Assembly (NCBI RefSeq): GCF_039851975.1
Contig: NZ_CP156660.1
Location: 1,865,035 to 1,929,034, forward strand
DNA length: 64,000 nucleotides
DNA from: Desulfoscipio sp. XC116
GTDB lineage: Bacteria > Bacillota > Desulfotomaculia > Desulfotomaculales > Desulfallaceae
Reading direction: 5' to 3'
Shown in pieces: positions 1 to 64,000 of the stretch. Position numbers and translations under genes: made by a program. The stretch's first letter is position 1, and each line of letters starts with the position of its first letter. The notes under the pieces were generated by a model, which worked only from the letters and a program-made list of their open reading frames with translations, was not told the DNA's origin and did not search any database.

Positions 1-525
1 GATAGCATTTAATCTTGTATCGGTAAGAGTCTCTCGAATAATCCTTGATAGCTCAACTTTGAAATCTTCTGCTATTTTAATTATGATATTAAAACCACCA
101 TCTAAATGATCATATTCGCTTGGCTTTGCATCCTTACTTTTAAGAATCTCATTACGTTTCACAGTAGCATGCTGTAGTATACGACTATCTTTGTAGCAAG
201 GAACCACAAAATGCCATTGCTTTATTACCGGAACACCTAAATTGTATAAACGTTTTTTATATTCTTGGTTAATCAATTTATTAATATCTCGGGTAAGCTT
301 GTCCCTTTGATGTTCATATAGTGTATTATCATCATATTCTCGCTCTGGGTAATAGCATTGATATACAATTCCGGTTTGGGTAAAGCCTTCTATACCTGCA
401 TCACCTTTATAAGTAGCGGGAATCTTTTGATAATTATCTGCTTGATAGCGCATACGATAACACTGATCACATAGTTCCTCCCAAGCGTTTCCACTGAGAG
501 GAGAGGCAATAAAATCTAAAATCAT
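1..525 (-). CDS. Partial nuclease-like protein (PD-(D/E)xK style), runs off the left edge
   Basis: The visible 175 codons start at an ATG (523-525) behind a strong ribosome binding site, GGAGGTGAT (531-539). The N-terminal part reads WEELCDQCYRMRY, then KGDAGIEGF and GIVYQCYYP. This Glu...GDxGxxG...QCY pattern resembles the restriction-endonuclease-like core of many defence nucleases, with Glu near residue 16, Asp near 44 and Gln-Cys near 61. The rest is charged and helical. The C-terminus lies outside the window, so any effector or ATPase domain there cannot be seen. It sits last in a tight minus-strand cluster with two small genes next to a recombinase island, a setting that fits an anti-phage module. 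The fold call is by motif only. Confidence 0.6.
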   Translation of the reverse strand, partial: MILDFIASPLSGNAWEELCDQCYRMRYQADNYQKIPATYKGDAGIEGFTQTGIVYQCYYPEREYDDNTLYEHQRDKLTRDINKLINQEYKKRLYNLGVPVIKQWHFVVPCYKDSRILQHATVKRNEILKSKDAKPSEYDHLDGGFNIIIKIAEDFKVELSRIIRETLTDTRLNAI

Positions 526-531
526 TTCCAA

Positions 532-732
532 TCACCTCCATATACCTAAAGAAATCGAGTTTGCTAAATCAGGATTCGATCTTAAACAATTCAAATCAAC
601 TATCATTTCAGAAGCGTCTTCAATCAACTTTATCTTTGCGAAACATAATGGATCGTAAATCTTTAATATTACTACCTCTTTATCTATAAAAAACACCTTT
701 TCACTAAAATCATAATATTTTCCCTCATACAC
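532..732 (-). CDS. Small hypothetical protein coupled to the nuclease-like gene
   Basis: A 66-residue protein starting at GTG (730-732), with a good ribosome binding site CAGGAG about eight bases upstream. Its stop codon lies inside the ribosome binding site of the nuclease-like gene, so the two are probably translationally coupled. The sequence alternates short beta-type stretches (KVFFIDKEVVILKIYD) with charged turns and has no membrane segment or recognisable catalytic motif. I do not recognise the family. A small conserved partner in front of a nuclease-type effector is common in defence operons; that role here is inference from position. Confidence 0.55.
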   Translation of the reverse strand: MYEGKYYDFSEKVFFIDKEVVILKIYDPLCFAKIKLIEDASEMIVDLNCLRSNPDLANSISLGIWR

Positions 733-875
733 AACAATTTCTCCTGTAGCATTGATATATATGAAAGCCCTAAGAATTCCCCATATGCAGTCGCATCATT
801 ATGAGCCATGTATAAAATTGATAAACAAAAACTAGGGTTATCTTCGGTTTTATCAAGTTTAAAACTTACTCCTTC
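684..875 (-). pseudogene. Open stretch that looks coding but lacks a start
   Basis: This 63-codon frame lies between the helix-turn-helix gene and the 66-residue gene. Its middle reads like protein (DNPSFCLSILYMAHND, then GEFLGLSYISMLQEK). It opens directly after a TAA, has no ATG, GTG or TTG near the AAGGAG motif at about 870-876, and overlaps both neighbours in another frame. It may be the C-terminal remnant of a gene of the same operon that lost its 5' part, or chance. No family was recognised. Confidence 0.3.
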
Positions 876-1036
876 TTATATCTACCATCCTTCGGCTTAA
901 CAGCACTTTTAGGTATTGCCCAAGAGTTGCCAAACTGGACAGCACCGGGTATCTTCCCTTGAGCGCATAAAACTTGCACTCTGCGCTGCGTGACACCCCA
1001 TTTTTCAGATGCTTCTCTCGCGGCCATATAGTCCAT
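866..1036 (-). CDS. Small helix-turn-helix DNA-binding protein (excisionase/MerR-like)
   Basis: A 56-residue protein beginning MDYMAAREASEKWGV, chosen because an AAGGA motif lies eight bases upstream of this ATG and because the family normally starts here; an upstream extension to 1102 looks non-coding. The pattern AREASEKWGVTQRRVQVLCAQGKIPGA...GNSWAIPKSAVKP is the standard layout of a one-domain HTH followed by a wing, as in Firmicutes excisionase-like proteins. Such proteins often precede mobile or defence genes and may act as regulator or recombination directionality factor. It is the first gene of the leftmost minus-strand cluster. Confidence 0.75.
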   Translation of the reverse strand: MDYMAAREASEKWGVTQRRVQVLCAQGKIPGAVQFGNSWAIPKSAVKPKDGRYKKE

Positions 1037-1214
1037 AACAGCAATCCTTCGCAGGAAAATATTACATATTTTTATTATATATCTATAACACGAATAATAC
1101 AATGACTATCGAAAATGTGTACATTTGTACGAAATATGATAATATATAGCAGAAAATTCTTGGATATACAATCTCCTCTGTGCCTTAGTCCATTGCGATA
1201 CCGGGCGCTCACCA

Positions 1215-1343
1215 TTAGCGGCAGATATTTTTCTTCAGCCCGATTTCTACCAGTGTCTTACCATGGAAGAGCTTCTCTACGATGATTTGATGCTGGCTTT
1301 CATTTACTGCGCTCAGCAGAAAGTCGGCTGCCTGTTCACTTTC
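1215..1343 (-). pseudogene. Sigma-70 region 4-like remnant in frame after a TAG
   Basis: In the same frame as the recombinase-sigma gene, immediately after its TAG (1344-1346), 42 more sense codons follow before a TAA at 1215. They read SEQAADFLLSAVNESQHQII and then VEKLFHGKTLVEIG, the layout of a sigma factor region 4 helix-turn-helix (helix, then GxTLxEIG). The upstream gene carries region 2, so this is the matching second half cut off by one nonsense codon, and it is itself short of the usual last helix. Either a decayed end or a read-through extension. Confidence 0.55.
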
Positions 1344-2591
1344 CTATTGAGCGAAATCATCCCGCCCCTCATACCGTTTCCACTCAAAGTATTCCATCGA
1401 TATTTCGCAGGAATATCTCCTGATATTTTTAATTATACGGCAGAACTCATGATATGCGATCATCTTCAGCCACGCCCAAAACCGGTAGTTGCCGTTATAG
1501 GAGGCAATGCATTGGATAGATTTAAGCGCTGTGTTTTGGATCACATCCTCCTTATCTTCCTCTTTCAGAAATGACCGGTGGCTGATATGGAAAACATATC
1601 TTATCAGAAGTGGATAATTCCACTCAAATAAGTATTCCAATGCTTTTGTATCACCAGACAGATACGCCTGGCAAAGCTGATATTCCTGCCTGCGCAGGAA
1701 TATGGATCTGGTTATATCGTCCATCTCAGCCAGGCCAACGCGTAAATCATCCGGTGTGACCGTTATCTGTTGAACCACCTTTCGGAGCAATTCGTGATCC
1801 GGCGGGAATACGCCAAACGCTTTAAATAAAACATTCTCCAACTGTTGTTGTGAAACTGTCGGAGAGTTTTTGCAGTATTTCTTTCCATGCTCCACACGGC
1901 TTGCACAGCGCCAGACAATTTCTTTCCCTTCAAAGGTGTTACGGGTAATCCTCCTGTATGAGCTGCCGCATTCCGAACAAACTAGCAATCCGGAAATAGG
2001 ATCGCTGCTGTATCTCGTCCTGGAATGTACTTGCTTGCCTTGCTCCGTGCAGGATATATTACTGCGCTGCTTTTTCTCCTGTTGCACCTTATCAAATTCA
2101 ACCTGAGAAATGATGGCAGTATGATGATTAGTGATATAATACTGCTCACGCTGTCCTGTGTTCTTAATCTGTTTTCCTGAGATATAATCCTTGATATAGG
2201 ATTTCTGAAGCAGTACGTTCCCGGCATACTTTTCATTGGAGAGTATCCGATTCAGTGTCTGGCTGCTCCATGTCTCTTTCCCGTTAGGAGATGGAATAGC
2301 CAGAGTTTTCAATTCTTTGGCAATTCGATTCAGGCTAAATCCATTTAGGTAGAGCATGAAAATCATACGGAGAATTTCGGCTTGCTTTTCATGGACAATC
2401 AGATAGCCATGCTGATCATGTATATATCCATAGCAAACAGTATTACTCTTTTTGCTTTTAGGGGATTGGAAGCTCTGCTTTAGTCCCCATTTGACGTTTT
2501 TGCTCTTGGACTCGCTCTCTTCCTGAGCAAACCCACTGAGCAAATCAAGCCGTAGCCGGGAGTTTTCGCTTAGAAGGCGGATATTCTCCAA
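1344..2591 (-). CDS. Large serine recombinase, DNA-binding part, fused to a sigma-70 region 2-like domain
   Basis: This frame continues the catalytic domain encoded at 2598-2975 but is separated from it by one in-frame TAG (2598-2600). The first readable codons after the TAG are TTT GAA TTG, and the annotated start is that TTG, without a ribosome binding site. Residues 15-45 hold the end of the catalytic region (FAQEESESKSKNVKWG). About 50-260 form the recombinase domain and zinc beta-ribbon (CSECGSSYRR, later CASRVEHGKKYC). From about 295 to 405 the sequence becomes sigma region 2-like: AYLSGDTKALEYLFEWNYP, EDKEDVIQNTALKS, then FWAWLKMIAYHEFCRIIKNI. Ordinary serine recombinases end in a coiled coil instead. 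The gene is probably inactive unless the TAG is read through. Confidence 0.7.
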   Translation of the reverse strand: MENIRLLSENSRLRLDLLSGFAQEESESKSKNVKWGLKQSFQSPKSKKSNTVCYGYIHDQHGYLIVHEKQAEILRMIFMLYLNGFSLNRIAKELKTLAIPSPNGKETWSSQTLNRILSNEKYAGNVLLQKSYIKDYISGKQIKNTGQREQYYITNHHTAIISQVEFDKVQQEKKQRSNISCTEQGKQVHSRTRYSSDPISGLLVCSECGSSYRRITRNTFEGKEIVWRCASRVEHGKKYCKNSPTVSQQQLENVLFKAFGVFPPDHELLRKVVQQITVTPDDLRVGLAEMDDITRSIFLRRQEYQLCQAYLSGDTKALEYLFEWNYPLLIRYVFHISHRSFLKEEDKEDVIQNTALKSIQCIASYNGNYRFWAWLKMIAYHEFCRIIKNIRRYSCEISMEYFEWKRYEGRDDFAQ

Positions 2592-2597
2592 TTCAAA

Positions 2598-2975
2598 CTA
2601 TACGTCAATTCCAAGCTCACGCAGCTTATCCAGTATTTTAAGGGCATCCAATGTATTTCTTCCGAAACGGCTGACGGATTTGGTCAGGATAATGTTGATC
2701 TTGCCTTTGTGGCAGGCTTTCAACATCTTCTGGAAGTCGCTTCGCGCCTTCATATTTCTGCCACTGGCAATATCTGTGAAGATACCTGCGTTTTCCCAGA
2801 ATGGGTTACTGGTGATCAAGGATTCGTAATGTTGTTTTTGGATATCCAAGCTGTTGAGCAGTTCTTCGGTATTCTTGCTAACCCGGCAATATGCGGCTAC
2901 CTTCAGTTTTGGAATAGAAAAAAACTCTTTCGGTTTTACTGGAATTTCAATGATCTCCACAAACTTGTTTATCAC
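2598..2975 (-). CDS. Serine recombinase catalytic domain, truncated by TAG
   Basis: A 125-residue N-terminal resolvase domain starting at GTG (2973-2975) with AAAGG upstream. The catalytic serine lies in AAYCRVSKN, and the motif KSVSRFGRNTLDALKILDKL is the conserved SRxxRN segment. In intact relatives the protein continues from GIDV directly into F-E-x-E-N-I; here a TAG replaces one residue and the same frame then continues with FELENIRLLSENSRLRL. The two parts therefore were one gene of about 540 codons. It lies just downstream of a second recombinase gene (3030-3827), as in tandem recombinase modules of Clostridial integrative elements. Confidence 0.75.
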   Translation of the reverse strand: MINKFVEIIEIPVKPKEFFSIPKLKVAAYCRVSKNTEELLNSLDIQKQHYESLITSNPFWENAGIFTDIASGRNMKARSDFQKMLKACHKGKINIILTKSVSRFGRNTLDALKILDKLRELGIDV

Positions 2976-3029
2976 CTGCCTTTCCTAAAGGATACAAAAC
3001 TTTTTCCCCTTTGGAAAGGATGATCTATT

Positions 3030-3827
3030 TTACAAGGTCATGGATAAAACCGGTTCCTTCTTGCAGGTGATTTCAAAGCTCCCCTCATGCCTGACTGTGA
3101 TGAAATTTACACTGTTCCGTACAGTCTGTTCGTCAAAGCCCGGCATATCCAATGCCCCGCACATATATTCTTTTACGGCTTCATCGGTGACAGTCACGGA
3201 ATCTTTGCAATATGCTTTTCCATGCTCTACACGATTGGCACAACGCCAGACGACCTCACCGCCGGAACGAGTGATCCTGCGGTAAGGGCTGCCGCATTCC
3301 TCACAAATCAAAAGGCCACTGAGTACATTACCAGAATTGTACTTCGTGGCCTTTCTCTGTGAACCGGATTCTGTTGTTTTAAGATTGGAGCGTCTTGCTT
3401 TTTCTGCCTGTACAGCATCAAAGATATCCTTGGAAATGATGGCCGGGTGATGGTCCGTAAGTAGATACCTTGAGTCAATATTATTTTTAACTTGCTGATC
3501 ATCTTGGATGATAGTTTTTTGGAGTAGGACCTGTCCGACATACTTTTCATTGGACAACAGTCCGTCTACGACCTTGCGGCTCCACTTGTCCTTGCCGGAT
3601 GGAGAGGCTACTTTCTTTTCCGTCAGTGTATCAGCAATTTTTCCCAAACTTTCACCGGAGAGATAACGGTCAAAGATGAAAAGGACGATTTGAGCTTCCT
3701 TTTTATTGATAGTCAAACCTCCATCGGAAGTTTTTGAATAGCCGTAGCAGATCCTATCGGCTATTTTGGACGTTCCAGTTTCAAAGGATTTTTGAATACC
3801 GGCTTTAATCAATTCATTTCTAAACAT
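3030..3827 (-). CDS. Recombinase-domain protein without catalytic domain
   Basis: A 265-residue protein with an ATG and a good GGAGG ribosome binding site just upstream. It begins directly at the recombinase domain (DRICYGYSKTSDGGLTINKK), followed by LLSNEKYVGQVLLQK, and has the zinc beta-ribbon CEECGSPYRR...CANRVEHGKAYC. It aligns closely with the corresponding part of the neighbouring split recombinase but lacks the roughly 140-residue catalytic serine domain, and no such domain is readable upstream before the terminator at 3866. It may act as a DNA-binding partner or accessory protein, or be a relic that kept a usable start. It is the first gene of the recombinase cluster. Confidence 0.8.
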   Translation of the reverse strand: MFRNELIKAGIQKSFETGTSKIADRICYGYSKTSDGGLTINKKEAQIVLFIFDRYLSGESLGKIADTLTEKKVASPSGKDKWSRKVVDGLLSNEKYVGQVLLQKTIIQDDQQVKNNIDSRYLLTDHHPAIISKDIFDAVQAEKARRSNLKTTESGSQRKATKYNSGNVLSGLLICEECGSPYRRITRSGGEVVWRCANRVEHGKAYCKDSVTVTDEAVKEYMCGALDMPGFDEQTVRNSVNFITVRHEGSFEITCKKEPVLSMTL

Positions 3828-3860
3828 AATGATTTCCTCCGTTCAAATAATTTTCTAGAA

Positions 3861-3904
3861 TAAAAAGCCACGACAGTTCAAAACCATCGTAGCTACTTTT
3901 TATT
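3861..3904. terminator. Bidirectional terminator-like hairpin at the island edge
   Basis: An imperfect inverted repeat (AGCCACGA at 3866 against TCGTAGCT ending at 3894) is flanked by T-rich tracts on both strands, so it can act in either direction. It separates the recombinase genes from the tRNA-like fragment and tRNA gene. Confidence 0.5.
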
Positions 3905-3906
3905 AT

Positions 3907-3934
3907 GTGAGGGTTCGAATCCCTCCGTCAGTCA
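3907..3934 (+). other. tRNA 3'-end-like fragment, possible attachment-site remnant
   Basis: GAGGG-TTCGAAT-CCCTC has the stem and loop of a T-arm, followed by CGTCAGTCA as would an acceptor 3' strand. No anticodon arm or D-arm precedes it. It lies beside the recombinase genes on the strand opposite to the intact tRNA-Arg. A tRNA 3' end duplicated by integration is a reasonable reading, but the second copy is not in the window. Confidence 0.35.
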
Positions 3935-3966
3935 ATAATTCCTTTTTGCTTTTTGTTCCTGATAAC

Positions 3967-4026
3967 GAAAAAGGTGACAAACCTTGATTTCAAGCCATTT
4001 CTTGAAAAACAGTTTTGTCACCTTAT
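3967..4026 (-). terminator. Terminator of the tRNA-Arg gene
   Basis: A long imperfect hairpin with outer arms AAGGTGACAAA and TTTGTCACCTT and inner arms TTTCAAG/CTTGAAA, followed on the minus strand by a T-run, begins three bases after the tRNA 3' end. Confidence 0.65.
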
Positions 4027-4028
4027 CT

Positions 4029-4103
4029 TGGTGCGCCTGGCAGGAATCGAACCTGCGCTTCCGGCTCCGGAGGCCGGCGCTCTATCCCCTGAGCTACAGG
4101 CGC
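4029..4103 (-). tRNA. tRNA-Arg (anticodon CCG), CCA encoded
   Basis: The complement folds into a full cloverleaf: acceptor GCGCCTG/CAGGCGC, D-arm with AGCTCAGGGGATAGAGCG, anticodon stem-loop with loop CTCCGGA (anticodon CCG), and T-arm with GGTTCGATTCC. The discriminator A and CCA are encoded. The intact gene is the natural landing site next to the recombinase island. Confidence 0.95.
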
Positions 4104-4282
4104 GTACTCTTAAAATTGCTACGTAGGATATTGTATCACAAATTTTAAATAATGCAAGGTCTAAAACTGGCAATCAGTATATTTTACGGGAATCGTGATT
4201 TACATATCTAGCGGAAAAGTTTAAGCTGTTGACCCCGTGGGAATATAAGAAGCCGATTAACTGCCAATTGTGAACTAATCTT

Positions 4283-4319
4283 TTATTCGGCACCGGACAT
4301 TATCACCGGTGCCGAATAA
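4283..4319. terminator. Perfect 14-bp inverted repeat after the ABC operon
   Basis: TTATTCGGCACCGG and its exact complement are separated by nine bases, ten bases downstream of the permease stop codon. The T-tract on either side is weak, so it is a likely but not ideal intrinsic terminator. Confidence 0.5.
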
Positions 4320-4328
4320 TCAGACTTC

Positions 4329-5171
4329 TTAAATATCCCTTTTACCGAAGAGATATACGGCTAAACCAGTAAAAAAAACCACATACAGCATTGCATAAAC
4401 CACCATCCAAACGCTTGGTTCCGACATACTGCCAAATGGCCCCATCTGCTGGATGGCCTGAAGCGGGTTATTGGATGGACTTATGAGCAGGTGGACTATT
4501 TTGCGATACAGGGCATCAACGGGCATAATTAAACTGGCCACTATGCCGGTCTGCTGCAAAACGGTGCTGTTGATCAGCCAGCCGATTTGCTCTACCACAC
4601 CACCGATTACAGCCAGCGCATACAGCATAAACATCACTATACCGTTGGCAATGGTAGGCAGCAATATGGAGCCGCATAATGTTACCGCCAATAATACTAT
4701 GGGCTGCAGGGCAAACAGTGCCAGGGCGTGCCATTGCCCGGTTAACTCAAAGCCGGTTTTAAAGTGCATCAGCATGGAAATAACCGCAAAAAAAACTGCA
4801 GCATACAGGACCATAAATAGACTAATACCAACGAATTTGCCCAGCAATATTTCATAGCGTCGCACAGGCTTGGGAATAATGGTTTGAATAATGCCGCTTT
4901 CAATTTCGGAAGCTATTGCGCCGGCAGCGGAAAAAATGGCTAAAAATGATACTATAAAGCCGCCGAAATAAAGACCGAAGGACAGTATCTGCGGATAAAT
5001 TACCTGCGCCAGCATGGGGTTGGGGTGGCTGGCCAGGTCTTTGGCAGTATAATGTACTCCGGTGCCGTATAATCCCAAAAAAGCGGCGGCCAGGATGAGC
5101 GATATAAGTACTACCTTGCGGCCCAGCGCCTCGCGGAAAGTAATTTTAATAATCGCCAGCATTTTTTTCAC
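4329..5171 (-). CDS. ABC-2 type transporter permease
   Basis: A 280-residue membrane protein with about six hydrophobic segments: near residues 20-40, 60-90, 110-135, 150-175, 180-205 and 250-275. The layout is NosY/ABC-2 style, with the charged cytoplasmic motif IIPKPVRRYEILLGKFVG after the second segment. It would form the membrane part of an exporter with the ATPase encoded just upstream; the two reading frames overlap by 26 bases, so they are translationally coupled. The substrate is unknown. The operon begins with an ECF sigma factor and anti-sigma factor, so it is probably an envelope-stress-regulated exporter. Confidence 0.85.
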   Translation of the reverse strand: MKKMLAIIKITFREALGRKVVLISLILAAAFLGLYGTGVHYTAKDLASHPNPMLAQVIYPQILSFGLYFGGFIVSFLAIFSAAGAIASEIESGIIQTIIPKPVRRYEILLGKFVGISLFMVLYAAVFFAVISMLMHFKTGFELTGQWHALALFALQPIVLLAVTLCGSILLPTIANGIVMFMLYALAVIGGVVEQIGWLINSTVLQQTGIVASLIMPVDALYRKIVHLLISPSNNPLQAIQQMGPFGSMSEPSVWMVVYAMLYVVFFTGLAVYLFGKRDI

Positions 5172-6075
5172 CTTCCTGTGCCATACTGATAAACATTTCC
5201 TCCAAGGAAGAACGCCGGCGGTTTAATTCATACAACCTGCCACCGCTCCGGACAACCGCTTCCGCCAGTAGCGGTACATCTTCTTCCCGGTCCACCGAAG
5301 CTAAAACAATATCTCTATCAATGGTTAGAGAGCGTGCTATGCCGTTTAGCAGCATCTTTATTTGGTCGGTGGTCAGGCCCTCTAATTTTAATTCCACATT
5401 AATTTCAGCGGGCCTTAGTTCATCCAAAGTCCCTTGACGAATGACCATGCCCTTATTAATAAAGGCTACTGTATCGCAGATCATTTCTACCTCGCTGAGC
5501 AAGTGGCTGTTTAAAAAAATAGTCTTGCCGCTTGCCCGCAGTTCCAACAGTATCTCCCGCACATCGCGGCGTCCCAGCGGGTCAAGCGCGGAAGTCGGCT
5601 CATCCAAAAACAATAAATCGGGATCGGGCAGCAACGCGCAGGCCAACCCGGCCCTTTGCTGCATACCCTTGCTATAGGTGCGTATCTTCTGGTTTTCTTG
5701 CCCGGCCAGTCCCACTTTTTCGATAACCTGCGGTATACAACGGATTTTGTCTGTACTGCTCATGCCGTAAAGTGAGGCATGAAAATCCAGCAACTGCTTG
5801 CAGGTAAGCCAGTCATGATAGCGAAAGTTTTCGGGCAAAAAACCGATTTTTCTCCGCACTACGGTATTCCCCAGTGGTTTGCCCAGCAGTCGGGCCTCTC
5901 CTGAAGTGGGGAAAAGCAGTCCCATTAATGTTTTCACCAGGGTGCTTTTACCCGCTCCGTTGGGACCTAAAAAGCCGAAGATTTGCCCCCGGGGAACCCG
6001 GAGGCAAATATCAACACAACCCGTCTTTTTGCCATAATGCTTAGTTAAATTGACAGTTTCAATGGCCAAATCCAA
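5146..6075 (-). CDS. ABC transporter ATP-binding protein
   Basis: A 309-residue ATPase with Walker A GPNGAGKS (about 37-44), Q-loop region FLPENFRYHD, signature YSKGMQQR (about 139-146), Walker B LLFLDEPTSALDPLG (about 155-169) and switch histidine in FLNSHLLSEVE. The roughly 80 residues after the nucleotide-binding domain form a DUF4162-like C-terminal region typical of ABC-2 exporter ATPases. It pairs with the overlapping permease gene and lies 13 bases after the anti-sigma factor gene, in one operon. Confidence 0.9.
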   Translation of the reverse strand: MDLAIETVNLTKHYGKKTGCVDICLRVPRGQIFGFLGPNGAGKSTLVKTLMGLLFPTSGEARLLGKPLGNTVVRRKIGFLPENFRYHDWLTCKQLLDFHASLYGMSSTDKIRCIPQVIEKVGLAGQENQKIRTYSKGMQQRAGLACALLPDPDLLFLDEPTSALDPLGRRDVREILLELRASGKTIFLNSHLLSEVEMICDTVAFINKGMVIRQGTLDELRPAEINVELKLEGLTTDQIKMLLNGIARSLTIDRDIVLASVDREEDVPLLAEAVVRSGGRLYELNRRRSSLEEMFISMAQEGEKNAGDY

Positions 6076-6088
6076 TTAAAACCCCACC

Positions 6089-7222
6089 TTATTTCATTTG
6101 CCCCGCAATGGCAACAGCGGACTCTTCATTTAAGTTTGTGCCCGATAGGGTATATATTACGCCGCTTTTCTGCCAGATTAAAAAGCTCATGGCCATAGAA
6201 TTATCCGCTTGATCACTGCCATCCATAAAAACACCCTGCGTTCCGTTAACGATAACATCCTTTGATGTACCGTCCATATTTGGAATCAATATGGTGTGCT
6301 GCCAGTCATCCACCGCCAGCAATTGGCTGCGCAGATTCTCCGGCAGGGCAGGCACATTTAAAAGGGCATCTCTAATGGATAATACATCCACCCCGGCAGG
6401 GGCCTTCATTTCAGGGCTTCTAGCCTGGATAACCATTAACTTATCACTGTCCGAGCGGTAATTGGCCACTATGGCGGTGGGCATATGCATGGTAAAGGTT
6501 TGCCCGTCCAAGCTTTCCGGCAGTAATTTTGTGCTGCCAAGAGCCTGTAACAGGCTGTTTACATTAGCCACGTCAAGAGTAAGGTTCGCCGTGCTGCCGG
6601 TTACCTTTTGCAGATCCGGCCCTTCATAGCCTGCCGGTTGGGGCAGTTTTACGGCAAAGTCCACAGCGTCTGCCGCCTGAGCCAAAGTTACCGGAATTGT
6701 TTCTTGTTTGCCGGATACTTCAACCTTACCGAAGTTTTCAATATTAACATTGCCGGCTCCTTCGCTAACAGCTTTTTCTAATTGTCTTATTTCCCCGGGG
6801 CTGACATTAATCGTCTGCACCTTTTCCATTCTAAATACAGTTAGAAATTCACCGGCCATACTGCGCACAGCCGGAAAGCTAAAGGCGGTGAACAATATAG
6901 CAGCCATTGCCGCAGTGGCCATAGTTTTTTTGTAAAATTTCATGGCATTTAAACTCCTTTCCAATCTCTTTGATATAATATTGCGCAGCCTGGTTGATAA
7001 GCGGTCATTGTTTAATCGAACTTTGGCTGCGGTACAGTTATCCGGCATGTCAGCAAGGCATTGTTCCATGCAAAATTCAACAAATAAGTTATTGGATTTT
7101 AATTCCTCCAAAACGCTGCGGCATTTTGCACATTGCCCCAGGTGTCGGGTTATCTCGCGTCTCTGTTCGCTGCTTAATTCACAGTCCATATAAGCCTGAA
7201 GGATGCCTTCTTCATAACACAT
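6089..7222 (-). CDS. Anti-sigma factor with zinc-finger domain and large extracytoplasmic part
   Basis: A 377-residue protein. The N-terminus has the zinc-binding anti-sigma motif H-x3-C-x2-C (TRHLGQCAKCRSVLEEL, about 26-42). One transmembrane segment follows near residues 98-118 (MATAAMAAILFTAFSFPAV). The remaining roughly 255 residues lie outside and resemble a DUF4367-like sensor region with two related halves. It overlaps the sigma gene by one base, the usual arrangement for a cognate pair. It should hold the sigma factor inactive at the membrane until an envelope signal arrives. Confidence 0.82.
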   Translation of the reverse strand: MCYEEGILQAYMDCELSSEQRREITRHLGQCAKCRSVLEELKSNNLFVEFCMEQCLADMPDNCTAAKVRLNNDRLSTRLRNIISKRLERSLNAMKFYKKTMATAAMAAILFTAFSFPAVRSMAGEFLTVFRMEKVQTINVSPGEIRQLEKAVSEGAGNVNIENFGKVEVSGKQETIPVTLAQAADAVDFAVKLPQPAGYEGPDLQKVTGSTANLTLDVANVNSLLQALGSTKLLPESLDGQTFTMHMPTAIVANYRSDSDKLMVIQARSPEMKAPAGVDVLSIRDALLNVPALPENLRSQLLAVDDWQHTILIPNMDGTSKDVIVNGTQGVFMDGSDQADNSMAMSFLIWQKSGVIYTLSGTNLNEESAVAIAGQMK

Positions 7223-7782
7223 TAAGCGTCACATCCTTTCTGTTCCAGGTAAATTTTTTTGAATTTGGCCTGGGCTCGGGCGATAATGGTACCTACCGAA
7301 GTTTTTTTTGCATCAATGGCTGCTGCTATTTCATCGTAACTAAAACCGGAGTGCTTCATTAGTAAACATAATTTGTCCCTTTCCGGCAGAGCTTGTAATG
7401 TAAAACGTACCAGGCTGGCTTCTTCATTTTGAAGTGCTTTCTCTTCACTGGAAACCACCGTTAATCCGTGGCTTCCGGTCTTTTCCTCTCTGCGCAGGCG
7501 GCTTTTTTCGCTGCGCAGGTAATTGTATGCAAGGTTGGTAGCCACCTTGGAAAGCCACCCCCCAATGTTTTGATATTCCCGAGGCGGAGTGCAGTACAGC
7601 TTCAGGAAGGTTTCTTGAGTAATCTCCTCCGCCACTGCCCGACTGCCCAGCATATAAGTAAGCTGGCGACATACAGCCGGATAATAGCGGTTATATATTT
7701 CTTGATAAGATATATGGGACAATGCACCCTTTTCCATTTGAGACGGGAAAATGGCCGGCCACCCCCCCCGTTTTCCTTTCAT
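7222..7782 (-). CDS. ECF-family RNA polymerase sigma factor
   Basis: A 186-residue sigma factor. Region 2 runs from YQEIYNRYYPAVCRQL to AEEITQETFLKLY and WLSKVATNLAYNYLR; region 4 from LPERDKLCLLMKHSGFSY to DEIAAAIDAKKTSVGTIIARA. The ATG used here opens an unlikely Gly/Arg-rich N-terminus over a run of eight Gs, with no clear ribosome binding site. A start at the internal ATG near 7737 or a TTG just after AAGGGTGC is equally plausible. It heads the sigma/anti-sigma/ABC exporter operon. Confidence 0.88.
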   Translation of the reverse strand: MKGKRGGWPAIFPSQMEKGALSHISYQEIYNRYYPAVCRQLTYMLGSRAVAEEITQETFLKLYCTPPREYQNIGGWLSKVATNLAYNYLRSEKSRLRREEKTGSHGLTVVSSEEKALQNEEASLVRFTLQALPERDKLCLLMKHSGFSYDEIAAAIDAKKTSVGTIIARAQAKFKKIYLEQKGCDA

Positions 7783-7979
7783 TTGTATAACACAGCCGTA
7801 TTCAGTATAGTGACATTTTAAATATATTTTATAGATTGGCGTACTATAAACATTGCGACTGTTTATATATGTATGATATTAAAATTATTAAAATAAAAAT
7901 ACCGGGATATGTTCCCGGACAAAATGAATTTTACTATTTCACAACATTATTAATAGTCGACCCGCGACTAACAGCTTTT

Positions 7980-8123
7980 TCAGGTGGAACCGGCGGCGAA
8001 AAAAATAACTACCCCGGCAATGCCTATAATCGTGGGGTATGGCCCCTGCAAATTACCCAGCATGGCCATCCCGATCAAGACTATACCTCCCAATCGCAGC
8101 AGTATTTTAACCGTTTTTGTCAT
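7980..8123 (-). CDS. 47-residue membrane protein
   Basis: A small gene with ATG at 8121-8123 and GGAAGGAT nine bases upstream. The product MTKTVKILLRLGGIVLIGMA and the following 27 residues hold two hydrophobic stretches (about 11-22 and 30-44) joined by NLQGPYP, so it is probably a two-segment hairpin in the membrane. It follows rimI by 26 bases on the same strand and appears to be the last gene of the tsaE-tsaB-rimI operon. The function is unknown; translation style and ribosome binding site are convincing. Confidence 0.65.
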   Translation of the reverse strand: MTKTVKILLRLGGIVLIGMAMLGNLQGPYPTIIGIAGVVIFFAAGST

Positions 8124-8149
8124 GTTATGCATCCTTCCCGGCTAATTTT

Positions 8150-8635
8150 TTAAGGTATGCGGCTTAAATCATTTTTCCACATGATAATGGCGTCTTCCTT
8201 GGTGTCCGCATAATAGTTTTTTCTAAATCCATATTCCTCAAAACCCAGACGGCTATATAATACCCGGGCCGGTAAATTGGAAGGGCGTACTTCTAAGGTC
8301 ATGCGTTGTACGCCAAATGATATGGCTTTTTGTACCAATTGAAGCATTAACGCAGTGCCCAGCCCACGTCCACGGTAATCTCCATGGACTGCAATATTGG
8401 TAACATGGGCCTCATCCAGAACTATCCACATGCCTGCATAACCAACCACGGTTTGAATATCCGTCAGAGCGACAATGTAATGAGCAAAATCATTAACGCG
8501 CAGCTCATAATCGAAAGCATTCTTAGTCCAGGGTGTGGGAAAAGAAACGTTCTCTATTTGTACTACCTGATTCAGGTGGTTAACGTGCATTTGGCCAAAG
8601 GTTATGTTTTCCGAGCCTGCCGCATTTCTACCCAT
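8150..8635 (-). CDS. rimI: Ribosomal protein alanine N-acetyltransferase RimI
   Basis: A 161-residue GNAT enzyme that acetylates the N-terminal alanine of ribosomal protein S18 in characterised bacteria. The acetyl-CoA site is seen in VTNIAVHGDYRGRGLGTALM (about 82-101) and the C-terminal LEVRPSNLPARVLYSRLGFE motif is typical. The start overlaps the end of tsaB by eight bases. The tsaE-tsaB-rimI order is a classic bacterial cluster; the expected tsaD is not next to it here. Confidence 0.88.
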   Translation of the reverse strand: MGRNAAGSENITFGQMHVNHLNQVVQIENVSFPTPWTKNAFDYELRVNDFAHYIVALTDIQTVVGYAGMWIVLDEAHVTNIAVHGDYRGRGLGTALMLQLVQKAISFGVQRMTLEVRPSNLPARVLYSRLGFEEYGFRKNYYADTKEDAIIMWKNDLSRIP

Positions 8636-9338
8636 TAGTCCGGCACCTTTCCCGCCATTTAATTTCCGCTTCCGATTCCCGTATATAATGAGGCAGCAAT
8701 GTCAGCGGGTCGCAAGCCTTACCTGCTTGCAACAGCCGAAGACCTAATTCCGCTACCGCCGCGCCTCTGGGAAAAGATGCACAGATCGGCGCCAGGCAGG
8801 CGTTTGAACCCATTTGAGCCTTTAATAAGCCGCCATATTCTGCAACGCCATCCCCTATAAAGGTTACCCGTTCCTTAAATCCCTCCAGTAATTTTAGTAA
8901 CTCCGGCAGTCCTGTGGCTCTGGCGGGCACCAAACATTCTTGTCCGGTGCTGGTGTTATTGTATAAGGCTGCATAAACTTCGTTCTTCCGTGCATTAAGA
9001 ATAGGACAAACAAGCCCGGCATGGCCGCTTAGCGGATAGGCTAGCGCATCTAATGTTGGCACGTCGGCTAAAGGAAGACTTAATACCTGGGCCAGCGTGC
9101 GGGCTGTGCTCATACCAATACGCAGTCCGGTAAAAGATCCCGGTCCGGAGGAAACGGCTATACCCGACAGCTGCTCCTTGTTTATGGCCGCATCAGACAG
9201 TGTGTCCCTTACCATAGGCAGCAAGTTTACCGAGTGGGTACGGCGGTTGTTTACCATTCGTTCAGCTAAAATTTTCCCTTCCGCGACTACCGCCACAGCA
9301 GCCACCGGAGTAGCTGCTTCAATTCCCAGCACAAACAT
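8628..9338 (-). CDS. tsaB: tRNA N6-threonylcarbamoyladenosine biosynthesis protein TsaB
   Basis: A 236-residue ASKHA-fold protein, partner of TsaD and TsaE in making t6A37 on ANN-decoding tRNAs. It has the N-terminal MFVLGIEAATP motif and the conserved block SSGPGSFTGLRIGMSTAR (about 64-81). Its stop is TAG. It overlaps tsaE upstream and rimI downstream. Length and motifs are normal. Confidence 0.93.
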   Translation of the reverse strand: MFVLGIEAATPVAAVAVVAEGKILAERMVNNRRTHSVNLLPMVRDTLSDAAINKEQLSGIAVSSGPGSFTGLRIGMSTARTLAQVLSLPLADVPTLDALAYPLSGHAGLVCPILNARKNEVYAALYNNTSTGQECLVPARATGLPELLKLLEGFKERVTFIGDGVAEYGGLLKAQMGSNACLAPICASFPRGAAVAELGLRLLQAGKACDPLTLLPHYIRESEAEIKWRERCRTNG

Positions 9339-9798
9339 GATGTATTAACTCCTTCACCAGTTTATTGTATCGGCTGCCTTGGGGCATTAATTTTAATACT
9401 CTGTAGTTATCATCACCAGTTTGCTTTTCAATATAAATATCCAATCGTTCGTCAGGCAAGTACTGCTCAACTTGACGGGCCCACTCGATCACGGTTACAC
9501 CGGAGCCGTAAAAGTATTCTTCATATCCCAGGTCCTCCAACTCTTCGGGGTTGGCCAGCCGGTAAACATCCAGGTGGTATAACGGCAGATGACCGTCATA
9601 CTCGTTAATCAGTGTAAATGTGGGACTGGTAACCCGCTCGGTGATGCCCAGTCCCCTGGCCACACCGGCAGCCAAACAAGTTTTACCGGCCCCCAAATCT
9701 CCATTCAAGGTAATAACGTCCCCCGCTTGCAGCAGGTTTCCCATTATAATACCAAAACCGCCGGTTTCTTCGGCAGAATGTGTTTCCAGCGCTATCAA
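9319..9798 (-). CDS. tsaE: tRNA t6A biosynthesis ATPase TsaE
   Basis: A P-loop ATPase with Walker A GDLGAGKT and the following TSPTFTLINEYDG, both diagnostic for TsaE, plus the Trp-containing VTVIEWARQVEQYLP motif. I place the start at a TTG (9796-9798) because GGAGG lies at ideal distance before it and the upstream ATG at 9828 would add ten residues unlike the family. It opens the tsaE-tsaB-rimI operon. TsaE is the ATPase switch of the TsaBDE complex. Confidence 0.9.
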   Translation of the reverse strand: MIALETHSAEETGGFGIIMGNLLQAGDVITLNGDLGAGKTCLAAGVARGLGITERVTSPTFTLINEYDGHLPLYHLDVYRLANPEELEDLGYEEYFYGSGVTVIEWARQVEQYLPDERLDIYIEKQTGDDNYRVLKLMPQGSRYNKLVKELIHHVCAGN

Positions 9799-9893
9799 AA
9801 ATATTACCTCCAGAATACCAGATGTCATTCATATTAATTATTATAACCTTTTATAGCCGCACAGTTATTATTATAAATAAAGACTTGCTTAAT

Positions 9894-9934
9894 AAAAAGA
9901 GGCAAAAAGAAATGGACTGACCAGTCCACCTCTA
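9894..9934 (-). terminator. Terminator of the receiver-domain gene
   Basis: A hairpin with AGAGG/CCTCT outer arms and an inner TGGACT/AGTCCA stem is followed by a T-rich tract on the minus strand, immediately after the stop codon at 9936. Confidence 0.6.
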
Positions 9935-9935
9935 C

Positions 9936-10343
9936 TTAAACTATATTAGCCCGGCATGTCTTCCTTACTATTTCTATGCGGGTGAACTCTTCTAAAAATT
10001 GCTTTACATTTTCAACATCGAACGGCTTGGCCATGCAGCTGAGTGCACCCAGTTTCTGAGCCTCGAATATGGTATCGTCAGAACCGTATGCGGTCATAAT
10101 AACCACCTGGGTATCCGGAAACATTTTTTTTATTTTGTTCAGCGCCTCCAAGCCGCCCATCAAAGGCATACGCACATCCATAAAAACAAGATTCGGCCTT
10201 AAAGCCCGTACCATTTCCACTGCTTCAAGACCATTTTGAGCGGTATGTACCCGGTGGCCAACCTCCTTAATGACAATATCCAACAGGTAACGAACCCCTG
10301 GCTGATCATCAACCACCAGTATATCCATGCAATCTGAGCCCAT
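9936..10343 (-). CDS. Single-domain response regulator, Spo0F/CheY-like
   Basis: A stand-alone receiver of about 135 residues: acidic pocket ILVVDDQPG, phospho-acceptor Asp in LVFMDVRMPLMGG, switch Thr in VVIMTAYGS, and Lys in CMAKPF. There is no output domain. The sequence style is closest to Spo0F, the phosphorelay intermediate of sporulation, but no kinase or Spo0B-like gene is adjacent, so a general phosphorelay role is as far as the sequence goes. The start is placed at the ATG at 10343; the following MDILVVDD ATG is an alternative. Confidence 0.85.
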   Translation of the reverse strand: MGSDCMDILVVDDQPGVRYLLDIVIKEVGHRVHTAQNGLEAVEMVRALRPNLVFMDVRMPLMGGLEALNKIKKMFPDTQVVIMTAYGSDDTIFEAQKLGALSCMAKPFDVENVKQFLEEFTRIEIVRKTCRANIV

Positions 10344-10462
10344 AACCCTCACACTCTCCTTATTTCCGCGATATATAACATATGTTTGAAATTTAGTATT
10401 TATATGTCATTTATTTATATTTTGACAGCGGAGAGGAAAACCCTTCCTTGATCAATAATTTT

Positions 10463-11626
10463 TTACAATAATTTATTTACATCGATTATATTTCCATTAA
10501 TATAAACCCTATTTACAACAGTTCCTATATAAAATGGGTGACCGCTTAATACTATTATATCTCCATCTTTTCCGGGCGCAATGCTGCCGATACGGTTTTC
10601 CAATCCCAGCACTCTGGCCGCACCGATGGTAATAGCTGCCAGTGCCTGTTCCTCGGTCAGCCCTCCCCGAGTGGTCAGCCCGGCGGAAATAGGCAAGTAT
10701 TGTATAGGTACCACTGGGTGATCGGTCATAATAGCAAAGCTTACTCCGTGGCTGGCCAATACCGCTGCGGTTTTTAGCGAGCGCCCCATAAGCTCCACCT
10801 TGGAACGGTTAATAAGAACCGGGCCAACCACGACCGGCACACCTGCCGCGGCCAGCCTTTCCGCAATGAGATGACCTTCAGTGCAATGCTCAATAACCAG
10901 GCGCAGGTTAAACTCATTACCAATGCGTAGTGCGGTCATGATATCGTCCGCTCGGTGGGCATGCACCCGCAAAGGTATTTCCCGACGCAACACCTTCGCT
11001 ATAGACTCCATCTTCAAGTCCAGGTCCGGAGGATCCGCCTCTCCCCGAAGCATACGGGTCTGTCTTTCGAGATACTGTTGGCCACGTGCCAGCGCATCCC
11101 GTAATAACGCGGCTGAAGCCATTCTTGTTATAGGCGTTTTTTTCTTTGGGCCGTATACGCGCTTGGGGTTTTCCCCCAGCGCGGCCTTCAGACCTGCCGG
11201 ACTGGAAATTATCATATCGTCCACTACCGTACCGCAGGTTTTCATAGCCACCATTTCCCCGCCCAGCACGTTGGCGCTGCCCGGACCGGTAACCACGGTG
11301 GTTATGCCGGCCGCCAGTGCGTCTTGAAAACCAATATCCATGGGGTTGATGGCATCTATGGCCCGCAGGTGGGGCGTGACGGGGTCGGTGATCTCATTTA
11401 GATCGTCCCCCTCTTCGAATACCTCTTCCAGTATGCCTAAGTGCGTATGTGCATCAATAAAACCGGGCATGACAATCATGCCCGCTGCATCGTATATATC
11501 GGAACCGGAAGGAATAGTGATGTTTTTCCCCACGGCGATTATTTTCCCGTTTTTAATAAGGACGGCACCCCGTGACAAGCGTAGACCGTGCATTGTCCAA
11601 ATTTCACCGTTAATAATAGCCTGCAT
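10463..11626 (-). CDS. Amidohydrolase family protein (imidazolonepropionase/dihydroorotase-like)
   Basis: A 387-residue metal-dependent hydrolase. Metal ligands are in GFIDAHTHLG (about 55-64), the later histidines in LRVHAHRADD and VIEHCTEG, and the Asp in FAIMTDHPVVP. The C-terminal small beta-domain motif IAPGKDGDIIVLSGHPF is standard for cytosolic amidohydrolases. There is no signal peptide. The substrate is not evident from the sequence; related Clostridial proteins are only annotated as amidohydrolases. It stands alone between a receiver gene and a C26 peptidase gene. Confidence 0.85.
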   Translation of the reverse strand: MQAIINGEIWTMHGLRLSRGAVLIKNGKIIAVGKNITIPSGSDIYDAAGMIVMPGFIDAHTHLGILEEVFEEGDDLNEITDPVTPHLRAIDAINPMDIGFQDALAAGITTVVTGPGSANVLGGEMVAMKTCGTVVDDMIISSPAGLKAALGENPKRVYGPKKKTPITRMASAALLRDALARGQQYLERQTRMLRGEADPPDLDLKMESIAKVLRREIPLRVHAHRADDIMTALRIGNEFNLRLVIEHCTEGHLIAERLAAAGVPVVVGPVLINRSKVELMGRSLKTAAVLASHGVSFAIMTDHPVVPIQYLPISAGLTTRGGLTEEQALAAITIGAARVLGLENRIGSIAPGKDGDIIVLSGHPFYIGTVVNRVYINGNIIDVNKLL

Positions 11627-11695
11627 GCTGTCATCTCCAAATAATTGCTATTAATATATTATTGTTAATTTATAGTGTTTGTTTTTCTACAATAG

Positions 11696-12442
11696 CTATT
11701 TTTTTTCCTTTAAGAATAGGGAGTTTTTGCTCGACAAAAAACGAGTGCATGCTTCAATAAATGCAGTAAATATATTAAAGATGTGCATATTTCTAAAAAA
11801 CATATTTTCGGGATGAAATTGCACACCTAACGCAAATTTATCTTCTTTCGCGTATTCAATGGCTTCAACCACATTATCCCCGGCCAGCGCAGATATTACT
11901 AAATTTTTGCCTAACCCGTCAATCATTTGGTGATGGAAAGAATTAACCCTAACAGCGTCCATTTTTATTATATGATGCAGATACGAACCCTCGACCAGGT
12001 TTATGTTGTGGGTGGCATGCCAACGCGGTGCCCGCTGCATGTGCTGCAGGGGACGGTCGATCACCAGGCTGATATCTTGACAGACGCTTCCTCCGGCTGC
12101 CACGTTAAGCACTTGCATACCTTTGCAAATGCCTAAAATCGGCACATTCCGCTCCAAAGCCAGCCGGGCCAGCAGTATTTCAAAATTGTCCCGCAATGGG
12201 TCTATATAGCCGTTTGACGGTAAAGGCTCCTCCCCATAATAATAAGGGTCAATATCCCCCCCGCCTGCGAGCAGTACGCCGTCGATCCTGCTCAATAAAG
12301 CGCCGGTATTTTCATCATCATAGTGGGGTATAAAAAGCGGCATACCTCCGGCTGCCTGGATGGCGCGCTTATAGTCCTTGCTAATGGTAAATTTTTGGGT
12401 ATCCTCATCATAACTGCATGTGATACCTATTAGCGGGTACAT
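11696..12442 (-). CDS. Class I glutamine-amidotransferase-like hydrolase (peptidase C26, PuuD-like)
   Basis: A roughly 248-residue protein of the gamma-glutamyl-gamma-aminobutyrate hydrolase family, beginning MYPLIGITCSYDED. The start has AGGAGG eight bases upstream; a longer frame reaching 12499 looks non-coding at its N-terminus. The oxyanion/substrate motif GGGDIDPYYYGEEP and the nucleophile elbow LGICKGMQVLNVAAGG carry the catalytic Cys; the His is in GVQFHPE. It probably cleaves gamma-glutamyl amides. Genes for a gamma-glutamyl-polyamine pathway are not adjacent. Confidence 0.85.
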   Translation of the reverse strand: MYPLIGITCSYDEDTQKFTISKDYKRAIQAAGGMPLFIPHYDDENTGALLSRIDGVLLAGGGDIDPYYYGEEPLPSNGYIDPLRDNFEILLARLALERNVPILGICKGMQVLNVAAGGSVCQDISLVIDRPLQHMQRAPRWHATHNINLVEGSYLHHIIKMDAVRVNSFHHQMIDGLGKNLVISALAGDNVVEAIEYAKEDKFALGVQFHPENMFFRNMHIFNIFTAFIEACTRFLSSKNSLFLKEKK

Positions 12443-12507
12443 AAATATAACCTCCTCTCCATATAAAAATATATGGCAAGAGGGTCGGCTATTACACATT
12501 ATGCAAA

Positions 12508-14418
12508 CTATATCTTGGGCAGTAATTCAGCTTTAAACAGCTCTGCCTGATAGAAAGGTTCCTGGAGAAATCTTTCCATCCAGCCTACTACTTTTTTAAA
12601 TGGTGTCGCTCCCACCGCGGCTTTATTATCATATAGCTTAAGATTCGGACCGGTTTGTTGGGTACGCATATCAGCCGCCTCCGGATGAGCGGCGGCGTAA
12701 ACCTGAGGCAGTATAATACCGCGCAGCATGGCTTCAGCCTGAAGCAATGAGCTGCGCAATGAATTAAATACTTCACTTTTTGCTATAAAAACATTATTTT
12801 CTCCCACATGACCGGTAATATGGCATTTTCTCAGCGCTTCTTCAAGCTTTGGTCTAATGCCGCATAATAACACCTTATGACCCTGTTTATGCACCTTGTT
12901 AATAAAGTTTTCAATGACTTCCATGGAAGTAATATCAAGCTGGGTAACACTTTTAAATCTTATAATATATATCCCCGCCTGGCCATAGGCCTGATTAAGT
13001 TTTTCTTCCAAGTCTGAAGAATTGCCAAAAAATAAATTGCCTTCCAGCTGGATTATGGAAATAGGAGATTGAATAGCTTGACCGGACAAATTTGACACTT
13101 CGGATTCGGCAAACCGGTTGCTATTGCTGTCCAAAACAGAAAACAATCTGACGGTAGCACGGCCGTTTTCTTTAAGGAACAGCAACAAGGAAATTAATAT
13201 GCCTGTATAAATGGCGTATTCCAATTCCGGGGCCAGTATGGTGGTTAGAAAAGTGACCAGCATTACGGCAGCGTCATTTTTATTGGATTTAAATACCTTT
13301 TTGACGGCTTCTTTGTCCACCATTGAATAAGCTACTACCATGATTACACCGGCCAGTGCCGCGTTGGGAATATACCTGGCAAAAGGCGCAAAAAAGATCA
13401 GTATCACCATGACTGCGACACCCGCCAGTACACCGGCCAATCTGGTTACGGCACCGTTTTGAAAAGTAATGGCCGAACGTGTAAATGAGCCGGATCCTGC
13501 AATACAACTAAAGAAAGCGCCCCCCATGTTGGCAACGCCCTGGCCGATAAATTCCTGGTTGGAATCTAATTTTTGCCCCGACTGAGCGGAAATCGCCTTG
13601 GATATGGATACGGCCTCCACCAAGCCAATGATGGCAATGACCAGTGCGCCGTTAAACAAAGCTCCCATAGCCTGCAAATCAAAACTTAACATGCCGAAGG
13701 GAGGTATCGCCGAGGGAATATCCCCGGTTAGCTTAATACCCCGGGCCTCTAGACCACAAGTCATAACAATAATGACACATATTACCAGACCCAGCAAGGC
13801 GCCCGGCAAGCTTTTATTAATTTTTTTGGATAGCACTGAAACTACAATAGTTAGAAGTCCCAATCCCAGTGCGTAATAGTTAAGCTGATCAATATGGGCA
13901 AATGTGGCAGCCACCTTATCAACTGTGGAATGCCCTCCTTTGGCCAAGGATATTCCCAACAGCTGGTTAAACTGCCCCAAAGCAATAATCACCCCGGCTC
14001 CGGCGGTAAAACCCACAATAACAGAATGGGAGACATAGTTGACCAGCTTACCCATCTTGAGTACACCCATTAAAAATTGAATAGCCCCGGCCAGAAATGT
14101 AAGCATGAGCAGCATTTCATAAAAATTGGGTTTACCCGCGTAAACACTCATATTGCTGGCAATAAGCAGTGATATGGCGTTGGTGGGACCGGTGGCCAAG
14201 TGATTGGAATTACCAAACAGCGAACCCAGTATAGATAGTACTATAGCTGAATATAATCCGTAAACCGGATCCACGCCCGCAATAATGGCATAGGCCATAG
14301 ACTGAGGCAAAGCCACCACGGCTACTGTTAGCGCGGCAATTATATCGAACTTAAAATATGCTTTTTTGTATGTAGTAATCGTTTCAATAAAAGGAAAATA
14401 CTTTAATACCCCTTGCAA
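12508..14418 (-). CDS. SulP family anion transporter with STAS domain
   Basis: A 636-residue membrane protein. About 12 hydrophobic segments fill residues 25-420, with the SulP motif VALPQSMAYAIIAGVDPVYGLYSA near residue 35. A cytoplasmic STAS domain follows at about 445-560 (IQLEGNLFFGNSSDLEEKLN, then RFKSVTQLDITSMEVIENFI), and a tail of about 75 residues after it. It probably moves sulfate, bicarbonate or another oxyanion. Sulfate use would fit a sulfate reducer, but the sequence alone does not set the substrate. Confidence 0.9.
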   Translation of the reverse strand: MQGVLKYFPFIETITTYKKAYFKFDIIAALTVAVVALPQSMAYAIIAGVDPVYGLYSAIVLSILGSLFGNSNHLATGPTNAISLLIASNMSVYAGKPNFYEMLLMLTFLAGAIQFLMGVLKMGKLVNYVSHSVIVGFTAGAGVIIALGQFNQLLGISLAKGGHSTVDKVAATFAHIDQLNYYALGLGLLTIVVSVLSKKINKSLPGALLGLVICVIIVMTCGLEARGIKLTGDIPSAIPPFGMLSFDLQAMGALFNGALVIAIIGLVEAVSISKAISAQSGQKLDSNQEFIGQGVANMGGAFFSCIAGSGSFTRSAITFQNGAVTRLAGVLAGVAVMVILIFFAPFARYIPNAALAGVIMVVAYSMVDKEAVKKVFKSNKNDAAVMLVTFLTTILAPELEYAIYTGILISLLLFLKENGRATVRLFSVLDSNSNRFAESEVSNLSGQAIQSPISIIQLEGNLFFGNSSDLEEKLNQAYGQAGIYIIRFKSVTQLDITSMEVIENFINKVHKQGHKVLLCGIRPKLEEALRKCHITGHVGENNVFIAKSEVFNSLRSSLLQAEAMLRGIILPQVYAAAHPEAADMRTQQTGPNLKLYDNKAAVGATPFKKVVGWMERFLQEPFYQAELFKAELLPKI

Positions 14419-14561
14419 AATAATGCGCCTCCTTGATATTTTGGGCTATTATACAAAATAGAGCCTATAGAATTACTACTAAGTTAGGTTTAAATATCCT
14501 CCAACACTTTGAAAACTAATACAAGTTGTTGCCCGGGGCGGAGCAGAGCGGGCCATAAGTA

Positions 14562-14594
14562 AAGCCGCTACCCATTTAGGCAACGGCTTTATTG
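14562..14594 (-). terminator. Terminator after ndoA
   Basis: AAAGCCG and CGGCTTT form a 7-bp stem downstream of the ndoA stop; the T-tract is short. A short ATGT tandem repeat (about 14629-14646) lies between it and the stop codon. Confidence 0.45.
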
Positions 14595-14646
14595 AAGTAT
14601 GTATCTCTTTATTTACCCAAAGCTGAAATATGTATGTATGTATGTA

Positions 14647-14997
14647 TTAGATATCCACAAGCCCCAAGCTTATTTCTACTGCCTGATTTATTTTGGCCAT
14701 CGTTTCACTTTGCAGTGAAGTTACTTTTTCCAGTAGCCTGCTTTTGTCGATGGTGCGTATCTGTTCCAGCAAAATTACTGAATTCTTGCCCAACCCGTCT
14801 TTTTCGGCTGGTAGTTCCACATGAGTAGGCAGTTTAGCCTTGGATATTTGAGAGGTAATAGCGGCAACTATAGTGGTCGGACTGTACTGGTTGCCAATGT
14901 CATTTTGCAGTATTAGTACCGGTCGCGTACCTCCCTGTTCCGACCCCACTACCGGGCTGAGATCGGCGTAATAAATTTCACCACGGCGTATTTGCAT
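14647..14997 (-). CDS. ndoA: mRNA interferase EndoA/MazF-type toxin
   Basis: A 116-residue PemK/MazF toxin: [20 protein letters not shown] at the N-terminus is the conserved active-site entry, followed by [20 protein letters not shown] and [18 protein letters not shown]. In Bacillus subtilis EndoA cleaves UACAU-type sites in RNA. It overlaps the antitoxin gene by one base (stop/start), the usual EndoAI-EndoA arrangement, usually chromosomal in Firmicutes. Confidence 0.93.
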
Positions 14998-15275
14998 TAT
15001 CGCTTGCCTCCCGCCACAGACTCGTCAAATGCCGGCGCCACTTCGGATTCCAGTCTGTACTGTTCAATAGCCAGGGCCAGATTTATAGTGGCCATTTCCA
15101 CGTAACCTTTTTTCATCTGCTCTCTTAATACACGACGTCTTCGCTCGGCTAGGTAAAGCTTCATGGCCTCCCGGACAAATTCGCTCCGGTTTTGCTTTTC
15201 AGCGGCTGCAATGCAATCTATCTCGGAAAGCAAATAATCCGGCAGGCTGATCATGATACGCTTTACTTGTGCCAC
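14997..15275 (-). CDS. ndoAI: EndoAI/CopG-type antitoxin
   Basis: A 92-residue ribbon-helix-helix protein. The start is a GTG (15273-15275) preceded by a G-rich ribosome binding site; a longer frame to 15344 opens with residues unlike the family. [20 protein letters not shown] forms the beta strand and first helix, and [19 protein letters not shown] the second helix. The C-terminal tail would wrap the toxin EndoA and block its active site, as known for the B. subtilis pair. Confidence 0.88.
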
Positions 15276-15362
15276 CTGCAACAACCCCCAGTATACACAT
15301 TTTATATAAAACAAATATAGATTATTATATACACAGGTAGCCACCTTATGTCAACACAAACC

Positions 15363-15860
15363 TTATTTTTCATCCTTTGCTGCCTGGGGTTGTCGAGAGA
15401 GGGCAATTTTACCGGTACGCACCATTTCAACTATCCCCTGGTGCTCCAGAACATGGGTAAAGGCACTGATTTTCTGTTCATCGCCGATAATCTGAATAAC
15501 CATCGTTTCTTTGCCCACATCCACAATATTAGCGCGGAATATTTCAACTATATCCACAACATCACGACGTTTTTCAGGATCCGCCTGCACCTTTATCAGG
15601 GCCAACTCTCTTTCAATAGCATCGCAGCCCTCCAGTTTAGTAATCTTGATTACGTCTACCAATTTGGAAAGTTGGTGGATAACCTGTTCCAGTTCGCGCT
15701 CGTCCCCTTTAACTACAATAGTAATTCTGGTAATATCAGGTTCCTCGGTATAACCGGCGGCAATACTTTCAATATTGAATACTCGCCGGCTTAATAATCC
15801 TGCGATTCGGGCCAACACGCCCGGCTTGTTTATAACGAGCACCGCCAGAGTATGTGTCAT
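15363..15860 (-). CDS. ilvH: Acetolactate synthase small (regulatory) subunit
   Basis: A 165-residue protein with an N-terminal ACT domain (MTHTLAVLVINKPGVLARIA, then GLLSRRVFNIESIAAGYTEE) and a second ACT-like domain from about 80. The start follows GGAGGG; an in-frame ATG 15 bases upstream overlaps that site. It normally binds IlvB and confers valine feedback inhibition. No ilvB, ilvC or leu gene is nearby, which is unusual because ilvH normally sits directly behind ilvB. Confidence 0.92.
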   Translation of the reverse strand: MTHTLAVLVINKPGVLARIAGLLSRRVFNIESIAAGYTEEPDITRITIVVKGDERELEQVIHQLSKLVDVIKITKLEGCDAIERELALIKVQADPEKRRDVVDIVEIFRANIVDVGKETMVIQIIGDEQKISAFTHVLEHQGIVEMVRTGKIALSRQPQAAKDEK

Positions 15861-16079
15861 AAAAAATCCCTCCATAGCATGTTACTCCATTGCTTTATTA
15901 ACAATATAGATATTTTAACACATGTGGATGGCCCACCCAAATATAATTTGGCCAAAAGACAAAAGATCCACATAACAGGCCGATTTAATCATTAACCTGC
16001 TCTGTGAACCTTTAAGCAAATTCCAGGACTCTTACTAACTCTCAATAATATAAATTCTCACTTATGCTCTGATGTTATT

Positions 16080-17411
16080 TTAAAACTTGGTTAAGTAATG
16101 TTCCAGCTCCCATGGATATACCTGAAGGCGATAGCTATCCCATTCAATGCGTTTGGCTTCCAGGAAACGCTGCAGCACATGTGTTCCAAGGGCATCCATA
16201 AGCACTTTGTCGGCGGATAGCCGGCGCAGGGATTCTTGCAGGCTCTCGGGCAGTATGGATATACCCAGTTCATCACGTTCCTGTGGGGTCAGTTCATATA
16301 TATTGCGGTCGCAGGGTGTGGGTGGTGCAATCTTATTTTTTATGCCGTCCAGTCCGGCCTTAAGGCATACTGCCAGTGCCAGATAGGGGTTGCAGGAAGG
16401 ATCCGGACTGCGCAGCTCAATGCGAGTGGACTGGTCCCGCTTGGCGGGTACCCTGATCAGCGGGCTGCGGTTACGATAGGACCAGGCCACATATACCGGC
16501 GCCTCGTAACCCGAAACCAATCTTTTGTAAGAGTTTACAGTGGGATTGGTAATAGCGGTAATGGCAGGAATATGCCGCATCAGTCCCCCGATATAGTAAA
16601 TACAATCCTGGCTGAGCTGGTTTGCCGTGTCGGGATCGTAAAAGGCATTAACACCATTTTTCATTAAAGACTGGTTTAAGTGCATGCCCGAACCGGCAAT
16701 ACCAAAAACCGGTTTGGGCATAAAGGTAGCATGCAGCCCATGCCGCTGGGCAATTGTGCGCACTACAAATTTAAAGGTTACCACTTTATCGGCGATATCC
16801 AGTGCATCCGAATATTTGAAATCTATTTCATGTTGGCCCGGTGCCACCTCATGGTGGGAAGCTTCAATCTCAAAACCCATTTGCTGTAAAGTAAGCACCA
16901 TATCACGGCGAGCGTTTTCGCCCAAATCAACAGGAGTCATATCAAAATAACCCGCCCGGTCATGAGTGATCGTGGTGGGATTGCCTTCCTGATCCACGTG
17001 GAAAAGGAAAAATTCAGCCTCTGGCCCCACATTCATGGAGTAGCCCAATTCCTCCGCTTCTGCGATAGCCCGGCGTAAAACAAACCGTGGGTCACCAATG
17101 AAAGGAGTGCCGTCGGAATTATAGATATCACATATCAGCCTGGCCACCGCTCCGTCACGGGGTTTCCAGGGGAATACCACGAATGTTGAAGGGTCGGGAT
17201 GCAAGTACATATCGGATTCCTCAATACGCACAAAACCTTCTATAGATGAACCGTCAAACATAAGTTCATTGTTTAAGGCCTTATCTAATTGTTCTACAGT
17301 GATGGATACGTTTTTTAACACACCGAAAATATCGGTAAACTGCAGACGTACAAATTTAACTCCGTATTCTTTGGCCATAGTACGCACATCATCACTGGTA
17401 AGTACAGGCAT
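16080..17411 (-). CDS. glnA: Glutamine synthetase type I
   Basis: A 443-residue GSI-alpha-length enzyme making glutamine from glutamate, ammonia and ATP. Motifs seen: [19 protein letters not shown] (about 52-71), metal ligands in [30 protein letters not shown]/ammonium region [20 protein letters not shown] and the glutamate site [18 protein letters not shown]. The leader carries an ANTAR-type antiterminator and terminator (17475-17558) and a sigma-A-like promoter. It lies downstream of the ANTAR regulator gene. A close paralogue is at 42853. Confidence 0.96.
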
Positions 17412-17474
17412 TATTATTCACACCTCTCCTTATTAGCTAAGAAGCACAATGAGTATTTAAACAAAATATCACGT

Positions 17475-17558
17475 AAAAAGCCCACACTGACAGAATTTAT
17501 ATATTAAACTGCCAGGCAGGCTTCATTGCCTCTTATTTAAGATACACCATTGTACCTT
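17475..17558 (-). promoter_or_regulatory. ANTAR-type two-hairpin antiterminator and terminator, glnA1 leader
   Basis: On the minus strand, hairpin P1 (17539-17558) has stem AAGGTAC/GTATCTT with loop AATGGT. P2 (17518-17531) has stem AGGC/GCCT with loop AATGAA. Both six-base loops have A1 and G4, the hallmark of ANTAR targets. The 3' arm of P2 is the start of the terminator 5' arm (17522 to 17480, arms CTGGCAG/CTGTCAG plus AGCC/GGCT, then TTTTT). P2 and the terminator are mutually exclusive, so ANTAR binding should allow read-through into glnA1. Confidence 0.85.
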
Positions 17559-17594
17559 TAAATATTTGATTTTTTCTTACTCACACTAACCAAC

Positions 17595-17623
17595 ATTATA
17601 AGTATAGCACAAGTTCGCTAAAA
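17595..17623 (-). promoter_or_regulatory. Probable glnA1 promoter
   Basis: A TATAAT box (17595-17600) lies upstream of the antiterminator leader; an overlapping TGC-TATACT extended -10 is just before it. The -35 region is poor (TTTTAG at 17 bp spacing). Confidence 0.5.
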
Positions 17624-17638
17624 TGAAAGTTTTTTTTA

Positions 17639-18223
17639 CTATTTATTTAATGTATGGGCCATAATTACCGCTTCAGCCACCAGCCGTATGCTTACCCGCT
17701 TATTCATACTCTGACGCTGCATGCGCTTGAAAGCCTCGGCTTCAGTTAGACCCTGCGTTTCCATTAAAATACCCTTGGCCCGTTCCACTGCTTTTCTGGT
17801 CTCCAACGTTTCCTGCAATTCTTTAATTTTCTTTTCCAGGGCGGTTATCTCCTGGTAATTAGCCATGGCTAACTCTACCGCCGGCAATAATATTGTTTCC
17901 TCCACAGGCTTAATAAACAGCGCGGACACCCTGGCTTCTTTAGCCCTTTCCAGTATCCCGTGCCGGCCGGTTGCACTGGTGGCGATTACCGGAGCCAGTT
18001 TATCTTCATGCATAATTTTAGCTACCTGCAGCCCGTCCATACCGCCTGGCAAAGAGGTATCAATAATCAACAAATCCGGCTGCCTGCCGCGCACCAGTTT
18101 TATCGCGCTCAGACCATCGCCGGCCTCTCCTACAACCCAGTGGCCGGACTTGGTAAGCATTGCTTTTACGTTTTTGCGCCAAACGCTATCGGCATCGATC
18201 AATATAACTCTGAATTCGCCCAT
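17639..18223 (-). CDS. ANTAR-domain response regulator (transcription antiterminator)
   Basis: A 194-residue two-domain protein. The receiver (1-120) has phospho-acceptor Asp55 in LLIIDTSLPGG, an ATSAT switch region and Lys in LFIKPVEE. A helical linker (ITALEKKIKELQETLETR) leads to an ANTAR domain at about 140-192 with the canonical KAVERAKGILMETQGLTEAE and AFKRMQRQSMNKR. ANTAR proteins such as EutV, AmiR and NasR bind two-hairpin RNA motifs and stop terminator formation. The start MGEFRVILID is chosen at 18223; a longer frame would include the leader hairpin. The gene precedes glnA1 and has its own ANTAR-like leader. No histidine kinase gene is in the window. Confidence 0.93.
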   Translation of the reverse strand: MGEFRVILIDADSVWRKNVKAMLTKSGHWVVGEAGDGLSAIKLVRGRQPDLLIIDTSLPGGMDGLQVAKIMHEDKLAPVIATSATGRHGILERAKEARVSALFIKPVEETILLPAVELAMANYQEITALEKKIKELQETLETRKAVERAKGILMETQGLTEAEAFKRMQRQSMNKRVSIRLVAEAVIMAHTLNK

Positions 18224-18246
18224 TGGAGGCCGCCCCCTGTATGCAA

Positions 18247-18324
18247 AAATAAAAATGCCCGTGCAGATATTATTATATCCTGCACAGGGCAATCATTGCC
18301 AGTAATAGACACATCGTTGTATCC
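18247..18324 (-). promoter_or_regulatory. ANTAR-like antiterminator and terminator in the leader of the ANTAR regulator gene
   Basis: P1 (18307-18324): stem GGATAC/GTGTCT, loop AACGAT (A1 and G4). P2 (18288-18300): GGCA/TGCC with loop ATGAT, one base short of a hexaloop, yet sharing the GGCAATGA core with the glnA1 element. The GCC of P2 begins the terminator (18290 to 18257, arms CTGTGCAG region/CTGCACGGGC, then ATTTTTATTTTT). Suggests autoregulation. Confidence 0.72.
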
Positions 18325-18493
18325 TTATTATTTAAAACAATTAACTAAATTATATCAATCTTTTTTGGAAAAGCAATGCTTTTTATTTCACCATATAAAA
18401 ACATATATTTTTTTCTTTTGCCGGCCGGCAAAAGAAAATTCCGCAGCTGGATAGCTGCTTGAAATTGACTTTCATAATGAGTTTAACCAAAGC

Positions 18494-20016
<1,523 letters not shown>

Positions 20017-20275
20017 CCTTTGCGGAATGGATTTGTCCGTCTCACGCGATTGTAATGTTATTTGGCCTTTCAGTTAGTTAAGATTGGGGAACCATATGTA
20101 GTTGCCAACATATTATTTTCAGAATGGTATTCCAAAATACTAATATTTTTAAAACAGAAACGAATTTCTCATCGTGAAATATATTATCACATAGTAAAAG
20201 AAAAGAAAAGAATTTTAAAACATATTTTAGAAAATATACATAATACATAAACGGCTCTGCGCAACTTCTCTTTCC
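20017..20275. other. AT-rich divergent intergenic region
   Basis: Between the GDH relic and the IclR promoter I see no convincing gene; a 62-codon plus-strand frame has only a TTG start without ribosome binding site. One partial operator-like site, TTTCTCATCGTGAAA (20165-20179), resembles the repeats upstream of the FMN synthase-like gene. Confidence 0.4.
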
Positions 20276-20321
20276 TTGACAACTTAACTGTGTTGTGTAT
20301 ACAATTTTCAAAGGTATGAAA
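20276..20321 (+). promoter_or_regulatory. Promoter and operator-like site of the first IclR gene
   Basis: TTGACA (20276-20281) and TATACA (20298-20303) form a promoter with 16 bp spacing. Overlapping the start region is TTTTCA-AAGGT-ATGAAA (20305-20321), close to the TTTYCA-N-GTGAAA repeats at 21384-21625, so autoregulation is likely. Confidence 0.55.
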
Positions 20322-20350
20322 TAATATAGCGCTAAGGAGATAGGATTTAA

Positions 20351-21151
20351 ATGACTAAACAAAATAATAATGGAGATGACACTAAAACAGTTCAGGCAGT
20401 GGAAAGAGCTTTATTTATATTGGAAACTTTGGCCGAAGCAGGTGCTCCCATTACTATTACCGAACTGGCGCAAAAGACAAACCTGACTTTGGGTACCGCT
20501 CACCGGCTCTTATATACCATGATGCAAAGGGGTTTTGTGGAGCAAAATTCCGATAACAGTAAATATCGGCTGGGAATAAAAGCATTTCAAATAGGTAGTG
20601 CGGCGGCTTATTTTAAAGATTTACACTCCGTAGCCCGACCGATTATGGAAGATTTGCAGCAAAGATATAATGAAACGGTAAATTTAGCTACCCTTGACGG
20701 CTCCGAGGTGGTTTATGTAGACCAGGTGGAGTCTACCAATATTGTGGTAGTCAGGATGTTTGCCCGTACCGGCAACCGTGGTCCCGCTCATTGTACAGGC
20801 TCTGGAAAGGTTTTATTGTCCAGTCTCCCCCAAGACCAGCTTAAGGATATAGTATATAATATGCATTTAGAGAAATTCTCCAATGAAACCATTACAGAAC
20901 CGGAAATGCTTATGAAGGAGCTAAACCGGGTTAGGTTGGATGGCTACGCACTGGATCTCGGAGAGAGGGATGAAGGAGTGCGATGCGTGGCCGCGCCAAT
21001 TAAAAATATGGAAGGTCGTGTTGTAGCTGCATTGAGTATTTCCGGGCCCAGTATCCGCATTACTACGCCATTTATCAAGAATGAACTGGTGGATGCCGTT
21101 GGGGATGCCGCTAAATCAATATCTATTCAGTTAGGTTATAAAGGAGAGTAA
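20351..21151 (+). CDS. IclR family transcriptional regulator
   Basis: A 266-residue regulator. A winged helix-turn-helix lies at about 14-75 (AVERALFILETLAEAGAPIT, then LAQKTNLTLGTAHRLLYTMM), followed by the IclR effector domain, including YVDQVESTNIVVVRMFARTG, CTGSGKVLLSSL and DEGVRCVAAPI. It is about as long as typical IclR proteins and clearly paralogous to the regulator at 23414. It lies upstream of the FMN glutamate-synthase-like gene and is divergent from gdhA, so both are candidate targets. The effector is unknown. Confidence 0.92.
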   Translation: MTKQNNNGDDTKTVQAVERALFILETLAEAGAPITITELAQKTNLTLGTAHRLLYTMMQRGFVEQNSDNSKYRLGIKAFQIGSAAAYFKDLHSVARPIMEDLQQRYNETVNLATLDGSEVVYVDQVESTNIVVVRMFARTGNRGPAHCTGSGKVLLSSLPQDQLKDIVYNMHLEKFSNETITEPEMLMKELNRVRLDGYALDLGERDEGVRCVAAPIKNMEGRVVAALSISGPSIRITTPFIKNELVDAVGDAAKSISIQLGYKGE

Positions 21152-21204
21152 CGGATCTTGAATACAATCCGGCAATCCTTTGGGTATTTGGTTTATTAAA
21201 AAAA

Positions 21205-21232
21205 GCCTGGTCCTTCTTGGGCCGGTTTTTTT
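21205..21232 (+). terminator. Terminator of the first IclR gene
   Basis: A G/C-rich imperfect hairpin (GCCTGGTCC/GGGCCGG) is followed by TTTTTTT, 50 bases after the stop codon. Confidence 0.65.
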
Positions 21233-21383
21233 AGTTTAATCCGGTAAAAACTTAAAAAGTTTGCATCATCTTGTTCCCAATAGCTAAAATTTTTTACTTA
21301 TCTTCTCCCTCCAAACAAGCGATAACACCGTCCTGTTATTCCGCAACTGTCTCGTTGTTTGATGTCCTTATTTATTGAGCGGG

Positions 21384-21625
21384 TTTCCATATGGTGAAAA
21401 CTTATATTCATTATCTAAATCTCATATTGGCTCATATACTTGTATGCAAATACAGTTTCCACAATGTGAAATGCATTAAAGTTGCATTATGTATGCAAAA
21501 TCCTTAGTTGCTAAGTGTTTCGGAGTAAATGTTTTCATATGGTGAAAACGTTTTCTATTGACTGATTAGTCGCTTAAGGCTAAAATGTTTTCAAGATCGT
21601 GAAATATTATTTCACATGATGGAAA
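21384..21625 (+). promoter_or_regulatory. Five IclR-type operator repeats upstream of the FMN synthase-like gene
   Basis: Five near-identical inverted repeats: TTTCCATATGGTGAAA (21384), TTTCCACAATGTGAAA (21456), TTTTCATATGGTGAAA (21532), TTTTCAAGATCGTGAAA (21588) and TTTCACATGATGGAAA (21610, reverse orientation). The shared form is TTTYCA-N4/5-GTGAAA. They fill the long gap between an IclR gene and the synthase-like gene and are the obvious binding sites for one or both IclR regulators. Confidence 0.75.
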
Positions 21626-21665
21626 GTACAGTGATGTACATCAATAGACATAGGAGGTCTGATTA

Positions 21666-23246
21666 ATGAGTTACAGTAACGGAATCAATGCCAGCGCAGC
21701 AACATTGACCAAGAACAGAACACCGGGTAATATTTGCTCCTCCAGCGGCTTATGCGCAACCTGTATAGACGGCTGCCCGGGCCTTTGCGAAGTAGGCAAA
21801 TCGGCTTATCGGGGTCGGGAGCTCATTTACCCGCAGCCATTCGGCACTACTACCAGCGCTTCCCAGAAGGAGTACCCGGTTGATTTATCTCACTTGAATA
21901 TTATGGGCACAGCTGTAGGGGCACATGGCATAGAGGCCGATAGCGATAAGGCCACTTTCCCGGTTGTTAATTTGGAAACACAAATCGGTTCCACCAACAC
22001 AATCAATCTCAAACTGCCTATTGTTATACCCGGGCTTGGCTCAACCCAGGTGGCCAAAGAGAACTGGGAAGGTCTGGCTATTGGCGCGGCCATATCAGGC
22101 ATTGCTTTGACCATTGGAGAAAATGTCTGCGGTATGGACCCCGATGGGGAAATTAAAAACGGCCGCGTGATTAAGTCTCCGGACATGGCGCGCCGGGTCA
22201 AACTCTTCCAGGAATGGTATAACGGTTATGGCGCTATTGTGGTGCAGTTTAATGTTGAGGATACGCGTCTCGGAGTGGCCGAATATGCGATTAACGAGTT
22301 AGGCGTGGAAGCAGTGGAGATTAAGTGGGGTCAAGGTGCCAAGGATATCGGCGGTGAGGTGAAGCTGCCCTCTCTCGAACGGGCTCGACAGTTAAAATCA
22401 CGCGGATATATCGTATATCCCGACCCGGAAGATAGGCATGTGCGGCAAAGCTATGAACAGGGAGCGGTGCAAGGTTTTGAGCGGCATTCACGCATCGGCA
22501 TGGTTGACGAAGAATCATTCATGGCCCGGGTAGCCGAGTTGCGCAGCCTGGGAGCCAGGCACGTTATGCTGAAAACCGGCGCCTATCGTCCGGCGGACCT
22601 GGCTCGGGCCGTTAAATTTGCTTCTCTGGCCAAAATAGATCTTTTAACTATAGACGGCGCCGGTGGCGGCACAGGTATGAGCCCCTGGCGGATGATGAAC
22701 GAGTGGGGCGTGCCTACTGTCTACCTGGAGTCGTTGCTGTGGCAGTACATGGAACGCATCAGGGCCAAAGGCATGTATGTGCCCAAAGTAGCGGTAGCCG
22801 GCGGCTTCTCCCTGGAAGATCATATGTTTAAGGGCCTGGCTCTGGCGGCGCCCTATATTAAAGCCATCGGCATGGCCCGGGCTCCGCTGGCCGCTGCCAT
22901 GGTGGGTAAAACCATCGGCAATTATATCAATGAAGGCAAAGTGCCGGCCGATATGGCCAAGCGATACGGTAATACCGTTGAGCAAATCTTTACCGCTACT
23001 ACCACGTTGCGGCAACAGTATGGCGATGATGCAGATAAAATTCCCGCCAGCGCCATCGGTGTTTACAATTACTTTGATCGACTGGCCGTGGGGCTGCAGC
23101 AGCTTATGTGCGGCGCCCGCAAATTTAGTATCCGGCACATCACCAGAGACGACCTGGCCAGCATCACCCGTGAGGCGGCGGAAGTTACCGGTATTCCGTA
23201 TATTATGGATCTGGATGGTGAAGAAGTGGAGCAAATACTGGGTTAA
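21666..23246 (+). CDS. FMN-binding glutamate-synthase-family protein
   Basis: A 526-residue protein related to the synthase (FMN, alpha/beta-barrel) domain of GltB. Barrel motifs are VEIKWGQGAKDIGGEVKLPS (about 217-236) and LLTIDGAGGGTGMSPW (about 324-339), plus KAIGMARAPLAAAMVGK. The N-terminus holds a cysteine cluster C-x5-C-x2-C-x3-C-x3-C (CSSSGLCATCIDGCPGLC, about 23-40) that could bind an Fe-S cluster. There is no glutaminase domain and no GXGXG domain. It may be an ammonia-dependent or other amine-transferring synthase; the physiological reaction is not evident. AGGAGG precedes the ATG. Flanked by two IclR genes. Confidence 0.88.
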   Translation: MSYSNGINASAATLTKNRTPGNICSSSGLCATCIDGCPGLCEVGKSAYRGRELIYPQPFGTTTSASQKEYPVDLSHLNIMGTAVGAHGIEADSDKATFPVVNLETQIGSTNTINLKLPIVIPGLGSTQVAKENWEGLAIGAAISGIALTIGENVCGMDPDGEIKNGRVIKSPDMARRVKLFQEWYNGYGAIVVQFNVEDTRLGVAEYAINELGVEAVEIKWGQGAKDIGGEVKLPSLERARQLKSRGYIVYPDPEDRHVRQSYEQGAVQGFERHSRIGMVDEESFMARVAELRSLGARHVMLKTGAYRPADLARAVKFASLAKIDLLTIDGAGGGTGMSPWRMMNEWGVPTVYLESLLWQYMERIRAKGMYVPKVAVAGGFSLEDHMFKGLALAAPYIKAIGMARAPLAAAMVGKTIGNYINEGKVPADMAKRYGNTVEQIFTATTTLRQQYGDDADKIPASAIGVYNYFDRLAVGLQQLMCGARKFSIRHITRDDLASITREAAEVTGIPYIMDLDGEEVEQILG

Positions 23247-23413
23247 AAATAAAACATACACATATTTAAAAACTATGACCGGGGTCTGGTTAACCGACCA
23301 GGCTTCCGGCCGTCCTGTCTAAAGCAGATAAGTCGTTTCTTTCAGCCGTAATTGGTTACTCTAAAGCAGGATTAGTTCAGGTCACAGTTAAACCCGTAAG
23401 GAGAGGTTGTCCC

Positions 23414-24199
23414 ATGCCGACCGGCAATGAACGAAAAGGAAAAACTGTACAGGCGGTGGATCGAACCCTGGCTATTTTGGAAGCCCTGGCCAAACACAGA
23501 GAACCAATAGCACTGACAGTGCTCAGTGTCAAATTGGGGCTGAATATAAGTACGGTACACCGACTTCTTAATACACTTATAGTAGCCGGGTTTGTAGAGC
23601 AAGAGCCCAACCAGGGGCATTATCGTCTGGGCCTGAAAACATTTGAAATAGGCAACGCTGCTCTGTATAACCTGGATATTCGCTCTATTGCCAAGCCCTA
23701 TTTAAAAGAACTGGTGGATAGGTGTGGTGAAACGGCCAATCTTTCTGTGCTCAACCGCGGCGATGTAGTTTATATCGATCAGGTGGAATCGGTCAGCATA
23801 GTTAAAATGTTTGCCAAACCCGGGACCAGGGGGCCGGCTTACTGCACAGCCAGCGGCAAAGTGCTGCTGGCCGCCCTAACCCCGGGCGAAGTAAATTTAA
23901 TTATTAAGGAAACCAAGTTTTTTAGACATACCGAAAGCACCATTACCGATCATGAACTGCTGAAAAAGGAGTTGACCAAAATACGGAAGCAAAATTACGC
24001 TGTAGATTTGGGTGAATTAGAAGAAGGAGTAAAGTGTGTGGCAGCGCCTATCCGCAATCATGAAGGCAAAACAATTGCCGCCATTAGTGTTTCCGGGCCG
24101 GATGTCCGCATCAGTCATGGCTTTCCACAGGCCGAATTAATTAAGATGGTCACCGAAGCTGCCAATCGCATATCTCTTCAGTTGGGCTTTTATCGTTAA
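23414..24199 (+). CDS. IclR family transcriptional regulator, second copy
   Basis: A 261-residue paralogue of the regulator at 20351. The winged HTH is at about 12-70 (AVDRTLAILEALAKHREPIA, then LSVKLGLNISTVHRLLNTLI) and the effector domain follows, with YIDQVESVSIVKMFAKPGTRG, CTASGKVLLAAL and LEEGVKCVAAPI. It follows the FMN synthase-like gene by 167 bases and precedes the KaiC/PPDK-like gene by 37 bases, suggesting that the last two are co-transcribed. Confidence 0.92.
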   Translation: MPTGNERKGKTVQAVDRTLAILEALAKHREPIALTVLSVKLGLNISTVHRLLNTLIVAGFVEQEPNQGHYRLGLKTFEIGNAALYNLDIRSIAKPYLKELVDRCGETANLSVLNRGDVVYIDQVESVSIVKMFAKPGTRGPAYCTASGKVLLAALTPGEVNLIIKETKFFRHTESTITDHELLKKELTKIRKQNYAVDLGELEEGVKCVAAPIRNHEGKTIAAISVSGPDVRISHGFPQAELIKMVTEAANRISLQLGFYR

Positions 24200-24236
24200 A
24201 TGCTGTAACTCAACTTTAGGGGTCAGGAGGTGCGCG

Positions 24237-26837
24237 ATGAACACCAATGATAAGATAAGTACAGGCATGAAGGGTTTTGATCAAGCCATTGACATGCTGC
24301 GGCCGGGTGATAACGTGGTGTGGCAAGTAGATGCAGTCTGTGATTACCGGAAAATCGTTGAGCCCTATGCAGTCCGGGCCAGGCTGGACCAAAGAAAGCT
24401 GGTATACGTCCGCTTTGGCAGCCGTGCTCCACTACTGAAAGACAGCCCGGAGATTAAAACTTATCACCTGGATGCGAAAAAAGGCTTTGAAAACTTTGCC
24501 ACAGCGGTGCACAGTCTGGTGGAGCAGGAAGGGCGGGAAACATTTTACGTTTTTGACTGCCTGAGTGATTTATTGGCATACTGGTATTCTGACTTAATGA
24601 TTAGCAACTTTTTCAAAGTGGCCTGCCCATTTTTGCATGAACTGGACACCGTTGCTTATTTTGCCGTTAAACGCAATGTACACACTTGCGGTACTATTGC
24701 GTGTATCCGTGAAACGACACAGCTGCTGCTTGATTTATACCAGGTAAAGGATAAATTTTATATTCACCCCCTTAAAGTTTGGCAGCGTTATTCGCCCACC
24801 ATGTTTTTCCCGCATTTAATTCAGGATCAGGAGATTGTCTGTATCACGTCCGGTTCTGGGACCGCCGAACTGTTCTCGGGCATTAACCGTGGCGAGGAAA
24901 GACTTGATTACTGGGATGTCGTTGTCAACCGGGCTAAAGCTGCGCTAACTCTTGGTCCGGAAAAACAAGAAAAGGCTAAAAGACTATTAATGACGCTGGT
25001 TATCGGCAGTAAGTCTGGAATGTTCGAGCTGTGCGACCGGTATTTTACCCTAAAGGACATTATAAATATTGCAGCCAGGGAAGTGGGATCGGGCTTTATC
25101 GGGGGTAAGAGCGTGGGTATGCTTTTGGCGCGGAAAATCTTGGAGCGGGAAAGCCATGACCGCTTTACTTCTTATCTGGAACCCCATGATTCTTACTATC
25201 TGGGGTCGGATGTTTTTTATACTTATATCGTGCAAAACGGCTGTTGGAAGCTGCGCATCAAACAGAAGACAAAAAAAGGTTATTTTAAATACGCGCCCGA
25301 ATTAAAGGAAAAAATTTTAAACGGTAAGTTTTCGGAGCTCATGCGGGAAAAATTTATGCTTATGCTGGAACACTTCGGGCAGTCACCCATTATTGTACGT
25401 TCCAGTTCCCTACTGGAGGATAATTTCGGCAATACCTTCGCAGGAAAATATGAAAGCGTGTTCTGCGTAAATCAAGGTACCCTGGAAGAACGCTATACAG
25501 ACTTTGAACAGGCAATCCGCACCGTTTATGCCAGTACTATGAATGAGGATGCACTAGCCTACCGGATGACCCGGGGGCTTTTTGATGAAGACGAACAAAT
25601 GGCCATACTGGTCCAGCGAGTGTCCGGGGACTATCATAAAGAAAAATTTTTCCCTCATGTGGCAGGGGTGGGCAACTCTTCCAACCTTTATGTTTGGGAC
25701 AAAAGCATGGATATGAACGCAGGTATGCTGCGCCTGGTTTTCGGTTTGGGCACAAAGGCGGTGGAAAGAACCTCCGGCGATTACGCCAAAATTGTTTGCC
25801 TGGATAATCCTTTACGGATACCTCCTATAAATCGCCGGGATAAAAAGAAATTTTCCCAGCATTATGTGGATGTGCTCTCTTTAAAAGAAAACACCTTAGC
25901 CAGTCAAAGTTGGGAAGAAATCGTTGATGACGATTTTAAAGCAGACAAAAATCTGTTTGCCTCCCGGGACCAGCGGACAGCCAACCGCTTGCGCGAGCTT
26001 GGTTATACCAGCAACCATTTGGCTGACATCCTTGATTTCCATAAACTGCTTAAAGATACCGAGTTCCCGGGTCTGATGCAAGACATGCTGGCAATTTTAT
26101 CCGGAGTCTACAATTATCCTGTGGATATTGAATTTACAGTTAATTTCACGCCCGACAACCATTTTAAGGTCAATCTTCTGCAATGCCGCCCGCTGCGAAC
26201 CAAGGGCCTGGGTAATGCAGTGCAGATGCCGGAGCCGGCGGACGAGCGGGACTTTTTCTTATCCACGCGGGGTAACTTCATGGGCGGAAACCTGCGCTTA
26301 CCTGTTGATTTTATTGTTTATGTAGATGCGCAAGCTTATGCGGAACGCAACGAACGGGATAAATGCGCGGTAGCCAGACAGATCGGCTTGTTAAATAAGG
26401 CATTGAAAGGGAAAAACGTCATGCTGGTGGGACCGGGCAGATGGGGAACCACCACGCCGTCGTTGGGCGTACCGGTGCATTTTACGGAGCTGTGCAATAT
26501 GTCGGTTATCTGCGAGGTGGCCTCCTGTAAAGCGGGATTTACACCTGAGCTGTCATTCGGCACACATTTTTTCCAAAACTTAGTAGAATCGGATATTTTT
26601 TATGTGGCTATTTTTGACGGGCAAAAGGATGTTGTTTTTCACCCGGAGCATATTTTAAAAAGAGAGAATATGCTGGCCGGTCTTTTTCCCCAATGCTCGC
26701 AGTTTACCGATGTAATCCACGTTGCTCAAACAGATGGTCTGGTATTATTCTCAGATATTTTAACCCAAAAGCTGTTGTGTAAATATAGTTCGGAATATAA
26801 AACACTCCCGCTTTTGCAGACGGGAGCGCTTAATTAA
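24237..26837 (+). CDS. KaiC/RecA-like plus PEP-synthase ATP-grasp fusion protein
   Basis: An 866-residue protein. Residues 1-230 look like a KaiC/RadA-type domain (TGMKGFDQAIDMLRPGDNVV start, FYVFDCLSDLLAYW as the Walker B-like strand), but the Walker A GxxxxGK[ST] is missing. Residues about 270-670 resemble the ATP-grasp nucleotide-binding domain of pyruvate phosphate dikinase/PEP synthase, with IIVRSSSLLEDNFGNTFAGK (about 383-402) and NLLQCRPLRTKG. The C-terminal 190 residues (VMLVGPGRWGTTTPSLGVPV, ELSFGTHFFQNLVES) recur in this family. There is no phosphohistidine swivel domain and no PEP-binding barrel, so it is not an ordinary PEP synthase. GGAGG precedes the ATG. Confidence 0.78.
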   Translation: MNTNDKISTGMKGFDQAIDMLRPGDNVVWQVDAVCDYRKIVEPYAVRARLDQRKLVYVRFGSRAPLLKDSPEIKTYHLDAKKGFENFATAVHSLVEQEGRETFYVFDCLSDLLAYWYSDLMISNFFKVACPFLHELDTVAYFAVKRNVHTCGTIACIRETTQLLLDLYQVKDKFYIHPLKVWQRYSPTMFFPHLIQDQEIVCITSGSGTAELFSGINRGEERLDYWDVVVNRAKAALTLGPEKQEKAKRLLMTLVIGSKSGMFELCDRYFTLKDIINIAAREVGSGFIGGKSVGMLLARKILERESHDRFTSYLEPHDSYYLGSDVFYTYIVQNGCWKLRIKQKTKKGYFKYAPELKEKILNGKFSELMREKFMLMLEHFGQSPIIVRSSSLLEDNFGNTFAGKYESVFCVNQGTLEERYTDFEQAIRTVYASTMNEDALAYRMTRGLFDEDEQMAILVQRVSGDYHKEKFFPHVAGVGNSSNLYVWDKSMDMNAGMLRLVFGLGTKAVERTSGDYAKIVCLDNPLRIPPINRRDKKKFSQHYVDVLSLKENTLASQSWEEIVDDDFKADKNLFASRDQRTANRLRELGYTSNHLADILDFHKLLKDTEFPGLMQDMLAILSGVYNYPVDIEFTVNFTPDNHFKVNLLQCRPLRTKGLGNAVQMPEPADERDFFLSTRGNFMGGNLRLPVDFIVYVDAQAYAERNERDKCAVARQIGLLNKALKGKNVMLVGPGRWGTTTPSLGVPVHFTELCNMSVICEVASCKAGFTPELSFGTHFFQNLVESDIFYVAIFDGQKDVVFHPEHILKRENMLAGLFPQCSQFTDVIHVAQTDGLVLFSDILTQKLLCKYSSEYKTLPLLQTGALN

Positions 26838-26966
26838 ATTATTATAGACATCCATCTTAGGCGAGAGCGTTTTTACTAAGCCTATGGGCTTGATTTGCTG
26901 TAAATTGCGTTGTTGGTTCCGGGCGTTTGGCGTAACCGGTGCGCATACTTGTTGCGTTCTGCTTAG

Positions 26967-29042
26967 CTATTGCAATAGGTCTCCCAGCGCTGCTGTTTCC
27001 GTTACCGGTTCCCGGCAGGCCCGATCCCGGCAGACGTAAGCGGTAGCACGTCCATCAATGGATCTTTGCTTCCTGGTATGGGGAGCCAATTTTTCTATTT
27101 GTTCACCGCCATTTCCTTCCGGTCGATAGATGATCACCGCGCCCGGTGCGTACTGCCGCTGGGCTAGACGCAGCATTTCCGCCACTTGTGGATCATCCCT
27201 TTGTCCCGTGATGACAATTTCACTGCTGGGTCCGCCGGCATACAAAAGAGCCGTCATGAAATAAGCGTATCCCCTGGGATGTTCTGCGGCCGACCCGGCA
27301 AAAACATTTATCTGCCGCTGGGCTAATTCATCCAGCTCGCTGTCACCGGTGATGGCGGCAAGCTGCAGAAGGTTCATAGCCATTACTGAATTTCCCGAAG
27401 GCATAGCTCCGTCATATATTTCCTTGGGGCGGGCAATCAACTGCTCGGAGTCGGCACCGTAGAAAAAGAACCCCCCCCGCTGACTGTCCCAAAACAAATC
27501 ACGCACCTGGTGAGTTAAGTCTATGGCGCGACTCAAGTAAACCACCTGGAAAGTAGCCCGGTACAGTTCCAGTAGCCCCCAGATTAAAAATGCATAGTCG
27601 TCCAAATAGCCGTTAAAGTCGGACTCATCGTCCCGGTGACGGGCCAGCAATCGGCCATCCGACCTTTGCAGCTTGTGCCTAATAAATTGTTCCGCCTTTT
27701 CAGCCGCTTTCAGGCAGCGGCTCTCTCCCAGCACGGCGGCACCCCGGGCCAGAGCGGCTATCATTAACCCGTTCCAGGCTGTAAGTATCTTATCATCTTT
27801 AAATGGGTGTACTCTTTTAGACCTGTATTCAAAAAGTTTTTGTCGGCCTTCGTCTAATAGCTGCAGCAGCGCACGGTGCTCTATGCCAAGTTTTAGGACG
27901 AATTCGTCAGTCGAGGCGGCAATTAAATTGGGTATATTTTTACCTTCAAAGTTACCGCTTTCGGTAATGTCATAAACCTTACAGTAAATGTCGCCATTTT
28001 CACGTCCCAATATCTGGCGTACTTCGGCAGGACTCCAAACGTAAAATTTTCCTTCCACCCCTTCGGAATCGGCATCTTCGGCAGAGTAGAAACCTCCTTC
28101 GGGGTGAGTCATATCTCTTAGCACATAGGTAAATATTTGTCGGGCCGCCCGGGCATAAAAATCATCTTGGGTAGCTTGATAGGCTTCCAGAAATGCCAGG
28201 GCCAGCAGAGCATTGTCATATAGCATTTTTTCAAAATGCGGCACCAGCCACTTGGCATCGGTGGAATAGCGGGCGAAGCCAAAACCCACCTGATCGTTTA
28301 TACCGCCACGGTATATGGACTGCAAAGTCTTCTTAGCCATGTCAAGAGCTGCATCTTCTCCGGTTTGCTTCCAATAACGCATTAAAAAAAGCATATTATG
28401 CGGAGTTGGAAACTTGGGAGCGGAGCCAAAACCACCGTATCGTTTATCAAAAGACTGTCGGAATTGCTGATAACCCTGGGTTGTTATAGCAGCCGGCGGT
28501 TCGTCCGACAATTGGTTGTCCGGTGTAAACTGCACCTGTCCGGTAATCTTGTGACTGATTTGGATAAGCTTTTCCCTATCCTCAGCCCACCTGTCAGTCA
28601 CTTGTTCCAAAATATCCAGCAGCCCGGCCCTCCCCCAGCGGGAACGTTTGGGAAAATAGGTGCCGGCAAAAAACGGTTTTTTATCCGGGGTCATTAATAT
28701 GGTCAGCGGCCAGCCCCCCTGCCCTGTCATGGCCTGGCAAACAGTCATGTATATCTGGTCAATATCCGGACGTTCCTCCCGGTCTACTTTTATGGAGATA
28801 AAATTACGCTTCAGTGCAGCGGCCACTTCCTCGTCTTCAAAGGATTCCCTTTCCATGACGTGACACCAATGACAAGTGGAATAACCAATAGAAAGAAATA
28901 TAGGCTTATCCTCATTCTTTGCTTTGGCAAAAGCCTCTTCGCACCAGGGATACCAGTCCACCGGATTGTAGGCATGCTGTAAAAGATAAGGTGATTTTTC
29001 CCGGCTCAATCTATTGGGTACTCTGTTTTTATCAGTAGGCAT
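26967..29042 (-). CDS. Thioredoxin-domain protein of the YyaL/DUF255 family
   Basis: A 691-residue protein. The N-terminal roughly 165 residues form a thioredoxin-like DUF255 domain ([20 protein letters not shown], then the CxxC in [18 protein letters not shown]). The rest is an (alpha/alpha)6-barrel related to N-acylglucosamine 2-epimerases ([51 protein letters not shown]). The human homologue is SPATA20. The reaction is unknown in any organism as far as I know. There is no signal peptide. Single gene. Confidence 0.9.
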
Positions 29043-29104
29043 TGGATCACCTTCTTTCCTTTTTGAAAATTATTCTATCTTTTAAATTAATGTACCCCAA
29101 AATA

Positions 29105-29138
29105 TAAAGGGATACCATAAAAGTATCCCTTTATTTGA
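29105..29138 (-). terminator. Terminator after the toxin-antitoxin genes
   Basis: AAAGGGATAC/GTATCCCTTT form a 10-bp stem with a seven-base loop and A/T-rich flanks on both sides, 16 bases after the toxin stop. Confidence 0.6.
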
Positions 29139-29153
29139 AATTTATTTTTATGT

Positions 29154-29465
29154 CTATTTTTTCATTATATTACTCAAGTCCATCTTTGAATAAACAATCC
29201 TATGAATTTTAACCACCTGTGTTTTTAGTGCATAAAAGACGGCATAATTTTTGACCGGCAGCAGCCTGTATTCATCAGTCAAGGCCTCGATTGGCTAATA
29301 CATCTTACAGGAATAAGGAAATTGTCCAAGCCTGGATATAGATTCATCCAGACAATCCAATAAGTCCAGCGCAGCTTTTGGCTCTTTCAAATGATCGGCA
29401 ATATAGTTTGTGATATCGGCTAAGTCCTTCCTGCTGGTCAAGGGTAAATATTTGATTTCATACAT
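29154..29465 (-). pseudogene. RelE/ParE-type toxin gene with an in-frame TAG
   Basis: The frame opens with ATG (29463-29465), overlapping the antitoxin stop. It reads MYEIKYLPLTSRKDLADITN, then SISRLGQFPYSCKMY, a TAG at codon 57 (29295-29297), then PIEALTDEYRLLPVKNYAVF and a normal stop. The two halves together give a full-length RelE fold of 103 codons, and the TAG stands where relatives usually have a polar residue. RelE toxins cleave mRNA in the ribosome. With the stop the catalytic C-terminus is lost, so the toxin is probably dead. Confidence 0.7.
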
Positions 29466-29745
29466 CAACGGGCTCCACTTTGTCAGAAAGCTTTGATCTT
29501 AATTCATTAAACATCTCTTTATGGGAATGTCGCTTATCCGTTGTTTTAGCTTCTAATTCAGCTTCCTTCAATTTGAAATATACTTCACTTTTAAATTGAT
29601 GACGTTCATAAGCTTCCATACTCATAACAACCATATCGCCATAACCGTTTTTAGTCAGAAATACCGGTTCGGAGGTTTCGTGAACAATTCTTGAAATATT
29701 AGCAAAATTATTTCTCAAATCAGATACGGGTCTAATTCGCGGCAT
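29458..29745 (-). CDS. Phd/YefM-type antitoxin
   Basis: A 95-residue protein with the N-terminal DNA-binding Phd/YefM fold (RPVSDLRNNFANISRIVHET, then PVFLTKNGYGDMVVMSMEAY) and a charged helical C-terminus for toxin binding. It overlaps the toxin start by eight bases. It would neutralise the RelE-like protein and repress the operon; it appears intact although the toxin is interrupted. Confidence 0.88.
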   Translation of the reverse strand: MPRIRPVSDLRNNFANISRIVHETSEPVFLTKNGYGDMVVMSMEAYERHQFKSEVYFKLKEAELEAKTTDKRHSHKEMFNELRSKLSDKVEPVDV

Positions 29746-30025
29746 ACTATCCCTCCATTAATTAAATTAGCATAATTCTATCATAATTATGCTAAAAGAG
29801 TAAATCTTATATTCTTCTTGATGGTTACATGAAAAAGCAACTTCCGGTTCTTCAAATAAAGTGGCATTTACCTTTATTACAAAGGTCCGGTGGGATAGGT
29901 GTGATTGCTGTCACGCGAGAAAGAAGCCTAAAAAGCCTTATGTGCTGCAATAGCCCCACAAATCTGTGCACGAAATGTCGGATCAATTGATTATGCTTCT
30001 GATATTCTATTGATGAGAGGAGGTT

Positions 30026-30904
30026 ATGACAATGGGTATGCTTAAACAGATGAATGCCGCATTAACCTATATAGAAAAGAATTTGGCTGATGATATTGAT
30101 TTCAAGGAAGTGGCTAGAATTGCCTGCTGTTCAGAATATCATTTTAAAAGAATGTTTTCTTTCTTGGCCGGTGTTCCGCTATCGGAATATATCCGCCGCA
30201 GGCGCCTCACCCTGGCAGCCTCTGAGTTGAAGAACAACGATTTCAAGGTAATTGATGTTGCAATTAAGTATGGCTACAATTCTCCTGATTCCTTTGCAAG
30301 AGCTTTTCAATGTCTACATGGGGTAACACCCACAGAAGCAAGGAATAATGGCTATTCTCTAAAGGCATATTCGCCCATGACCTTTCAATTATCAATCAAA
30401 GGGGGGAAAGAATTGAACTATCGGATCGAAGAAAAAGAAGCTTTTCATATAGTTGGTATCAAGAAACGAGTCCCCATCATTTTCCATGGGGTCAATCCAG
30501 AGATTGCCGCTATGTGGAAAAGTTTAAATCAAGAAATGATAACAAAACTTAAGAGCCGTTCTAATGTGGAGCCTTTAGGACTGCTTAGCGCATCCTCGAA
30601 TTTTTCCGAAGGCCGAATGGAGGAGAAAGGGGGACTTGATCACTATATAGGTGTGGCCACAACGGAGGAAGCTCCGGGTTACTTTGCGCAACTTAATGTT
30701 CCTGCCTTAACCTGGGCTGTTTTTGAAGCAGTGGGTCCTTTCCCAAATACGCTGCAAGAAGTTTGGGGAAGAATCTATGCGGAATGGTTTCCTTCAGTGA
30801 GCTATCAAGCTGAAGAAGGACCTGAGATTTTATGGAATGAGCATAAGGATATGACTTCTCCGACCTTCAGAAGTGAGATATGGATACCGGTTAGAAAAAA
30901 ATGA
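30026..30904 (+). CDS. AraC family regulator with GyrI-like effector domain
   Basis: A 292-residue regulator. Two AraC helix-turn-helix motifs fill residues 8-110 ([20 protein letters not shown], then [20 protein letters not shown] and HGVTPTEAR). A GyrI/BmrR-type ligand domain follows at about 130-292, containing [20 protein letters not shown] and ending EIWIPVRKK. This architecture (SoxS/Rob-like) often responds to small hydrophobic drugs. An MFS exporter gene lies convergently next to it and is a possible target, though nothing in the sequence proves it. Confidence 0.9.
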
Positions 30905-30916
30905 GTTTTTTTGATG

Positions 30917-30960
30917 AAAGCAAGGCGTTAAATTACTGACTTAATGTCTTGCTTTTTTTT
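30917..30960. terminator. Convergent bidirectional terminator
   Basis: AAAGCAAG-CGTTAA pairs with TTAATG-CTTGCTTT, followed by T7. It sits between the converging AraC and MFS genes. Confidence 0.75.
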
Positions 30961-32200
30961 ATCGTTCACTTCTGCCTGTCTTATCCGCCTTTTTCGGCAG
31001 GACGAGCAGGGCGCTGACAAGCGTGAGCAGGAGTAGTACGCTCCCGGAAACAAAAAACCACAACGGCACTCCCCTGCTTTCGGCAATTGGCCCTGCTATA
31101 AGCAATCCCAAAGGCATAGTTGCTGAACTGAGGCTCCCGATCAGGGAAAAGGCACGCCCCATCCGGTCCGGGGCGATGGTTTCCTGCATATAGGCGATAT
31201 AGGGGATGTTGTACAGGTTGCAGCTGGCCCCCAGCAGTGCGCACAGCGCCGCGAACACCCAGAACCAGAACATTTCCGCAGGCAGCAGGCCGCATAGCAA
31301 TGAGGATATCCCCATGCCCAAAAGTCCCAGATGGATAACCGGAAACTTGTTTTGGATGGTGCCGAACTTTCCAAGGAATATGGCGCAGAGCATCATGCCC
31401 ATTGCATAACTAAAGTTGACCATGCTTGCATGCCAGGCGTCGGCTCGAAAATAGTCACTGGTCATGAGTGGATAGTAGGTGGATAAAGGCGCGTAAAACA
31501 CCATGCCGAGCAATGTGGCCGCCGTTACAATAAACAGCTTTCTATCTTGACAGATAGCCGCCGCTCCTTCCTGCATTTCACGGAAGAATCGCGGTATTTG
31601 TTTTATCTGCCGTTTTGGATCGGGTATTTTGACAAATGCTACTGTCGTGCTTGCGACGAGCGCGCCCGCTAAATCGGACAGCAATATGATCCACAGCGGC
31701 AGAACTGCATACATGGCCGCGCCCAACACAGGCCCCAGCAAAAAAGCACCCGACTGCATGAACTGGCTCCAGCCGTTGGCGCGCACCAATTCCTGCTGCG
31801 GCACCAGCATGGGTACCGCGGCTTGAATAGCCGGGCTGTGAAACACATTGCCCACTGCTCTAACACCAAGAACCAGGCATACCGACCAATAGGGCGGATT
31901 ACCAAACAGGAAGAAAAAGGCGAAAACAAGGGCTGCCAGTCCAATGAAAAGATCCGCCGCTATAATGACTGCTTTTCGGTTGAGGCGGTCGACCCATACG
32001 CCTGCAAACGGGCCGAGAAGCAACTGAGGTAAAAATGCGCATACGCCTGCGATTGACATCATAATAGGCGATGCCGTTTCAGTTGCCAGCCACCAGATCA
32101 GAGAAAACTGCACGGCGGCGCTGCCTATGAGGGATACCGTTTGTCCACTGGCTATGGTGAGGAAATCCCGCTTCCACTTATTCTGTTGTTTGTTATTCAT
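30959..32200 (-). CDS. MFS transporter (macrolide/antibiotic efflux-like)
   Basis: A roughly 413-residue membrane protein with 12 predicted segments. ASGQTVSLIGSAAVQFSLIWW opens the first segment and GPFAGVWVDRLNRKAVIIAAD is the MFS loop 2-3 motif A variant. It is most like MefA/enterobactin-exporter type permeases. I place the start at MNNKQQNKWKRD (32198-32200) because GGAGAAG lies six bases upstream; the 44 codons upstream in frame are Cys-rich and unlike MFS N-termini. Substrate unknown. Confidence 0.87.
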   Translation of the reverse strand: MNNKQQNKWKRDFLTIASGQTVSLIGSAAVQFSLIWWLATETASPIMMSIAGVCAFLPQLLLGPFAGVWVDRLNRKAVIIAADLFIGLAALVFAFFFLFGNPPYWSVCLVLGVRAVGNVFHSPAIQAAVPMLVPQQELVRANGWSQFMQSGAFLLGPVLGAAMYAVLPLWIILLSDLAGALVASTTVAFVKIPDPKRQIKQIPRFFREMQEGAAAICQDRKLFIVTAATLLGMVFYAPLSTYYPLMTSDYFRADAWHASMVNFSYAMGMMLCAIFLGKFGTIQNKFPVIHLGLLGMGISSLLCGLLPAEMFWFWVFAALCALLGASCNLYNIPYIAYMQETIAPDRMGRAFSLIGSLSSATMPLGLLIAGPIAESRGVPLWFFVSGSVLLLLTLVSALLVLPKKADKTGRSER

Positions 32201-32421
32201 GAACATCTTCTCCAAGAACACACATGAAGGTTTGTTTCCTTGGGTTCGCAACCAGCACCAGGAACAGCCAACTTGTTCGCTGTTGTCCGTGCAATTAGTT
32301 ATCTTTACAAATTCCTTAACCTGGTCGCCCAATTGCCTGATTCCTGTTTATCTGCCCATTATAGCTAATTATGTACCATCAGTAAATAGCCGTAACCACA
32401 GATAATTATCAGCTTTTATAT

Positions 32422-33054
32422 TTAAAAACTGATGATCCCCAGGTGTTCAAACAATATTTTCAAACCTATTAAAACCAGTATAATACCGCCGACAAGCTCA
32501 GCTTTCGATTTAAATTTCGCACCGAATATATTGCCGATTTTTACACCCAGCATAGATAAAGTGAGCGTAATAATCCCAATGGATAAAGTCGCTGGTATAA
32601 TATTAACACGGAGAAAGGCAAATGACACGCCTACCGCCAGCGCATCTATACTTGTGGCAAGAGCAAGAGGCAGCATTTCCGCAGGGCTTAAAGAGGCCTC
32701 CCTAGTGTGGGGACGTTCTCCACCCGGACATTCTCTGTCCGTGCATGTTGCAGCAGGACATTCCCTGTCTGCACATCCTTCTTTTTTAAAGCTGCCCGCA
32801 AACATTTTACCGCCGATAAAACAGAGCAGAGCGAATGCAATCCAGTGATCAAAAGTGATTATCTTGTCGGCAAACCGTGTAGCAAGCATGTACCCGATAA
32901 GCGGCATAATCGCTTGAAAAAAACCGAAATACAAGCCGATAATCAATGATTTTTTTATGGTCGCTTTAGGCATGGTCAGCCCGAAACAAACAGCTACAGC
33001 AAAGGCATCCATAGAAAGCCCAATAGCAATGAGGAATAATTCCGGTAGATTCAT
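32422..33054 (-). CDS. mntP: Manganese efflux pump MntP
   Basis: A 210-residue six-segment protein of the MntP/YebN family. The paired motifs are AIGLSMDAFAVAVCFGL (about 11-27) and ALATSIDALAVGVSFAFLR (about 131-149), each with the conserved Asp in a membrane helix. It exports Mn(II). The central loop (about 90-118) is unusual, with CADRECPAATCTDRECPGG followed by ERPHTRE, a Cys/His-rich insertion. A manganese riboswitch and a terminator lie in the leader, which fits the assignment. Confidence 0.93.
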   Translation of the reverse strand: MNLPELFLIAIGLSMDAFAVAVCFGLTMPKATIKKSLIIGLYFGFFQAIMPLIGYMLATRFADKIITFDHWIAFALLCFIGGKMFAGSFKKEGCADRECPAATCTDRECPGGERPHTREASLSPAEMLPLALATSIDALAVGVSFAFLRVNIIPATLSIGIITLTLSMLGVKIGNIFGAKFKSKAELVGGIILVLIGLKILFEHLGIISF

Positions 33055-33094
33055 ATATATTCTCCTTTACCAAGTGTGATTTACAAAAGGAAAA

Positions 33095-33135
33095 GCCCAA
33101 GTATTACTCGTACGAGCATATACCTGGGCTTTTTA
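33095..33135 (-). terminator. Expression-platform terminator of the mntP riboswitch
   Basis: GCCCAGGTAT...ATACTTGGGC with a central CTCGTACGAG palindrome, followed by TTTTCC on the minus strand, between the aptamer and mntP. T-runs on both sides. Confidence 0.75.
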
Positions 33136-33187
33136 TAAAAATAAAGACCATGTATAGCTGTAAAAGTTATACATGAGTCTCGTTTTT

Positions 33188-33268
33188 TAAGACAAGCCAG
33201 ACCGTTGCCGATCAGTATGTTGACTTGCCACGCATTTGCGCTAACTACTCCCTCACGGGCATTTTCAA
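33188..33268 (-). promoter_or_regulatory. yybP-ykoY manganese riboswitch
   Basis: On the minus strand the leader contains GGGAGTAG (33245-33252) and, after a short stem, GTCAACATACT, the conserved pieces of the yybP-ykoY Mn(II) aptamer; the closing arm lies near 33191-33198. It is followed by a terminator and mntP. In known cases manganese binding prevents termination. Confidence 0.85.
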
Positions 33269-33345
33269 TTGTCCCAGTAAAAATACCACAAACCTATGTG
33301 CGTGTCAATAAAAACTTATATCACATAATTAATCAAATGTAAAAC

Positions 33346-33543
33346 TTGAGCAATGGCCAAATCATCAGAGAAGAGAGATACTTCATCGTAAGTTTCACGG
33401 ATATTGATGATTTTGCCAAAGCAGTACGGGAGTACTGGGGAGTGGAAAACGGACTGCACTGGCATTTGGAATTTACCTTTGGGGACAGGTTATACCATAC
33501 ATATTGTCATATGTTAATAATTATTATGATTATCCGTCAATAA
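33346..33543 (+). pseudogene. ISAs1-family transposase C-terminal remnant
   Basis: REERYFIVSFTDIDDFAKAV and REYWGVENGLHWHLEFTF match the C-terminal block of ISAs1/H-repeat transposases (RYFISSL...RSHWGIENSLHWVLDVTF). The matching part ends after about 50 codons and runs into non-matching sequence. No N-terminal part or inverted repeats are seen. Confidence 0.7.
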
Positions 33544-33736
33544 TTACAGACGACTTTTTTGACCCGGTGTAATAGTAGCCTCTACCATTTTTAAATTTGA
33601 TGCTTACTGCTTGTCGTCTGGCCGCCATATCCTGGTATATGTTCCAGCTTCAAGTAGTTACCTAAACGAAATTGTGTTATACTATAATGAAAAAGCATGA
33701 TAAGAAGACAATTGGATTCAAAGGAGGGTACGAGCT

Positions 33737-34039
33737 ATGACAGAAAAAAAGTATACAATAGAAGAAATCAAAGCTATTGTAGGACCTATTGCAAGGAAAT
33801 ATGGAGTTGAACGTGTATATTTGTTTGGCTCCTATGCCCGTGGAGAGACTACTGGTAGCAGTGATCTGGATTTGCGAATAGATAAAGGTACTTTAAAAGG
33901 AATGTTTGCTCTATGTGGGCTGTATACAGAAATTGAAGAAGCTTTGAAAATGAAAGTTGATGTTCTGACAACAGGCAGTTTGGAAGATGACTTCCTTCAT
34001 CGAATACAGAAGGAAGAGGTGCTCATCTATGCAAAATAG
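33737..34039 (+). CDS. MntA-type minimal nucleotidyltransferase antitoxin
   Basis: A 100-residue MNT protein with the nucleotidyltransferase motif FGSYARGETTGSSDLDLRI (GSx10DxD). In characterised pairs MntA AMPylates a tyrosine in the HEPN toxin HepT and so silences it. AAGGAGG precedes the ATG, and the gene overlaps the HEPN gene by 11 bases. A promoter-like TATACT/TATAAT lies near 33680. Confidence 0.9.
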   Translation: MTEKKYTIEEIKAIVGPIARKYGVERVYLFGSYARGETTGSSDLDLRIDKGTLKGMFALCGLYTEIEEALKMKVDVLTTGSLEDDFLHRIQKEEVLIYAK

Positions 34040-34445
34040 CCGGAATGCTGATGTGCTTCGACATATCATTTCATATTGCAATGACATAGTAGAAACAATT
34101 GAACGGTTTGGAGAAGATTACGAAGTGTTTGCAAAAGATTCCGTTTATAGGAATGCCACTGCTCTTTGTGTATTACAAATTGGCGAATTAACAAGTAACC
34201 TCACAGATGATTTTAAAAAAACTTACGCTGGAATGCCGTGGACACAAATTAAAGCATTACGCAATGTAATTGCGCATAGTTATGGCAAAATTGATGTTGA
34301 GAGCTTATGGGAGACCATAACAGGCGACATTCCCAAATTAAAAACATATTGTTCCAGTATTATTCAAAAGTTTGATGTATTGATGCAGGAGAGCATCACG
34401 AAAGCCGAAGATGAACAAGAAATTAAAGATATTTCAATTGATTAA
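34029..34445 (+). CDS. HepT-type HEPN toxin (DUF86)
   Basis: A 138-residue HEPN-domain protein. The RNase motif R-x4-H-x-Y is seen in RNVIAHSYG near residue 80, with the Tyr that MntA modifies. The ATG at 34029 overlaps the mntA end and gives the family length; a longer frame to 33987 would overlap mntA further. Known HepT proteins cleave tRNA or mRNA. Confidence 0.9.
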   Translation: MQNSRNADVLRHIISYCNDIVETIERFGEDYEVFAKDSVYRNATALCVLQIGELTSNLTDDFKKTYAGMPWTQIKALRNVIAHSYGKIDVESLWETITGDIPKLKTYCSSIIQKFDVLMQESITKAEDEQEIKDISID

Positions 34446-34764
34446 ACAACACATTGCCATAATAATACACTTTTTTTAGGCAATTTTATACCCCCCGCCA
34501 CAGCATTATGCCGTGGCAAACTCCAACTGTAAATATTTTCGGAAAGATTATCGCAGGTAAGAGCCAAGGCATATTCATGTTCCTGTCTAAGAAAGTTTTT
34601 ATCCTTATTACGGTAAATCCATAATATATATTCTTTATTATCCATGCTTTCAGCCCTTTGCATAGTCATAGTTATACCAAACGCTATTTACCCCCATTAT
34701 TTACCTATGCATTTGTTCTGCCAATTTAATTTGAATTTGCATATTCTATATTAGCAAGGCTCAA
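34442..34764. other. Intergenic region with one doubtful small frame
   Basis: A minus-strand frame (34442-34669, 75 codons) contains protein-like sequence (MDNKEYILWIYRNKDKNFLR) but has no matching family, no clear ribosome binding site, and overlaps the HEPN gene stop. I do not call it a gene. The region otherwise holds the promoter of asnB, probably near 34740-34755. Confidence 0.3.
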
Positions 34765-34837
34765 GTAGATGCAATAGGGCATCTACCTTTCAGGCAATGT
34801 CGCCCGCCTTTTATGGTGGGCGACATTTTTATTTTTT
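34765..34837 (+). promoter_or_regulatory. ANTAR-type antiterminator and terminator, asnB leader
   Basis: P1 (34765-34786): perfect 8-bp stem GTAGATGC/GCATCTAC, loop AATAGG (A1 kept, position 4 is A). P2 (34793-34804): stem GGC/GCC, loop AATGTC (A1, G4). P2 overlaps the 5' arm of a strong terminator (34798-34825, TGTCGCCCGCC/GGTGGGCGACA) followed by a T-rich tract. Confidence 0.78.
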
Positions 34838-34905
34838 TGGCCGGGCCGTGCTCGACGGGGCTAATTAATATTTTTAGATTTATCTTTATGGGAGGGATAG
34901 ATTGT

Positions 34906-36750
34906 ATGTGCGGAATTACGGGCTGGATAGACTGGGATGCAGATCTTACCCGGCAGCGCCCCATACTGGAGGCTATGAATAAAACGCAGTGTCACCGCGG
35001 CCCTGATGCCGGCGGCGTGTGGTTTTCAACCCATGCCGCCCTGGGCCACCGCCGACTGGCGGTGATTGATCCGGCCGGCGGCGGGCAGCCCATGCTCCGC
35101 TGCCGGGGGGATAATACCTATGTAATAGTGTATAACGGCGAGCTTTATAATACACCTGAACTGAGGAGGACATTGGCAGCTCGCGGGCATATCTTTAGCG
35201 GGCACTCGGACACCGAAGTGTTGCTGCTGTCTTATATTGAATGGGGGAAAGATTGTGTTGAGCGGTTAAACGGTATCTACGCTCTGGCCATCTGGAGTGA
35301 GCAGGATCAGAGCCTGTTTATGACCCGGGACCGGCTGGGTGTTAAGCCGCTGTTCTATGCCCGGCGGGGCAACGCCCTTTTATTCGGTTCAGAATTAAAA
35401 GCACTGTTGGCCCACCCGGCGATACAGCCTCAAGTGGATGCCGACGGGCTGGCGGAAGTGCTGATCATGTGCCCGGGCCGCACGCCGGGCCACGGCGTAT
35501 TTAGCAATGTATACGAACTTAAACCCGGCCATTGCCTGATTTATAATCGCCGCGGACTATACACATACCACTACTGGCAACTGGAAAGCAGGCCCCACGA
35601 AGATGACCCGGAGAGCACTGCCGCCAAAGTGAGGGATCTTTTCTGCGATGCCGTGACGCGCCAGCTGGTAGCTGACGTACCTGTTTGTACTTTATTATCG
35701 GGTGGCCTTGATTCCAGCGCCATTACCGCAGTGGCGGCCGGGGACCGGCGGCAGGCCGGGGCTGAAGCGCTGCACACCTGGTCTGTGGATTATAAGGATA
35801 ACGACCGGTATTTTGTGCCTAATTTATTTCAGCCCAATACTGATGCCCCGTGGGTGAAGCGCGTCTCAGAAAGCCTGGGTACCGAGCACCATGCGTTTAT
35901 TATTGACACCCCTGAACTGGCTGAGGCACTGACCACCGCTGTTAGAGCCCGCGATTTGCCTGGTATGGCCGATGTGGACGCATCGCTTTATCTTTTTTCC
36001 CGGGCGGTAAAACAATTGGCTACCGTCGCCCTGTCGGGAGAATGCGCCGACGAAATATTTGGTGGTTATCCCTGGTTTCACAAGCCTCGGGCTGCGACAG
36101 AAGGTACATTTCCCTGGCTGCGAGGGTCTGATGAGCGCGTAAGTATGCTGGCGCCCGAAATAATTGATCTGCTGCAGCCCGAAGCATACGTAAACCGGCG
36201 TTATCAGGAAACGCTGGCGGAGGTGCCCCGGCTGCCGAATGAAAAACTTCGGGATGCTCAACACCGGGAAATGATGTACCTGACCATGAACTGGTTTATG
36301 GCTGTCTTACTGGAACGTAAAGATCGCATGAGTATGGCTGTGGGTCTTGAAGTGCGCGTTCCCTTTTGTGATCACCGTCTGGTAGAGTACACCTGGAACA
36401 TACCCGGGTCAATGAAAAACTTTGGCGGTATGGAAAAAGGCATACTGCGCCGGGCGCTGGCCGGCTTACTGCCCGAGGAAGTACTGAGCCGGCGCAAAAG
36501 TCCCTACCCCAAATCCTATCACCCGGCTTATCTGAACACTGTGCGTCAAATGGTTTTGGAAATATTAGAGGATAATTCGTCACCGCTGCTGCCGCTTATT
36601 AATGTAGATAACGTACGCAGTATGACTAAATCGGCCGGCTCATTTTTTAACAAGCCTTTTTATGGCCAGCTAATGACCGATGCACAGTTTTTGGCTTACT
36701 TAATTCAGGTAGACACCTGGCTGAGGGAATACAAAGTAGTGATAAGCTAA
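34906..36750 (+). CDS. asnB: Asparagine synthetase, glutamine-hydrolysing
   Basis: A 614-residue class II amidotransferase. It starts MCGITGWIDWD so that Cys2 becomes the N-terminal nucleophile; GGGAGG precedes this ATG, while a frame open from 34813 would bury the cysteine. The glutaminase domain covers residues 1-210 (CHRGPDAGGVW, YNGELYN). The synthetase domain has the pyrophosphate loop LLSGGLDSSAITA (about 262-274) and ALSGECADEIFGGYPWFH. It makes asparagine from aspartate using glutamine nitrogen. It has an ANTAR-type leader and a strong terminator after it. Confidence 0.95.
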   Translation: MCGITGWIDWDADLTRQRPILEAMNKTQCHRGPDAGGVWFSTHAALGHRRLAVIDPAGGGQPMLRCRGDNTYVIVYNGELYNTPELRRTLAARGHIFSGHSDTEVLLLSYIEWGKDCVERLNGIYALAIWSEQDQSLFMTRDRLGVKPLFYARRGNALLFGSELKALLAHPAIQPQVDADGLAEVLIMCPGRTPGHGVFSNVYELKPGHCLIYNRRGLYTYHYWQLESRPHEDDPESTAAKVRDLFCDAVTRQLVADVPVCTLLSGGLDSSAITAVAAGDRRQAGAEALHTWSVDYKDNDRYFVPNLFQPNTDAPWVKRVSESLGTEHHAFIIDTPELAEALTTAVRARDLPGMADVDASLYLFSRAVKQLATVALSGECADEIFGGYPWFHKPRAATEGTFPWLRGSDERVSMLAPEIIDLLQPEAYVNRRYQETLAEVPRLPNEKLRDAQHREMMYLTMNWFMAVLLERKDRMSMAVGLEVRVPFCDHRLVEYTWNIPGSMKNFGGMEKGILRRALAGLLPEEVLSRRKSPYPKSYHPAYLNTVRQMVLEILEDNSSPLLPLINVDNVRSMTKSAGSFFNKPFYGQLMTDAQFLAYLIQVDTWLREYKVVIS

Positions 36751-36829
36751 CACATAAAAATATATCTGCATAAAATTATGCCATGCCGCCATGCCTCTAC
36801 TTAATGACGTACTATCAAGTGAGCAAAAA

Positions 36830-36878
36830 ATATGTGCCGCAATGATTTCCCGGGGGATACATTGTGGCACATATTTTT
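36830..36878 (+). terminator. Terminator of asnB
   Basis: ATATGTGCC-CAATG pairs with CATTG-GGCACATAT, followed by TTTTT; about 80 bases after the asnB stop and before the convergent glutamate synthase operon end. Confidence 0.75.
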
Positions 36879-36972
36879 AAAAGACATAAGAAAGAAAGAT
36901 AACTGTCTTTCTGCTTACCTTAAACAATATTTTTGCTTTCCAAGAAGAATAGAATCGTTATTTTGGCTTCTC

Positions 36973-37827
36973 TTAATAAGCATATATTTGCCCGTAGGGT
37001 CTTAATGATACCGGGATTAGTTTTTGAAAACTACCGCTTAAAATTTCATTCGCTTCACCGCCAAAGTGATTACAGTACTCTCGCACATAATGCCCGACAA
37101 TTTCCCAGTCCCGCTCATCCAATGGCCGTACCCCCACTTCCTTGCCCAGCTGGTTTTCCATTAGACAGCCCCGCAGGTAAATGACCCCGCCGTGCATACC
37201 GGTGCCTATATAATGCGCTCGATGCGGCTCGCCGTCTTTTAAGTTTAAACCAAGCAGCAGAACCATCCCCCCGGCCATGTACTCACCCAAAAAGTCCTGA
37301 GCCGTACCACCCACAACCAGCACCGGTGCTTTATCCCGGTATTCCTTCATATGAATGGCGGTGCGGTAGCCAGCGTTGTCCCTGATAAATATTTGGCCGC
37401 CGCGCATTGACATGGCCGTTACATCTCCCGCCCGACCATGTACAACGATTTTCCCGGCGTCCATGGTGTTACCCACGGCATCCTGGGCATTACCGTGCAC
37501 AATTATCCGATGACCGTTTAGAAAGGCACCCAGATCACTGCCCGGGAATTTATTTATCTCAATGGTTATTTTCTTATCTAACTGGGGCAGACAGAGCCTG
37601 GTTCCAATATACCTTTGTCCAAATACATTATCAATAACCAGTTCGGTACTGCCTCTAAGCACAGTTTCCCTAAGTAAATCATTTAACTCCTTGTGTTTTA
37701 GTCCACGGGCATCAATAGTGGCCCGACAGCCGTTAGTGATCACCCTGGCGTCATATAGCATATCAGCGGACATCAAATCGCCTAAAAAAACATCGCGATA
37801 ACCGAACTTTACATTTAAACCGTTCAT
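36973..37827 (-). CDS. Glutamate synthase, GXGXG (alpha-subunit C-terminal) domain protein
   Basis: A 284-residue stand-alone version of the GltB C-terminal beta-helix. Repeats with Gly-Asn/Gly-Asp spacing are visible: GHRIIVHGNAQDAVGNTMDA, GKIVVHGRAGDVTAMSMRGG, IFIRDNAGYRTAIHMKE, VVGGTAQDFLGEYMAGG. In archaeal-type split GltB the three domains are separate genes. This is the last gene of a five-gene operon and follows the FMN domain gene by four bases. Confidence 0.9.
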   Translation of the reverse strand: MNGLNVKFGYRDVFLGDLMSADMLYDARVITNGCRATIDARGLKHKELNDLLRETVLRGSTELVIDNVFGQRYIGTRLCLPQLDKKITIEINKFPGSDLGAFLNGHRIIVHGNAQDAVGNTMDAGKIVVHGRAGDVTAMSMRGGQIFIRDNAGYRTAIHMKEYRDKAPVLVVGGTAQDFLGEYMAGGMVLLLGLNLKDGEPHRAHYIGTGMHGGVIYLRGCLMENQLGKEVGVRPLDERDWEIVGHYVREYCNHFGGEANEILSGSFQKLIPVSLRPYGQIYAY

Positions 37828-37831
37828 ATAA

Positions 37832-39364
37832 TCACTCCCCTGCTCCTTTTACCCCCAGCACGTTCAACTCCCACTCTTCAAGTCCCACGCCGCGCAGATG
37901 CTCTCGATTGGCGCGCAGGCTTTCAATGGCATTAACGCCCAATCCGCCGAGCATCTCCTGAATTTCATGGCTCCAGGCTCTTAAAAGGTTCAGCAATCTT
38001 TGGCCGGCCAGCTCGGGATTTAATCGCTTGGTCAAGTAAGGATCCTGGGTACAAATTCCCCAATTGCACCTGCCGGTATAACACTTGTGACAAAGAGTGC
38101 AGCCCATTGCCACCAAAGCGGCGGTAGCAATATATACAGCGTCAGCCCCCAGAGCGATAGCTTTAATAGCGTCCGCGGAAGATCGTATACCTCCGGCGGC
38201 CATTATGGAACACTTATGCCGGATACCTTCGTCCCGCAGACGTTTATCTACTGCGGCCAGGGCCAGCTCCAGCGGTATGCCCACGTTGTCCCGGGTAGCC
38301 AGCGGCGCGGCCCCCGTGCCTCCTCTGATGCCGTCTATGGTTACGATATCCGCGCCGGCCCGGACGATACCGGAAGCGATGGCCGCTACATTGTGTACAG
38401 CGGCAATCTTCACCGCTACCGGCTTAGTATAATTAGTGGCCTCTTTAAGTGCGTAAATCAACATTGACAAGTCTTCAATGGAATAAATGTCATGCTGAGG
38501 CGCCGGTGACAGTGCATCCGTTCCCCGTGGGATCATCCTGGTCTCCGCGATAAAATCGGATACTTTTTCTCCCGGCAGATGCCCGCCGATGCCCGGCTTG
38601 GCTCCCTGACCGATTTTTATTTCAATAATCCGGGCACTGTTCAAATAATCCGCATCAACACCAAACCGTCCGCTGGCACATTGTACAACGGCGTTATTGG
38701 CGTATTCCTCACGCATTTGTTCCGGCAGCCCGCCCTCACCTGTGTTGAACAGGACACCTGCCTTCTTGGCCGCTATAGCCAGCGCTTTAAAAGCCGGATA
38801 ACTAATGGCGCCCAGGGACATGGCGGATAACAATAAGGGTATGCGCACCGGCACATTGGGATACAGCTCGGAGGCTACACGCGGTTTGCCGTCACTGTTA
38901 TAATCGATTTTCAAAGTATCCGGTTTACGTCCTAGAAATGTTTGCAGCTCCATAGGCTCGCGCAGCGGATCGATTGAGGGATTAGTTACCTGGGAAGCGT
39001 TCAATACCAGGTGATCCCAATAAATTCGGTACGGCTTGTCATTACCGCTGCCGGTAAGAATAACACCGCCGGTAGCAGCCTGTTTTTTTAAGTTTTGCAG
39101 TTTATCCCTGGTCCAACTGCTGTTGGGGCGGTAATCGGCCAGCCGGGGCCTAACATACAGAGCATCGGTAGGGCAAAGAGCCACACATCGCTGGCAGCCC
39201 ACGCAATCTTTTTCAGAGGAAAAAAATCTATCCAGTTCAGCATCGTAGAGATGCACCTTGTTGGCACACTGCCGCTCACATACCCGGCAGCGGATACATC
39301 TGTCTTCCCTCCGTTCGATGATAAATTCCGGTAATAAGTAAGAATACATGTTTACCACCCTCAA
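37832..39364 (-). CDS. gltB: Glutamate synthase, FMN/synthase domain with ferredoxin-like N-terminus
   Basis: A 510-residue protein. The N-terminus has two 4Fe-4S motifs (CIRCRVCERQC, then CVGCQRCVALCPTDALY). The barrel contains LLFNTGEGGLPEQM-type sequence, IEIKIGQGAKPGIGGHLPG and VTIDGIRGGTGAAPLATRD. The 3Fe-4S-type cysteine cluster is in MGCTLCHKCYTGRCNWGIC. It makes glutamate from 2-oxoglutarate and glutamine-derived ammonia with electrons probably from ferredoxin or the flavoprotein of the operon. The stop of the upstream gene overlaps its start. Confidence 0.93.
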   Translation of the reverse strand: MRVVNMYSYLLPEFIIERREDRCIRCRVCERQCANKVHLYDAELDRFFSSEKDCVGCQRCVALCPTDALYVRPRLADYRPNSSWTRDKLQNLKKQAATGGVILTGSGNDKPYRIYWDHLVLNASQVTNPSIDPLREPMELQTFLGRKPDTLKIDYNSDGKPRVASELYPNVPVRIPLLLSAMSLGAISYPAFKALAIAAKKAGVLFNTGEGGLPEQMREEYANNAVVQCASGRFGVDADYLNSARIIEIKIGQGAKPGIGGHLPGEKVSDFIAETRMIPRGTDALSPAPQHDIYSIEDLSMLIYALKEATNYTKPVAVKIAAVHNVAAIASGIVRAGADIVTIDGIRGGTGAAPLATRDNVGIPLELALAAVDKRLRDEGIRHKCSIMAAGGIRSSADAIKAIALGADAVYIATAALVAMGCTLCHKCYTGRCNWGICTQDPYLTKRLNPELAGQRLLNLLRAWSHEIQEMLGGLGVNAIESLRANREHLRGVGLEEWELNVLGVKGAGE

Positions 39365-40506
39365 ATGGATTTATTTAAGCTCTTTAAGTGATCCCGGGTG
39401 TGCATCCTGACCACCACCGGCTCACCGCCGGGGGGCGTCCAGGCCAGCTCCAGATCCGGACATACCGCCCGGATGGCTGATTCTTCCGAGGACAAAAATA
39501 CCAGCTTGCCCTTGGCTCCCGCCGTAATAGGCCGCAGCCTGATGCGGTCGGTAAGCCCGATCATTTCGTGATGGTGGGCGACAATTACGGTAAAAGGCCC
39601 GTTCATCAGCAGCGGTGCATAAGTCATGCGCAGCGCCGTATAAAGTTTCCGGTCGCCATCAGCCATTTGCTCGATGTCCTCCCACATGGGCGGGGCAAAA
39701 ATTTTCGCGGCTATTTCAATAGGCAGTCCCTGCCGTCGCATTAACAAATCCACCGCATAGGCCAGCACTTCCGTGTCCGTGTGTAAGGTACAGTAATAGT
39801 TATGCATTTCCAAAAACCGGCGATTGGTACCGTAAGATGAAATTTCGCCATTGTGCACCACAGTCCAATCCAGTATGCTCAACGGGTGTGCCCCGCCCCA
39901 CCAGCCAGGCGTGTTCGTGGGGAACCTGCTGTGCACCGTCCAGATATATCCTTCGTATAGTTTATCCAGCATAAAGTAATCCGCTATTTCCTCGGGAAAG
40001 CCTACACCCTTAAAGACACCTACATCCTTTCCCGATGAAAAGACATAAGCGTCCTCAATATGGCTGTTTAAATGCATCACCCGGCTAATTACATATTCGT
40101 CATCCGGTATGCCCTCATCGGCGCTGCTTTTTTGCGGAGCTATGAAATAACGCCATGCCAATGGGGGGGCAAACAAGCGAATATCCGGGTTGGTAGGTAT
40201 TTCTTCATCGAACACTACATAGAAATGCTTTTTTAAAAACGCTTCCGCCACCTTTTTAGCCGCCATATTTTTGTCCTGATAGATAATGTGCAGTGCATAA
40301 TAATCTTTATATTTGGGATACAGTCCGTAAATAGCAAATCCGCCCCCCAGACCGCTGCCCCGCACCTTCATGTTTTTTATAGCGTCGATGGCTATTTGCC
40401 CCCCGAATCTGACACCGCCGGTATGCATTACCCCGAACAGACCGCAGGCATCCATCTCTTTGTCAGGCACAAATCTTTCACTCCGGTAATACTGTTGCAC
40501 CAGCAT
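39361..40506 (-). CDS. Glutamate synthase glutaminase (class II amidotransferase) domain protein
   Basis: A 381-residue Ntn-type glutaminase. The likely nucleophile Cys is in KEMDACGLFGVMH near residue 21, so a short propeptide would be removed. Other motifs are VHSRFPTNTPGWWGGAHPLS and VVHNGEISSYGTNRRFLEMH, standard for GltB glutaminase domains, and HTDTEVLAYAVDLLMR. It passes ammonia to the separate FMN domain protein encoded next. Confidence 0.9.
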   Translation of the reverse strand: MLVQQYYRSERFVPDKEMDACGLFGVMHTGGVRFGGQIAIDAIKNMKVRGSGLGGGFAIYGLYPKYKDYYALHIIYQDKNMAAKKVAEAFLKKHFYVVFDEEIPTNPDIRLFAPPLAWRYFIAPQKSSADEGIPDDEYVISRVMHLNSHIEDAYVFSSGKDVGVFKGVGFPEEIADYFMLDKLYEGYIWTVHSRFPTNTPGWWGGAHPLSILDWTVVHNGEISSYGTNRRFLEMHNYYCTLHTDTEVLAYAVDLLMRRQGLPIEIAAKIFAPPMWEDIEQMADGDRKLYTALRMTYAPLLMNGPFTVIVAHHHEMIGLTDRIRLRPITAGAKGKLVFLSSEESAIRAVCPDLELAWTPPGGEPVVVRMHTRDHLKSLNKSI

Positions 40507-41811
40507 TTATACCACCCCTAGAATTACGTCATCTTGCAGTAACTGCCAACGCAGTGTCTCCGGCAAATCCGCATATCCAAAACTATTTTTAAACATTTCC
40601 TTCCGAAAGCCGCGCACGTCAACCTTACGACGCATTAAATTTAAAAATATACCGGCTCTGTCTATTTGACCAACCAGTATGAAACCGGTAATCGTACCTT
40701 CTTTAGAGAACACAAATTTACGGTAAACTTTTTTTTCTGCGTCATAATTTTTAATTATATCGAGACTGTCATTTTGATTTGCTTCGGTCACGTTAATGCC
40801 GGCGCTGACTATATTAACATCGAAAAAGTGCATGGCATTCATCTGGGTGCCCAGAGTGTATTCCCTTTCCGCGCCGGCCATGTTGTATCCGGCAACACGT
40901 CCGCCCAGGTAGGCATTGGGCCAAAGAGGCATATTTTGCACAGCATCTGTTAAAAAGTTATATGTGGATGCGCAATCTCCGCAGGCAAAGATGCCCGGTA
41001 CCGAGGTCTGCATTTTTTTATCCACTACTATTCCCCGGTTGACCTGGATACCCGCATGCTCCGCCAACTCCACTCTGGGCGCCACGCCCACGCCTACTAT
41101 AAGTAAATCACAGGGTATGGTGCGGCCGTCCTTTAAAGTAATACTCTCCACGCGTTCGCCGCCGTGTATTTGTCCGATAGTATTGTTTAAATACAAATCC
41201 ACTCCCGTTTCACGCAGTGCGTTTTCAACCAATTGAGAGGTGGTTTCGTCCACCACCGGTGCTAAAAGCCGGTCGGCCAGTTCCAGTACATGCACCCGGA
41301 TACCTTTTCCGTGCAGCACCTCGGCGGCCATCAAGCCGATTACTCCGCCTCCCAGTACAACCGCGCTTCGTACACCGGGCAATTCCTTTTCGATACCCTG
41401 CACGTCGGACATACTGTGAAAACTATAAACATTTTTTTTATCCAGCCCTGGTATAGGCGGATAAAACGGTTTTCCGCCGGCAGCAATAAGCAGCTTGCCG
41501 TAACTCATGCTGTTGCCGTCATCCAGTTTCACCATCCGCACAGCGGTATCAATTTTTACGGCTCTGTGTCCGTTAAAAACGCCCACATGAGCGCGGTCAT
41601 AAAAGTCAAGAGGCCGGTAGTACAATCTGTCCCGGGCGATATGTCCGCCCAGGTAATAAGGGATCAGCGCTCTTGAATATACACGACACTCTTCTTCGGA
41701 CACCAGGGCCATAGTTCCGCTTTTGTCCACACTTCTTAAACCCTCAATGCAGCCCACAGCACCCGCGGAGTTACCGATAATCAGGTAATCATAACCACCC
41801 ATATTACTCAT
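40507..41811 (-). CDS. FAD/NAD(P)-dependent oxidoreductase of the glutamate synthase operon
   Basis: A roughly 434-residue flavoprotein. YDYLIIGNSAGAVGCIEGLR is the FAD Rossmann motif at the N-terminus and SAVVLGGGVIGLMAAEVL (about 140-157) the NAD motif; VPGIFACGDCAS is the second FAD motif. It resembles NADH oxidase/nitrite reductase NirB-type reductases. The start MSNMGGYDYL is chosen because GGGGGAGA lies upstream; the first 12 codons of the longer frame overlap the ferredoxin gene. It probably feeds electrons from NAD(P)H to the synthase through the ferredoxin. Confidence 0.88.
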   Translation of the reverse strand: MSNMGGYDYLIIGNSAGAVGCIEGLRSVDKSGTMALVSEEECRVYSRALIPYYLGGHIARDRLYYRPLDFYDRAHVGVFNGHRAVKIDTAVRMVKLDDGNSMSYGKLLIAAGGKPFYPPIPGLDKKNVYSFHSMSDVQGIEKELPGVRSAVVLGGGVIGLMAAEVLHGKGIRVHVLELADRLLAPVVDETTSQLVENALRETGVDLYLNNTIGQIHGGERVESITLKDGRTIPCDLLIVGVGVAPRVELAEHAGIQVNRGIVVDKKMQTSVPGIFACGDCASTYNFLTDAVQNMPLWPNAYLGGRVAGYNMAGAEREYTLGTQMNAMHFFDVNIVSAGINVTEANQNDSLDIIKNYDAEKKVYRKFVFSKEGTITGFILVGQIDRAGIFLNLMRRKVDVRGFRKEMFKNSFGYADLPETLRWQLLQDDVILGVV

Positions 41812-41833
41812 CTGTGATCTCCCCCACATAAAA

Positions 41834-42271
41834 TTAGCAGTCCACATATACCAGTGCTTCGTTGGGACAGCGACTTACGCAATATAAGGTATCCATACCG
41901 GCGCACAGGTCGCATTTGATAATGCCTCTTTGCCGGGGATTTATTAAAATGTTGCCGTAAGGACAAGTCAGCACACAGCTATAGCAACCCACGCATTGGT
42001 TTGGGTCATGGACTACTATCCCACTCTCCGGGTCTTTACTTAAAGCCCCGCTGATACAGGCGGCAACACAGTCCGGCTCGGCACAATGCCTGCACTGCAA
42101 TGCAAAGGTAAGCGGCAGTTTTTCCTCTACCACCAGCCTGGGCAGCGGTTTGTTTACTTCATATAGAAAAGCTTTTACAATATGCTTGGATTTGGAGTGG
42201 GCTACCGCACACCATACCTCACACAGGTGACAGCCCATGCAAACTTCGGGCTTAGCCATAATTCTCCCCAT
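41834..42271 (-). CDS. 4Fe-4S ferredoxin-like electron transfer subunit
   Basis: A 145-residue polyferredoxin with four cysteine groups: CMGCHLCEVWC, CRHCAEPDCVAAC, CVGCYSCVLTCPYG and CDLCAGMDTLYCVSRCP. The HycB/DmsB-like arrangement suggests up to four clusters. It is the first gene of the split glutamate synthase operon and probably links the flavoprotein to the FMN domain. Two start codons four residues apart are possible. Confidence 0.9.
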   Translation of the reverse strand: MGRIMAKPEVCMGCHLCEVWCAVAHSKSKHIVKAFLYEVNKPLPRLVVEEKLPLTFALQCRHCAEPDCVAACISGALSKDPESGIVVHDPNQCVGCYSCVLTCPYGNILINPRQRGIIKCDLCAGMDTLYCVSRCPNEALVYVDC

Positions 42272-42330
42272 AATCTTTCATCCCCCCATGTAAATACACT
42301 ACCGCCGGCTATTTATGATATAGTTAGCGT

Positions 42331-42417
42331 AAAATAAAAGGCCCCCAAGACATGCCTATGGACAGGCAGTATCTTGGGGGCCGCATCGCCCTTATTGCGC
42401 GGACTCGTCATTGAGCC
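42331..42417 (-). promoter_or_regulatory. ANTAR-type antiterminator module B, glutamate synthase operon leader
   Basis: P1 (42402-42417): stem GGCTC/GAGTC, loop AATGAC (A1, G4). P2 (42378-42391): stem GGGC/GCCC, loop GATGCG (G1, G4). P2 overlaps the 5' arm of a very strong terminator (42340-42382, GGCCCCCAAGA/TCTTGGGGGCC) followed by TTTTATTTT on the minus strand. Confidence 0.78.
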
Positions 42418-42436
42418 GTCAGTAAAATTATTGATT

Positions 42437-42490
42437 ATAAAAAACATCCCGACAACTCGCTGTAAGCAAGCTATTGGGACGCCGTTGTCC
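42437..42490 (-). promoter_or_regulatory. ANTAR-type antiterminator module A, glutamate synthase operon leader
   Basis: P2-type hairpin (42477-42490): stem GGAC/GTCC, loop AACGGC (A1, G4). Its 3' arm is the start of a terminator (42445-42481, CGTCCC...GGGATG, then TTTTTT). The P1 hairpin is not clear in the short stretch after the promoter, so this module may be partial. Confidence 0.6.
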
Positions 42491-42513
42491 TTAAATATTC
42501 ATTTGCTTTTTTA

Positions 42514-42541
42514 ATTATACTAATTTGCTGCGAAAAAGCAA
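42514..42541 (-). promoter_or_regulatory. Promoter of the glutamate synthase operon
   Basis: TTGCTT (42536-42541) and TATAAT (42514-42519) on the minus strand with 16 bp spacing, upstream of both antiterminator modules. Confidence 0.6.
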
Positions 42542-42592
42542 TATTTAATGACCGGAAATATTGTATACATATATAACGTTTGCGATTGGCTA

Positions 42593-42621
42593 TTGCAATT
42601 TGAAAACGTTTGAATTATAAT
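42593..42621 (+). promoter_or_regulatory. Promoter of glnA2
   Basis: TTGCAA (42593-42598) and TATAAT (42616-42621) with 17 bp spacing; the predicted start at about 42628 leaves a 220-base leader holding two antiterminator modules. Confidence 0.65.
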
Positions 42622-42643
42622 GACCTTGTTAAATTTAATAAAC

Positions 42644-42728
42644 ATTAATACAACGATGTATTAATAATTAATGGCGACGATGCCCACGAACAGTTATGAA
42701 TAATTGTTCGTGGGCTTTTTATTTTTAA
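42644..42728 (+). promoter_or_regulatory. ANTAR-type antiterminator module A, glnA2 leader
   Basis: P1 (42644-42665): perfect 8-bp stem ATTAATAC/GTATTAAT, loop AACGAT (A1, G4). P2 (42673-42684): stem GGC/GCC, loop GACGAT (G1, G4). P2 overlaps the 5' arm of a terminator (42682-42715, GCCCACGAACA/TGTTCGTGGGC) followed by TTTTTATTTTT. Confidence 0.85.
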
Positions 42729-42807
42729 CCGTGCAACGTTGTACGGTAACCCGGCGAGGAAGCCGGCACAAGGCTTATTTAATCGGATCTTGTGTCGGCT
42801 TTTATTG
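42729..42807 (+). promoter_or_regulatory. ANTAR-type antiterminator module B, glnA2 leader
   Basis: P1 (42729-42746): stem CCGTGC/GTACGG, loop AACGTT (A1, G4). P2 (42751-42766): 5-bp stem CCGGC/GCCGG, loop GAGGAA (G1, G4). P2 overlaps a second terminator (42761-42800, AGCCGGCACAAG/CTTGTGTCGGCT) followed by TTTATTG. It follows module A directly. Confidence 0.8.
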
Positions 42808-42852
42808 TATAAAAAGATAGTCATTCAATTATTGGAAAGGTGGTTTTCGGTC

Positions 42853-44175
42853 ATGGATAAAAGAGAGGTCATTGCCGAGGCAAGAGAAAAGGGAGTTAAG
42901 TTTATCCGGTTGCAATTTACTGATTTGCTGGGGGTAATGAAAAACGTAGCCATCACAATTGATCAGCTGGAAAAAGCTTTGGACGGGGAATTAATGTTTG
43001 ACGGTTCCTCTATATATGGTTTCACCAGAATAGAAGAGTCCGATATGTACCTGCGTCCTGATCCCAACACTTTTGTGGTGTTTCCCTGGCGGCCCAGGGA
43101 AGGTGGGGTAGCCAGATTAATGTGCGATATCTACAATCCCGATGGCAGTCCTTTTGACGGTTGTCCCAGGGTAATCTTACAGCGCCAGCTGGCCAAGGCG
43201 GCGGAACTTGGTTATACCCTGCAAGTGGGACCGGAGCTTGAGTTTTTCCTGTTCTGCATGGATGATAATAACGTGCCAACGCTAAAAACCCACGACAACG
43301 CCGGATACTTTGATCTTTCACCTGTGGACTTGGGAGAGCAGGCTCGCAGGGAGATAGTGTTAACTCTGGAGCAGATGGGCTTTGAAATTGAGGCCTCCCA
43401 TCACGAGGTGGCTCCCGGCCAGCATGAAATTGACTTTAAGTACTCGGATGCTTTGGATACAGCCGATAAAATCGTTACCTTTAAATTCGTCGTAAGAACA
43501 ATTGCCCAGCGGCATGGTCTACACGCGACATTTATGCCCAAACCGGTTTTCGGCATCAACGGCAGCGGCATGCATACCAACCAATCTCTGTTTAGAGGCA
43601 ACAGAAATGCTTTTTATGACGAAAAGGGTTCTATGCAGCTAAGCAAAGAAGCATACTATTATATCGGTGGTTTATTAAAACATGCCCGGGCACTGGCCGC
43701 TGTAACCAATCCCACAGTCAACTCCTATAAGCGCCTGGTACCCGGATATGAAGCACCGGTATATTTGGCCTGGAGCGGTTGTAATCGCAGTCCTTTGATT
43801 CGTATTCCCGCTAAGCGGGGTCAAAGCACCCGGGTTGAACTGCGCAACCCGGATCCGTCCTGCAACCCGTATCTGGCCCTGGCGGGATGCCTGGCGGCCG
43901 GTTTGGACGGCGTTGTCAATCAGATCGATCCGCCTCCGGCGTGCGACAGAAACATTTACCGAATGACTGATGCGGAATTGGATGAACTGGATATTAAATC
44001 GCTACCCGGCAGCTTACAGGAAGCATACGCGGAATTGAGCCGGAATGAGACTATTAAAGGTGCGCTGGGTGAGCACATTTATGAAAAGCTGTTAGAAGCC
44101 AAGGCTAAGGAATGGGAAGCATTCTGTTTGCAAGTGCACCAGTGGGAAATAGACCGCTACCTGACCATGTTCTGA
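42853..44175 (+). CDS. glnA: Glutamine synthetase type I, second copy
   Basis: A 440-residue GSI close to the enzyme encoded at 16080. Motifs: [88 protein letters not shown]. It starts at [14 protein letters not shown] behind AAAGGTGG; a longer frame open from 42739 covers the leader RNA and is not translated. Next to amtB-glnK and divergent from glutamate synthase, it is likely the copy coupled to the GS/GOGAT cycle. Confidence 0.95.
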
Positions 44176-44211
44176 TAAACTAAGCTAAACTAAAATAAAA
44201 TAAAAAATTAA

Positions 44212-44282
44212 GATACATTGCTGTATCGCTGCGGATAAAGAAGTCCTGACACCGGGAAACAGGTGTAGGGACTTCTTTTTTT
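44212..44282 (+). promoter_or_regulatory. ANTAR-type antiterminator and terminator, amtB leader
   Basis: P1 (44212-44227): stem GATAC/GTATC, loop ATTGCT (A1, G4). P2 (44233-44246): stem GGAT/GTCC with a closing U-G pair, loop AAAGAA (A1, G4). The GTCC arm is part of the terminator 5' arm (44238-44277, AAGAAGTCC...GGGACTTCTT, with ACACC/GGTGT inside), followed by TTTTTTT. Confidence 0.83.
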
Positions 44283-44353
44283 ATAAAAATTAGCTGTTGG
44301 ATACGGGCCGTTGAATAACCAAACCGTATCCGATTGAAAGGGGAGAAATAAAT

Positions 44354-45724
44354 ATGTTGAGAAGACTTGCTATCTTATTGACACTGCTTGTACTGGGTAT
44401 TTTATTTCCCGGGGCGGCCTTGGCTGATGATGGGCCCACGGCGCAAAGTAATGCCACAGCTATTGACACTGTCTGGGTACTCATTTGTGCCTATCTGGTT
44501 TTCCTGATGCATGCCGGGTTCAGTCTGGTTGAGGCCGGTTTTACCAGAGCTAAGAATACGGTGAATATTATGATGAAAAATCTATTAACGCTTCCCCTGG
44601 GGGTCTTGCTTTTCTTTGCGACCGGCTTCGGATTGGCTTTCGGCGGGGATACAGGTGGATTTATAGGTACCAGCGGTTTTGGTCTTAGCAATATTAACGA
44701 TTTGGATTTTGGCATCCCCACTATGGGCTTCTGGTTTTTTCAAGCCGTGTTTTGCGCTACCGCGGCCACGATAGTTTCGGGAGCCGTAGCCGAAAGAATT
44801 AAGTTTCTTGCGTATATATTATTCACTGTTATCATCACGGCATTTACCTATCCGGTGGTGGTGCACTGGGTGTGGAGCAGTGACGGCTGGCTGTTTCAAA
44901 AGGGTTTCATTGACTTTGCCGGTTCTTCGGTGGTACACGGAGTGGGCGGTTGGTCCGCTCTGATCGGTGCCTGGCTATTGGGAGCCAGGATTGGCAAATA
45001 TGGTAAAAACGGTGAGGTAAGGGCCATTCCCGGCCACAATATCGCGCTGGGTACTTTAGGTACACTGTTGCTCTGGTTGGGATGGTTTGGCTTCAACCCC
45101 GGCAGTACTTTAAGTGGAACTACCGCGGATATAGCCATGATTGCCACAACCACCATGCTGGCCGCTTCGGCCGGAACGGTTGGTGCCATGCTGGTTACCT
45201 GGACCCGTTACGGTAAGCCGGACCTGGCCTTGACGCTGAACGGCGCTCTAAGCGGCCTGGTGGGTGTTACCGCCGGTTGTGCGGCAGTCAGTCCGGTGGG
45301 GGCTATAGTTATCGGGTTAATTTCCGGTGTGCTGTTACCTCTTTCGGTATCATTTTTTGACCGGGTGGCTAAAATCGACGATCCGGTGGGTGCCATATCG
45401 GTACACGGTGTTTGCGGTATGTTCGGAACTTTGGCGGTTGGATTTTTTGCCTTGGATGGAGGATTCTTTTACGGCGGCGGTACTGCTCTGCTGGCTGTGC
45501 AGGCTACCGGTATCGTGGCCATACTGGCCTGGGCTTCAATTATTGGCTTTGCAGCCTTTAAGATTATTGGAGCCGCGGTGGGATTAAGAGTAAGCCCGGA
45601 AGAAGAAATGGAAGGTCTTGATATAGGCGAGCATGGCATGGAAGCTTATGGCGACTTTATGCTTCGTTCATCCGGAGCTGCCGGTGTGGTGGGCTTAAAC
45701 CATGAAAGGACAACAGCTGTCTAG
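44354..45724 (+). CDS. amtB: Ammonium transporter
   Basis: A 456-residue Amt protein with a signal-like first helix (LAILLTLLVLGILFPGAALA, residues 5-24) and 11 further segments. Family motifs: WVLICAYLVFLMHAGFSLVE, the pore His in HWVWSSDGWL and SVHGVCGMFGTLAVGFFA, and LWLGWFGFNPGSTL. It imports ammonium and is blocked by GlnK when nitrogen is plentiful. GGGGAG precedes the ATG. glnK follows. Confidence 0.95.
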   Translation: MLRRLAILLTLLVLGILFPGAALADDGPTAQSNATAIDTVWVLICAYLVFLMHAGFSLVEAGFTRAKNTVNIMMKNLLTLPLGVLLFFATGFGLAFGGDTGGFIGTSGFGLSNINDLDFGIPTMGFWFFQAVFCATAATIVSGAVAERIKFLAYILFTVIITAFTYPVVVHWVWSSDGWLFQKGFIDFAGSSVVHGVGGWSALIGAWLLGARIGKYGKNGEVRAIPGHNIALGTLGTLLLWLGWFGFNPGSTLSGTTADIAMIATTTMLAASAGTVGAMLVTWTRYGKPDLALTLNGALSGLVGVTAGCAAVSPVGAIVIGLISGVLLPLSVSFFDRVAKIDDPVGAISVHGVCGMFGTLAVGFFALDGGFFYGGGTALLAVQATGIVAILAWASIIGFAAFKIIGAAVGLRVSPEEEMEGLDIGEHGMEAYGDFMLRSSGAAGVVGLNHERTTAV

Positions 45725-45828
45725 TATAAGTTATTTGAGACAATGCCCCCTCTTCTCTGCTTAATGCATTGGTTCCCGGCAATATTGCCGGGAACACTAT
45801 AACTTTTGGGAAAGGATGTTGTGATAGT

Positions 45829-46167
45829 ATGCTAAAAATAGAAGCAATTGTCCGACCGGGTGTGCTTGAGGATATTAAGGAACAACTGGTTAAGTTGGGT
45901 GTTCATGGCATGACGGTATCACAGGTAATGGGGTGCGGGATGCAAAAAGGCAGAACTAAAGTATACCGCGGTACTGAGTATAGCGTTAATCTTTTACCAA
46001 AGGTGAAAATAGAAATTATAGTGGCGGACAGGTTTAAAGAAGGTGTAGTGGATCTATTGATCAAAGCGGCCAGAACCGGAGACATCGGTGACGGCAAAAT
46101 TTTTATTTACCGCATTGAGGATGCTATCCGTATTCGTACCGGTGAAAATGGTGAAGGGGCTCTGTAA
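45829..46167 (+). CDS. glnK: P-II nitrogen regulatory protein (GlnK/GlnB)
   Basis: A 112-residue P-II trimer subunit. MLKIEAIVRPGVLEDIKEQL opens it, the T-loop KVYRGTEYSVNLLPKVKIEI keeps the Tyr used for uridylylation in proteobacteria, and the C-terminal signature is GDIGDGKIFIYRIEDAIRIR. The start is the internal ATG at 45829, because the upstream 20 codons are outside the family. It follows amtB, the conserved amtB-glnK arrangement, and senses 2-oxoglutarate and ATP/ADP. Confidence 0.95.
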   Translation: MLKIEAIVRPGVLEDIKEQLVKLGVHGMTVSQVMGCGMQKGRTKVYRGTEYSVNLLPKVKIEIIVADRFKEGVVDLLIKAARTGDIGDGKIFIYRIEDAIRIRTGENGEGAL

Positions 46168-46278
46168 TTTTCCGGTAAGCGCGAGGCAAAAGCCATATGC
46201 CGACAGTATATGGCTTTTGCCCCCAAACCCAACTGTCAGCCCGTTTTTTTTATTGGCTGTGGTTGTCGGATCAATTTA

Positions 46279-47412
46279 TTACTTGTTATTTAACCCGGCA
46301 ACATCTATTTCCGCGGCCAGATCCAGGATACGGGCCAATGTTTTTTCACGTCTGGCGTTAATGGCAGCAAAATCCATGTACGGCGCATAATATTTTTCCA
46401 TATCATCATGTCCGGCCTTGGCCTGGCGGATAAATGATATAGCTTGTTCCATACATTCACGGTACATTTTGCGGGCCGTGGTTTTTTCCATGAGATATTT
46501 TTCATTGAGAATGGGGTTTACGCATTCCATTGTATCAATGACCACATCCCCCGCCCGGGGGCGAAAATCGTGCGGTTCCACCGAGTTAACGATTGCCACG
46601 TCCAGACCGGGTATTACCAGGTGGTCGATTAAATTGGGCTCTAGGGCACAATGGTATGCTTCCACATCAAACCCGCGCATCATAGCCGCATCCATCAGCC
46701 TGCCCACAAGTACGTTTTTGCCGGTTCCGTCATCGCCTTCAATAACATATCGCTTGCCAATATGATCCACAATGGTAGCTAAATGACTCGCCGAGCCATC
46801 CGGTGTAATAGCGGTGGCAAAAAGCCGCCTGGCTTTGGGGTTATCAGTTTGCCGGTCCTGTCCCTCAAAAATCTCGTGCACCAGATCCAGCACCATACGG
46901 TCAAAGCTGCCTACGTTAAAAGCACCTGTTCCGGTGTAGTATAGCTTTACTTCGTTAAGAAATATTTTAGCGGCCGCTAAATACGCATAAGCCCGGTTGA
47001 AAAGTCTGCCGACCTCCTTGGTGCAGGCTAATATCTCCTGCTTATTGGCGCGGATACCCTGTTCGTTCCAATGATCCCCCAAATGAATAATGCTGTCAAC
47101 GGCTCCGGGGTGTTTGGGATCCACTATATGGGGAGCGGTACCATCGAGCATGGCTACCTTTATGGCCGGTATCACCACACCATCCAGCGAGCCGTTATCC
47201 GACGAGCAGCAGTGCAGCTCCACATCATACCCTCGCTCCAACATTTCTTCAGCAATTTTACGCATAAAAGTAGATTTGCCGACTCCGGGCCCGCCTTTGA
47301 TGACAAATATCCGGGTAGCTTCCTGCTGATCAATAATATAATCATAAAAAGAGTAAAAGCCCTGGCTGGTATTACCGCCGGGAAAAACTTTTTTCATTCT
47401 TCCCTTTGACAA
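46279..47412 (-). CDS. P-loop ATPase-like protein with two related halves (PRK06851-like)
   Basis: A 377-residue protein. The first half has a clear Walker A, VIKGGPGVGKSTFMRKIAEE (about 37-56), and VELHCCSSDNGSLDGVVIPA after it. The second half repeats the layout from about residue 218: YVIEGDDGTGKNVLVGRLMD, then VEAYHCALEPNLIDHLVIPG. The second P-loop ends in Lys-Asn instead of Lys-Ser/Thr. This internal duplication is a mark of the family, whose function is unknown to me. The start is a TTG behind GGGGGAA; an ATG 15 bases downstream is an alternative. Confidence 0.8.
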   Translation of the reverse strand: MSKGRMKKVFPGGNTSQGFYSFYDYIIDQQEATRIFVIKGGPGVGKSTFMRKIAEEMLERGYDVELHCCSSDNGSLDGVVIPAIKVAMLDGTAPHIVDPKHPGAVDSIIHLGDHWNEQGIRANKQEILACTKEVGRLFNRAYAYLAAAKIFLNEVKLYYTGTGAFNVGSFDRMVLDLVHEIFEGQDRQTDNPKARRLFATAITPDGSASHLATIVDHIGKRYVIEGDDGTGKNVLVGRLMDAAMMRGFDVEAYHCALEPNLIDHLVIPGLDVAIVNSVEPHDFRPRAGDVVIDTMECVNPILNEKYLMEKTTARKMYRECMEQAISFIRQAKAGHDDMEKYYAPYMDFAAINARREKTLARILDLAAEIDVAGLNNK

Positions 47413-47803
47413 AATGAGGTTCCCCCTTTATTATAAATACCTGCCGCAGCCTGTGACGTTAAATACCCGTATCTAGTATCAATTATCGATATAAAGGCAG
47501 CCTTGTTCGAATGCATGGCTGCCGTGCCACAGGTATTAAGCCCCCAAACAAAGTAATATTTTAAGCGGATGCGGCCGGCACCCTTTAATTGTGGCGGATA
47601 TACTCTCACAATATAAAGCGCCATGATACAGGCATTTTTGATAAACCTTCTCATGGCGCCGTTGCCAGAGTGTTTTCGTAAACCACAGGGTTATTTTATT
47701 ATATGCGGGGATATGAAAAAAAGATTTGCCAAAATGGCGCCCGGATGTGCCATATATTGGACACAAATGGCGGCAGTCCGCTTTAGGGAGGCCGGCAATA
47801 GGC
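47413..47803. other. Intergenic region without a supported gene
   Basis: I see no convincing gene. A hairpin GGCAGCC/GGCTGCC (47496-47523) with a short T-tract on the minus strand may end the nitrilase transcript or form part of the next leader. Confidence 0.4.
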
Positions 47804-48637
47804 TTAGCCCTTCTTAAACAGTTCACCGTACAACTCCGGTCGCCGGCTGTTCAGGTAAAAACTATGGCGCATGGAACCGGATTCCCGGCGGCGTATGGTA
47901 TTGATGATGACGGGGTCCAGATCGGCCACCAGCAGTTCCTCACGATTATTAAACGCCTCAGCGACGATGTTGCCTTTGGGATCAATCACCAGCGCTCCGC
48001 CGCAAAAGCTGTGCCCGGCGCCGTCCTCGCCCACTAAATTGCAGGCCGCCAAAAACACCGCATTATCGTAAGCGCGGGCAGTCATATATTTTAGCCATAT
48101 TTCCCGGCGGTTTCCTACGATAGTGGGTGAGGCATGGGGGGCAAAGATTATTTCCGCCCCTTTGAGCGATAAAATAGCGGTAACTTCAGGAAAATGCAAG
48201 TCCCAGCATATTTGCACAGCAAAATTTTGGTTGGCATGGCTAAACACCGGCAGCTCCGCGCCCGGTGTAAAATTTGGTTTTTCGCTGTTGCCCAAATGGG
48301 TTTTTCTATATTTGAACAGCTTTCCGTCAGGGAAAGCAACCAGCTGGGTTATGTATGGTTTACCGGTGGACGAGGTCTCCGCCATTCCCGCCAGTATTAC
48401 CAGCCGGTACCGGTGTGCCATATCCGTTATACGCCCGCATGAAGGTCCGGGCAGGGGTTCAGCGGTGGGCCCGGAGTGGTGGCGGCTGTACCCCTGTACA
48501 CATAGTTCGGGAAAACATATCATATCGGCTTTTTTATCGGCAGCCTCACGGATGAAAGTCTCCATTTTATCCAAATTATTTTTTGTTTCCGCCAAGCGCG
48601 CATTCATCTGTACCAGGGCTATTCTGGTTTGTTCCAT
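47804..48637 (-). CDS. Carbon-nitrogen hydrolase (nitrilase superfamily)
   Basis: A 277-residue enzyme with the nitrilase triad: Glu in ICFPELCVQGYS (about 40-51), Lys in FKYRKTHLGNSEK (about 106-118) and Cys in VQICWDLHFPE (about 140-150). GGALVIDPKGNIVAEA is also typical. It hydrolyses an amide or nitrile, releasing ammonia, which suits the nitrogen-assimilation neighbourhood, but the substrate is not known. Closest in style to omega-amidase/N-carbamoyl-type branches. Confidence 0.88.
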   Translation of the reverse strand: MEQTRIALVQMNARLAETKNNLDKMETFIREAADKKADMICFPELCVQGYSRHHSGPTAEPLPGPSCGRITDMAHRYRLVILAGMAETSSTGKPYITQLVAFPDGKLFKYRKTHLGNSEKPNFTPGAELPVFSHANQNFAVQICWDLHFPEVTAILSLKGAEIIFAPHASPTIVGNRREIWLKYMTARAYDNAVFLAACNLVGEDGAGHSFCGGALVIDPKGNIVAEAFNNREELLVADLDPVIINTIRRRESGSMRHSFYLNSRRPELYGELFKKG

Positions 48638-48828
48638 ATTTTCACCTGATTTTCACCTGATAATTAGTATTTAAACGTGACAAACCATAAAAAATGACCT
48701 TCGGTCGCTTTGCTGTAATACTGCTTTGCCGCTATACTCAAGCACGTAACCCATATATTGTATATATTATTAATGTGCCATCCTTATTTTAACACCTGCG
48801 GCAACCGGAAATGCAGTATTTTTTTAAA

Positions 48829-49713
48829 CTAAGCAATACTTGCCGCGTCAGCGCTTTGATGGTCACGCTGTAAATATGATGCGTTTCTGATAAAATCAAG
48901 CAATGCTTCCTTGCTGTCGGGTACAGGCGCGTTTTGGGGAATTAGCCCACTGTTGATTAATTCCCGGTAAACCTCTACTATCCAGGGAGTTCTGAGCCCG
49001 CAACTGTTTAACAGCTTCTGGTCTAGAAAAATCTCCCTGGGGTTTCCTTCCCCGATTACCTTACCGCCGTTGATAAGGTAAACATAGTCGGCCCAAGTAT
49101 AGGCCAAGTCAACATCATGGGTGGACATAACCAGCGTCTTCCCTTGTGTGTTTAACTGGTGCAGCATTTCCATTATTTTTTCAGCCATACGGGGATCTAA
49201 ACAAGCAGTGGGTTCATCAAAAATTATTACCCGGGGTTCCATAGCCAGTACCCCGGCGATGGATACCCGCTTTTTTTGGCCGTAACTTAAAAAATGAGTA
49301 GGTTTGCTTTTTAGTCCGTCAATCTCTGTTTCTTGCATAACCTTTTGGGCCCTGGCGAGGGCGGCATCCTTATCAAAACCCAAATTTAACGGCCCAAAGG
49401 CAATATCCTGCAGCACACTGGCGGAAAAAAGCTGGTTATCCGGGTCCTGGAATACAATACCCACATCTTTCCGCAACTCCACTAAAGAACGGTGCTTATA
49501 ATCTACCGGTCGCCCGGCAAATAATACTTGCCCCCGCCGGGGGCGCAGTATACCGTTAAAGTGCAGAAACAAAGTGGACTTACCGGCCCCGTTGGCACCC
49601 AACACCACTATCTTTTGACCTTCTTTAATTTGCATAGTTAAGCCATTTAGTGCATTGGTACCGTCCGGATAGTCATATACCAGCTCACGGACCTCAATAA
49701 TATATTGTTTCAC
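48829..49713 (-). CDS. cbiO: Cobalt ECF transporter ATPase CbiO
   Basis: A roughly 294-residue ABC ATPase: Walker A LGANGAGKSTLF, Q-loop FQDPDNQLFS, signature LSYGQKKRVSIAG, Walker B VIIFDEPTACLDPR, and switch His in VMSTHDVDLAY. The start is placed at a GTG (49711-49713) that overlaps the cbiQ stop and follows GGGGGG; the earlier ATG at 49740 would run into cbiQ. It energises CbiMNQ. Confidence 0.9.
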   Translation of the reverse strand: MKQYIIEVRELVYDYPDGTNALNGLTMQIKEGQKIVVLGANGAGKSTLFLHFNGILRPRRGQVLFAGRPVDYKHRSLVELRKDVGIVFQDPDNQLFSASVLQDIAFGPLNLGFDKDAALARAQKVMQETEIDGLKSKPTHFLSYGQKKRVSIAGVLAMEPRVIIFDEPTACLDPRMAEKIMEMLHQLNTQGKTLVMSTHDVDLAYTWADYVYLINGGKVIGEGNPREIFLDQKLLNSCGLRTPWIVEVYRELINSGLIPQNAPVPDSKEALLDFIRNASYLQRDHQSADAASIA

Positions 49714-50489
49714 AATATCCCCCCCGCGTACAGCGCCCAAGCCGCCAGCGCAGTGTCAACCAATATAATAACCAGCACATGGCGGGCCGACCAGTTTCGT
49801 TTATCTTCTATAAAATGCAGCTGCCCATCGTAACAACGCGCCACCAGAGCGTCATACATAGTTTGAGATTGCCGGTATGATTTAATAAACATGGATAAGA
49901 CTAATTGGCTTAAGGATGTAAAACCGGTGCGCGTGTTTTTATAACCCAGCCGGGAAGATTGGGCGGTATAGATTTGCCCTGCCGCTTCCAGCAGTATAAA
50001 TATCAACCGGTACATTAAGGTAATTAATTCCACCACCAGTGCGGGCACGCACAGTTTCTTCAGCAGACCCACCATTTCCGTCATGGGCGTGGTAAGCGAT
50101 AAAAAATACAGGCAGGATACCGCTCCCAGCGAGCGGAAAAATAAATTTGCCGCAGTATCCAGTCCCACATTGGTTACGCCCACGGCATAATCGCCCAGAT
50201 AGATGGCCCAAAGAAACTGTTGCGATTCACAAGTTACGGAAACCGCCACTGCAGTTACGCCAATAATGAGAAACGCGCCCGGCAGCATGAGCAGCTTGCC
50301 ATAAAACCGCCAGGGTATTCCGGCTAAAAACATCACTGCCCCGGCCATCAAAAAAATGACAGCCAGGGAAGTGTACAATGAAGGCATTGCCAGACAAATC
50401 GTAATGGTTAAGGCGAAAAAAATGCCTTTTTCAGCGGGATGTACCGACAAAAGCCTGTTGTTGTATGCATAATGATCAATTAGCAACAT
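49710..50489 (-). CDS. cbiQ: Cobalt ECF transporter transmembrane protein CbiQ
   Basis: A 259-residue membrane protein with five or six segments. The cytoplasmic helix motif QSSRLGYKNTRTGFTSLSQL and SYRQSQTMYDALVARCYDG carry the Ala-Arg-Gly type coupling sequences that contact the ATPase CbiO. It begins seven bases after the cbiN stop. Confidence 0.9.
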   Translation of the reverse strand: MLLIDHYAYNNRLLSVHPAEKGIFFALTITICLAMPSLYTSLAVIFLMAGAVMFLAGIPWRFYGKLLMLPGAFLIIGVTAVAVSVTCESQQFLWAIYLGDYAVGVTNVGLDTAANLFFRSLGAVSCLYFLSLTTPMTEMVGLLKKLCVPALVVELITLMYRLIFILLEAAGQIYTAQSSRLGYKNTRTGFTSLSQLVLSMFIKSYRQSQTMYDALVARCYDGQLHFIEDKRNWSARHVLVIILVDTALAAWALYAGGIL

Positions 50490-50495
50490 AGAAGT

Positions 50496-50789
50496 TTATT
50501 CCTTATCGGAATTTTTTTTGCCTTTCATATAGCCCAGATAATAACATATAAAACCAGCCCCCAACGCTCCCTGCAGAGCGAATAACAGACTTTCGATTTC
50601 TCCGCTGGGTGGTTCCCAGATGGCGGAAAACCATGGTTGATAGTTGGGGTTGATTTCTATAATAACTTCCTCCGCTTGTCCGTCGGCTCCGCCGAATTCA
50701 GCGCCGTTAACCATTACCAGGGGCACTATGGCCAGAGCCACTACCAAAGCAAGTAACAGTAAATTATTACGCAGCAGATTGCTTTTCAC
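50496..50789 (-). CDS. cbiN: Cobalt transport protein CbiN
   Basis: A 97-residue protein with two membrane helices (about 8-26 and 70-90) and an extracytoplasmic loop containing GADGQAEEVIIEINPNYQPW, WFSAIWEPPSGEIESLLFAL. CbiN helps load cobalt into CbiM. One base separates it from cbiM. Confidence 0.92.
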   Translation of the reverse strand: MKSNLLRNNLLLLALVVALAIVPLVMVNGAEFGGADGQAEEVIIEINPNYQPWFSAIWEPPSGEIESLLFALQGALGAGFICYYLGYMKGKKNSDKE

Positions 50790-50790
50790 G

Positions 50791-51573
50791 CTAACGCACC
50801 TCCCTCTGCAAGTGCTCCGGGATAACGGCCAGCTCCACCAGTTCGTTTTGGTTATAATTATACAGCAAATTAAAGACTAATACAGTCAATAATCCTTCAC
50901 TGACCGCCAGGGGAATTTGCGTAACAGCAAAAATAGCTGCGAACTTGTTAAACGAAGCCATTATTCCCCCGGTGGCATCCGGTATGGCCAAGGCCAGCTG
51001 CAGCGAGGTGGTAATGTAAGTAAGCAAATCACCCAGCGCCGCGCCCGAAAAGACAGCCAGCCATAACGGGGTACCCAGTCGCCGACACAGTTTATAAACA
51101 CCATAGGCCACAAACGGTCCGACTACGGCCATGGAAAAAGCATTTGCACCCAGAGTGGTAATACCGCCGTGGGCCAGCAGCAACGCCTGAAACAGAAGCA
51201 CAATGCTGCCCAACACCGCCATAGCGGCCGGTCCGAACAGTATAGCACCCAGGCCAACACCGGTGGGATGCGAGCAGCTGCCCGTCACCGAGGGCAGTTT
51301 AAGAGCGCTCAGAGCAAAGGCAAAAGCCCCGGCAAAGGCGATAAGCATTTTCATTTTTGGATTTAATCCAACTGTTTTGTTAATTGAAATCAGACCCAGA
51401 ATAAAAAACGGCAAGGTTAACAAATACCACACTCCACACCACAATGAAGGCAAATAACCTTCCATTATATGCATGGCATAAGCATTTTCCGGTACAGCTA
51501 TCACCAACAGCATAATATATAAAAACGCAAGACCAGTGTATGACTTATTCAATAATAACACCTTCCTCTGCAC
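50791..51573 (-). CDS. cbiM: Cobalt transport protein CbiM (substrate-specific subunit)
   Basis: A 260-residue membrane protein. After an N-terminal hydrophobic leader ([19 protein letters not shown]) comes [20 protein letters not shown], in which the mature N-terminal Met-His binds cobalt. Further motifs: [20 protein letters not shown] and [20 protein letters not shown]. First gene of cbiMNQO and preceded by cbiJ. Confidence 0.95.
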
Positions 51574-51725
51574 TTTCTAAGAAGTATAAATCCTTCTATA
51601 ATCCGTTTGGAATCCGTTTGGCAAATACTTGCCGGCATCTCCCCGCCGCTGTAGTCCGATCGGAAGTAAACAATAGGGGCTGTTAAAACGCAATCGAGTT
51701 TTGGCCTGCTTTATACAGCCATTCA

Positions 51726-52493
51726 TCAGTTATGCAGCGGCAGCTGCCGGTTAATTATCCGCACGGCTTCCTCCCAGTTATATTCGTTGCCTGCGATAAC
51801 GCTCCGGCGTTTGACAATTACAACCGGTATCTTTAAGTCAAGGGCGGCATCAATTTTGGTATCGATACCGCCGGCCCGGCCGCTGTCCTTGCTTACCACC
51901 ACCGCGGCCCGGTACATTTTAAACAATGCCTTATTAATTTGCTTAGAAAAGGGACCTTGCATGGCTATAATGTCCCTGGTGTTAATTCCCATGTCCTGAC
52001 ATTTTTTAATAACCCGGTGTTCGGGAAGTACTCTTACCACCAGACGAATACCATGGGTATCCTGTAATGATATAAAGTGCTCCAAATTATGACTACCCGT
52101 CGTTAGAAAAACTGTTTTTCCCAAATCAGCGGCTTTTTCAGCGGCCTCGGACATGGAGTACACCGGATGAATAAGCTCATGGTGAGTCAAATTAATTTCT
52201 TCTCTGCCGATGCGCAGGTACATAATATCCATTGCTCTGCATTGCTGAGCCAGCTCGTTTTCCTCCGTTACGGCAAAAGGATGCCTTGCGTCGACAACGG
52301 CCCGTACGCCCAACCGTTCCAACCAGGCAGCCGCTTTGTCCGGTAAATCGCTTTCCACCAGGGAGGCCCCGTATTCCACAGCCAGTTCCCTGCCATAATC
52401 CATAGAGGCTATGGCGCCGACTTGGTAACCCTGCCCCGCCAATTTTTTAGTAATCATTCTGCCATCTCTTGTTCCCTGCAAAACCAGAATCAC
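51726..52493 (-). CDS. cbiJ: Precorrin-6A/cobalt-precorrin-6A reductase
   Basis: A roughly 255-residue CobK/CbiJ enzyme. Start placed at GTG (VILVLQGTRDGRMITKKLAG) because GGGAG precedes it; the ATG at 52514 adds seven Trp-rich residues unlike the family. Family motifs: GVRAVVDARHPFAVTEENEL, FLTTGSHNLEHF and VVVSKDSGRAGGIDTKI. It reduces (cobalt-)precorrin-6A in corrin ring synthesis. The remaining cobalamin pathway genes are not in the window. Under the B12 riboswitch. Confidence 0.9.
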   Translation of the reverse strand: MILVLQGTRDGRMITKKLAGQGYQVGAIASMDYGRELAVEYGASLVESDLPDKAAAWLERLGVRAVVDARHPFAVTEENELAQQCRAMDIMYLRIGREEINLTHHELIHPVYSMSEAAEKAADLGKTVFLTTGSHNLEHFISLQDTHGIRLVVRVLPEHRVIKKCQDMGINTRDIIAMQGPFSKQINKALFKMYRAAVVVSKDSGRAGGIDTKIDAALDLKIPVVIVKRRSVIAGNEYNWEEAVRIINRQLPLHN

Positions 52494-52802
52494 CCAAAAC
52501 CACTCCCAGTGCACAAAAGCCCCCTTATTTTAGCGGGGGGCTTGAAGTAATTATAGAGGCCGCAAGCAAACCGCAGCTCAACCACCCCCTGATATAACTG
52601 TCAGCGGTGCGCTTGAACAGGCCTGGCTTGCTGTTTTGGGTATGCGGCCCCAAGTACTTTTCGGGTTACCATGCCTACACAGCAAAAAATGCAACCAAAT
52701 TTAAGCTGTGCGTTTCTCGAACGACAGCACCTGTTGATCATTTCAAAACCAAACTGATTCTACGGGCAAATACAATTTATACGCATAAATGAGCATATAA
52801 AA

Positions 52803-52834
52803 AAGCCTTAACTCCCAATCAGAGGCTAAGGCTT
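52803..52834 (-). terminator. Terminator between the B12 riboswitch and cbiJ
   Basis: AAGCCTTA/TAAGGCTT stem followed on the minus strand by TTTTTT; the expression platform of the riboswitch. Confidence 0.75.
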
Positions 52835-52922
52835 ATCTTTACACTACCGCATTAAATCCGCTATGCCGCGGCTGCAAAGTATTCACACCAACCCTCTCCT
52901 TGGGAGGTTAACCATGTGTGAA

Positions 52923-53099
52923 CTCGGGTAGGTCTCCTGACTTATGGCTCATTGCCCGCCTTTAGCCTTCCCGGTTACGCCGGTGGCAATTAAAAGGAGG
53001 CTCGCCATTTACAGTGGCCGGACCGTCCAGGATTTTCACCTGATTCCCTATTATCCCTATAAAAGCTGTATCAACTTACACAGTTTTAGGGCACCCGAG
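52923..53099 (-). promoter_or_regulatory. Cobalamin riboswitch
   Basis: On the minus strand the P1 stem CTCGGGT/ACCCGAG closes an element holding AATCAGGTGAAAATCCTGG, GGCCACTGTAAATGG and AGTCAGGAGACC, the B12-box and core sequences of adenosylcobalamin riboswitches. It precedes a terminator and the cbiJ-cbiMNQO genes, so cobalt uptake should be shut off by cobalamin. Confidence 0.95.
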
Positions 53100-53177
53100 T
53101 AGTTCCAAGTATTAAATTACTCAATTGATATTAACACATTTAAGATATGTTGTCCATAGTTAGTAAGCCTGCCGCAA

Positions 53178-53579
53178 TTACTGAAGCAGTATGGACAATA
53201 ATCCCAATGGGTTACTTAGAAGCAGAACATCCGTGGCATCAAAGCTTAAAGTTATATCCTTTTGGACATTTAATGGCACAACCTCCAAAGTAACAGTGGC
53301 CTGTGCGGTGGTACCCTGAATAGATATATCCCGCACATTGTGCAGCTTAATATTTCCTTTAAGTTTATCAATCAACTTTTCCGCCACGGGCGCGGCAGCC
53401 CCCACATATTTTTGGACTGTTTCCATATTGCCGTCGTTAATACCGTTAATCAGTTCAGTAACCGCGTTACTGACATCATCTTCGGTAAGCACCGTGGCAT
53501 TTTCGGTATAATCTTTAGCTGATGAGCATCCTGCCACAAATAAAGAAATAATCAGCAGCAATAACAATAGGCGTTTCAT
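53178..53579 (-). CDS. Small lipoprotein of unknown function
   Basis: A 133-residue protein beginning MKRLLLLLLIISLFVAGCSS, a clear lipoprotein signal with lipobox FVAGC. The mature part is a mixed alpha/beta domain, possibly DUF4878/NTF2-like (VTELINGINDGNMETVQKYV, then TAQATVTLEVVPLNVQKDIT). It lies upstream of the B12-controlled genes, on the same strand, but before the riboswitch. No function assigned. Confidence 0.75.
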   Translation of the reverse strand: MKRLLLLLLIISLFVAGCSSAKDYTENATVLTEDDVSNAVTELINGINDGNMETVQKYVGAAAPVAEKLIDKLKGNIKLHNVRDISIQGTTAQATVTLEVVPLNVQKDITLSFDATDVLLLSNPLGLLSILLQ

Positions 53580-53738
53580 AATTACCCGATTCAAGGAAAC
53601 CGCCGTATTCAGCTATATTGTATTGATAGTGAAATACAGCTTGGTTGCCTTCTAACGGGCCTTCACCCCTTTCGGTTTAAACTTATTTTTTTCAGTAACC
53701 TCGTTAGTCCTCAACGTTATTTTAATTTAAGATGATCC

Positions 53739-54545
53739 TCAATCCGCATTGAATAAGGCAACCAGCTTTTTCATACCCTTCAGAAGCCGCGGGCCTGTGC
53801 GACAGAGAAAGTGGCAGGGAATAGTATGCACCCGCCTTGCTTTTACAGCCGGGACTTGCGCCAGGAGAGGGTTTTCCATTATACTTGCAGCGTCCCGGTC
53901 GCAAGGGCGAAAGGCCAAATTGCAGCCCGGACATCTTTTACGCGGTGGTTCTTCCGGGGAGCGGCCACAGGATAGTATAATGTCCGGATCATAGCTGCTA
54001 ACATCGGACCAAGCGATAGGAACATATGAAATTTCCTCAACAAAGGGCATTAAGGACGCTCCTGCCAGCTGCAAAGCATCGTATTGGCAGGAAGCGGGGC
54101 CGGGGGTCATTAATTTACGGTTGCCCATGACAAAAACCACTTTGGGGCGAGGGTGTTTTAATGCTTTTTCTTTAATTTGCTGAAGTTCACTTTTAAGATT
54201 ATCCAATGCTTGAATCCCGGCCTTGCCTGCTTGGGTGTGTTGAACCAGTTTTTCTATGCCAATGAACAGTTCGCCGACTGTTTGAGGTTCGAAAACGAAT
54301 ACCCTGAGCCCTGCCCGGCGTAATTCCTCCGTACAGCTCTTATGGATAGTTCCGCCGGCCAGTACCAAATCGGGCTGCGTAGATATTATCCCGGCCACAT
54401 CCGGATCGGCAAAGGTGCCCATCCGGGGTTTGGACAATGCTTGGGCCGGATAATCGCAGTGAACGGTAACCCCTGCTATTTGTTGTCCCAGTCCCAGGGC
54501 AAATAGTATTTCCGTGTGTGACGGAACAAGCGAGATAATGCGCAT
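53739..54545 (-). CDS. Cobalamin-binding (BtuF-like) protein without signal peptide
   Basis: A 268-residue protein of the BtuF/FecB substrate-binding fold: MRIISLVPSHTEILFALGLG at the N-terminus, then VTVHCDYPAQALSKPRMGTF and QPDLVLAGG. There is no signal peptide or lipobox, and no permease or ATPase gene is adjacent. Related orphan proteins are annotated as cobalamin-binding. It may act in the cytoplasm. A GTGCCGC/GCGGCAC hairpin lies 25 bases upstream of the start. Confidence 0.8.
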   Translation of the reverse strand: MRIISLVPSHTEILFALGLGQQIAGVTVHCDYPAQALSKPRMGTFADPDVAGIISTQPDLVLAGGTIHKSCTEELRRAGLRVFVFEPQTVGELFIGIEKLVQHTQAGKAGIQALDNLKSELQQIKEKALKHPRPKVVFVMGNRKLMTPGPASCQYDALQLAGASLMPFVEEISYVPIAWSDVSSYDPDIILSCGRSPEEPPRKRCPGCNLAFRPCDRDAASIMENPLLAQVPAVKARRVHTIPCHFLCRTGPRLLKGMKKLVALFNAD

Positions 54546-54888
54546 GCCAATAGCCTCCGATTCTAAAAGACATCACGTGCCGCTTGCGCGGCACCATCAG
54601 AGGATGCAAATTGCATCTCAGTTTATATTTCTTGCAAATGTAAGCTTTATCCTGCCATTAGGCGAACAAAGTCGCGAATGATTTGGCGTAGTCCGGCGGC
54701 ATCGCGGCACGGCTTGTCCCACGGGACGCCGCTGTTGCTTGGATGGGCGTTGGCTCGGCTTATATTTACTAAAGCATTATCCTGTGATAATATACAGGCA
54801 GCCTTTAGGCAGTTGGCGCGGTTATTTAAAAACGATAAAGATTTCCGGTCGCAGACACCCGGATTATCAAAACAAGGAGGCGGTTTTT
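54546..54888. other. Intergenic region with hairpins, no gene seen
   Basis: Contains GATGCAAATTGCATC and GTGCCGC-GCAA-GCGGCAC palindromes near the BtuF-like gene and GC-rich sequence before the queuosine-precursor transporter. I looked for a preQ1 riboswitch in front of the transporter and could not identify one. Confidence 0.35.
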
Positions 54889-55563
54889 TTGCGCTTATTC
54901 CCTATTTTAATGGCTTTGTTTGTTACTATCTTACTGGTTTCAAACACTGTGGCGGTAAAAATAACTCATGTTGGACCTTTTTATTTCGACGGCGCAACGA
55001 TTCTATTTCCAATAGCCTATATATTCGGAGATGTACTCACCGAAGTTTATGGGTATAAACGAAGCAGGGTTGTTGTATGGACCGGGTTTTTCGCTTGCAT
55101 AATTATGTCACTGGTTTACTGTCTGGTCGGTATACTGCCGGCTGCCGCTGATTGGCAGCAACAAAATGCTTACATGGCAATTTTAGGCCAGACACCAAGG
55201 ATAGTAGTGGCAAGTTTGGTTGCCTACCTTTGCGGCGAATTTATTAATGCCTATATACTTTCTAAAATGAAAATCGCCACCAAAGGAAGATTCCTTTGGA
55301 CCAGGACTATTGGCTCGACAATGGTGGGCCAGGGGGTAGACACAGTTTTATTCGTTGCTATAGCATTTACAGGCGTCATATCGTCCAATCTTTTGTTGTA
55401 CATGATAGTGTCAAATTACGTATTTAAAACGGTCTTTGAGATTTTGGCCACTCCCTTAACGTATGCTGCCGTTGGATTTGTTAAAAAAGCTGAATCCGTT
55501 GATTATTACGACGTAGATACTGATTTCAATCCCTTCAAAGTTACCTTTAAAGACATGGTCTAA
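54889..55563 (+). CDS. Queuosine precursor transporter (YhhQ/VUT family)
   Basis: A 224-residue membrane protein of about six segments. The start is a TTG (54889-54891), eight bases after AAGGAGG; the product starts MRLFPILMALFVTILLVSNT. Family motifs: VGPFYFDGATILFPIAYIFG, DVLTEVYGYKRSRVVVWTGF, and WTRTIGSTMVGQGVDTVLF. YhhQ-type proteins import preQ0/preQ1 for tRNA queuosine. No que genes are in the window. Confidence 0.87.
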   Translation: MRLFPILMALFVTILLVSNTVAVKITHVGPFYFDGATILFPIAYIFGDVLTEVYGYKRSRVVVWTGFFACIIMSLVYCLVGILPAAADWQQQNAYMAILGQTPRIVVASLVAYLCGEFINAYILSKMKIATKGRFLWTRTIGSTMVGQGVDTVLFVAIAFTGVISSNLLLYMIVSNYVFKTVFEILATPLTYAAVGFVKKAESVDYYDVDTDFNPFKVTFKDMV

Positions 55564-55593
55564 AATAACCCGGTAAGCAAAAAAAGTTTTTGG

Positions 55594-55644
55594 GTCCCCT
55601 GTTTAGTGCAAGGAGTCAAGCAACCCTTGCACTAAACAGGGGAC
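55594..55644. repeat. Perfect 20-bp inverted repeat
   Basis: GTCCCCTGTTTAGTGCAAGG and its exact complement are separated by 11 bases, 30 bases after the transporter stop. It could be its terminator, but the following T-tract is weak and the stem is longer and more perfect than other terminators here. Confidence 0.7.
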
Positions 55645-55930
55645 TTAATTCTGATCACATGTCTCCTTTTAATAAGCTGATCTGTTCTATATTCCACATC
55701 TTTTCAAAATACACTTAAATTTAACTGCCATTTTTTTTAATGTGTTAAAAAAAATCATAAATTGATGTAACAATTTGCTATGGTCTGATACTAATAACCG
55801 AGAGCGTTTTTGATATGGCCACACCTCTATGCTACCGGCCTGATTTTCATATTAAAGATAAAAAATTCCAGCATAAGCATATCAGTATAGAATGGTTTGA
55901 TGATGATAAACATAGCGGGAGGTATAGACC

Positions 55931-56413
55931 GTGCCCGAATTGAGAGAGCTGTCGGAACAAGGCGATTGTTCCAAGCAATTAGTAGATTTTCTATACAACA
56001 TAGGTTATAGGTTAACCGGCAGTCACCAACAAACCGAGGAATTGGTTAAGGATGTATTTAACGTACCCAATAAAGACGCGGCATTCAGCTTAAATATAGA
56101 TACAGCCTTGCGCAGCATGTGTATAAGCTATATAAAAAAAGTTGATGATCAACATCAACACAGCACAATGCTAAAAGGTAATAGTAAAAATAAAATACAA
56201 GTTGCTCTTTTGACACTGTCGCCTTTACAAAGGTTGGTATTAGTTTTGCGAGAAATCGTAAGAATAAATTACTCTGAGATAGCGGAGATAACCGGCATGG
56301 ATAAAACAACTGTAACCCGGTTGCTCAGTTCGGGACGGTGGACTTTGCGGAAGCATTTAGCTCCGCCTCCGGGTCAAAGCACGCTAACTGAGAAATATAA
56401 TATAGCCAAGTAA
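55931..56413 (+). CDS. Sigma-70-like (ECF-type) protein with weak region 2
   Basis: A 160-residue protein. Region 4 is clear at about 92-140 (LLTLSPLQRLVLVLREIVRI, then SEIAEITGMDKTTVTRLLSS). The N-terminal half resembles sigma region 2 only loosely (LVDFLYNIGYRLTGSHQQTE, ELVKDVFNV). It opens with GTG behind GGGAGG. No anti-sigma gene is beside it. It may be a specialised sigma factor or sigma-derived regulator. Confidence 0.7.
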   Translation: MPELRELSEQGDCSKQLVDFLYNIGYRLTGSHQQTEELVKDVFNVPNKDAAFSLNIDTALRSMCISYIKKVDDQHQHSTMLKGNSKNKIQVALLTLSPLQRLVLVLREIVRINYSEIAEITGMDKTTVTRLLSSGRWTLRKHLAPPPGQSTLTEKYNIAK

Positions 56414-56439
56414 GCTTTGTTGTCCGCTTGCCATATATA

Positions 56440-56484
56440 AACCCCAAGAACTGTCTGCATAGAAAAAAGATAGCTCTTGGGGTT
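56440..56484. terminator. Convergent hairpin between the sigma-like and PAS genes
   Basis: AACCCCAAGA/TCTTGGGGTT with an inner CTGTCT/AGATAG extension; the T-tracts are weak. Confidence 0.45.
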
Positions 56485-56572
56485 ATGCCTTATGCTGCGG
56501 CTGCGAAATAGGTACTAAATGATGGTGGTCTTGGCTCTGCAACCAGATAGCTGTCAATTTACTTTACAGGCG

Positions 56573-56920
56573 TTAAGCGTTGACAAGATATGAAAACTCT
56601 ATTATGCCTTTAAAAGTGTTGTCCTCATAAAAGGGTATAATCACCTTGTAATGCATCTTTGAACCTTTTTTAAATGAATAATTAAATGGTTCGCGCCTGC
56701 CGGCGGAAAATTCATTCAATATTGTGGTTATCTTTTCTTTTGAGTTTTTATTTTTATGACATCCCAATATGCTTTTTCCCAGAAGCTGTTCTGTGTTCTT
56801 ATATTTTTGGGCTGCTTTTTTGTTGATGTGTAATAAATTTAAATTTTTATCAATAACATAAGCATTGATATCAAGTTTGTCAAGAAATGTAAAATCTGTA
56901 TTAGAAATTTCCTCTCGCAC
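56573..56920 (-). CDS. Single PAS-domain protein
   Basis: A 115-residue protein consisting of one PAS fold (DINAYVIDKNLNLLHINKKA, then LLGKSILGCHKNKNSKEKIT and IPFYEDNTFKGIIEFSYLV). The pattern resembles PAS sensors that may bind haem or flavin, but no ligand residue can be named with certainty. It follows the TRAP permease gene by 18 bases and is probably the last gene of the catabolic operon. Confidence 0.75.
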   Translation of the reverse strand: MREEISNTDFTFLDKLDINAYVIDKNLNLLHINKKAAQKYKNTEQLLGKSILGCHKNKNSKEKITTILNEFSAGRREPFNYSFKKGSKMHYKVIIPFYEDNTFKGIIEFSYLVNA

Positions 56921-56938
56921 TCCTTTTTTAATAGTTTA

Positions 56939-58840
56939 TTAGCAAGCAAGCTGATGCCGCTTAGAACTTGCCTTTTTCAAATATAATCCCAGGAAAAGCA
57001 CAGTAAAGAGACCTGTAAGGTTTATTTGTAAACATGGCACTACCAAACAAATACCGGCTGCCAGAAAGATAAGCCTATTCCACCACTTTAATCTGCCGAA
57101 ACAATAATTTTCCCATACACAGGAAATTGCCAAGACCGAAAAAACAGCAAATAAAATACTTAGTATTATTTGAAAAATATTGCCTTCCAATAAAAGGGCG
57201 TTATTATATACAAACGCATATGGAAGTACGATAATTGGAAAAGATACACGCAAAGCCGTAAGCGCCGTTTTCATCAATGGTGACCCCGCTATTCCGCAGG
57301 CAACGTAGGCATTGGGAGCCACAGGCGGACTTATCTCTGCAATAACTGAGAAATAGAAAACAAACATGTGCGCGGCGAAAGGCCATACGCCCAATTGTAT
57401 CAGCGCCGGGACAACCAGTATGGAAAGTACTACATACGCGGCAACCGGGGGAACTCCCATACCAAGTATTATAGAAGCGACCATGGTAAGTATCAAGAGT
57501 ATGAATAAATTACCACTGGAGAGCTTGATTAAAATTGTAGATATCATCAGACCCAGCCCGGTGAAATTAACTAAACCCACTGCAACACTGGCAACAGAAA
57601 GAATGGCTATAACATGGGTGGAACTGATGGCGCCGTCCCGCAGGGCAGCCAGGAACTCGGGCAAGCTCATGCGCGTGGATTTTCTGATGCCCGCCGCAAG
57701 CGGTATAGATATACAGGCAAAAAACGACGCCTTGATGATAGTCATATTAAACATTAAACATACAACAAGTACTATCGGCGGAAGAAAATAGTTCCAGCCT
57801 TCCTTCACTGTCAATCTGGTATTAGGTAATTGGCTTTTAGGTTTTCCCTTGATGTCTAATTTAATGGAATTGATATCGGTAATTATAAATATACCCAGAT
57901 AAAAAAGAATGGCAATAATAAAACAACGCGTGATTATTTCAAGATATGGAATTCCCAAAATTGACATAATAACAAACACTGCACTGCCCATAATGGGCGG
58001 CATAATTAAACCGCCGGAACCTGCGGCCGCCACAACGGCACCGGCAAAATACGGTGCATAACCCTCTTGTTTCATGGTAGGAATAGTCATATTGCCGGTA
58101 GCTGCCGTATTGGCTACGCCGCTGCCTGAAATCATTCCGAACAGAGCGCTGGCGATAATGGCTACTTTAGCAATCCCACCCCTTAAATGTCCGGCTAGAC
58201 TCAGGGCAAAATCCATAAAAAATTTACCGGCGCCCGATTTATTATAAATAACCCCAAATAACACCAGTAAGTAAATATAGGTTGCGGACAAACCGGTTAG
58301 TTCACCGTACAATCCGTCCGTTTTTAACGTCATACTGGAAATGATGCGTTCCACGGGGTAATTCTTGTGGGCAAATATACCCGGCATTACCTCTCCGCAT
58401 ACCGCGAAAAGAAATATCAGCACACACATAACCGGCAAAATTGAACCAATAACCCGTCTGGCTCCTTCGAGAGTCAATACAAGTATAACAGCACCCAGAA
58501 TAAAATCTTTCAGGTCAAGTTTTAAGCCTGTCGTACCCAAACGTTGATCCCAGGTTAAGAGAAAATAAATTGAGATAAACAGATACGTCAATCCAAAAAT
58601 GACACCTGTTATTGAAATCTTTTTACCGTCTTTTGTTCCCTTAAAATTATAAATCAGGAATATTAAAAGGTATCCCAGCATCAGGTGTATAGTACGCTGA
58701 TCCATCGCTTCCAGCTGAAAATAACCGGTGCAAAGTTGGAATATTGAGAGTATTAATGCCAGCGATACAATAATTTTCTCCTGAATAGTGCTGCCAAAAA
58801 CCGCTTTGCACCCGGTTATAGATGCTTTTAGTTTTTCCAT
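56939..58840 (-). CDS. TRAP transporter permease, fused small and large subunits
   Basis: A 633-residue membrane protein typical of TAXI-type TRAP systems, with the 4-segment DctQ-like part and the DctM-like part in one chain. Motifs include SGSGVANTAATGNMTIPTMK, AVVAAAGSGGLIMPPIMGSA and ILGMGVPPVAAYVVLSIL. It starts at MEKLKASITG behind GGGTGGGAG. With the solute-binding protein upstream it forms a sodium- or proton-driven importer of an organic acid. Confidence 0.92.
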   Translation of the reverse strand: MEKLKASITGCKAVFGSTIQEKIIVSLALILSIFQLCTGYFQLEAMDQRTIHLMLGYLLIFLIYNFKGTKDGKKISITGVIFGLTYLFISIYFLLTWDQRLGTTGLKLDLKDFILGAVILVLTLEGARRVIGSILPVMCVLIFLFAVCGEVMPGIFAHKNYPVERIISSMTLKTDGLYGELTGLSATYIYLLVLFGVIYNKSGAGKFFMDFALSLAGHLRGGIAKVAIIASALFGMISGSGVANTAATGNMTIPTMKQEGYAPYFAGAVVAAAGSGGLIMPPIMGSAVFVIMSILGIPYLEIITRCFIIAILFYLGIFIITDINSIKLDIKGKPKSQLPNTRLTVKEGWNYFLPPIVLVVCLMFNMTIIKASFFACISIPLAAGIRKSTRMSLPEFLAALRDGAISSTHVIAILSVASVAVGLVNFTGLGLMISTILIKLSSGNLFILLILTMVASIILGMGVPPVAAYVVLSILVVPALIQLGVWPFAAHMFVFYFSVIAEISPPVAPNAYVACGIAGSPLMKTALTALRVSFPIIVLPYAFVYNNALLLEGNIFQIILSILFAVFSVLAISCVWENYCFGRLKWWNRLIFLAAGICLVVPCLQINLTGLFTVLFLGLYLKKASSKRHQLAC

Positions 58841-58934
58841 GAATATTACTCCCACCCTTTAGTATATACAAACTAGTTCTATATAGGATATATGGATAAC
58901 TAAACATAGTTACCCATATACCCTTATATATTAA

Positions 58935-59948
58935 CTACTTTTCGGACCAGACTCCTTTTTCCTTATAAAATTTAACAGCTCCGGGGTGAAATTCAACCGG
59001 GTCTGATTCCGCTCCGTTTAATGCCTGCTCTAAATTCCATAGCGCGGCCTGCGGGTGAATTTGGTCTCTTTCTTCCGGATGTTCATAAATAGCCTTCATA
59101 AACTTGTACACAACATCTTCCGGAAGGTCTTTACTGCAAATCATTCTCTGGTTAGCCGTATAGATCTGTGTATCTTTATCAAGGTCGGAATAGGTTCCCG
59201 CCGGCATGGTTATGCCCTGTAAATAAGGCTGCACGGCCTGGATTCTTTCAATTTCTTCGCTTGTCACCTCAAGAAATCTAACATCATGGGTAGAACACAA
59301 ATCCATTACGCTGGAAAGAGGGAATCCCGCAAAAACAACCCCCGCGTCAATGGTCCCTTCCTTTAAACCTCTGATAATTTCACCGAAATCGTAATACAAT
59401 GGGGTGTATTCCCCAGGTTTGATACCCCATCCGGCTTCCAGGGTTTTGATTGACGCCAGTATTAATGTAGCGCTTCCCTGCGGCCCGACCCCCACTCGTT
59501 TGCCCCGGAGATCTTCAAAGCTTTCAATTCCGGAATTCTTTAGCGTAATCCAGTGTGCATCACTCCGGTGACCCACAGCCACTAAAGCTGCATTGCTAAG
59601 GTCAAGGTTTTCTTCTTCAGCCAGAAACTCCAGAGTTCCTCCACAGATCAGTCCCATGTCCATTTCTCCATTAGCTACTAGCCTTGCATTTTCAAAGGCG
59701 GCTGCCGTTGACTGAGCATTTATTTGGATTTCCGGGTAATATTTGCTTACCATATTTGCAAATCCGGCACCGATATAGTAATAAGTACCCGAGCTGCTGC
59801 CTGTACCCATGGACAAGAAGTGCTTATCCTGTTTTTCAGCTCCCCCGTCATTGGAATCGGAATCACCGCCGGAAGAACACCCGGACAGACATATAACTAA
59901 CAATATAGCTAGTAATGATGGCAAAATACCTTTAAACTTAATTTTCAA
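58935..59948 (-). CDS. TAXI family TRAP solute-binding lipoprotein
   Basis: A 337-residue binding protein with a lipoprotein signal (SLLAILLVICLSGCSSGG). The TAXI motif is SMGTGSSSGTYYYIGAGFAN (about 46-65), followed by STAAAFENARLVANGEMDMG and GPQGSATLILASIKTLEAG. It captures the substrate outside and hands it to the fused permease encoded 94 bases downstream. Confidence 0.92.
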   Translation of the reverse strand: MKIKFKGILPSLLAILLVICLSGCSSGGDSDSNDGGAEKQDKHFLSMGTGSSSGTYYYIGAGFANMVSKYYPEIQINAQSTAAAFENARLVANGEMDMGLICGGTLEFLAEEENLDLSNAALVAVGHRSDAHWITLKNSGIESFEDLRGKRVGVGPQGSATLILASIKTLEAGWGIKPGEYTPLYYDFGEIIRGLKEGTIDAGVVFAGFPLSSVMDLCSTHDVRFLEVTSEEIERIQAVQPYLQGITMPAGTYSDLDKDTQIYTANQRMICSKDLPEDVVYKFMKAIYEHPEERDQIHPQAALWNLEQALNGAESDPVEFHPGAVKFYKEKGVWSEK

Positions 59949-60081
59949 ACTAAATACCTCCTAAAAATCAATTTAATGAACCTCTCTCTGCCATTGGAGT
60001 ATATTTCGTGGTTTTTTTCTCCACCTCCCCAATCAGACGGAATAGTGCAATGCAACAAATACCAGTCACTGTGGGCAAATG

Positions 60082-61449
60082 CTACTCACCAAATATTCGG
60101 CCAAATATTTCTCCCGCGTTATCAATGTTTTCCAGACTTAAGATCGTATCTATCAATCTGTCGACTTGATCTTTAGAATACTGTTTAATCCCGGCCGCCG
60201 CACATTTTTTAAATTTATCAATACATTCATCCCAGCTTAAAGGATTTTCCGGGTGTCCTTTCAAAACATCAATCCTATGCTTGAGCACCTCTCCATTATT
60301 AAGGTATACATTTATTGTGGCAGGTTTTAAATCTCTTGCATCAATGGTATCGTCTACCAGAACGTTGATTTTCTTCGCCATCATCTTTCTTTCCCGGTCT
60401 CGAATAACCGATTCGCTAAAATCATCAATAAACGGTTTCCCTTTGGCAAGTGCAACACTCACAGTGTAAGGTATACTGAACTGTGCATCTACCTGCGGGT
60501 TCTGACGGACCTCAAACGGCTGACCCACCATTTCCCGGCACATCTTGGCAACAAACACTTCCACCCTGTCAACTTCTTTAAATGAAAATTGAGACTTTTC
60601 TTTTATCGCCAGTGCGGCATCAATGGAAGAGTGAGTCATACGGCAGGACGGGTATGGCTTAATGCTTAATTTCATGCCAAAAAAATCCTCCCCCAAACCT
60701 GCCAGACATTTTTGCCTGTCATAATATCCACGTTCATATAAGTTAAAAAAGCCAAATTTACCCTCTAAAACGTTGCGTGCACCGGTAATTCCGATTTCAG
60801 CCAGTAAAGACGATAAGACTCCGGCCTTAGTGGAAAATGCGGGCTGCAACCTTTTGCTGAGTCCGCCGTCCAGCAAACACTGGGCGTTTCCCGATGTCTG
60901 ACTGTAAGCAACACCAAATGCGTTGCGCGTTTTTTCCTCTGATAAATTTAATATTTTCGCGGCAGCAGCGGCAGCCCCGAAAGAACCGCAGGTTGCCGTG
61001 CGAATCCAGCTCAATGGGGTATTGATGGCCGTACCCAACCGGCAACTCATGTCAACCCCTAATATTACAGCAGTAATTAATTGCCTGCCGCTGGCTTTTC
61101 TGGCTTCAGCCAGTGCAAGCGCGGCAGGCCAGGCACTAACGTAACAATGCATTGCCGCATCATCCAATGTATCATCCAAGTCCAAAGCATGACTGACGAC
61201 GCTGTTTACAAACGCGGCATTCGGGCTGGGCAGCTTATTTCCAAAACCCAGCAGGGTAGCTTCTTCTTTACCGCCAAAAGATGCAAAAAGAGCGTGAACC
61301 TCTGCGCTTCCGGGTGCTTTTGTGCCGGCAAGACCGCAGCCAAGGGTATCCAAAATGAATTTTTTTGTGGTGTCCACAACCGTCGATGAAAAGTCCTTAT
61401 ATCCCAATTTTGCATATACCGAGCTAATATCATTGATCATATCCTGCAT
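60082..61449 (-). CDS. MmgE/PrpD family protein
   Basis: A 455-residue protein of the 2-methylcitrate dehydratase/cis-aconitate decarboxylase fold. Motifs: SVVSHALDLDDTLDDAAMHC (about 87-106), RLGTAINTPLSWIRTATCGS, FGAAAAAAKIL and KPYPSCRMTHSSIDAALAIK. Family members dehydrate, decarboxylate or epimerise small di- and tricarboxylates. Lying between a TRAP importer and a GlcD/GlcF-type dehydrogenase, it probably acts on the imported acid. No prpC or prpB is visible. Confidence 0.88.
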   Translation of the reverse strand: MQDMINDISSVYAKLGYKDFSSTVVDTTKKFILDTLGCGLAGTKAPGSAEVHALFASFGGKEEATLLGFGNKLPSPNAAFVNSVVSHALDLDDTLDDAAMHCYVSAWPAALALAEARKASGRQLITAVILGVDMSCRLGTAINTPLSWIRTATCGSFGAAAAAAKILNLSEEKTRNAFGVAYSQTSGNAQCLLDGGLSKRLQPAFSTKAGVLSSLLAEIGITGARNVLEGKFGFFNLYERGYYDRQKCLAGLGEDFFGMKLSIKPYPSCRMTHSSIDAALAIKEKSQFSFKEVDRVEVFVAKMCREMVGQPFEVRQNPQVDAQFSIPYTVSVALAKGKPFIDDFSESVIRDRERKMMAKKINVLVDDTIDARDLKPATINVYLNNGEVLKHRIDVLKGHPENPLSWDECIDKFKKCAAAGIKQYSKDQVDRLIDTILSLENIDNAGEIFGRIFGE

Positions 61450-61469
61450 GTTGAGCCCACATCCTTTTC

Positions 61470-62900
61470 CTATCTATAGCCTTCCAAAATGCCGGGGTTT
61501 AAAATATTATTGGGGTCAAAGAGAGCCTTTATTCTTTTAACTAATTGGTAAGATATATTACCATATCTTTGAATAAAGAAAGGTGTTCTCTTGGCAAATT
61601 GCCCCCATTCCCCGCCGCAGGTACGGTATTTTAAATTAATTTCTGCTTCACGTTGAAACAGTTCTTCCGTTGCTTTGGCAAGCTTTTGATCGTCCCAATC
61701 CGCCGGAAGCAGATATGAAGCATGGATGGCTAGGGCACCTATGTGTCCGAAAAGAAGTGTGGGCATTTCCTGTAGAACGGAAAGACCTTCATTAAAATTT
61801 TCCGCATCCCGTATAACATGAACCAGCTCGGCGAGGTTGCCCGATAATTCAGAAGTAATCAGCTTACCTTTTTGAACTTGCATAATGTAAGACCCAATCA
61901 CCTCCCGGGTGCCCCATAGTTTGTCCCATTCATCCATATCGGTTACCCGGTAAGCTTCTATAGTCCGTTCCTTATTAAAAGATTTGACTTGTTCATCGAC
62001 TCTATACTCCGCCTCTCGTACCGTTAAGCCTTCTGCAACCGTTAACAGAACCGGACCCGGGGGGGGTTCCATTCCCTTAACCTGAAAGCCTATATCGGCA
62101 ATGGTCTTAGACATGAATTCCATAAATATAGGGGCCGGACGCTTTTCCAAATACATCCGCTGAACTCCCTTGGCAAGCGCCTCTAAATCTTCGAAAACAG
62201 CCACTCCGTAAGCTCTGGGCAGTAACGGCAACAGTCTCATTCTAATCTTAACAATAACCCCTAAAAGGCCGTCTCCGCCGACAAAAAATTTGGTTAAATC
62301 AGTACCGGCCGGTCTTCTTAATCCCACCGTGCCCGTCTCTATGATTTCACCCGTGGGTAGAACCACATCCAATCCGTGCACATAATCACCCGGCTTGCCC
62401 GTATACGGGTCTGTCAGGTGCCCGCTGGTATTATTGGATATCAGCCCTCCCATACTGGCAATAACCTGGCTGCCCGGGTACACGGGCAGATAGTAGCCCT
62501 TTGTTTTTAATGCGTCAGCCATATCCTTGCAGCGTACACCAGGCTCACACTCAAAATATCCGCCTTCTTCAATAATCTCAAATGAATTCATTCTTTTTGT
62601 ATTTAAGACGATACCCGGTGTATGAGGCCTTGAAGGGCCGTTAAGCTGGGTGCCCGAGCATCTAACAAATACAGGTATCTTTTTGCCGTTAGCATATTTA
62701 AGTATCTCCGATATTTCTTCTTTATTATTGGGCAACACTACTACGTGAGGGATATTGCTTTCTAACACATGATAAGGCATGGGATCAAGAGCACTTTTTA
62801 TCCTTTCAAAAATACTGTCCGAAACATAAGGTTCACCGACTATTTTGGCAAGGTCATTTTTTATTTCCCCGGCCTGAATGCTTTGAACCATAACACTCAC
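61470..62900 (-). CDS. FAD-linked oxidoreductase (GlcD-like)
   Basis: A 476-residue flavoprotein of the glycolate/D-lactate dehydrogenase type. The PCMH FAD-binding domain occupies about 45-225 (VVVLPNNKEEISEILKYANG, PVFVRCSGTQLNGPSRPHTP, GGLISNNTSGHLTDPYTGKP), and the C-terminal domain ends with IKALFDPNNILNPGILEGYR. It should oxidise a 2-hydroxy acid and pass electrons to the Fe-S protein encoded upstream. The start is a GTG; an ATG is three codons in. Confidence 0.9.
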   Translation of the reverse strand: MSVMVQSIQAGEIKNDLAKIVGEPYVSDSIFERIKSALDPMPYHVLESNIPHVVVLPNNKEEISEILKYANGKKIPVFVRCSGTQLNGPSRPHTPGIVLNTKRMNSFEIIEEGGYFECEPGVRCKDMADALKTKGYYLPVYPGSQVIASMGGLISNNTSGHLTDPYTGKPGDYVHGLDVVLPTGEIIETGTVGLRRPAGTDLTKFFVGGDGLLGVIVKIRMRLLPLLPRAYGVAVFEDLEALAKGVQRMYLEKRPAPIFMEFMSKTIADIGFQVKGMEPPPGPVLLTVAEGLTVREAEYRVDEQVKSFNKERTIEAYRVTDMDEWDKLWGTREVIGSYIMQVQKGKLITSELSGNLAELVHVIRDAENFNEGLSVLQEMPTLLFGHIGALAIHASYLLPADWDDQKLAKATEELFQREAEINLKYRTCGGEWGQFAKRTPFFIQRYGNISYQLVKRIKALFDPNNILNPGILEGYR

Positions 62901-62930
62901 TCCCCATCTATTATTTTGCTGTCGTATTCA

Positions 62931-64000
62931 TTATATTTCCAGGGCTTCACTAAAAAGCTCCGCTATATCCATGACTTTCAGATTTTCCTCTTGTCCCATA
63001 TCCTTAACAGCATTTAGGAGCATGGTATGGCACCATGGACAAGCCACAGCCAGCACATCAGCGCCTGTTGCCAGAGCCTGTTCAACTCGGATATTAGCCA
63101 GACGCTTTTCCTCTTTTATCTCCGCCCACATTCTGCCTCCTCCGCCACCACAGCAGAGGCTCATTTTTCGGTTTTCTTTCATTTCTGCCAGCTTGACCCC
63201 CGGAATGGCCGAGATTAACTCTCTTGGCTCTTCATAAATGCCATTGTGCTTACCCAGATAACACGGGTCATGATAAGTTACAACATAATTCAGTGATTTT
63301 TGAAACTTAATACTATTTTGAGTTGCCAATTTATGAAGAAATTGAGTGTAATGCAACACCTCAATATTCTCAAGACCCCGGTACTCATTAATAAAGGTGT
63401 TGTAACAATGAGGCGAAGCAGCTACAAGTTTTTTGGCTCCACACTGCAAAAAATTTTGCGCATTTTTTTGTGATATTTCATCAAATAGAAATTCATCGCC
63501 CAAACGATTGGCTGCACAACCGCAGCATGTTTCATTTTCCAGAATTCCGAAATCTATACGCGCACTGCTTAGTATTTTAACCAGACTCTTGGCCACATTG
63601 TGCATATCCGGGTCGTATGATGTGCTGCAACCAACATAGTACAGAACCTTCGAACTTTGTTCAGGTATTCTCTTAATTTTAAGATCACCTACCCAGTTCA
63701 GCCTGTCCTCCGGATTAAAATTGTAGGGGTTACCGTTTCTGTATATAGCTTTTAAAGCGTTGCGCTGATACGGCATGGGGGCAAGATTCTTATCGACCAG
63801 CAGCTTGCGCCCGTTTTCTATTATCTCCAGCAAGGGAATGCCCGCACTTAATTCCTCGCAGGCCATGACACAAGAATTGCAAGTGGTACATGAAAATAAA
63901 ATATCCACTATATCCTTATTAGTTTCCTCTCCCTCTAGATCCCATTTCAGGTAATAGTAAATAGACTGGATAATCCCCGAAGGCCCATTAACCATAAAAC
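62931..64000 (-). CDS. Fe-S oxidoreductase (GlcF/HdrD-like), 5' end beyond the window
   Basis: The visible 355 codons hold one 4Fe-4S motif near the N-terminus (CTTCNSCVMAC) and two CCG domains (YYVGCSTSYDP...NETCCGCAANRLG and TYHDPCYLGKHNGIYEEPRE...SLCCGGGGGRMW). Family members have another cysteine motif further upstream, and the frame stays open to the window edge, so the first ATG seen at 63995 is probably internal. It is the electron acceptor of the GlcD-like subunit and may link to menaquinone or a heterodisulfide-like acceptor. Confidence 0.88.
   Translation of the reverse strand, partial: FMVNGPSGIIQSIYYYLKWDLEGEETNKDIVDILFSCTTCNSCVMACEELSAGIPLLEIIENGRKLLVDKNLAPMPYQRNALKAIYRNGNPYNFNPEDRLNWVGDLKIKRIPEQSSKVLYYVGCSTSYDPDMHNVAKSLVKILSSARIDFGILENETCCGCAANRLGDEFLFDEISQKNAQNFLQCGAKKLVAASPHCYNTFINEYRGLENIEVLHYTQFLHKLATQNSIKFQKSLNYVVTYHDPCYLGKHNGIYEEPRELISAIPGVKLAEMKENRKMSLCCGGGGGRMWAEIKEEKRLANIRVEQALATGADVLAVACPWCHTMLLNAVKDMGQEENLKVMDIAELFSEALEI

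Follow-up and report, generated by a model that had tools for sequence, protein, structure and literature searches.

The leader of glnA2 in Desulfoscipio sp. XC116 consists of a P1-P2-terminator unit that occurs twice in succession (module A, 42644–42715; module B, 42728–42799), with a U-tract after each as read directly from the DNA; our best reading, held with good confidence, is that these are two ANTAR-controlled attenuators set in series to govern glnA2, both answering to one regulator. The direct basis for this reading lies in the anatomy of the leader, covariation, conservation, the exclusivity of the alternative folds, and the presence of a regulator and of further modules; from these we infer protein binding, termination at each of the two sites, an activating signal (likely to be low nitrogen) and a steeper response. 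All coordinates refer to the stretch of 64,000 nucleotides that was analysed as a whole (hereafter ‘the window’). The features of the leader are as follows.

42593..42621, + strand: promoter-like site TTGCAA-17-TATAAT (10/12 matches), 5′ of both modules
42644..42665, + strand: P1 of module A, 8 bp, hexaloop AACGAT (A1, G4)
42673..42684, + strand: P2 of module A, GGC/GCC, hexaloop GACGAT (G1, G4)
42682..42715, + strand: terminator A, 15 bp with a 4-nt loop, then TTTTTATTTTT
42728..42747, + strand: P1 of module B, 7 bp including one G-T, hexaloop AACGTT (A1, G4)
42751..42766, + strand: P2 of module B, 5 bp, hexaloop GAGGAA (G1, G4)
42762..42799, + strand: terminator B, then TTTTATTG, a shorter U-tract than that of A
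42853..44175, + strand: glnA2, type I glutamine synthetase, 440 aa (TIGR00653, 583 bits)

Moving from the inferred transcription start towards the gene, approximately 225 bases are traversed before the ATG at 42853, and these hold both complete units. In module A a linker of 7 nt joins P1 to P2, the 3′ strand of P2 being at the same time the first three bases of terminator A; in module B the corresponding strand makes up the first five bases of terminator B, and the linker measures 3 nt with every pair formed or 5 nt with P2 taken as its 3-bp core. The ANTAR dual-hexaloop definition puts this linker at about 5–12 nt. Directly 3′ of terminator B the sequence reads TTTTATT. Both hairpins of both modules present a hexaloop on a stem of at least 3 bp, as in the ANTAR dual-hexaloop definition. 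The classical A1/G4 rule holds in the two P1 loops; the P2 loops keep the G4 only, their first position being G in A and in B where the textbook has A. According to the text of the E. faecalis work on eutP, changing A to U at this position of the P2 loop reduced induction, and a P1-P2 linker of 3 nt was likewise harmful to it (PMC3369931); in the text describing the crystal, A1 has no specific contact. Loops of the G1 type can serve to probe what is indispensable in the ANTAR recognition rule, and they would escape any motif search that requires A1 in both loops.

Folding z-scores come to −6.6 for module A, −5.5 for module B and −7.4 for the whole leader, with none of 200 shuffles as stable in any of the three cases. 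A scanner for P1, P2 and terminator in combination returns five modules from the two strands of the window, A and B included, and none from six one-strand order-1 Markov resamplings. Modules A and B were among the training sequences of our first covariance model (R1), whose scores for these two are therefore no evidence; for this reason a held-out model (R2) was built, its 14 training modules all preceding ANTAR regulator genes and coming from other genomes within the order. Four of the 14 belong to the same family, and glnA2 leaders were kept out of the set. Run over the window, R2 matches module A at 55.7 bits (E 2.1e-11) and module B at 35.0 bits (E 2.1e-6); its matches at E ≤ 0.005 number seven, all of them ahead of nitrogen genes or the regulator gene. 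In a genome-wide run that scored 150 of the 1276 first-look candidates, R2 places only A and the leaders of the regulator and glnA1 above noise and does not list B; R1, also run on the whole genome, returns one further site, at 32 bits and with a weak P1, ahead of a xanthine-dehydrogenase-like gene. A minus-strand R1 match at 42675–42748 (33.8 bits) was rejected, as it is the mirror image of the palindromic stems and has no P2 loop. Rfam at gathering scores gives no ANTAR match in the window; we know of no ANTAR family in Rfam, and this negative is uninformative. Direct reading and the held-out model together confirm the tandem of two complete P1-P2-terminator units put forward in the preliminary description, and the drops in RNA coverage that it placed at 42716 and 42801 agree with the predicted ends of the terminators to within about one base.

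The P1 and terminator pairs covary in an alignment of 23 modules (A2; the amt module, misaligned by MAFFT in the earlier alignment A1, is omitted), with 12 of 16 pairs changed on both sides and 93.2% of cells paired, as against 33–45% when the partner is slid. The GGC/GCC core of P2 is invariant in the same alignment and, since it never varies, provides no evidence of covariation. In thermodynamic folding of the growing transcript—a series of equilibrium calculations rather than kinetics—P2-A, once formed, remains paired at 0.94 or above until 42713 and is lost by 42715 as the terminator closes; P2-B is lost by 42799, and is also transiently displaced at 42786–42791. The calculated cost of holding P2 is 6.1 kcal/mol in A and 7.3 kcal/mol in B; P2 and its own terminator are thus predicted to be mutually exclusive in both modules. 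With P2 formed, each terminator hairpin can remain folded in its upper part, and a protein would therefore need to protect only a few base pairs at the terminator’s foot.

In the mechanism we propose, transcription would start 5′ of both modules and, in each of them, P1 and then P2 would form during synthesis of the RNA. In the absence of active regulator, P2 would give way to the last few bases of the terminator’s 3′ arm and polymerase would stop; an active receiver-ANTAR protein would bind the loops of P1 and P2 and hold the latter, such that the terminator hairpin stays short of the U-tract and readthrough follows. Polymerase would face this test twice in the glnA2 leader and, as it has to be passed twice, leakage would be multiplied down and dependence on the regulator would be steeper than for singly controlled neighbours.

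The TATAAT of the promoter-like site ahead of module A can be read by eye in 14 of the 16 leaders of the family. A scan of 14 kb for promoter-like sites and terminators, in which neither type of site is more numerous than in shuffled sequence, lists a weak promoter-like site overlapping P1-A (42639–42668) and none between A and B; terminator A appears in its list of simple terminators and terminator B is absent. With a promoter-like site upstream of both modules and none listed between them, the layout agrees with the earlier suggestion that two terminators stand in series ahead of glnA2. Terminator A is, in the scan as on direct reading, a strong intrinsic terminator with a strong U-tract, which is what would be seen if the hairpins of A and B were ordinary terminators of an upstream gene; we find this scarcely credible, and rejected it because the upstream operon is divergent, its ORF at 41834–42271 lying on the minus strand. 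The placing of the promoter-like site just ahead of module A and the conservation of the P1 and P2 loops also speak against it.

The candidate regulator and the other modules of the window are given below.

17639..18223, − strand: receiver-ANTAR response regulator, the sole ANTAR match in the genome, 24 kb from the glnA2 leader
18250..18326, − strand: module before the regulator gene (R2 54.6 bits, E 3.9e-11)
17479..17558, − strand: single module before the second glutamine synthetase gene, glnA1 (17411–16080), found by the scanner (R2 43.9 bits, E 1.6e-8)
34764..34833, + strand: module before the asparagine synthase gene asnB (ATG 34906; R2 29.1 bits, E 5.8e-5)
42341..42417, − strand: single module before the divergent ferredoxin/glutamate-synthase-like (‘glt-like’) operon (42271–36973), found by the scanner (R2 27.2 bits, E 1.6e-4)
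44212..44272, + strand: single ANTAR-type module before amt (44354), found by the scanner (R2 21.1 bits, E 0.005)

The regulator matches EutV (6wsh/6ww6) at 106 bits and Rv1626 (1s8n) at 144 bits and, when aligned with the former, has both the phospho-acceptor Asp and the receiver Lys. At the RNA-contact positions of EutV, whose numbering we matched by alignment to the text of PMC8934654, it carries Phe for Tyr164, Gln for Arg168 and Ser for Arg177, and keeps Met172, Asn173 and Arg175. Its likely start is the ATG at 18223, with a module just upstream, and judged on sequence its own gene is possibly autoregulated. A search of the genome with PF07568 at E 0.001 found no HisKA_2 kinase, the same search matching two of 14 control genomes. 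EutW is a HisKA_2-type sensor kinase; a second kinase search, with PF12282, matched no control genome and so is uninformative. Features that count against the reading of two attenuators in series are the G1 of the P2 loops, the failure to find a HisKA_2 kinase, the 3-nt linker of module B, the transient displacement of P2-B and the reduced state of module B in several relatives (see below).

Six transcription units of the window carry modules, those of the regulator, glnA1, asnB, the glt-like operon, glnA2 and amt, the last with a P-II gene behind it. The loops of these modules (P1 followed by P2) are AATGGT and AATGAA for glnA1, AATGAC and GATGCG for the glt-like operon, and ATTGCT and AAAGAA for amt, a module that model R1 does not match; in the asnB module P1 has AATAGG, without G4, and the P2 loop AATGTC fits, whilst the P2 loop of the regulator leader has one base extra (AATGATT between GGC and GCC). 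On the minus strand at 47611–47682, 5′ of an NTPase-like gene, there is in addition a hexaloop hairpin (TGGC-AACGGC-GCCA) that overlaps a terminator-like hairpin and has no P1; its matches are weak (R1, E 0.003; R2, 18.2 bits, E 0.024), and R2 gives three poorer ones over the window.

Conservation was followed through a family set of 16 genomes, the named close relatives being species of Sporotomaculum, Desulfoscipio and Desulfotruncus. A first module with canonical P1, P2 and terminator is found in 15 of the 16 leaders, the exception (L096) having an unrelated upstream region; the gap between P1 and P2 of this first module is 14–21 nt in L092–L095 (script count), as against 3–11 nt in the others. 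A second module, taken as a P2 hexaloop with G4 plus a terminator-like hairpin, is found in 12 of the 16, ten by script and two by eye (L089 and L092, where the U-tract is poor in each case). In L093 this second module is eroded, its terminator-like hairpin lacking the G4 loop, and no second module was seen in L094 or L095. A stricter scanner demanding a P1 and a short linker scores two modules in seven leaders, one in six and none in three, and in two of these three (L093 and L095) the first module has the longer linker; R2, at E 0.05, recovers the first module in 15/16 and the second in 6/16. Several relatives have only part of module B or none of it, so control in series can be dispensed with.

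The two P1 hairpins have fared unevenly. Canonical closing pairs are seen in the P1 of seven of 12 second modules (six by script, L089 by eye) and in all 15 first modules (Fisher p 0.01, uncorrected for relatedness); the second-module P1 is missing in L083, L085 and L092, and L086 and L087 have only an unusual alternative. It is because the P1 of B is evolutionarily loose, and because its U-tract is the shorter, that we considered whether module A alone is regulated in practice, with B a partly constitutive attenuator or a backup that sets a ceiling. On balance we think this somewhat unlikely, as module B here has an intact P1 with A1 and G4 and is matched by the held-out model; moreover G4 hexaloops are kept in P2 of the 12 second modules (G4 being, saying this, part of the criterion by which those 12 are recognised), and a constitutive terminator needs none. 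Position 1 of the P2 loop is G in 4/15 family leaders for A and in 6/12 for B, the rest having A; the pairings of P2-A with P2-B within the 12 leaders (G/G 4, A/A 6, A/G 2, G/A 0) are confounded by relatedness.

As to the history of the pair, module A here is 54% identical to its own B, and A and B are each 82% identical to their best orthologue; in eight genomes, chosen because both modules could be aligned, identity is 75% for A with A, 66% for B with B and 52% for A with B of the same genome. Recent duplication of one module was rejected on these comparisons. The preliminary description had already held that the modules are not a simple recent duplication, and this stands: A and B are closer to their orthologues than to each other, and the pair predates the genus. 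In a tree of GlnA2 (midpoint root only) the 16 family rows, with G042 adjoining, are set apart at 100/98 support. If these modules are homologous, the pair would date from before the family arose, and B would have decayed afterwards in the clade of G008, G011, G013 and G015; the pair could also have been gained stepwise.

Tandem and triple modules are found in other leaders too. When 113 genomes of the class were searched with a strict two-P2 pattern, 14 matches turned up in 12 genomes, as compared with two for the backwards pattern in the same set, and on this ground a few chance matches are to be expected; twelve of the matches fall in ten of the 16 family genomes, and the others in G042 and, once, in G058, the last being set aside as chance since by eye it looks like coding sequence. 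Among the matches listed, G007 has module pairs at at least two loci besides glnA2. Two of its tandem leaders (L152 1346–1506 and L153 997–1155) are very similar, lie in separate places and have a decayed second-module P1, the L153 one preceding a sodium:solute symporter gene that is itself followed by a xanthine-dehydrogenase-like gene; another pair stands before an ammonium transporter gene. In G059 (L155 5591–5817, minus strand) three modules in a row, all matched by both R1 and R2, directly precede nifH, which two P-II genes follow, and in G039 two modules approximately 125 nt apart precede an amt gene. From the glnA2, G007 and G059 leaders it therefore appears that multiplication of modules recurs.

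Several of these leaders bear on the idea of a relay: the regulator would be loaded for B by the hairpins of module A, B could do without its own P1, and three hexaloops would suffice for two terminators. Outside the family, G042 has a complete A (P1 loop GATGAT) and, directly after its U-tract, a B made of P2 and terminator with no P1; second modules with a P1 that is missing or decayed are found also in G001, G003, G008 and at two loci of G007. The path from A to B would be shortened in such a relay, the upper hairpin of terminator A staying folded with P2-A held. We nonetheless judge it unlikely, because module B here has its own P1 and, in the text of PMC8934654, lengthening the P1-P2 linker by 20 nt abolished antitermination by EutV in vitro. 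Were it true, half-modules (P2 and terminator with no P1) would be functional downstream of a complete one, and the complete pair would represent one version of an old nitrogen switch, modular and with several terminators, that runs to three modules ahead of nifH. Either way, second modules that have no P1 are relevant to the question of whether a single ANTAR dimer has to contact two loops belonging to one unit.

Terminated leaders might alternatively soak up the regulator, in the manner of EutX/Rli55 for EutV, a doubled module then being a doubled bait. A transcript stopped at B would indeed retain two P1 hairpins, and the sequestration of EutV by EutX, as described in the text of PMC8934654, provides a precedent; in the terminated form, however, P2 is consumed, and the stability of the RNA is putative. 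We hold this to be very unlikely, and return to two attenuators in series as the preferred reading.

With respect to known systems, the switch is of an ordinary type and its mechanism is the ANTAR one already published (in the text of PMC3369931 and PMC8934654). It shares with the dual-hexaloop attenuators of EutV-eut, NasR-nasF and AmiR-amiE a P1, a short linker, a P2 overlapping the 5′ arm of the terminator, and hexaloops with G4, as well as, with EutV, a receiver-ANTAR regulator; unlike these three, the glnA2 leader has two complete units with P2 loops that start with G, and the regulon here is one of ammonium assimilation in a genome where no HisKA_2 kinase was found. ANTAR nitrogen regulons are reported in the text of PMC3369931 for Desulfotomaculum acetoxidans and D. 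reducens, bacteria related to ours and with nitrogen genes under control as here; for D. acetoxidans it counts 13 ANTAR attenuators in six transcription units (Ramesh 2012), and several per unit had therefore already been published. Back-to-back modules and their conservation are not described in the text of that paper considered here, and among the matches listed in the open literature no title or abstract opening concerns back-to-back ANTAR modules. Two attenuators in series within one leader are also described for Salmonella mgtCBR (PMC3641672), where control is by translation of short leader ORFs as opposed to an ANTAR protein. What we add is modest, and consists of a tandem that is conserved ahead of glnA2, a G as first base of the P2 loops, and P1 hairpins that have fared differently in the two modules. 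With leaders of one, two and three modules in one bacterial group, what serial attenuation does to basal level and to steepness would become directly measurable.

Two other features of the window may be recorded. A cobalamin riboswitch (Rfam RF00174, 112 bits) occupies 52910–53113 on the minus strand. Two recombinase-like ORFs, at 1344–4103 on the same strand, adjoin a tRNA-Arg gene, an arrangement like that of an integration site; the first matches PF07508 and, at the C-terminus, sigma-70 region 2, and the second was recognised by eye.
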